From a virus, in the IMG/VR virus record IMGVR_UViG_3300031803_000007, positions 1-26,126 of that record: a DNA stretch of 26,126 nt; one strand, 5' to 3'. Every line of letters begins with the position of its first letter. The first letter of the stretch is position 1. A program made the position numbers and the translations under genes. The notes beneath the pieces are model-generated. The model made no database searches and was not told where the DNA came from. It saw nothing but the letters and a program-made list of their open reading frames with translations. Shown piece by piece: positions 1 through 26,126 of the stretch.

Positions 1-2
1 TT

Positions 3-38
3 GATATTTTGGTAAAGAATCACAATAATGGCCATTAA
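3..38 (+). CDS. C-terminal tail of an upstream gene (possibly terminase small subunit)
   Basis: One frame stays open from the window edge (first full codon at base 3) to a TAA at 36-38. It would encode the last 11 residues of a gene that starts upstream. The other two forward frames stop within the first 15 bases. In T4-like phages gene 16 (terminase small subunit) lies directly before gene 17, so that identity follows from position only. Too little sequence is present to recognise a family. Confidence 0.3.
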   Translation, partial: DILVKNHNNGH

Positions 39-61
39 TTGAGTTCTCGGGGTATTATATT

Positions 62-1636
62 ATGACAATTACTACCTACTTAGGTAATCCACTACTCAAA
101 CGTGTAAACGTACCCCAAGAGTACACACAAGAAGAGGTTCTGGAATATGTAAAATGTAGGGATAATCCAATCTATTTCATTAAGACCTATATGACTATTG
201 TCAATGTTGACAAGGGTCTGATGAAATTTGACTTATGGCCTTTTCAAGAAAATCTTATTACAGGCCTATATAAAAATCGTTTTTCGATAGTCAAGTGTCC
301 TAGACAGTCTGGTAAATCTCAGACAAGTCTGGCATTTATGTTACATTATATATTGTTTAATGACCAGAAGAACGTAGCGATTCTTGCCAACAAAGGCGCA
401 ACAGCAAGAGAGTTGTTGGGTCGATTACAAATGGCATACGAAAGACTTCCTATGTTTCTGCAACAAGGAGTTGCCGAATGGAATAAGGGGTCTATACATC
501 TTGAGAATGGTTCCCGAATACTTGCAGCCTCTACATCTTCATCGTCTATTCGTGGCTATGCTTTTAATTTAATTTTTCTTGATGAGTTCGCATTTATTAG
601 TCAAGGGTTAGCAGAAGATTTCTTTTATTCTGTATATCCAACTATATCATCTGGTCAGACATCAAAAGTTATTATTGTATCAACACCAAATGGTATGAAT
701 CACTTTTACAAGATGTGGGGCGATGCTATAGACGGCCGCTCGAATTATACTCCGTATGAAATTAATTGGTGGGATGTGCCAGGTAGAGATGAAAAATGGA
801 AGAAACAAACGATTGAAAATACGAGCCAAGAACAATTTAGGCAAGAGTTTGAGTGCGAGTTCCTTGGGAGTGCTGGTACTCTTATCACTCCAGGCAAACT
901 TGCAGAGTTGTCTATAAGGGACCCACTTAGTCGAAAAGAACAATTAGATGTTTATGTGGAGACAGAAGAAGAACATAATTATTTTATAGCAGTTGATGTA
1001 GCAGAGGGGCGAGGCCAGGATTATTCTACGATGAACGTAATTGACATTACGCAATTACCGTTCCGACAAGTAGCAAAATATAGGTCAAACACGATATCAC
1101 CTCTACTATTTCCAACTGTTATTAATAGAGTTGCAACCGCATATAATAAAGCGGCCGTTCTTATTGAATCGAATGGGCCTGGTGCCGAAGTTGCTAACAT
1201 ACTCCATTATGAATTGGAATATGAAAATACAATCAACGAATCGGGGGTTCACGATAAACTTGGTCATAAAATGACTAAAAGAGTCAAGGCTGTAGGATGC
1301 TCCAATCTTAAAGATTTGATTGAGACTAATAAACTCATAATTAACGACTTAGAAACAATTAGTGAACTATCTCAATTCATTGTCAGAGGTAAATCTTGGT
1401 CAGCCGAACCAGGAGCCACAGACGACCTTGTAATGAGTCTAGTGCTATTTTCTTGGTTTTCTTCTCAAAGTATGTTCAAAGAGTTGAATGATATTGATTT
1501 GAGACTAAAATTATATGATGGAAAGATGAAAGAAATCGAGGAAGACCTCACTCCGTTCGGATTTATAGAGGATGGAACAGATGATGGCGATAAATATACT
1601 GTAGTGGGCGGAGAAATCTGGCAATCTAGTAGTTAG
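62..1636 (+). CDS. 17: Terminase large subunit (DNA-packaging ATPase/nuclease)
   Basis: Large terminase of a T4-like phage, 524 residues. It pumps DNA into the prohead by ATP hydrolysis at the portal and cuts the concatemer. The N-terminal ATPase has a Walker A (CPRQSGKS, Lys85), a Walker B (LIFLDEF, Asp174-Glu175) and a coupling motif (VSTPNG). The C-terminal RNase H-like nuclease shows acidic residues in IAVDVAEG (Asp312), near Asp320, in LIESNG (Glu369) and in TDDLV (Asp454/455). Length is a little below T4 gp17 (610). The start is the first ATG, with a weak G-rich stretch (ctcgggg) upstream. It is followed by the tail genes in the usual 17-18-19-20 order. Motifs, length and context agree, so the call is secure. 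Confidence 0.97.
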   Translation: MTITTYLGNPLLKRVNVPQEYTQEEVLEYVKCRDNPIYFIKTYMTIVNVDKGLMKFDLWPFQENLITGLYKNRFSIVKCPRQSGKSQTSLAFMLHYILFNDQKNVAILANKGATARELLGRLQMAYERLPMFLQQGVAEWNKGSIHLENGSRILAASTSSSSIRGYAFNLIFLDEFAFISQGLAEDFFYSVYPTISSGQTSKVIIVSTPNGMNHFYKMWGDAIDGRSNYTPYEINWWDVPGRDEKWKKQTIENTSQEQFRQEFECEFLGSAGTLITPGKLAELSIRDPLSRKEQLDVYVETEEEHNYFIAVDVAEGRGQDYSTMNVIDITQLPFRQVAKYRSNTISPLLFPTVINRVATAYNKAAVLIESNGPGAEVANILHYELEYENTINESGVHDKLGHKMTKRVKAVGCSNLKDLIETNKLIINDLETISELSQFIVRGKSWSAEPGATDDLVMSLVLFSWFSSQSMFKELNDIDLRLKLYDGKMKEIEEDLTPFGFIEDGTDDGDKYTVVGGEIWQSSS

Positions 1637-1648
1637 AAGATGTTAATT

Positions 1649-1656
1649 TATAAATA
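1649..1656 (+). promoter_or_regulatory. T4-type late promoter for gene 18
   Basis: TATAAATA in the 117-base gap between genes 17 and 18 matches the T4 late-promoter box read by gp55-RNA polymerase. Transcription would start near 1662, giving a leader of about 90 bases before the sheath gene. Confidence 0.75.
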
Positions 1657-1662
1657 GTTGCA

Positions 1663-1678
1663 ATGAGTGAGGACTCAT
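1663..1678 (+). other. 5'-terminal hairpin in the gene 18 leader
   Basis: ATGAGT, loop GAGG, ACTCAT: a perfect 6-bp stem beginning one base after the predicted late transcription start near 1662. A hairpin at the very 5' end could protect the abundant sheath mRNA from decay; that role is inferred. Confidence 0.45.
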
Positions 1679-1753
1679 CGTTTCTCTATTGTAGGGAAAT
1701 CGATAGGGAAATCAAATCATTACGAATAATTATTTAATCATAGGAGAAAAACG

Positions 1754-3469
1754 ATGGGATTTCAATTAAGCCCAGGCGTAGAAATCAAAGAAATCGATTT
1801 ATCTACGTCTATCCCCGCGGTTGCTACCTCTTTAGGTGCTACAGTTGGTCGTTTTACTTGGGGGCCGGCTTTCGAGCCGTATTTGTGTACCTCAGAAGCC
1901 GACCTGGTTAGCGTTTTTGGACAACCAACCAACGACACGTATCCAGCGTTTCTTTCTTCTGCCGCATTCTTGAGTTATGCAAATAGCCTTCAAGTTGTAC
2001 GAGTTGTAGATTCTGGAGCGACTAATGCCGCACCTTCAGGAAATGTAACTCAGATTACTGGTGCAGAAGATTTTGAGACACAGATGGACTCTGGTACTTT
2101 GACAGAGGGTTTTTATGCCCGCTATCCTGGTACTTACGGAAATGGCATTAGTGTGGAAACACACAGTGGAGATGCTACTTGGTCTGCTTGGCAGTATGCA
2201 GGTGCATTTGACGTACAACCCGATACTGGTAATGGCGAAATCGCTGTTGCTGTTGTTGTGGACACAGAAGTAGTTGAGACTTATCTTGTAGGTATGACTC
2301 AAGGTACTAACAACGCTGATGGCGGAAACATTTGGGCAGAGGATGTTATTAATCCTGCTTCCAAATTAATCTGGGTGGTTACAAGTAATGTAGTCAATGG
2401 CCCAGGTCCTGTTTCTGTTGTCTTTACAGGTGGAATCGCAGTTTCGGCTGGTGTTCCTGCTCATTGTGATGATGGGACAGGCGCCGACCAAGCAACTTGT
2501 GAAGCCGCTGGCGATACTTGGGTGCTAGAAGTAGCCGCAGGTACTGTTGGTTCTAACGAGTATATGGCCGGTTGGGATAAATTCGAGAACGGTGACGAAA
2601 TCAATGTCAGTATATTAATTGCTGGTGGACTCTCTAACGAGAATTCTGCCCAAGTTGCTATCGTATCTAAGTATATGATTGAGCAGGTTGCAGAGCAACG
2701 ACTAGACTGTATTGCTGTAGTCTCGCCTCCGAAATCAGAAGTTGTCAATGTTGGTGGTGCCACTAACGCTGTCAATAATGTAATCGCTTGGAGAACTGAT
2801 GTTTCTTTTAACTCAGCCTCTTCATACGGTACTCTCGACGGTAACTACAAATACGTTTATGACGTTTATTCTGATACTTATCGCTGGATTGGATTCAGTG
2901 GTGATATAGCAGGATTGATGGCAAGAACTGATGACACAAGAGACCCTTGGTGGAGTCCTGGCGGACTTAATCGTGGTCAGATTAGCGGTGTTGTTAAAAT
3001 AGCGTATCAGCCTTCACGGGCTCATCGGGACCAATTGTATATGCTTCCTAACGGAATCAATCCAATTGTAACCTTTCCAGGGCAGGGAACTGTTCTTTGG
3101 GGAGACCGAACATTGCTAGTCAAACCTAGTGCTTTTGATAGAATTAATGTACGTAGATTGTTCATTATTCTAGAGAAGGCTATTTCAATATCCGCAAAAT
3201 ATTTCTTGTTCGAGTTCAACAACGAGTTTACTCGTAAGAATTTCTTGAATATGGTTAATCCATATCTCAATGGAATTAAAGCGAGACAGGGAATGTATGA
3301 CTTCTTTGTTCAGTGTGATGCTTCAAACAACACGCCAGAAGTTATTGACTCAAATCGTTTCATTGCGAGTATTTTCATTAAACCAAGCCGGTCTATCAAC
3401 TTTATCACGCTTAATTTCGTAGCAACGAAAACTGGTGTTGATTTTGCTGAAGTCATCGGCCAAGTATAG
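1754..3469 (+). CDS. 18: Contractile tail sheath protein
   Basis: Tail sheath protein, 571 residues, shorter than T4 gp18 (659). It polymerises around the tail tube and contracts at infection. The N terminus (GFQLSPGVEIKEIDLS) and the C-terminal region with the ISAKYFLFEFNNEFTR segment are typical of T4-like sheaths; the C-terminal domain forms the conserved inner shell. The start has a good ribosome site (AGGAG at 1742-1746). The middle of the protein, about residues 60-270, is the variable surface part. It carries an odd short insert, residues 238-256, with two Cys ten residues apart and a Trp (C238...C249...W256), resembling a Cys-rich repeat seen in marine phage structural proteins. The tube gene follows after 12 bases. 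Confidence 0.96.
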   Translation: MGFQLSPGVEIKEIDLSTSIPAVATSLGATVGRFTWGPAFEPYLCTSEADLVSVFGQPTNDTYPAFLSSAAFLSYANSLQVVRVVDSGATNAAPSGNVTQITGAEDFETQMDSGTLTEGFYARYPGTYGNGISVETHSGDATWSAWQYAGAFDVQPDTGNGEIAVAVVVDTEVVETYLVGMTQGTNNADGGNIWAEDVINPASKLIWVVTSNVVNGPGPVSVVFTGGIAVSAGVPAHCDDGTGADQATCEAAGDTWVLEVAAGTVGSNEYMAGWDKFENGDEINVSILIAGGLSNENSAQVAIVSKYMIEQVAEQRLDCIAVVSPPKSEVVNVGGATNAVNNVIAWRTDVSFNSASSYGTLDGNYKYVYDVYSDTYRWIGFSGDIAGLMARTDDTRDPWWSPGGLNRGQISGVVKIAYQPSRAHRDQLYMLPNGINPIVTFPGQGTVLWGDRTLLVKPSAFDRINVRRLFIILEKAISISAKYFLFEFNNEFTRKNFLNMVNPYLNGIKARQGMYDFFVQCDASNNTPEVIDSNRFIASIFIKPSRSINFITLNFVATKTGVDFAEVIGQV

Positions 3470-3481
3470 GAGGAATGAAAA

Positions 3482-4000
3482 ATGGCTTTTAATGTAACAG
3501 ATTTTAATAATCAATATTCAGGCGACTATGCACGTCCTAACCTCTTTGAAGTACAAATTGGCGGATGGGACTCTAAGATGTTTGTCAAGGCAGCCTCTCT
3601 TCCAGCAACTACTGTTGGAATGGTAGAAGTTCCTTATCAGAACCGTAAGTTAAAGGTTCCTGGTGATAGAACTTTCGCTGACTGGACTATTACGGTCATT
3701 AATGACCAGAACTACGTTCTTAGGGAAGCATTGCTAATGTGGCAGAGAAACATAAGTGGTTTCTCTGGTATGGAATCAATTATCGGGGTGTCAGAAGCCC
3801 ATAAGACGATTGAAATTCAGCCGTACAGCAGAGATGGCTCTAAAGCGACCTTTATGCACACAGTATATGGGTGGCCGTCAGAGGTTGGCTCTATCGAACT
3901 TAACTGGGAAACAGTGGATGCAGTACAGGAATATACTGTAAACTTCGCAGTTTCTTGGGATGACGGTGGAACTGGCGATACCGTAGACGTACTGAACTAA
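3482..4000 (+). CDS. 19: Tail tube protein
   Basis: Tail tube monomer, 172 residues, close to T4 gp19 (163). Hexameric rings stack inside the sheath to form the DNA channel. The beta-barrel pattern is visible: an early hydrophobic strand (FEVQIGGW), a conserved LPATTVGMVEVPYQNRKLKVPG loop region (residues about 40-62) and the DWTITVINDQNY strand (about 67-78). The ribosome site AGGAGG lies at 3468-3473, overlapping the stop of gene 18, so translation of sheath and tube is probably linked. No promoter lies between them. The gene at 11062 shares the same layout (LP...P...P...TV.D.Y) and appears to be a distant paralogue. Confidence 0.95.
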   Translation: MAFNVTDFNNQYSGDYARPNLFEVQIGGWDSKMFVKAASLPATTVGMVEVPYQNRKLKVPGDRTFADWTITVINDQNYVLREALLMWQRNISGFSGMESIIGVSEAHKTIEIQPYSRDGSKATFMHTVYGWPSEVGSIELNWETVDAVQEYTVNFAVSWDDGGTGDTVDVLN

Positions 4001-4021
4001 AATATGTACTTGTTATTTGAG

Positions 4022-4029
4022 TATAAATA
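4022..4029 (+). promoter_or_regulatory. T4-type late promoter for gene 20
   Basis: TATAAATA followed by TTAG lies in the 65-base gap between genes 19 and 20. The predicted start is near 4035, leaving a leader of about 30 bases before the portal ATG at 4066. Confidence 0.75.
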
Positions 4030-4065
4030 TTAGTAATATTAACTTAACTAACAAAGAAACGTGAT

Positions 4066-5574
4066 ATGGAACTATTTGGTTATAAGATAGAGAAGAAGAT
4101 TGGCTCATCTGTGGTAGACAAGGGAAGCAGTTCCTTTGTTGCGCCAAACCTAGATGATGGTTCTACAGTTATTGATGGCGGAGGAATCAACGCCTTCGCC
4201 ATCAATTTCGATACCGCGTTTATAACACAGCAAGAATTAATTGACAAATATCGAAAGATATCGAGAAACCCAGAAGCCGAATCGGCAATCGATGATATAG
4301 TCAACGAAGCGGTTGTGCTGGACCCTTATAAGGACCCAGTAACAATCTATCTTGATAAGTTGGACACTGTTGATGTGCCCAAGAATATCAAAGATATGAT
4401 TGCTGAAGAATTTGATATTATCTCTAAGAAATTAGAGTTTAATACGGCAGGACCTGATTTATTCAGACGATGGTATGAAGATGGAGCAATTCATTTCCAT
4501 ATTATTTTTGATAATGATAACATCAAAAAAGGTATTAAAGAGTTACGATATATTGACTCCACTAATATCAAGAAAATTAAAGAAGTTATTAAAGAAAGAA
4601 ATAAAGATGGAATCGAAATAGTAAAGGGGGTAGATGAATACTGGATTTACACAAACGAAAGTAGAGGTATAACTCAAACCCTTAAGGTTGCAATGGAGGC
4701 AGTAGCGACTGCTGACTCTGGCTTATATGATAAAGAGAAAGAGGTTACTCTTTCATATTTACATAAAGCAATGAAGCCGATTAACCAATTGAGAATGTTG
4801 GAAGACTCAATGGTTATCTATAGAATTACTAGAGCACCAGAAAGACGGGTGTTCTATATAGATGTTGGAAATCTGCCTAAGACTAAAGCAGAACAATATC
4901 TACGAAACATTATGAACAAGTTTAAGAATAAAATGGTTTATGATGCGACTACTGGTACCGTTGCTGATGGTAAAGATACGATGTCAATGATGGAAGATTT
5001 TTGGCTCCCACGAAAAGAGGGAGGCAGGGGCACCGAAGTAGAAACATTGCCAGGTGGTACGAATCTTGGCGATATGGATGATGTATCATATTTTCAGAAG
5101 AAAGTATATCAGGCACTTCACGTACCCTCAAGTAGAATGGAATCAGATAATACTTGGACCTTCTCTAGAGTTGGTGAAGTAACAAGGGATGAGATTAAGT
5201 TTACGAAATATGTAACGAAACTACGTAAACGATTTTCTGATTTATTTTATTCTTTATTGAGAACGCAACTACTTGCAAAAGGGATTATCGACAAGGGTGA
5301 ATGGAATATATACAAAGAGAATATTAATTTCATCTTTGAAGATGATGGATACTTTACTGAACTCAAGAAAATTGAGATGATGAAAGAACGTATCGAGATG
5401 CTTGACACTATATCAAGTGGAGAGATGATTGGTCGTTATTACTCAATTGAATGGGTACGAAAAAATGTTCTGATGCAATCTGAGGAAGATATAGAAACAT
5501 TAGACAAACAAATGGAAACAGAGAAGGCTTCCAAATCAAAAGATGACGAAGGCGCCTCTGACGATTTATACTAG
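4066..5574 (+). CDS. 20: Portal vertex protein
   Basis: Portal protein, 502 residues (T4 gp20 is 524). It forms the dodecameric ring at one capsid vertex through which gp17 packages DNA and to which the neck and tail attach. Recognisable conserved blocks are YRKISRNPEAESAIDDIVNEA near residues 40-60, the RRWYEDGAIHFH stretch near 135-147, APERRVFYIDVGNLPK near 258-273, and the VPSSRMESDNTWTF block near 350-365 that precedes the long tunnel helix. The C terminus is highly charged (TEKASKSKDDEGASDD). It is preceded by its own late promoter and followed after 13 bases by the His-rich gene. Function is secure from motifs, length and gene order. Confidence 0.96.
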   Translation: MELFGYKIEKKIGSSVVDKGSSSFVAPNLDDGSTVIDGGGINAFAINFDTAFITQQELIDKYRKISRNPEAESAIDDIVNEAVVLDPYKDPVTIYLDKLDTVDVPKNIKDMIAEEFDIISKKLEFNTAGPDLFRRWYEDGAIHFHIIFDNDNIKKGIKELRYIDSTNIKKIKEVIKERNKDGIEIVKGVDEYWIYTNESRGITQTLKVAMEAVATADSGLYDKEKEVTLSYLHKAMKPINQLRMLEDSMVIYRITRAPERRVFYIDVGNLPKTKAEQYLRNIMNKFKNKMVYDATTGTVADGKDTMSMMEDFWLPRKEGGRGTEVETLPGGTNLGDMDDVSYFQKKVYQALHVPSSRMESDNTWTFSRVGEVTRDEIKFTKYVTKLRKRFSDLFYSLLRTQLLAKGIIDKGEWNIYKENINFIFEDDGYFTELKKIEMMKERIEMLDTISSGEMIGRYYSIEWVRKNVLMQSEEDIETLDKQMETEKASKSKDDEGASDDLY

Positions 5575-5587
5575 GAGATAATTAATT

Positions 5588-6169
5588 ATGATAAACGAAA
5601 ATCTAGAAAAATTGGTGCATCTGGCACGAGATAAGAAAGCGAGTGCATTTAAAAGCATCTTAACTTCTGAAGTAAATTCTCGATTGGCAACCAAAGTAGC
5701 CTCTATGAAAGAGAAACTTGCTAAGTCAATGTTTGCTAAGAAAGAGGCAATCAGTGAAGCACCTAAAAACGCAGAGCATACTCACGGTGATGTAACTCAC
5801 TCCCACGATGGTGGTGATGCAGAGCATACGCACGATTCAATAGAGCATACTCACTCAGACGGCACGAAACATTCCCACGAAGCGGGAGATGCCGAACACA
5901 CTCACGAAGGTACACTTCCACCGGCTCTTCAGAAAGCCATTGATGCCAAGAAGAAAAAGGCAGGCAAAGATGACGATGATGATGACAAAGAGGAAGCATT
6001 CGTTCCAAAAGGAATGAAAATTCCTGAAGGTTCTAAAGAAGCATACCAGAAATTTTTCAATAAGAAACTTGCTAAGTTCAAAGTAAAAAGTCCTTCCTCA
6101 TTAAGTGATGAAGATAAGAAAAAGTTCTTTGGAGAAATTGAAAAGGAATGGAAGTCCGAAGATGAGTAA
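5588..6169 (+). CDS. Histidine-rich prohead-region protein (unknown function)
   Basis: 193 residues in the slot occupied by prohead-core genes 67/68 in T4. The N-terminal ~50 residues are a basic amphipathic segment ending in KLAKSMF, a pattern I associate with prohead-core proteins of T4-like phages. Residues 64-106 carry six H-x-H pairs (64/66, 71/73, 80/82, 87/89, 95/97, 104/106) separated by Asp/Glu/Gly/Thr, with GDAEHTH repeated. A lysine tract (about 117-127) and a run of six Asp (128-133) follow. The C-terminal 55 residues (KEAYQKFFNKKLAKF ... KKKFFGEIEKEW) look like a separate small helical domain. The H-x-H array suggests divalent metal binding; this is inferred. The ribosome site AGGAGA lies at 5574-5579. 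Its stop overlaps the next start (ATGAGTAA). Confidence 0.8.
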   Translation: MINENLEKLVHLARDKKASAFKSILTSEVNSRLATKVASMKEKLAKSMFAKKEAISEAPKNAEHTHGDVTHSHDGGDAEHTHDSIEHTHSDGTKHSHEAGDAEHTHEGTLPPALQKAIDAKKKKAGKDDDDDDKEEAFVPKGMKIPEGSKEAYQKFFNKKLAKFKVKSPSSLSDEDKKKFFGEIEKEWKSEDE

Positions 6170-6518
6170 AGACTACCAAAAAGAGGTGGTTGAGTTTCTA
6201 AAACCTACCTATGATAAAATGAAATTGTCTGAAGCCCGAAGTGTATATGGAAAAGAAATCTCGGTCGGTGCGAAAGCAGTCAAGGCGCTAGAGGCTTTTA
6301 ACAAATCATTAGTAGACTTGGGTCGGAAGATGGACAAAGAGCGTGCCGACAACCCGTCTGATTCGCCTGCAGGTCAAGGCGCAGGCGCAAGATATAATGA
6401 GTTGAGAAATATTATTGATGGTCAACTCACAGGCGGAAACTACAGTATTAAATATGTTATGAAGGGAATGGATAAGGTTATGGATATTCTCGGTGACCTT
6501 GACGATTATAAATCCTAA
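6162..6518 (+). CDS. Conserved small protein of the prohead cluster, unknown function
   Basis: 118 residues, not recognised. I chose the ATG at 6162 (MSKDYQKE), which overlaps the preceding stop in ATGAGTAA, over an upstream in-frame ATG at 6105 buried in the previous gene. This implies translational coupling. The protein looks mostly helical and soluble, with no Cys, no membrane segment and a Gly/Ser/Ala-rich hinge (NPSDSPAGQGAGARYN, about residues 66-81). A possible relation to T4 gp67/gp68 core proteins rests only on location between genes 20 and 21. Confidence 0.7.
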   Translation: MSKDYQKEVVEFLKPTYDKMKLSEARSVYGKEISVGAKAVKALEAFNKSLVDLGRKMDKERADNPSDSPAGQGAGARYNELRNIIDGQLTGGNYSIKYVMKGMDKVMDILGDLDDYKS

Positions 6519-6528
6519 GGGGAAAAGG

Positions 6529-6771
6529 ATGACTACTAAAAATAAATATGTCGAAGAGGCTGTTAATCACTTATCAGCCCATAGAAAACTACAAGAAGGC
6601 ACTGACTTCAAAGGCAGTAAATCTATTACTATAACGAGATTTGCTGGACCTAAAGGAGATGGTATGATGATTCAGTTAACTGGAAGAAAAGCAGGACCCG
6701 CTCGATTTCCAATAGAAGAAGCGGCAGTCCTTGGAAAAGCCCTTCAAGATAAAAAATTGTTAAAAGTATAA
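6529..6771 (+). CDS. Small basic protein, unknown function
   Basis: 80 residues. The start at 6529 is preceded by a purine-rich ribosome site (AAGGGGAAAAGG); an in-frame ATG at 6493 lies inside the previous gene and is less likely. The protein is basic, with probable beta strands (KSITITRF, GMMIQLTGRK) followed by a helix (PIEEAAVLGKALQDKKLL). The pattern, strands then a helix that packs under them, resembles small phage DNA-binding or virion proteins, but no family is recognised. It sits 13 bases before the next gene in the same unit. Confidence 0.7.
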   Translation: MTTKNKYVEEAVNHLSAHRKLQEGTDFKGSKSITITRFAGPKGDGMMIQLTGRKAGPARFPIEEAAVLGKALQDKKLLKV

Positions 6772-6783
6772 GAGGGAAAAGTT

Positions 6784-7614
6784 ATGAGTCTAGTTAAGTT
6801 CAAAGAGTATGTCAGCGAAGCAATGCGTGTTCCTGTTCTTGATGAGGACAGTGATGATATTGTTATAGTTGAATGGACTGAAGAGGGCTGGGCAAAAAAT
6901 ACTGTAGCAGAGCGAGCCGAACTAGAAGCAGAAGCAGTAAACGGTTGGGCAATGTGGCAAATCGGGGATATAGATGATGATGATGATGGCGAACCCGATG
7001 ATGCGTCAGGTGTATATGAGGGCGAAGAGATTGCAGAGTGGCTTGATTCTCTTGAAGAGCAATGCGATGCTTGTGGAATGGACCCTTGTGAATGCGATGC
7101 GAATGTAGCCGAATGGAATACTGGCAGTCGCCGATGTGCCGGAGGAGATGGTCGTAGAAAACTTGTAAAGGCAGCCAAAGGCGTAATGAAAAGTGGTCTT
7201 GCTGAACGTGAGATGACTAAGGCTGAGTTAGTAAAGCGAGAAGAAATCGTTTTAGAACTAAAAAAAAGAGAGAAGGCCTTCAAAGAAAAGTATGGTGAAA
7301 AGTGGAAAGATGTAATGTATGCCACGGCCACGAAACTGGCCATGAAAGAGGACTTTGATTTAGACGAAGGACCTAAGGCCTACAAAGCAAAGAATACGAT
7401 GCAACGTAGGAAGACCCAAAGGACCAAAGATAAACAGAAGTTTCAAAATCGAGGCGATAAATTAAGGGCCAAGATAGACCGTAAAAAAGGCGGTAATAAA
7501 GTTAAGCGTATCAAGATGAGAAAGAAATGGATGCGTAAGAATAAAGCCAAAATAAAAAATGCACAAAGAGTGTATGGCGGTAAAGTAAAATCTAAATTCA
7601 CTAAGAAAAAGTAG
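6784..7614 (+). CDS. Acidic/basic two-part protein with Cys cluster, unknown function
   Basis: 276 residues with two opposite halves. Residues 1-115 are very acidic (Asp run at 63-68) and carry C94, C97, C102, C104 and C118, a spacing compatible with zinc binding. Residues 155-190 contain KKREKAFKEKYGEKWKDVMYATATK, a block I recognise as recurring in proteins of marine T4-like phages. Residues 199-276 are dominated by Lys/Arg and end in KSKFTKKK. The basic tail could bind DNA or the acidic scaffold; this is inferred. It lies in the prohead cluster between genes 20 and 21. The start at 6784 follows AGAGGGAAAAG at 6770-6780. Not assigned to a T4 gene. Confidence 0.75.
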   Translation: MSLVKFKEYVSEAMRVPVLDEDSDDIVIVEWTEEGWAKNTVAERAELEAEAVNGWAMWQIGDIDDDDDGEPDDASGVYEGEEIAEWLDSLEEQCDACGMDPCECDANVAEWNTGSRRCAGGDGRRKLVKAAKGVMKSGLAEREMTKAELVKREEIVLELKKREKAFKEKYGEKWKDVMYATATKLAMKEDFDLDEGPKAYKAKNTMQRRKTQRTKDKQKFQNRGDKLRAKIDRKKGGNKVKRIKMRKKWMRKNKAKIKNAQRVYGGKVKSKFTKKK

Positions 7615-7625
7615 GAGAGAGTAGA

Positions 7626-7787
7626 ATGGAATGGTTAAAAGACAGATGGTCAGAAAGAACATCCTGGGACGGCGGCGTATTAGTTGGAGTCGGCGTAGTT
7701 AGTTTATTGTTTTCACCTTGGATGACATATGTTGCCTATGCGGCAATTGTTTATGGTGTCTGGACACTAATCAAGAAGGAACTGTAA
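7626..7787 (+). CDS. Small membrane protein (53 aa)
   Basis: Short gene starting at ATG 7626 after GGAGAG and ending at TAA 7785-7787. The first 17 residues are polar with several Trp (MEWLKDRWSERTSWDGG). The rest is hydrophobic (VLVGVGVVSLLFSPWM, then YVAYAAIVYGVWTL) with a KKEL end, which fits one hairpin or two short membrane helices around Ser-Pro-Trp. Spacing to the neighbours is 11 and 17 bases, both with ribosome sites, which supports it as real. Its place before the prohead protease suggests a role in membrane-attached prohead assembly (in T4, proheads are built on the inner membrane), but this is inference. Confidence 0.75.
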   Translation: MEWLKDRWSERTSWDGGVLVGVGVVSLLFSPWMTYVAYAAIVYGVWTLIKKEL

Positions 7788-7804
7788 AGTAGGAGAAAGG
7801 TATA

Positions 7805-8455
7805 ATGAGACTAATTTCAGAAATAACAGAAAATGTAGAATACGTCACAGAGGCAAATGGCAAAGACCTCTATATTGAGGGTGTGTTTTTACAAGCAGAC
7901 CTCAAGAATAGGAACGGCCGCTTGTATCCTGGCGCTATTATGGCGAAAGAGGTCAAGCGTTATACGAAAGAATATATTGATAAAAAACGAGCATTTGGAG
8001 AACTAGGACATCCAGAAGGTCCTACTATCAATCTCGAAAGAGTATCTCATATGATTACCGAATTGAAGCAGGATAAAGATAATCCAAGCAATTATATCGG
8101 TAGAGCAAAAATCTCTGATACTCCACACGGCAATATTGTCAAAACTCTTATTAAAGAGGGAGCCCAACTTGGTGTTAGTTCACGAGGTATGGGGTCGCTC
8201 AAAGCAAATAAGAAGGGTATTCAGGAAGTACAAGGTGATTTCTATCTTGCTACTGCCGCGGATATTGTCGCAGACCCATCTGCGCCTGACGCCTTTGTAA
8301 ATGGTGTTATGGAAGGCAAAGAGTGGGTATGGGAAAATGGTGTGATTTCTGAAAAAGAAATTGCACAATACAAAAAAATCATAGAAAAAACGAGTGGACC
8401 ACGCTTAACGGCTGTGGAAGCAAGGATTTTCGAGGATTTTATAAGCAAGATGTAA
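7805..8455 (+). CDS. 21: Prohead core protease
   Basis: Prohead maturation protease, 216 residues (T4 gp21 is 212), of peptidase family S77. It is assembled inside the prohead and cleaves scaffold and capsid proteins, mostly after (I/L)xE. The conserved blocks are present: NRNGRLYP near residue 38, AFGELGHPE with the catalytic His69, and GVSSRGMGSL with the catalytic Ser at 125/126. The start has AGGAGAAAGG directly upstream (7791-7800). It precedes scaffold gene 22 and capsid gene 23, whose products it processes. Call secure. Confidence 0.96.
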   Translation: MRLISEITENVEYVTEANGKDLYIEGVFLQADLKNRNGRLYPGAIMAKEVKRYTKEYIDKKRAFGELGHPEGPTINLERVSHMITELKQDKDNPSNYIGRAKISDTPHGNIVKTLIKEGAQLGVSSRGMGSLKANKKGIQEVQGDFYLATAADIVADPSAPDAFVNGVMEGKEWVWENGVISEKEIAQYKKIIEKTSGPRLTAVEARIFEDFISKM

Positions 8456-8493
8456 GGAAAGCAGGTTTCTTGCACTGCTAAAGTAATTAGTTT

Positions 8494-8501
8494 TATAAAT
8501 A
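8494..8501 (+). promoter_or_regulatory. T4-type late promoter for genes 22-23
   Basis: TATAAATA in the gap between genes 21 and 22, with predicted start near 8507 and about 53 bases of leader. No TATAAATA is seen in the 35 bases before gene 23, so this promoter probably serves both scaffold and capsid genes. Confidence 0.75.
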
Positions 8502-8559
8502 TATGTAATTAGCATTAAAACTAATTTGAATGATTAATCAAAGGATTAGGAGAACCCTG

Positions 8560-9738
8560 ATGAAGTTAAAAACAAAAACTGGCGAAATGTTAGTTTTGGA
8601 TGAAGAGCAGACTGCTTGGAAAGGCGAGTCCGTTGAGTCCGATACTTCTATTACAGTGTCAGAGGCCGATGAACTTTTAGAAAAGGGGGACCTGGAAATG
8701 GTTGCTGAAGATTCTGAAATGTCCGACGCCGATTCTATTTCTGAAGCATCACCGCCAAAAGCAACACCATTGAAGAAGAAGAAAAAGAAAGTAGATGGTG
8801 CGGGCGAAGTTGATGTCCTCGAAGATGACGAGTCTGAAGAGGATGATGACGATAAGAAAGAAGATAAATCTACCTCCAAGAAAGCGAAAGCAACGGAAGA
8901 GGAAGATGGCGATGAAGCGGACGAAGATGAAGATGACGAAGTAGAAGAGGATGGTAAGTCCAAGAAAGTAGCCAAAACAAAGAAAGAAGAAATCGAAATT
9001 GAGATTGATGTCTCCGATGATGTTAACGCATTGTTCGACGGCCAGGACCTCACTGATGATTTCAAAAAACGCACTACGCTAGTATTTGAGACTGCGGTCA
9101 AAGCGAAGGTAAAAGAGAATCTTTCCGCTATCGAAGAGAGAATGGAAGAGAATCTTGCCGAGCAGACAGCCTCACAGTTGACAGATATCACTGAGAAACT
9201 AGATGGTTATTTAGACTATATGGTTACTGAGTGGCTCGAAGATAATGAGCAGGCCGTAGAAAGCGGACTGAAAAACGAAATCTTAGAAGGTTTTGTTAGT
9301 GGTATGCAGGAGTTGTTTGCCGCACATTATGTTGAAATTCCTAGTGAAAAACTCAACATAGTTGACGACCAAGCAAAGGAAATTGATACCCTTAAGGAAA
9401 GTCTTGACAAAGAGATGAATAAAAATGTCGAAGCCAAGACGAAACTTGCTGATGCTACTGCCGAGAAAATTTTCAGAGAAGTAACAGACGAATTGACTGA
9501 GACTCAGAAGGCTAAGATGAAATCTCTTGCTGAAGGTGTTGAATTTGAAGATGCTGAAACTTATGCTGAAAAGTTGGAAACTCTGAAGGCAACGTACTTT
9601 CCATCAGAGGCGGAGAAAGAAGAAGTAATTGCAGAAGATGGTGCTAGTGCGCCCTCTGAAGGAGTGATGACTGATGCAATGAAGAAGGTAATGGCTTCAC
9701 TTTCACAATCAAGGGAACCGAGCATTTTAGGTGCTTAA
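8560..9738 (+). CDS. 22: Prohead core scaffolding protein
   Basis: Scaffold of the prohead core, about 392 residues (T4 gp22 is 269). I take ATG 8560, 7 bases after TAGGAGA, over an upstream in-frame ATG at 8530. The N-terminal third is extremely acidic and low in complexity (repeated Glu/Asp/Lys/Ser between residues about 70 and 145), which accounts for the extra length relative to T4. The remainder is predicted long helices with coiled-coil character (KRTTLVFETAVKAKVKENL, KEIDTLKESLDKEMNKNVEAKTKL) and a scaffold-like end (DAMKKVMASLSQSREPSILGA). The ALFDGQDLTDDFKKRTTLVFE region is typical of T4-like gp22. It would be digested by gp21 once the shell closes. Confidence 0.93.
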   Translation: MKLKTKTGEMLVLDEEQTAWKGESVESDTSITVSEADELLEKGDLEMVAEDSEMSDADSISEASPPKATPLKKKKKKVDGAGEVDVLEDDESEEDDDDKKEDKSTSKKAKATEEEDGDEADEDEDDEVEEDGKSKKVAKTKKEEIEIEIDVSDDVNALFDGQDLTDDFKKRTTLVFETAVKAKVKENLSAIEERMEENLAEQTASQLTDITEKLDGYLDYMVTEWLEDNEQAVESGLKNEILEGFVSGMQELFAAHYVEIPSEKLNIVDDQAKEIDTLKESLDKEMNKNVEAKTKLADATAEKIFREVTDELTETQKAKMKSLAEGVEFEDAETYAEKLETLKATYFPSEAEKEEVIAEDGASAPSEGVMTDAMKKVMASLSQSREPSILGA

Positions 9739-9773
9739 ACATCATTTATATTTAATAACAGGAGAAACAGAAA

Positions 9774-10964
9774 ATGTTTTTATCAGAAGAAATTAAAGAT
9801 AAGTGGCAGCCAGTTATGGAGCACGAGGATTTACCAAAAATCCAGGATGCAACCAAACGTGCAATTACACTTCGTCTTTTAGAAAACCAAGAAATCGCTT
9901 TGCAAGAAGCGAATGTTACAGGCGCTAATGTAGATAATTGGGACCCAATTTTAATCTCTTTAGTTCGCCGCACAATGCCTCAGTTGATGGCATATGATAC
10001 CATTGGCGTTCAGCCGATGTCTGGTCCTACGGGACTTATCTTTGCTATGAAATCTCACTATACTGGTGAGGCTTCTACTGGAGCAGAGGCTCTTACGTTA
10101 CCGGCCGGTCAGCCTGATGTTGACTTCTCTGGTGATGAAGGAACTGCGAATACTATGTCTACTGCTGATGGTGAGGCTCTAGGTGGCTTTGTCTCTGGTG
10201 GTGGTGCATTCAAAGAAATGTCTTTCTCAATCGAGAAGTCAAGCGTAACTGCTGAAACTCGTGCGTTGAAAGCCAAGTATTCTTTGGAACTCGCACAAGA
10301 CCTCAAGGCTATCCACGGATTGGATGCTGAGTCAGAATTAAGCAACATTTTGTCTGCTGAAATTCTTGCTGAAATCAATCGTGAGATAATCGAAAAGATT
10401 CTATCCCAGGCAACTCCGGGCGCAACAGCGGGTACGACTACTGCTGGTACGTTTGACGTTTCTGACCCTCTTGATAATAGAGGTGCTCGTTGGGGTGGTG
10501 AGCGTTATAAATCACTATTGATTCAAATCAATAAAGAAGCAAACTTAATCGCTAAGAATACTGGCCGTGGTGCTGGTAACTGGTTGCTCGTATCTCCGGA
10601 TGTTGCATCCGCTCTTGATATGGTCGCCGGTCTTGCGGTTCCAAATATGGAAGTTGGTTCTAATCAGCCGGATATCGCAAACAATGTGTTTGCTGGTACT
10701 CTGGGCAATAAGTACAAAGTCTATATTGACCAGTTTGCGGCTGCTGACAGTGTTACTGTTGGTTATAAGGGCGCAAATATGTATGATGCAGGGCTTTTCT
10801 ACTGTCCATACGTTCCCCTTCAGTTGATGAAATCAATTGGTGAGGAAGACTTCCAGCCTCGTTTAGGGTTTAAGACTCGTTATGGTCTTACACATAACCC
10901 ATTCGCTACTGGTACTGCGGCTCAAAACCCGTACTTCCGTAAGTTTACTGTTGTAAATCTATAA
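9774..10964 (+). CDS. 23: Major capsid protein
   Basis: Major head protein, HK97 fold, 396 residues, shorter than T4 gp23 (521) but usual for marine T4-like phages. The start follows AGGAGAAACAG. The N terminus (SEEIKDKWQPVMEHEDLPKI) is the part removed by the gp21 protease; a likely cut is after Glu45 in ALQE/ANVTG, which fits LxE specificity. Conserved capsid blocks include WDPILISLVRRTMPQLMAYD (about 55-75), QPMSGPTGLIFAM, the SLELAQDLKAIHGLDAESEL helix (about 170-190), GNWLLVSPDVASAL (about 266-280) and FQPRLGFKTRYGLTHNPF near the end. A strong terminator follows directly. It is the last gene of the main structural transcript. Confidence 0.98.
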   Translation: MFLSEEIKDKWQPVMEHEDLPKIQDATKRAITLRLLENQEIALQEANVTGANVDNWDPILISLVRRTMPQLMAYDTIGVQPMSGPTGLIFAMKSHYTGEASTGAEALTLPAGQPDVDFSGDEGTANTMSTADGEALGGFVSGGGAFKEMSFSIEKSSVTAETRALKAKYSLELAQDLKAIHGLDAESELSNILSAEILAEINREIIEKILSQATPGATAGTTTAGTFDVSDPLDNRGARWGGERYKSLLIQINKEANLIAKNTGRGAGNWLLVSPDVASALDMVAGLAVPNMEVGSNQPDIANNVFAGTLGNKYKVYIDQFAAADSVTVGYKGANMYDAGLFYCPYVPLQLMKSIGEEDFQPRLGFKTRYGLTHNPFATGTAAQNPYFRKFTVVNL

Positions 10965-10985
10965 TAGTAAATTAAGCAATTAACT

Positions 10986-11008
10986 GATTCCTAGTTCTAG
11001 CAGGAATC
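10986..11008 (+). other. Hairpin upstream of the gene 23 terminator
   Basis: GATTCCT pairs with AGGAATC across a 9-base loop, ending two bases before the terminator stem. It may protect the 3' end of the abundant capsid mRNA from exonuclease; that role is inferred. Confidence 0.5.
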
Positions 11009-11010
11009 CA

Positions 11011-11041
11011 AAGCCCCTCTTCGGAGGGGCTTTTCTTTTTT
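11011..11041 (+). terminator. Rho-independent terminator after gene 23
   Basis: AAGCCCCTC, loop TTCG, GAGGGGCTT, then a T-rich run to 11041. This is a perfect 9-bp stem with a C(UUCG)G tetraloop followed by U-tract, a textbook intrinsic terminator. It separates the head genes from the next late promoter. Confidence 0.95.
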
Positions 11042-11045
11042 GAAT

Positions 11046-11053
11046 TATAAATA
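11046..11053 (+). promoter_or_regulatory. T4-type late promoter with near-zero leader
   Basis: TATAAATAC lies immediately after the terminator. With the usual 6-base distance to the start, RNA would begin near 11059, only 3 bases before ATG 11062. No Shine-Dalgarno sequence is possible in such a leader. Confidence 0.75.
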
Positions 11054-11061
11054 CTTGTACT

Positions 11062-11571
11062 ATGGCAGAGAAAACTAGAATCAAGCCCCAAAAAATCAAC
11101 CTTGCCAAAGGCACTAATTACAGGTTGAATTTAAACGTATTACCAGAAACACTATTTTGGCTGACTACGTGTAATCTCCCTACGGTCAGTTCCAATGAAG
11201 TTCCTATACCTGACCCAGTTCACGGATACAGATATCGACCGAGCAATACAATGTTGCCAGCGCCGATGACTGTCACATTCCTTGTGGATGAGGATTATTC
11301 AAATTATATGGAAATTCTGAATTTGATGTTCAGAGCCTCTGGACCAGACCTATCCAAAAGATTTAAGGAGGGTGAGCCCACAGGTACAGATGGAAGTCTC
11401 CATATCCTCTCAAACAACAAGAATATCAGCGATATTGTCTTTACCTTCCATAATCTATTCCCCACAATACTTGGGGAACTCCAAATGACCAACGAATCTG
11501 CTGAGCCATTGCTCACGGACCTTACATTACAATATGATTATATGTCTATGGAGAGCGGTAAACCTCTCTAA
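11062..11571 (+). CDS. 3: Tail-tube-fold protein, probable tail completion protein
   Basis: 169 residues. The layout mirrors the tail tube protein at 3482: an N-terminal strand (YRLNLNVLPETLFWLTTCNLP), a proline-rich loop (NEVPIPDPVHGYRYRPSNTMLPAP), then MTVTFLVDEDYSNYMEILNLM, which aligns by eye with the tube's WTITVINDQNY. In marine T4-like genomes the gene between 23 and uvsY is, as I recall, annotated gene 3 (tail completion and sheath stabiliser; T4 gp3 is 176 residues), which suits both length and place. It has its own late promoter, as expected for a tail gene set among recombination genes. The gene number is less certain than the tail role; a baseplate tube-initiator relative is the alternative. 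Confidence 0.7.
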   Translation: MAEKTRIKPQKINLAKGTNYRLNLNVLPETLFWLTTCNLPTVSSNEVPIPDPVHGYRYRPSNTMLPAPMTVTFLVDEDYSNYMEILNLMFRASGPDLSKRFKEGEPTGTDGSLHILSNNKNISDIVFTFHNLFPTILGELQMTNESAEPLLTDLTLQYDYMSMESGKPL

Positions 11572-11610
11572 AACCATACTTTTATCTACAGAAAATAGTA
11601 TGAAAAACGC

Positions 11611-11639
11611 TTGACATCACCAGTCAAACCTGATATAAT
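11611..11639 (+). promoter_or_regulatory. Consensus sigma70 promoter for uvsY
   Basis: TTGACA at 11611-11616, 17-bp spacer, TATAAT at 11634-11639, preceded by TGA (extended -10). The predicted start is near 11646, one base before the uvsY ATG. The stretch CAAACCTGATATAAT is repeated exactly in the promoter of gene 46. Confidence 0.93.
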
Positions 11640-11646
11640 GGTATCT

Positions 11647-12057
11647 ATGAAAATAGAAGAACTTGAAGCATCCGTAGAAAAAGACCTATACATAGACGAA
11701 ACGATTCTAGCCAAGGAATCGCTGGCCACTCCCATAAAACACAATAAATACCTGAGAATGTTGCTGAGGGAACGGCTGACGTTGAAGAAACTGAATAATG
11801 AATTGTATAAGGTATCCCTTGGCAGAACCAACTATTATAATGGGTCGGACCCGGAACCCTTTGATTATGTCCTAAAGGACAGAGAAGTCAAGGAATATGT
11901 GAGGGTTGACCCTGCTGTCGTTCAAATCGAGGCTAAAGTGACCCTGCAAGAAGAGACAGTGAAGTACCTTGAAGAAATTTGTAAGATGTTTGAAAGGAGA
12001 AGTTTCGCAATTAAAAATGCGATTGATTTTATGAAGTTCACACAAGGCGGATATTAA
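11647..12057 (+). CDS. uvsY: UvsY recombination mediator
   Basis: UvsY loads the UvsX recombinase onto gp32-coated single-stranded DNA during recombination-dependent replication. The 136-residue product from ATG 11647 equals T4 UvsY (137) in length and aligns by eye: MKIEELEASVEKDLYIDE against the T4 start MRLEDLQEELKKDVFID, a Tyr-Tyr-Gly-containing middle (RTNYYNGSDP), and the C-terminal RRSFAIKNAIDFMKF against T4 RGFAIKHIQDM. In-frame ATGs at 11611 (inside a longer frame) and 11638 overlap the promoter itself, so only 11647 can be used from that transcript, and it is then effectively leaderless. uvsW follows after one small gene. Confidence 0.92.
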   Translation: MKIEELEASVEKDLYIDETILAKESLATPIKHNKYLRMLLRERLTLKKLNNELYKVSLGRTNYYNGSDPEPFDYVLKDREVKEYVRVDPAVVQIEAKVTLQEETVKYLEEICKMFERRSFAIKNAIDFMKFTQGGY

Positions 12058-12059
12058 TT

Positions 12060-12314
12060 ATGGTTATAGCAAGTGCAAGTCCTATTAAGATAGATGATAT
12101 AGTAGAATTGCTACCCACTAATGAGGAAAATCGGCAACTCCGTAAAGAGAAAAAGATTGCTTGGACAGTCGTAGTTGCGGCCGCTTGGCCTCAGTGTTTT
12201 GGTGGAAAGGAAGGAGTTTTAATTGAGTGTACTAGAGACAAGAAGCATAATCGATGGGTAGAACCAGCCGATATCACATTATTGTCATATGCGGAATCGA
12301 GGTTTCGTGACTGA
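12060..12314 (+). CDS. Small protein between uvsY and uvsW, unknown function
   Basis: 84 residues. The start ATG lies two bases after the uvsY stop, with AAGGCGG upstream, and the stop TGA (12312-12314) overlaps the GTG start of uvsW, so the three genes are probably translated in concert. The N-terminal half is polar (IDDIVELLPTNEENRQLRKEKK); the centre (AWTVVVAAAWPQCFGGKEGVLIECT) looks like two beta strands joined by a turn, with two Cys. The IDDIVELL...GVLIEC...WVEPADITLL pattern resembles a small SH3-like barrel. No family is recognised. Position beside recombination genes hints at an accessory role, which is inference. Confidence 0.75.
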   Translation: MVIASASPIKIDDIVELLPTNEENRQLRKEKKIAWTVVVAAAWPQCFGGKEGVLIECTRDKKHNRWVEPADITLLSYAESRFRD

Positions 12315-13785
12315 TATTGTTGTACACAAAAAGGATGATGTATTTCTGAAAATCGAATGTGAGGCAAGTATCGCTCACGACCTTTCAGACTATTTCACCT
12401 TTCGAGTACCAGGCTATAGATTTATGCCTGCTTATCGCTCTCGGGCGTGGGATGGGAAGATACGTCTTTTCAATGCCATTTCTGCTGAGTTATATGTTGG
12501 TCTACTTCCTTATGTGGTAGAATTTGCAGATAGACACAAACTATCAATTCAGAGCCTGCCTCTTGAGAGAACAACGACTGAGAAAGAAACGGCAGAATTT
12601 TTTAATGGACTAAATCCACACGTTAAGGGAGAAAAAATAACACCATACGATTATCAGTTAGAGTCCGTACATCACGCTATTAATCATAAAAGGGCTCTGT
12701 TGCTATCACCGACCTCGTCTGGTAAATCGCTTATGATTTATGGATTGGTGAACTGGTATCTTATGAAAATTGATAAGAAGATATTAATTATCGTACCTAC
12801 CACTTCACTCGTTGAACAACTGTACGGAGACTTTGAGGACTATACCACAGGGTCTGATTGTGAGTATACCGCCGATATGGCGCATAGAATTTACGCTGGA
12901 AAAACTAAGGATACTGATAAGAGAATCGTCATAACAACCTGGCAATCTATCTACAAATTAGGGAAGCCTTGGTTCAGGCAGTTTGGAGCAGTTATTGGTG
13001 ACGAAGCCCACGGCTTCAAGGCCAAATCGCTTACCTCGATACTTACTAAGATGGTTGATTGCGAGTATAAGTTTGGATTCACGGGCACCCTAGACGGCAC
13101 ACAAACACACAAACTGGTACTTGAGGGCTTGTTTGGTCCTATCCATAAAGTTACAACAAGCAAAGCATTAATGGATGCCGAACTAATTGCGAGATTACAT
13201 ATTGAAGCAGTTACCTTGGGATATACCGATACCGAGAAGAAAGAGGTAAAACAGATGATTTATGCGGACGAAATAGACTTCCTTATAAATCATTCAAAAC
13301 GAAATAGATTCATCTGTGACTTGGCCCTATCGAGGGAGAATAATACTCTTATTCTATATCAATTCGTGGAAAAGCACGGAAAGAAACTCTATAAATATTT
13401 AACAGAGAAAGAACCAGAACGACCAGTGTTTTTCGTAAGTGGTCAAATACCAACTGAGATACGGGAGGAGATACGTGCGATTACTGAGCAAAGTACAAAT
13501 GCTATTATCGTTGCTAGTTACGGTACCTTTAGCACTGGTATTAACATTCGGAATCTTCACAATATCATTTTTGGTCATCCTGCTAAGTCTCGTATTAGGA
13601 ATTTGCAGTCTGTTGGCCGAGTACTTAGGAAAGCAGAGGCCAAGGATAAAGCCACCCTTTTTGACATAAGTGATGATTTGGCGTGGAAAAAGCATAAAAA
13701 TTACTCTCTCCGACATTTTTTTGAGAGGGTGAAGATATATAATTCAGAGAAGTTTGATTATAAATTAAGGAGTATTAAATTATGA
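12307..13785 (+). CDS. uvsW: UvsW DNA/RNA helicase
   Basis: SF2 helicase that, in T4, unwinds R-loops and branched DNA, shutting off origin replication and promoting recombination-dependent replication. I choose GTG 12307, because the product then begins (V/M)TDIVVHKKDD, in register with the T4 UvsW start MDIKVHFHDF, and GAGG precedes it; ATG 12289 would add six residues. Length is 492 (T4 503). The N-terminal domain (YFTFRVPGYRFMPAYRSRAWDGKIRLF) matches T4-type UvsW. Helicase motifs are I (SPTSSGKS, Lys140), II (GDEAH, Asp232-His235), III (GFTGTLDG) and VI (SVGRVLRK). The stop overlaps the next start (ATGA). Confidence 0.95.
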   Translation: MTDIVVHKKDDVFLKIECEASIAHDLSDYFTFRVPGYRFMPAYRSRAWDGKIRLFNAISAELYVGLLPYVVEFADRHKLSIQSLPLERTTTEKETAEFFNGLNPHVKGEKITPYDYQLESVHHAINHKRALLLSPTSSGKSLMIYGLVNWYLMKIDKKILIIVPTTSLVEQLYGDFEDYTTGSDCEYTADMAHRIYAGKTKDTDKRIVITTWQSIYKLGKPWFRQFGAVIGDEAHGFKAKSLTSILTKMVDCEYKFGFTGTLDGTQTHKLVLEGLFGPIHKVTTSKALMDAELIARLHIEAVTLGYTDTEKKEVKQMIYADEIDFLINHSKRNRFICDLALSRENNTLILYQFVEKHGKKLYKYLTEKEPERPVFFVSGQIPTEIREEIRAITEQSTNAIIVASYGTFSTGINIRNLHNIIFGHPAKSRIRNLQSVGRVLRKAEAKDKATLFDISDDLAWKKHKNYSLRHFFERVKIYNSEKFDYKLRSIKL

Positions 13786-14486
13786 CAGAAGGACAGAGCC
13801 TTGCGACAAAATCTAGATGGGGTCGTCCTTCTAAATTCTTCCCCGTAGTTGTGGATGACTTCTTTGATAATGCACACGCTATTATGGAATATGGCAAATC
13901 ATTAGAAAAAGATGATTTGGGTGGTGACAAACCAGGAATGAGGTCAAAACAATTATGGGAGATAAATCCTGAATTGCACAATGACATTCTAAAGAGAGTT
14001 TTAAGCATTTATTTTGATTTAGATTATGTTGATATCAGTTGGAGCCTAAGTGAGATGTCCTTTCATAGGAATTCTCCCTCAGGTCAGATTAAACAAGAAG
14101 ATGGAAACAAAGGATTTATACACCAAGATGCTATAATCGAAAGAAAGAAACAGAATGGTTATGATAACGAAGTTGCTGGATTGATATATCTCACACCAGA
14201 TATCGACCCAGATAGCGGTACATCATTATGGAATTTGAAACCACAAGAAATTATCGTTCCATCTGGTGAAAGTAACGTAAATACGCATAATGTAAAATTT
14301 ACAGAAAAACTAAGATTTCAAAATTTCTTTAATCGACTGATAGCGTATGATGCCTGTGAATGGCACGCCGCAAATAGTTATTGGAGTGATGGTGAAGATA
14401 GATTAACATTGGCCTTTTTCATAGGTGGAATAGAAACCACCAATTGGCCACTTGATAGAATTAAAACTAGGAGCATAAAATTATGA
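13782..14486 (+). CDS. 2OG-Fe(II) oxygenase-like protein (DUF6445-type)
   Basis: 234 residues. The double-stranded beta-helix signature is visible: HQD (His114, Asp116) for iron, distal His195 in EWHAANSYW, and Arg207 in EDRLTLAFFIGG for 2-oxoglutarate. The N-terminal VVVDDFFDNAHAIMEYGKSLE, and AGLIYLTPDIDPDSGTSLW after the HxD, fit the DUF6445 family carried by many marine phages. Expected chemistry is hydroxylation using O2, Fe(II) and 2-oxoglutarate; the target (protein, nucleic acid base or small molecule) cannot be read from sequence. The start overlaps the uvsW stop, and its stop overlaps the next start, both as ATGA, so it is translated with the recombination genes. Confidence 0.85.
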   Translation: MTEGQSLATKSRWGRPSKFFPVVVDDFFDNAHAIMEYGKSLEKDDLGGDKPGMRSKQLWEINPELHNDILKRVLSIYFDLDYVDISWSLSEMSFHRNSPSGQIKQEDGNKGFIHQDAIIERKKQNGYDNEVAGLIYLTPDIDPDSGTSLWNLKPQEIIVPSGESNVNTHNVKFTEKLRFQNFFNRLIAYDACEWHAANSYWSDGEDRLTLAFFIGGIETTNWPLDRIKTRSIKL

Positions 14487-14899
14487 GCAAAGGGAATTCA
14501 AAAGATAAGCCCGTAGAAGATGCTATGGAGGCACGGCTAAAGGAACAGAAAGAGAGGAAAGGCGGTGGAGAATTCAAAGTTCATAAAGCGACTGTACATT
14601 TGAAGCATACTGGCACCGAACTGATTTGTGATGTTATGGGATTTCACCAGCACAAAGACTCTCACGTCCAGGCACTCACCATAAAGGACCCGTGTATTCT
14701 GACACAAGTTCCAACCGAATCGGGCCAGAGTGCTATGGCATTAGTTCCATTTCTTATGACTTGCAAGGAAAACGTCATCCATATCTCCCTCACAGACATT
14801 CTGTTTGTAGCGGATACAAGGAAGGAAATCGCCGACCAGCATACCCAGATGCACAGTTCCATAATCCAACCGGGGAAATCAAATCTAATCGTAAATTAG
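14483..14899 (+). CDS. Unknown protein with Sm-like beta pattern
   Basis: 138 residues, coupled to the preceding oxygenase by an ATGA overlap. The first 30 residues are charged and probably disordered. The core (HKATVHLKHTGTELICDVMGFHQ, then VQALTIKDPCILTQVP, then ALVPFLMTCKENVIHISLTDILFVADT) reads as a five-strand, strongly bent sheet of the kind found in Sm/Hfq-type or SH3-like barrels; that is a fold guess from the strand pattern only. It carries His-Gln-His-Lys and three Cys. The product resembles conserved uncharacterised proteins of marine T4-like phages. It is the last gene before a promoter and a ~500-base non-coding stretch. Confidence 0.7.
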   Translation: MSKGNSKDKPVEDAMEARLKEQKERKGGGEFKVHKATVHLKHTGTELICDVMGFHQHKDSHVQALTIKDPCILTQVPTESGQSAMALVPFLMTCKENVIHISLTDILFVADTRKEIADQHTQMHSSIIQPGKSNLIVN

Positions 14900-14912
14900 T
14901 TCATTTTAGGGG

Positions 14913-14941
14913 TTGACAACGTATACATAAAACTGTATAAT
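14913..14941 (+). promoter_or_regulatory. Consensus sigma70 promoter for the non-coding region
   Basis: TTGACA at 14913-14918, 17-bp spacer, TATAAT at 14936-14941, predicted start near 14948. No credible reading frame begins downstream for about 500 bases, so this promoter points at the candidate ncRNA. Confidence 0.9.
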
Positions 14942-14947
14942 AACAAC

Positions 14948-15438
14948 ATAATTGTACTTATATCCACCTTGGGATAAACAAGGAATCTGCCTGGAACGAG
15001 AAACCCAGGATTAGTAGCCATTTGGTGAAGTGAGCAGGCTATAATACTCGACATACGAGCCTACTGAGTTGAGGTCTGTAGATTGAAGCATCGTGTACAA
15101 GTGCTAAATATCTGAAAGAAACCGGGTCAGGACACACCACATATTGGTACAGTCCGCTAGAGAGACTTGAATCGACAAGTCGTGGCCAACTGGATAACCG
15201 TAACCAGTCTCTAAGTCTGGCTTGTGTCTTGTAACCAATTCTCATAATACCTAATTAAACTTGATTTGCTCTACCATAAGTATATGCTAAAAGGGATATT
15301 GGTGAGAGGACGAAGTCCTCGAACCAAGTTCTGTGACGAGCGAAGCGAGGAACAGAACTACTTGAAGTAAAGAAGAACTGGCTGATAACTCCTTACCCTA
15401 CCCCTTGGTGGATTACGTCTAAACGCCTCAGGCGTTCG
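14948..15438 (+). ncRNA. Candidate large structured non-coding RNA
   Basis: About 490 bases with no convincing + strand ORF, led by a perfect promoter. Helices seen by eye: CCTGG/CCAGG (14990-15009), CTCG/CGAG (15047-15059), GGAC-ACCA/TGGT-GTCC (15130-15155), GACTTG/CAAGTC (15164-15181), ACTGG/CCAGT (15189-15208), the alternative AGAGACT/AGTCTCT (15161-15167 with 15206-15212), long-range 15129-15136 with 15223-15230, two elaborate hairpins at 15299-15359, and AACGCC/GGCGTT (15422-15436) near the 3' end. AGTA...GAA around GCC/GGT at 15013-15029 could be a bulged-G (loop E) module. Size and hairpin density recall large phage RNAs such as GOLLD or ROOL, but I cannot show homology. I see no tRNA, tmRNA or RNase P signature. 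The ends are approximate. Confidence 0.45.
15299..15359 (+). other. Twin hairpins with GAA triloops and tandem GA mismatches
   Basis: Hairpin A: TTGGT-GA-GAGGAC-GAA-GTCCTC-GA-ACCAA (15299-15327). Hairpin B: AGTTCTGT-GA-C-GA-GC-GAA-GC-GA-G-GA-ACAGAACT (15327-15359). Both place tandem G.A pairs between Watson-Crick blocks and close with a C(GAA)G triloop. Hairpin B contains GCGAAGC, known as an exceptionally stable mini-hairpin even as single-stranded DNA. They share one base and may stack. Confidence 0.75.
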
Positions 15439-15439
15439 A

Positions 15440-15447
15440 TATAAATA
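15440..15447 (+). promoter_or_regulatory. T4-type late promoter for the SET gene
   Basis: TATAAATA four bases after the AACGCC/GGCGTT hairpin. The predicted start near 15453 leaves only 3 bases before ATG 15456, the same geometry as at 11046. Confidence 0.7.
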
Positions 15448-15455
15448 TTTTTATA

Positions 15456-15746
15456 ATGTATCAACCCTTACCTAACTGGATAACTATCAAAGAATCACCT
15501 ATTAGTGGGTTAGGTCTATTCGCTACACAACCTATTGGAAAATCTACCTACATTGGTATTATTCTTATTGAACATAAGGATGAACTTATTCGGACTCCTC
15601 TAGGTGGATTCGGAAACCATTCTGACAATCCAAACTGCGAAAAATTCAAATATAAAGACCGATGGAACCTGATTACAAAAAGAGATATTAAGGTAGGAGA
15701 AGAACTTACCTGGTCATATACCTTATATAATGTCGAAAACCCTTAA
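15456..15746 (+). CDS. Small SET-domain protein (putative lysine methyltransferase)
   Basis: 96 residues, almost only a minimal SET domain. The N-terminal strand motif SPISGLGLFAT is the usual SET opening; GGFGNHSDNPNCEKFKYK supplies the NHS-x-x-PNC element that binds S-adenosylmethionine; KRDIKVGEELTWSY is the GEEL-x-x-Y motif with the catalytic Tyr. It lacks pre-SET and post-SET parts and a clear SET-I insert, so the substrate is open; a phage or host protein lysine is the natural guess. Small SET proteins occur in other marine phages. There is no Shine-Dalgarno site, and a late promoter just upstream predicts a leaderless message. Its last four codons and stop form the first unit of a tandem repeat. 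Confidence 0.88.
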   Translation: MYQPLPNWITIKESPISGLGLFATQPIGKSTYIGIILIEHKDELIRTPLGGFGNHSDNPNCEKFKYKDRWNLITKRDIKVGEELTWSYTLYNVENP

Positions 15747-15770
15747 TAAATGTCGAAAACCTGTAATAAA
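15731..15770 (+). repeat. Two tandem 20-bp repeats at the end of the SET gene
   Basis: TGTCGAAAACCCTTAATAAA and TGTCGAAAACCTGTAATAAA, back to back, differing at two positions. The first unit encodes the last residues and stop of the SET protein; the second lies in the spacer, just before the -35 box at 15774. Confidence 0.9.
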
Positions 15771-15773
15771 TGG

Positions 15774-15802
15774 TTGACATTGTTGAGGGTTTCGTGTATA
15801 AT
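15774..15802 (+). promoter_or_regulatory. Consensus sigma70 promoter for genes 55-47
   Basis: TTGACA at 15774-15779, 17-bp spacer, TATAAT at 15797-15802. The start near 15809 gives a leader of about 27 bases that holds AAGGAG ahead of gene 55. Confidence 0.92.
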
Positions 15803-15835
15803 ATTACTTAATATAACTTGAATAAGGAGTTGGAT

Positions 15836-16477
15836 GTGGCTAAAAACAAATACGCTAATAGAACTCGAATTGGTGAACCTGTAGATAAAGACAACACGAG
15901 TCATTATATCAATAATAAGGAATTTTTAAAGGCTATTATTGACTATCAGGCACTCATTGTAGAGTATGATTTGGCAGGAAAACCCAAACCATACGTGACT
16001 GACTATATTGCTATGTGCTTTCTTCAGATAGCACAGAGATTATCCTATCGACCGAATTTCATTAACTATACATATAAAGATGATATGATATCGGATGGAT
16101 TGGAGAATTGTCTAGCATATATGCACAATTTTGACCCAGAGAAGAGCAAGAATCCTTTTGCTTATTTTACACAGATTATCTATTACGCATTCTTAAGGCG
16201 AATACAGAAGGAAAAGAAACAGCAATACATTAAGTATAAGTATTTTGACCAGAAGGCTGGATTCGAGCAGATGGATGAACTACAGGAACACGATAAGGCA
16301 TCCTTCGATTTTATCAACGAAAGGGGCAGTATCGATTTTCATACACATATAAAGGAATTTATAGACGATATGGAGAAAAAGGAAACGGAAAAGAAAACAA
16401 AAAGAGAATTGAAGAAAGCAAAGAAGGCGAAGCCAAAGGTCGACTCTGCTAATAATCTTGAATTCTTTATGCTATGA
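15836..16477 (+). CDS. 55: Late-transcription sigma factor gp55
   Basis: gp55 replaces the host sigma factor so that RNA polymerase recognises TATAAATA late promoters, with the gp45 clamp as activator. I place the start at GTG 15836, 7 bases after AAGGAG (15823-15828); an in-frame TTG at 15818 would overlap the ribosome site. Length is 213 (T4 185). The diagnostic sigma-2-like block is SDGLENCLAYMHNFDPEKSKNPFAYFTQIIYYAFLRRIQKEKK (about residues 86-128), matching the conserved core of T4-like gp55. The C terminus is Lys/Glu-rich and ends in NNLEFFML, a hydrophobic tail that fits the clamp-binding end of gp55. It overlaps gene 47 by ATGA. Confidence 0.93.
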   Translation: MAKNKYANRTRIGEPVDKDNTSHYINNKEFLKAIIDYQALIVEYDLAGKPKPYVTDYIAMCFLQIAQRLSYRPNFINYTYKDDMISDGLENCLAYMHNFDPEKSKNPFAYFTQIIYYAFLRRIQKEKKQQYIKYKYFDQKAGFEQMDELQEHDKASFDFINERGSIDFHTHIKEFIDDMEKKETEKKTKRELKKAKKAKPKVDSANNLEFFML

Positions 16478-17526
16478 AAGTAGCAATAGTTACAGATACG
16501 CACTTCGGTGCTAGGTCAGATAGCCTGGCGTTCGCAGACTATTTCTATAGATTTTGGACAGAAACATTCTTTCCTTATCTAAAAGAACATAACATCAAGA
16601 CAATCATTCATATGGGCGACTTGATGGATAGACGGAAGTATGTGAATTACAATACGCTATCTCGAATGAGGACAGAGTTCCTTGGACCAATCATAGACCA
16701 AGGTATCACTATGCACACCATTGTGGGCAATCACGATACCTATTTCAAAAATACCTCATCACTCAATTCGGTCGAACAACTATTCGATATCGATGGTATA
16801 CCTAATAACGATACATTTCACACACCAGTTATTGGATATTCTAAACCAACAAGTGTTGAACTACCAGATGGATATAAGGTAGATTTGGTTCCTTGGATAA
16901 ATGATGACAATGAACAGGCGATTCACGAATTTATCAATCAGTCTAAGAATCCCGTTTGTTTTGGACACTTCGATTTAGAAGGATTTGAAATGATGAAGGG
17001 AGTTAAATCTGCCTATCATTCAAGGTCCCCAAAATTTCTCGATAAGTATGATACAGTATATACTGGTCATTTCCATACCAAATCAGATAATGGACATATC
17101 TACTATCTCGGCAATACATATGAGATAACGTGGAATGATTGTGATGACCAAAGAGGGTTTCACATTTTTGACACAGAATCGTTACAGTGTGACCAGGTTC
17201 CCAACCCATTTAAGATGCACGCCAAAATCATATACAATGATAATCTGGTGGATGCTAAGTTATATGAGAATCAGATTGTCAAATTAATTGTAGACAAGAA
17301 GGAAGACATAGAACGATTTAATCGTGTGGTTGAGGCCCTAGAAAAAAGTTGTGAAAATCTCAATGTTATTGAGGACTACGGAATGTTATCGTCCGGCACA
17401 ATTGAATTTGAGACAGAAGATACAATCACCACATTGGAAAAGTATGTGGATGATTTGAGTATAGATAATAGTAAGCAAGTGAAAAAGATACTCCACGAAG
17501 TATATGTGGAAGCATTATCAATATAG
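16474..17526 (+). CDS. 47: Recombination nuclease subunit gp47 (Mre11/SbcD-like)
   Basis: Metallophosphoesterase subunit of the gp46-gp47 complex, which processes DNA ends for recombination and degrades host DNA. Length is 350 (T4 339). Phosphodiesterase motifs are in order: D8-x-H10 in IVTDTHFGARSD, GDLMDRR, GNHDTYF, GHFDLEG and GHFHTKS, supplying the two-metal site. The start overlaps the gene 55 stop (ATGA). Gene 46 follows after one small ORF, as expected for this complex. Confidence 0.96.
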   Translation: MKVAIVTDTHFGARSDSLAFADYFYRFWTETFFPYLKEHNIKTIIHMGDLMDRRKYVNYNTLSRMRTEFLGPIIDQGITMHTIVGNHDTYFKNTSSLNSVEQLFDIDGIPNNDTFHTPVIGYSKPTSVELPDGYKVDLVPWINDDNEQAIHEFINQSKNPVCFGHFDLEGFEMMKGVKSAYHSRSPKFLDKYDTVYTGHFHTKSDNGHIYYLGNTYEITWNDCDDQRGFHIFDTESLQCDQVPNPFKMHAKIIYNDNLVDAKLYENQIVKLIVDKKEDIERFNRVVEALEKSCENLNVIEDYGMLSSGTIEFETEDTITTLEKYVDDLSIDNSKQVKKILHEVYVEALSI

Positions 17527-17535
17527 GAGATAGAT

Positions 17536-17754
17536 GTGAGTAAAGCAACTAAAGAAGAAAACGAGAACCAATATACAGTTACGTATGATTCTGAGCCAGA
17601 AAATCATACCCCGCCTTCCAAGGTAACTAAACTGAAAGATAATAAGTGGGAGCCAGTGGAATGGCCGACCGTAGAAGAATTACACAAACTCCACGAGGAC
17701 AAAACTCTTGTAGGTACAGTAAGAACAATATTAGAAAAATCTGTTGACAATTGA
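17536..17754 (+). CDS. Small acidic protein between 47 and 46, unknown function
   Basis: 72 residues from GTG 17536, which follows AGGAGA by 5 bases. The product is polar and proline-containing (TYDSEPENHTPPSKVTKLKDNKWEPVEWPTVEELHKLHEDK), probably partly disordered with one C-terminal helix. The last codons hold the -35 box of the gene 46 promoter. Small ORFs are commonly found between 47 and 46 in T4-like phages (as 46.1 and 46.2 in T4); no family or function is recognised here. Confidence 0.7.
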   Translation: MSKATKEENENQYTVTYDSEPENHTPPSKVTKLKDNKWEPVEWPTVEELHKLHEDKTLVGTVRTILEKSVDN

Positions 17755-17772
17755 TATCAAACCTGATATAAT
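17744..17772 (+). promoter_or_regulatory. Consensus sigma70 promoter for gene 46
   Basis: TTGACA at 17744-17749, 17-bp spacer, TATAAT at 17767-17772 with an extended TGA. The predicted start near 17779 is 3 bases before the gene 46 ATG. It overlaps the end of the upstream small ORF. Confidence 0.93.
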
Positions 17773-17781
17773 AGTCTACTT

Positions 17782-19452
17782 ATGATTAAATTCAAGACTG
17801 TACGCTATAAGAATTTCTTATCAACAGGCAATAAATTCTCAGAAATTGTTATAGATGATACCCGAACTACGCTGTTGATTGGTCCCAATGGCTCGGGAAA
17901 ATCTACATTTATGGATGCCATATCCTATGGCCTCTTTGGGAAACCTTTCCGAAAAGTCAAGTTGACCCAACTTGTCAATTCTATTAATCGGAAAGACTGC
18001 TTAGTTGAACTCAAATTTGAGGTCGGCGGTAAGGACTATCTCATTAGACGAGGAATGTATCCAGCAATATTTGAGATACACGTTGACGGTGTGATGAAAG
18101 ACCAAATGGCCGCTGTAAGAGATAGCCAAGATTTCTTAGAACGATATGTTCTAAAAATGAATGAGCATACTTTCAGACAAATAGTGGTGCTTGGTTCAGG
18201 CTCGTTTGTTCCATTTATGAGATTACCTGCTGGAGAAAGACGGGTCATTATAGAAAATCTTCTTGATATCCAAATCTTCTCTGTAATGAATGACCTAGTG
18301 AAGAGTCGAGTATCAGATAATCAATTTTCTCTCCTTCAGGCCGTTCATCAAATCGAATTACTAGAGCAAAGCATTAAACTCCAAGAGGAACATCTTAAAT
18401 CTCTCCAAGAGAATAATGAAGAAAACATCCAAGAAAAGAAAGATGAATTGAAAAAATGTGGAGAACAAATAGAATCCATTAACAAGGAGATTGCTGACCT
18501 AAAAGAAACAATACAAGACTACAAGCCTAAACAGGATAAGCAATCAAAATTGAGGGAATACAAAACTAAATTCTCATCCAAGAAAAGTCATATCAAAAAG
18601 CAAGTAACATTAGTAAATGACAATTCGGAATGTCCAGAGTGTACGCAACCTATTTCACAAGAAGTTAAAGAAAACGTCACAGCCCGTTTGTCAGAAAAAG
18701 ATGAAGAACTGACCAAAGGTATGAATCTTGTTTCTGCTGACCTTGAAACACTTGCAATCCGTATCAGTGAAATAGAAAATATATTGGTCCAGATTTCAGA
18801 TAAGAATTCTTCTATCACTGGTATTAATATGTCTATTCGTAGACTCCAAGGAGAATTGGAAGAGGAGGTTGGACAAAAATCATGGCCATCGGCCAACGAA
18901 ATTACCTCAAGCAAAAAAGACCTTGATGTCCAGCACGATATCAAATACAGCCTACAGGAAAAGAAACACCATCTGAATACCGTGCAGGAACTATTGAAAG
19001 ACAGCGGAATCAAAACCGTCATCATTCGGAATTATCTTCCATTAATCAACCAACTAATAAACAAGTTTCTATCGGCCTTGGATTTCTACATCAATTTTGA
19101 ATTGGATGAGGGATTCAGTGAAACTATTAAGAGCCGAGGCCGAGATGCTTTTCAATACGGAAGTTTCTCTGAAGGGGAAAAACTGCGTATCGACCTTGCT
19201 CTTCTTTTCACGTGGCGTGAGGTCGCTAAATTGAAATCCTCTGTAGCAACCAATCTCCTCATCCTCGATGAGATATTTGATTCTAGCCTGGACGCTACTG
19301 GCGTTGAGGATTTCTTGGGAATCCTTAATACCCAGGATGACGGCGCCCACGTATTTGTCATATCCCACAAGGGAGACCAGATTTTAGACAAGTTTGGCCG
19401 CGTAATTTCAGCAGAAAAGGAGCAAAATTTCTCTAAAATCGTGACAAATTAG
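17782..19452 (+). CDS. 46: Recombination nuclease subunit gp46 (Rad50/SbcC-like ATPase)
   Basis: ABC-type ATPase partner of gp47, 556 residues (T4 gp46 is 560). Walker A is GPNGSGKST (residues 34-42, Lys40). The middle is a long coiled coil broken by a zinc hook CPEC (Cys284, Cys287), through which two molecules dimerise. The C-terminal half has the ABC signature FSEGEKLRIDLAL and Walker B LLILDEIFDSSLD with a following VISHKG His switch. All functional motifs are intact. The ATG lies 3 bases after the predicted transcription start and has no Shine-Dalgarno site, so initiation is expected to be leaderless or dependent on read-through from gene 47. Confidence 0.96.
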   Translation: MIKFKTVRYKNFLSTGNKFSEIVIDDTRTTLLIGPNGSGKSTFMDAISYGLFGKPFRKVKLTQLVNSINRKDCLVELKFEVGGKDYLIRRGMYPAIFEIHVDGVMKDQMAAVRDSQDFLERYVLKMNEHTFRQIVVLGSGSFVPFMRLPAGERRVIIENLLDIQIFSVMNDLVKSRVSDNQFSLLQAVHQIELLEQSIKLQEEHLKSLQENNEENIQEKKDELKKCGEQIESINKEIADLKETIQDYKPKQDKQSKLREYKTKFSSKKSHIKKQVTLVNDNSECPECTQPISQEVKENVTARLSEKDEELTKGMNLVSADLETLAIRISEIENILVQISDKNSSITGINMSIRRLQGELEEEVGQKSWPSANEITSSKKDLDVQHDIKYSLQEKKHHLNTVQELLKDSGIKTVIIRNYLPLINQLINKFLSALDFYINFELDEGFSETIKSRGRDAFQYGSFSEGEKLRIDLALLFTWREVAKLKSSVATNLLILDEIFDSSLDATGVEDFLGILNTQDDGAHVFVISHKGDQILDKFGRVISAEKEQNFSKIVTN

Positions 19453-19488
19453 TCACACCTCGGAATTATTTTCAATTATTTTTCTTTT
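19441..19488 (+). terminator. Possible weak terminator at the end of gene 46
   Basis: GTGAC/GTCAC (19441-19456, loop AAATTA) spans the stop codon, followed by an A/T-rich stretch ending in ATTTTTCTTTTT. The stem is short and not adjacent to the T-run, so termination is uncertain. A TATAAATC at about 19493, one base off the late box, may also be relevant. Confidence 0.3.
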
Positions 19489-19535
19489 TCGTTATAAATC
19501 AATGACTTACAGACCACAAATAAGTGCGTTTTTGG

Positions 19536-19564
19536 TTGACACCATCTCGGTTTTAGCGTATAAT
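19536..19564 (+). promoter_or_regulatory. Consensus sigma70 promoter for the VWA/HExxH gene
   Basis: TTGACA at 19536-19541, 17-bp spacer, TATAAT at 19559-19564, predicted start near 19571. TAGCGTATAAT is shared with the promoter at 22170 of the partner ATPase gene, suggesting matched expression. Confidence 0.92.
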
Positions 19565-19606
19565 ATGTATATAGAATGAAGAAAAACAATTAAACCGCGA
19601 GAGAAA

Positions 19607-21862
19607 ATGAATACAGTTTCTACAGTCAATATCGAGTCAAAAAATGTTCTAGCCAAATTGATGGCTACCGAGAACATCCACGTAGAACACAAAAAAGTCA
19701 AGACCGCTTCCTTCGATGTAAAGAACCGCGTACTCCGTCTGCCCCTTTGGGAAAAGATGGATGACGTTATGTATGAAGGCTTGATTGGCCACGAAGTTGG
19801 TCACGCCCTTTATACTCCCAACGAAGAATGGTCTACCTTCGCAAAAAAGAATCCCAGCCTCAAAGATTACGCCAACATTCTGGAAGATGCCCGCATTGAG
19901 CGGAAGATGAAAGTCAAATATCCCGGAATGAAACGTACCTTCTTCACGATGTACAATGACCTGAATTCCAGAGATTTCTTCGGTACGAGAGACCGAGATA
20001 TGGATTCCTACGGATTTGCTGACCGACTTAATATGCACTTTAAGATGGGCCTCCGTGCAGAAGTTCCTTTCTCTGATGAAGAAAAATTGTTTGCAGACCG
20101 TGTACTCAAAGCCGAGACATTTGAAGATATCCTAAACCTGACTCGTGAACTTGGCGACATTGCTAAAAAAGAAGCCGATGACACCGAAACAGTTATGGAA
20201 GATTTACCCTTTGAATTTAACGACCTAGATGCCGACTCTATTGAAGAGGATGACGCGGAGTCAGAAAATTCAAATACGCCAGCCCCTTCCTCGGATGAAG
20301 AATCTGACGATTCTGGTTCATCAAATTCTGATGAAGAATCTGAGGAAGAGTCTGACGATTCTGGTTCTGCTGGAAATTCCGAAGAGGAAGAGGAAGAAAC
20401 TTCTCCTGAAGGCGACACAGCCGACTCAGGAAATAAAACTGAAGAGGACAATCACGACCCTCTGATGCCGAAGCCAGAAACTACTGAGGCATTTGATAAT
20501 GCAATGTCAAGCCTTAATGATTCAGAGGCAAAAGAGCCCGTCTATCTTGACCTTCCGAAAATAAATTATAAAAACGCCGTAGTAGAATGGGGCGAGACTT
20601 TTGATGAATTGAATAATCATTGGTCAGAGTCTGAAAACTTCGGCCGCTATTGGAATGACGATGATAAAGGCGTAGCCAAGAAAAAAGAAGCCGAAACAAG
20701 TTTTCGAGTTTGGAAAAAAGACACCGTTCAGATTGTTAACTATATGGTTAAAGAATTTGAAATGAAGCAGGCCGCCTCAGCATACCGCAGAACTTCTGTT
20801 GGTAAAACCGGCGTTCTTGATATGAATAAACTTCATATGTACAAAACCGATGAAGATATTTTCAAGCGGGTAGCGACTGTCAAAGATGGTCGAAATCACG
20901 CTTTGATGATGTTCATCGATTGGTCCGGTTCAATGTCTGGTAAGATGGAAGCCACCATTAAGCAGTTATTGACCCTCGTGATGTTCGCCCGTAAAGTTGG
21001 AATTCCTTACCGAGTTTATTCCTTCTCTAACTCTAGCGACCTCACCAATAAATTTGATAAAAAATATTATGATACGGCACTCACCCCGAGGGACCACCTT
21101 AAAATGTCCACGCTCGGAATGAATGAATATTTCAACGAGAAAATGTCCAGCCGAGATTTCAATAAGCAGTTGATGAATGTTATGTTCCTCGGCCGCTCTA
21201 ACGATTATACTTCATTAGCAACTCCTCCAGGTCACGGAATGAGTTCCACTCCTTTGAACGAGTGCATTATTTGTGCTTATGATATGATTGCCGATTTCAA
21301 AAAAGAAACTGGGAAAGAAAAAATCAATGCGATTTTCTTGACCGATGGCGGTGCTGATGGAAACCGTGAATGGCACAACGCCGAAGAAAACGAAACCAAA
21401 AGTATGTTCGGATATAAATCAAAAGAATATATGGTTGTTCGTGACCCAGTTACTAAGCGCCTCCTCCACAGTGCCGATAATTTCAATCGTCACGGATTGA
21501 CCGCTTCACTCTTAACTGGATTAGCCAAACGGCACAATATCAATGTGATTGGATTTCATATCACAGACCGCCGAGAAATTAATCGTGCAATTCTTTTCAC
21601 CAATCTGACCGCTGACAAAGCCGATGACCTGAAAAGATTTGTTACCAAGAACGGATACGCTCCTATGAAAGAGAGCGGATATTCCACCTACTTCCTAGTT
21701 AACGACCGTGCCCTCGATAAAGAAGCCGAGTTCGGAGATGCCGAACGAGATGACGAAGGCGATGTTGCTAAAGGAAAACTTCGCACCCAGTTTCGCAAAT
21801 TCACCAGCGCCAGAAAAACTAATAAAATGATGCTGAACGAGTTTGTTGCCCTGGTTGCCTAA
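19607..21862 (+). CDS. CobT-like protein: HExxH metallopeptidase-like plus VWA domain
   Basis: 751 residues in three parts. Residues 1-190 hold HEVGH (62-66) in GLIGHEVGHALYTP and a downstream LEDARIERKMK helix that could give the third zinc ligand, as in gluzincin-type peptidases. Residues about 205-290 are an acidic, low-complexity linker. Residues about 425-700 form a von Willebrand A domain with MIDAS residues DWSGS (Asp438, Ser440, Ser442) and TDGGADG (Asp580). Linker plus VWA is the layout of CobT, the cobaltochelatase subunit that works with the AAA+ ATPase CobS, and a CobS-like gene follows at 22244. Whether it chelates cobalt or remodels or cleaves a protein is open; no other cobalamin gene is visible. 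GAGAG precedes the ATG. Confidence 0.85.
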   Translation: MNTVSTVNIESKNVLAKLMATENIHVEHKKVKTASFDVKNRVLRLPLWEKMDDVMYEGLIGHEVGHALYTPNEEWSTFAKKNPSLKDYANILEDARIERKMKVKYPGMKRTFFTMYNDLNSRDFFGTRDRDMDSYGFADRLNMHFKMGLRAEVPFSDEEKLFADRVLKAETFEDILNLTRELGDIAKKEADDTETVMEDLPFEFNDLDADSIEEDDAESENSNTPAPSSDEESDDSGSSNSDEESEEESDDSGSAGNSEEEEEETSPEGDTADSGNKTEEDNHDPLMPKPETTEAFDNAMSSLNDSEAKEPVYLDLPKINYKNAVVEWGETFDELNNHWSESENFGRYWNDDDKGVAKKKEAETSFRVWKKDTVQIVNYMVKEFEMKQAASAYRRTSVGKTGVLDMNKLHMYKTDEDIFKRVATVKDGRNHALMMFIDWSGSMSGKMEATIKQLLTLVMFARKVGIPYRVYSFSNSSDLTNKFDKKYYDTALTPRDHLKMSTLGMNEYFNEKMSSRDFNKQLMNVMFLGRSNDYTSLATPPGHGMSSTPLNECIICAYDMIADFKKETGKEKINAIFLTDGGADGNREWHNAEENETKSMFGYKSKEYMVVRDPVTKRLLHSADNFNRHGLTASLLTGLAKRHNINVIGFHITDRREINRAILFTNLTADKADDLKRFVTKNGYAPMKESGYSTYFLVNDRALDKEAEFGDAERDDEGDVAKGKLRTQFRKFTSARKTNKMMLNEFVALVA

Positions 21863-21882
21863 CAATTGACAAGGAGGTCAAT

Positions 21883-21963
21883 ATGACTAAAATAATTTTT
21901 TTAACGCTTGTGGTGTTTGATGCCTGGATTTGGGGCTACGCCGCTCTGGCCATAATTAACTAG
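21883..21963 (+). CDS. 26-residue membrane peptide
   Basis: A tiny gene with a perfect ribosome site (AAGGAGGT at 21871-21878) and ATG 21883, stop TAG 21961-21963. The product is one hydrophobic helix (MTKIIFLTLVVFDAWIWGYA then ALAIIN) with one Lys at the N side. The next gene's GGAG follows the stop directly, so it sits in a tight unit with the CobT-like gene. No family is known to me; the excellent ribosome site is the main evidence that it is translated. Confidence 0.6.
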   Translation: MTKIIFLTLVVFDAWIWGYAALAIIN

Positions 21964-21973
21964 AGGAGACGAT

Positions 21974-22150
21974 ATGACCGCCGAAATCATGGCCACCGAC
22001 CCGAACCAATTGTTGTTCGAGTTTATGTACCACCCACCATATGGCTTCCGCCAATTGGTCATAGATTTCGAGCCAGACCGCTCAGGACCGATGAATGCAC
22101 TGGAAATGTTGCAAAAAAGAGACAGTTCCGAGAAAAATGAAAATAAATGA
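21974..22150 (+). CDS. Small protein (58 aa), unknown function
   Basis: 58 residues from ATG 21974, preceded by AGAGGAGA (21962-21969), ending at TGA 22148-22150. It begins MTAEIMATDPNQLLFEFMYH, has a PPYGFRQLVIDFEPDR middle and a charged end. The product looks soluble, with one helix and a short strand. It lies between the CobT-like gene and the promoter of the CobS-like gene. One of only four CATG sites in the window lies in it at 21988. No family recognised. Confidence 0.6.
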   Translation: MTAEIMATDPNQLLFEFMYHPPYGFRQLVIDFEPDRSGPMNALEMLQKRDSSEKNENK

Positions 22151-22169
22151 AAAAAAGGTGCGAATTCGC

Positions 22170-22198
22170 TTGACATATACCTCGCCATAGCGTATAAT
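22170..22198 (+). promoter_or_regulatory. Consensus sigma70 promoter for the CobS-like gene
   Basis: TTGACA at 22170-22175, 17-bp spacer, TATAAT at 22193-22198, predicted start near 22205, giving a ~39-base leader with GGAG at 22232-22235. Confidence 0.92.
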
Positions 22199-22243
22199 AA
22201 GTATTGTAGATTGAGAAATAATTAAATAAATGGAGTTTAAATT

Positions 22244-23440
22244 ATGAAAAAGAGAGTGACAGTAAATGAGTTCGGAGCCGCGGCAAAAGAGTTGCTAGGT
22301 TCCCTAGACGTTTCAAAAAACGATATGAATACGGTCTCCGAGACCTACAGTATTTGTATCCCATCCAAGGTGAAGTATTGCGATAAAATCGCCGCCGGTA
22401 TTCATCGTATCCCAGTGACCGAAGAAGTTTCGGCTCCTGTACGTTTAGCGGTTCCGATAAGTGTGCCGAACGTACCAGTTGAGAATCCTGCCGTTGTAGT
22501 TACCACTCCGGTGACCGCAGTGACAGCCGACCGTACTTTGGCTGCTGAACTTGATTCGGCAATTTCCTTTATTCCCAAGGTCGACAAAGCATTTGTTTCT
22601 TGGGGAAACATTAACGACATTAAAAAGATTCTGAAATCCCGCCTTTTCTTCCCGATTTATTTGACGGGTATGAGTGGCAACGGTAAGACTTTCGGAATCG
22701 AACAGACCTGTGCAATGCTTGGTCGTGAAATGATTCGAGTTAACTTTACCGCTGAAACCGACGAAGATGATTTGTTCGGTGGATTTCGCCTCGTAAATGG
22801 CGAGACAGTGTTTCAGTACGGCCCAGTCGTTGAAGCGATGAAACGTGGCGCAGTCCTCCTTCTTGATGAAGTTGACCTCGCCTCTCACAAGGTTATGGCT
22901 CTTCAGTCAGTTCTTGAAGGCAAAGGTTACTTCATTAAAAAACGTGCCGAGTGGATTGAGCCTACTGACGGTTTCACAGTCATCGCCACTGCCAATACAA
23001 AAGGCAAAGGCTCTGATGATGGCCGATTTATCGGAACGAATGTTTTGAACGAGGCTTTCCTCGACCGATTCAGTGTTACGATGTATCAGCCTTATCCGAC
23101 AGAAGCCATCGAGAAGAAAATTCTCCATCTGGCCGCTGAAGGATTCGGAATCACATCCGAAGCACTTGGAAAATTCATCCCAAATCTTACGATGTGGGCC
23201 GACATTATCCGCAAGACTTTTGAAGAGGGTGGAGTTGACGAAATTATTTCAACTCGCCGTCTCGTGGATATTATCAAATCATTTTCAATCTTCACAGACC
23301 GAGGCAAAGCAATCAAAATGGCAATCGAGCGTTTCGATGATGAAACCCGAGAGTCCTTTATGAGCCTCTACGAAAAGATTGATGCTGGAGTTGGAGTCCC
23401 GGAAGGTGGGGCATTTGCTGAAACTCCAGAAACTGAATAA
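22244..23440 (+). CDS. cobS: CobS-like AAA+ (MoxR-type) ATPase
   Basis: 398 residues. The AAA+ module has Walker A GMSGNGKT (142-149, Lys148), the CobS/MoxR-type block TAETDEDDLFGGFRLVNGETVFQYGP (169-194), Walker B VLLLDEVD (Asp208-Glu209), sensor 1 VIATANTKGKG, and the Arg-finger region NEAFLDRFSV. The N-terminal ~110 residues are distinct and include a Val/Pro/Thr-rich linker (about 65-95). Genes like this are annotated cobS in marine cyanophages, after the cobaltochelatase ATPase subunit. Its partner, the VWA protein at 19607, is just upstream with a near-identical -10 region, so the pair probably acts together as a MoxR-VWA machine. A strong terminator follows. Confidence 0.9.
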   Translation: MKKRVTVNEFGAAAKELLGSLDVSKNDMNTVSETYSICIPSKVKYCDKIAAGIHRIPVTEEVSAPVRLAVPISVPNVPVENPAVVVTTPVTAVTADRTLAAELDSAISFIPKVDKAFVSWGNINDIKKILKSRLFFPIYLTGMSGNGKTFGIEQTCAMLGREMIRVNFTAETDEDDLFGGFRLVNGETVFQYGPVVEAMKRGAVLLLDEVDLASHKVMALQSVLEGKGYFIKKRAEWIEPTDGFTVIATANTKGKGSDDGRFIGTNVLNEAFLDRFSVTMYQPYPTEAIEKKILHLAAEGFGITSEALGKFIPNLTMWADIIRKTFEEGGVDEIISTRRLVDIIKSFSIFTDRGKAIKMAIERFDDETRESFMSLYEKIDAGVGVPEGGAFAETPETE

Positions 23441-23474
23441 CTCCGTGGGGTAGTTTGAACCCCTCAATCTACAC

Positions 23475-23515
23475 CCTCTGCCCCTTCCTCTTTTGGGGGC
23501 AGAGGACTTTTTTTT
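23475..23515 (+). terminator. Rho-independent terminator after the CobS-like gene
   Basis: CCTCTGCCCC (23475-23484) pairs with GGGGCAGAGG (23496-23505) across an 11-base loop, followed two bases later by eight T. A 10-bp perfect stem with T-tract is strong evidence. Confidence 0.93.
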
Positions 23516-23538
23516 CAAGTTTAAGAGAAAGGAATGAA

Positions 23539-23988
23539 ATGGAAGATATTTTAGCAAAAAATTTAGCAGAAAAAGCCTACGAATTCCAAACCGTCAAAAA
23601 GGCGCCCGAACCGAGCAGGCCCGAAAATCATGGCCAGTCCACGCACAACGACTCGTTCAGACGTAAAATTCCCCAGCCTCCGACCGTTTTCGATTGGAGA
23701 TATGGAGAGGGTGAGATATTGGCTGACCTGGAAACCCATATGAAAAGCACGTATACGAGTCATTATACCAGCGAGAATTTGGAGAAAATCCAAACCATCG
23801 ATGTGTTCGCCCACCGAGGTACCTTGGGCTCAACGTCTATCGATAACGCTATTAAGTATCTAATGCGATATGGCAAGAAGAGTGGGAAGAACGAAAAGGA
23901 CCTCATCAAAGCACTACACTATTTGGTATTGGCTACAGCATTTGAAAGAAAAATGAAAACCAAGGAAACGGTTGACATCATTGCTTAA
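23539..23988 (+). CDS. DUF3310-like protein
   Basis: 149 residues from ATG 23539, with AAAGGA upstream (23528-23533); a longer frame from 23455 runs back through the terminator and is rejected. The C-terminal half carries the DUF3310 pattern: HYTSENLEKIQTIDVFAHRG, then SIDNAIKYLMRYGKKSGKNEKDLIKALHYLVLA. Such proteins are common in phages, often labelled nucleotide kinase without firm proof. The N-terminal half is Pro-rich and poorly conserved (KKAPEPSRPENHGQ). The gene sits between a terminator and the gene 45 promoter, whose -35 and -10 overlap its last codons, so it depends on read-through or an unseen promoter. Confidence 0.8.
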   Translation: MEDILAKNLAEKAYEFQTVKKAPEPSRPENHGQSTHNDSFRRKIPQPPTVFDWRYGEGEILADLETHMKSTYTSHYTSENLEKIQTIDVFAHRGTLGSTSIDNAIKYLMRYGKKSGKNEKDLIKALHYLVLATAFERKMKTKETVDIIA

Positions 23989-24000
23989 ACCTGCTATAAT
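23972..24000 (+). promoter_or_regulatory. Consensus sigma70 promoter for genes 45-44
   Basis: TTGACA at 23972-23977, 17-bp spacer, TATAAT at 23995-24000 with an extended TGC, predicted start near 24007. The short leader includes TAGGAGA before ATG 24026. Confidence 0.93.
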
Positions 24001-24025
24001 GGTTGTTAATAATTAGGAGAATATT

Positions 24026-24727
24026 ATGAAATTGAGTGAAAGAACGGTAGAGGTTCTAAAGAACTTTGCCACCATTAATCAGTCAATTCTTTTCGCAGAC
24101 GGAAAGGAATTGAATACGGTCGCTGTACAGAAGAATCTTTTAGGTTCTGCAAAGGTGGCCGAGTCGTTCAAATCACCTAACGGTGAATTTGCGATTTACG
24201 ACCTTAACGAATTTTTATCCACGCTATCCTTGTTCGAGGACCCAGATGTGGAATTCGGAGAGCAGTTCGCAACCATCTCTGATTCGAGAGCCAACACAGT
24301 TTATTGGTTTGCCGATAAAGAGATTATCGTGTTCCCAACCTCCAAGATTGAAATGCCAAAGTGTGATGTAGAATTCACTCTCACGGCTGAATCTTTGGAT
24401 AAGTTGCAACGAGCAACAGGAACTCTTGGTGTACCAGACTTGGTAATCCGAAGAGGCGACTCAGACCCATCAGGGATTCACCCAACAAAAATCATAGCCG
24501 AAGTTCTTGATAAACGTAATGATACTTCAAATACGTTTTCTCTTGAAGTGGGTGACTATGATGGTGATGCCAATTTCAAATTTTACTTTCTGACTGAACG
24601 TATGAAGATGCTTCCTGGAGATTACAATGTCCAGATTTCATCTAAGAAAATCTCGAAGTTGACATCAGTACCTGATGGTGAAATAGTATATTGGATTGCT
24701 CTGGAACAGGACTCGACTTATGAGTAA
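24026..24727 (+). CDS. 45: Sliding clamp
   Basis: DNA polymerase processivity clamp and, with gp55, activator of late transcription. The 233-residue product (T4 gp45 is 228) begins MKLSERTVEVLKNFATINQSIL, almost the T4 start MKLSKDTTALLKNFATIN. Further matching blocks are FAIYDLNEFLSTLSLF, the EVGDYDGDANFKF block (T4 TLGDYDGENTFNF), MKMLPGDYNVQIS and the end IVYWIALEQDSTYE (T4 VVALEADSTHDF). It overlaps gene 44 by 8 bases in ATGAGTAA. Confidence 0.97.
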   Translation: MKLSERTVEVLKNFATINQSILFADGKELNTVAVQKNLLGSAKVAESFKSPNGEFAIYDLNEFLSTLSLFEDPDVEFGEQFATISDSRANTVYWFADKEIIVFPTSKIEMPKCDVEFTLTAESLDKLQRATGTLGVPDLVIRRGDSDPSGIHPTKIIAEVLDKRNDTSNTFSLEVGDYDGDANFKFYFLTERMKMLPGDYNVQISSKKISKLTSVPDGEIVYWIALEQDSTYE

Positions 24728-25658
24728 AGATTTTCTCTGGGTAGAAAAATATCGCCCAAAGACTATCGCTGAATGTATCCTGCCAGATTCTCTGAAGGAT
24801 ACCTTTAATGAGTTTTTGAAGAACGGTGATATGCCAAATCTTCTGTTGACTGGTTCAGCAGGAACTGGTAAAACAACCGTTGCGAAAGCCCTTTGCGAAG
24901 AATTGGGTTATACGACATTGGTTATCAATGGGTCGATGGACAGAAATATCGATACCCTGCGAAATCAAATTTCCACGTTCGCCTCTACTGTCTCATTCGA
25001 TGGCGGTAAGAAGTGTGTTATATTAGACGAAGCGGATTACCTCAATCCCCAATCGTTTCAGCCAGCCCTCAGAGGATTCATAGAGCATTTTTCCAAGAAC
25101 GTCAGGTTCATTCTGACTTGTAATTTCAAAGATAAGATTATCGAGCCGATTCATTCTAGAACCACCCTTATAGATTTCAGAGTGGGTAAAGAAGTCTATC
25201 ATAAGATGGGCGAGTTTATGAATCGGACTATTGATATCCTCGAGAAGGAAGAGGTTCGTATAGAATCAAAGCCAGCACTCGCGGAATTGATTAAGCGATA
25301 CTTTCCAGATATGCGTAGAACGATAAATGAACTCCAGCGGTACGCCGCAGGAGGAGTCGTTGATAAGGGCATACTAGCGAAAGTTGGAGAAGCAAATCTT
25401 GAGAGCCTTATGGGATATCTCAAGGAGAAAAAGTTTACAGATATGAGGCAGTGGGTCGTAGACAATATTGCCACCGACCCAGTATTTATTTATCGCCAAA
25501 TTTATGACCAGATGTATAAGTATTTACAGCCTCAGAGTATACCACAGGTGGTCCTGCTTATTGCAGAATACCAGTACAAACAGGCATTTGTTCAAGACGT
25601 TGAAATTAACCTGGTCGCATTTTTGACCGAAGTAATGGCGGAGACTGAATGGAAATGA
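24720..25658 (+). CDS. 44: Clamp loader large subunit
   Basis: AAA+ ATPase that, with gp62 in T4, opens gp45 and loads it on primed DNA. I use ATG 24720 (MSKDFLWVEKYRP), which overlaps the gp45 stop, rather than 24696. Length is 312 (T4 319). The N-terminal VEKYRPKTIAE box is diagnostic of clamp loaders; Walker A is TGSAGTGKTT (Lys51), Walker B is VILDEADYL, and IHSRTTLIDF supplies the Ser-Arg arginine finger. The C-terminal collar domain follows. Unlike T4, the next gene is mazG-like rather than 62. Confidence 0.96.
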   Translation: MSKDFLWVEKYRPKTIAECILPDSLKDTFNEFLKNGDMPNLLLTGSAGTGKTTVAKALCEELGYTTLVINGSMDRNIDTLRNQISTFASTVSFDGGKKCVILDEADYLNPQSFQPALRGFIEHFSKNVRFILTCNFKDKIIEPIHSRTTLIDFRVGKEVYHKMGEFMNRTIDILEKEEVRIESKPALAELIKRYFPDMRRTINELQRYAAGGVVDKGILAKVGEANLESLMGYLKEKKFTDMRQWVVDNIATDPVFIYRQIYDQMYKYLQPQSIPQVVLLIAEYQYKQAFVQDVEINLVAFLTEVMAETEWK

Positions 25659-26032
25659 CAGACCGATGGGATTTTAAAAACATATTCGATGGAATGAAAC
25701 TCGGAACAGTATCACAGAATATAGATACGTGGTTAGATGATAGAGGTATCACCAAGAATGGTACTGCAATGGGACAGGCGATTAAAACATTAGAGGAGTG
25801 TACCGAACTTCTTGATGCTATAAATCACGATAACAAAGATGAGATTATGGATGCTATTGGTGACATTTACGTTACTATTCGAGGAGTGAGTAAGGTACTC
25901 GATATACCTTTTGTTGAATGTGTTGACAAAGCGTATAATGAGATAAAAGACCGCAGAGGAACCGTCACGACAGGCGGTACATTTGTGAAAGAAACCCCAG
26001 TGGTGGGCCTAACAGAAGAAGGAACGTACTAA
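25649..26032 (+). CDS. mazG: MazG-like NTP pyrophosphohydrolase
   Basis: 127 residues, all-alpha NTP pyrophosphatase. The metal-binding motif is intact: EECTE (Glu49, Glu50, Glu53) followed by EIMDAIGD (Glu65, Asp68, Asp72). Such enzymes convert NTPs or dNTPs to monophosphates; in marine phages they have been proposed to affect nucleotide pools or ppGpp. ATG 25649 has GGAG five bases upstream and is preferred to ATG 25655. The last ~20 residues (TTGGTFVKETPVVGLTEEGT) are an extended tail. It overlaps gene 44 by 10 bases and the next ATG by one base, so it belongs to the clamp operon. Confidence 0.88.
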   Translation: MEMTDRWDFKNIFDGMKLGTVSQNIDTWLDDRGITKNGTAMGQAIKTLEECTELLDAINHDNKDEIMDAIGDIYVTIRGVSKVLDIPFVECVDKAYNEIKDRRGTVTTGGTFVKETPVVGLTEEGTY

Positions 26033-26126
26033 TGGCAGTCGCAACAGTTAGAGAATTTTGGAACCGTAAAGTCGATAAGACTATTCAAATGTTCGAGTAC
26101 GGTGCCTGGGACCAAGAAAAGTTTCT
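26032..26126 (+). CDS. Start of an unidentified gene, cut by the window end
   Basis: ATG 26032 overlaps the mazG stop (TAATG), and the frame is open to the end, giving 31 complete codons (MAVATVREFWNRKVDKTIQM then FEYGAWDQEKF). The sequence does not look like T4 gp62 or RegA, the expected neighbours of gene 44, but the fragment is too short to exclude a divergent gp62. Confidence 0.6.
   Translation, partial: MAVATVREFWNRKVDKTIQMFEYGAWDQEKF

Follow-up and report, generated by a model that had tools for sequence, protein, structure and literature searches.

A conserved pseudoknotted RNA ahead of the gp55 gene in a clade of uncultured marine T4-like phages

The locus described here raises the question of what a phage makes from a perfect promoter that leads into a stretch holding no gene. 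The analysed DNA (the window) is a 26-kb IMG/VR virus record (26,126 nt) with a T4-like gene order, whose closest cultured DNA match, Pelagibacter phage HTVC008M, covers just 1% of the query. Within it, the region at 14942–15455 follows genes for a uvsW-like helicase, a 2OG-Fe(II) oxygenase-like protein and a 138-aa protein, and precedes a SET-domain gene (PF00856) and the gp55 late sigma factor gene (phrog_234). An earlier note made from the sequence of the window had described the region as non-coding, led by a promoter and dense with hairpins, and had proposed a new phage RNA, comparable to GOLLD or ROOL and possibly a switch.

A promoter-led region without a gene

The region indeed holds no credible gene, as its longest open reading frames lie antisense and encode 52 and 68 aa. 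We rejected a coding reading because the frames are short in relatives and gap runs are mostly not a multiple of three. The single-sequence folding energy was modestly unusual (z of about −2 against shuffles); since it lay just about 2 s.d. below shuffles, conservation had to decide. Downstream, the SET-domain gene, which encodes a small protein (15456–15746), is found at this site in the nearest relatives L002 and L003 only, and SET-domain genes also occur elsewhere, Pelagibacter phage Kolga and P-SSM7 among the examples. For a phage to encode a SET protein behind a late promoter signal is out of the ordinary. The end of the gene carries a 20-nt tandem repeat, CCTTATATAATGTCGAAAAC, at 15721–15760.

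The perfect promoter claimed ahead of the region was borne out (Table 1), and when the 160 nt ahead of the conserved core were shuffled 600 times, a 12/12 score never arose. Of the 34 non-redundant homologues, 32 have a promoter matching at least 10 of 12 positions ahead of the core; a 10/12 match alone is expected in 7–13% of shuffles and a 12/12 match in none. Between the RNA and gp55, nearly all homologues carry a second, near-perfect promoter. The window contains seven perfect TTGACA-N17-TATAAT sites (11611, 14913, 15774, 17744, 19536, 22170 and 23972), all on the + strand. They stand mostly ahead of early or replication genes and appear to be a group of early promoters, separate from the late TATAAATA sites. 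The T4-late-type TATAAATA occurs at 15440–15447, directly before the SET gene; the window has six copies where chance predicts 1.8, and five of the six stand ahead of genes, most of them structural. From this division of sigma70-type promoters and TATAAATA between early or replication genes and structural genes, we infer early or middle expression of the RNA. No intrinsic terminator was found downstream of the RNA in the window, so that the transcript might continue into gp55 and could be a processed 5′ UTR or leader.

Table 1. Features of the RNA locus (window coordinates)
Feature	Position	Strand	Details
Phage Sm/Lsm-like protein gene, 138 aa	14483–14899	+	Profile match PDB 3by7, E 1.3e-13
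Sigma70-type promoter of RNA, TTGACA-N17-TATAAT	14913–14941	+	12/12 match
5′ H-type pseudoknot	14961–14983	+	S1 14961–14965/14972–14976; S2 14967–14971/14979–14983
Conserved core, model R1	14986–15216	+	231 nt; 34 non-redundant homologues
P1 hairpin	14990–14994/15005–15009	+	Pairs 14993–15006 and 14994–15005, E < 0.02, tree-based null
P1.1 small variable hairpin	15017–15026	+	Outer G-U/G-C and C-G pairs in 34/34
P2	15034–15039/15074–15079	+	Encloses P2.1, 15046–15049/15066–15069
P3	15080–15083/15110–15113	+	With P3.1, 15088–15091/15101–15104; pair 15081–15112, E < 0.02
P4	15125–15128/15184–15187	+	100% paired
P4.1 hairpin	15130–15133/15152–15155 and 15136–15139/15145–15148	+	Covariation test and pair count
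P7, crosses P4	15158–15162/15209–15213	+	95.8% paired; 3 double-change cells; weaker than other helices
P5 hairpin	15164–15169/15176–15181	+	100% paired
P6 hairpin	15189–15193/15204–15208	+	E = 0.033; 100% paired
P8 loop contact	15199–15200 (P6 loop) with 15123–15124	+	G-C 29, C-G 5
HP-A 3′ hairpin	15300–15326	+	Comparable hairpin at similar place in many relatives
HP-B 3′ hairpin	15327–15359	+	Inner GARCRAAGYGA conserved; outer stem covaries
gp55 late sigma factor gene	15818–16477	+	phrog_234, E 4e-60; own perfect promoter 15774–15802

Covariation and fold of the RNA

Scans of IMG/VR for gp55 and for DNA patterns identified at least 66 further contigs with a homologous intergenic region, from which we formed a non-redundant set of 34 sequences, including the window, with pairwise identities below about 96%. 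Covariation was scored by a G-test with average-product correction, and the null came from alignments simulated along a FastTree tree, each column receiving as many changes as observed. Ten column pairs reached E < 0.05 against this tree-based null, nine of them base pairs and one not. On a MAFFT alignment, a 53-pair structure (named helices P1, P2, P2.1, P3, P3.1, P4, P4.1, P5, P6, P7 and P8) was paired in 97.3% of 1757 cells, a percentage biased upward by the derivation of the structure from the same sequences. That bias does not explain the double-sided changes, which occurred in 35 of the 53 pairs and amounted to 284 double-change cells, compared with 77 after shuffling and 18–47 after sliding. 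Compensatory changes in aligned homologous intergenic regions, which the earlier note had named as support for an RNA, are thus well above shuffles. Covariation beyond phylogeny across many homologues makes it almost certain, on comparative grounds, that 14942–15455 harbours a conserved structured RNA; with its promoter, its conservation and the lack of an Rfam match (below), the candidate new phage RNA is upheld.

The core is preceded in the window's clade by a 5′ H-type pseudoknot, which was not seen in the other clades, and is followed by two adjacent 3′ hairpins that recur in many members. In the 16 sequences of the window's clade, the 5′ pseudoknot is 96.9% paired, with 30 double-change cells compared with 8.7 after shuffling. 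Within the core, covariation is strongest in P5 (15165–15180, 15166–15179 and 15167–15178). P2 and P2.1 are 94% paired and both show double changes (15047–15068, E = 0.05), as do all eight pairs of P3 and P3.1. The crossing of P4 and P7 forms a pseudoknot, in which P4 covaries significantly (pair 15125–15187 is GC in 16 sequences, UA in 16 and GU in 2; E = 0.033) and P7 is mainly conserved; P7 and P8 are supported by few changes.

Farther 3′, HP-B is 91.9% paired in 15 sequences, with 43 double-change cells compared with 15.2 after shuffling. The motif GARCGAAGYGA is confined to the surroundings of this locus in the long contigs searched, some of which have inverted copies before the gp55 promoter. 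Contig L055 carries GAACGAAGTGAG hairpins at about 2880–2935 and 3060–3112, followed by inverted copies that lie ahead of the gp55 promoter. In L053, the stretch 600–1080 retains GAACGAAGTGAG-type repeats without the RNA and adjoins a DNA-methylase-like ORF fragment.

The individual pairings proposed in the earlier note fared less evenly. Its final hairpin is present at 15417–15440, with TATAAATA just after it and before the SET gene. The 8-bp long-range pairing of 15129–15136 with 15223–15230 does exist in the window, but it clashes with the conserved hairpin P4.1 and is not conserved, as only 60.5% of cells pair across relatives. An alternative pairing of 15161–15167 with 15206–15212 is 70% paired and covaries no better than shuffles, whereas both local stems that compete with it covary strongly. 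Since the competing pairings are not conserved, the idea of a switch is not supported; against it also speak the separate promoter signals of gp55 and SET and an antisense homologue described below.

Phage distribution and comparison with known RNAs

A covariance model, R1, was built from all homologues, including the window, so that the scores it gives them carry no independent weight: 220 bits (E 2e-61) for the window core and 214–227 bits for six homologue-bearing contigs, all of them training-set members. Among six whole cultured phage genomes, R1 found nothing credible, with a sole hit of 15.6 bits (E 0.014) in P-SSM4. A blastn search with the region and two divergent homologues against 50,697 cultured phage records gave no convincing match, and little sequence separates the Sm-like gene from gp55 in HTVC008M, Melnitz and cyanophages. 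Pattern matches in the genome contigs L141–L144 and in L149 were set aside as chance, having no covariance-model match.

The RNA lies nearly always between the Sm/Lsm-like gene and gp55. RNA-bearing phages group on the gp55 tree, with 3 changes needed compared with 20 for shuffled labels, and the RNA is a marker of a single clade of uncultured, marine T4-like phages. L053 and L054 fall within this clade and have no RNA, so that at least one lineage can do without it; L109 has a very long branch on the tree. In L091, the same RNA (7427–7662), with its own promoter, lies away from gp55, between two minus-strand genes and antisense to both. This contig also has a gene for the small subunit of ribonucleotide reductase.

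When the window (E up to 1), the region (E up to 10) and nine relatives were run through cmscan against Rfam 15, no family matched the RNA, so the covariance search suggested in the earlier note places the RNA in no Rfam 15 family. An RtT match on the region (15.6 bits, at E up to 10) was attributed to chance; weak Phe_leader matches lie outside the RNA, and the one in the window falls on an ordinary terminator. GOLLD and ROOL are ornate large phage or prophage RNAs of about 600–800+ nt, often found near tRNA islands (PMC12286853). Another hallmark of the two is that they assemble into multimeric RNA cages. The RNA described here resembles them in being phage-borne, pseudoknotted, of unknown function and, presumably, stand-alone. 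By contrast, its core is about 230 nt, with perhaps about 410 nt in all and about 500 nt from the RNA promoter to the SET late promoter, and it sits between the Sm-like and gp55 genes in a window without a tRNA gene. Neither Rfam model matches, and neither the length nor the tRNA-island setting agrees. The proposed likeness therefore holds loosely, for an ornate phage RNA, and fails on size and on both models; the RNA is a new family that belongs broadly with the ornate phage RNAs but is neither GOLLD nor ROOL.

Other marine T4-like phages carry structured RNAs of different kinds. Methylophilales phage Melnitz, a marine T4-like relative, has a two-piece tmRNA with a glutamine riboswitch (PMC9004378). 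ARAGORN detected no tmRNA in the window, Rfam gave no tmRNA or glutamine riboswitch match, the RNA shows no tRNA-like domain with a tag reading frame, and R1 finds no match in the Melnitz genome. Among RNAs of T4-like cyanophages, which are listed in PMC9602691, CFrI is described as a psbA antisense RNA, and PhotoRC-II and the wcaG motif as cis-regulatory elements; unlike these, the present RNA has no Rfam match, and R1 gave nothing credible on four cyanophage genomes, the best being the chance-like P-SSM4 hit. Riboswitches were sought in a survey of pelagimyophages, which reports none (PMC7029224), and a limited literature search found no earlier description of the RNA.

Possible modes of action

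We favour a stand-alone structured RNA that would act in trans, a reading to which the sequence evidence lends a probability of roughly 60%. The separate gp55 promoter and the antisense placement in L091 argue for it, and a trans-acting early RNA is likelier than a leader or riboswitch. A cis-regulatory leader of riboswitch or attenuator type, controlling gp55 (or SET in the window phage), is suggested by the position of the RNA directly 5′ of gp55 in nearly all contigs, which also counts against a stand-alone RNA, and by its high degree of structure and the absence of a terminator between the RNA and gp55. We nevertheless consider a leader unlikely, because the RNA is followed by a near-perfect promoter belonging to gp55, the window has a SET gene with a late-type promoter signal in between, the L091 copy is antisense to both neighbours, and the proposed alternative pairings are not conserved. 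A DNA element is also conceivable, namely a promoter-driven replication origin like T4 ori(uvsY), whose transcript primes replication: the promoter leads no gene, uvsW and replication genes are near, and an AT-rich stretch lies downstream. RNA-helix covariation that includes pseudoknots is needless for an R-loop origin, and no GC-skew switch was found at the RNA region, which makes an origin highly improbable. Similarly far-fetched is a self-cleaving ribozyme. HDV-like ribozymes have the strand order P1-P2-P3-P1′-P4-P2′, and the P4/P7 pseudoknot with the P5 and P6 hairpins has the same order (P4-P7-P5-P4′-P6-P7′). However, P6 ends at 15208 and P7 starts at 15209, leaving no joining strand to hold the catalytic C; P4 is just 4 bp long, P8 engages the bases 5′ of it, and no Rfam ribozyme matches. 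With the catalytic strand missing, we rejected an HDV-like ribozyme.

The upstream gene raises the idea that the RNA might be the partner of the Sm/Lsm-like protein, whose ring would bind or mature it in a phage-encoded small RNP. The 138-aa protein belongs to a phage family; PDB 3by7, the profile match of that family, was deposited as Sm/Lsm-like and is also the top Foldseek match (E 1e-4) of an alignment-based model with pLDDT 81; the alignment was used because single-sequence structure prediction was poor. An LK[HY]T[GS] subtype of the gene occurs in nearly all RNA-bearing loci and is absent from RNA-less ones. Against a partnership, cultured phages that lack the RNA have the Sm-like gene in this position too, so that adjacency may be inherited synteny. 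L055–L058 have the RNA with another Sm-like subtype, L109 has no Sm-like gene between helicase and RNA, and in L091 the RNA is elsewhere. These exceptions led us to drop a strict link between RNA and gene, and shared ancestry suffices to explain the association with the subtype. An Sm/Lsm partnership therefore seems doubtful; it is a special case of the trans-acting reading, with which its probability overlaps. The fuller proposal of a phage small ribonucleoprotein, in which the RNA, expressed from an early promoter, would join the neighbouring protein and influence transcription or RNA turnover in trans while marine bacteria are being infected, is in our estimation quite unlikely.

For the favoured stand-alone, trans-acting RNA, host RNA polymerase would read the sigma70-type promoter early or in mid infection, and the transcript would begin near 14949 and probably end after about 15360. 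It would then fold into the 5′ pseudoknot (in the window's clade), the pseudoknotted core of about 230 nt and the two 3′ hairpins. The compact core would probably bind a protein, as scaffold or decoy; the partner might be an RNA-binding protein or a transcription factor, from either the phage or its host.

GOLLD and ROOL, structured phage RNAs of unknown function, are a puzzle of long standing. The RNA described here adds a new family, with its pseudoknotted fold worked out, that is held by a clade of uncultured marine T4-like phages in IMG/VR. At about 230–400 nt, led by a perfect promoter and lying next to the gene of a candidate protein, it is far easier to make, probe and solve, and the covariance model lets annotators spot it in viromes and metatranscriptomes.
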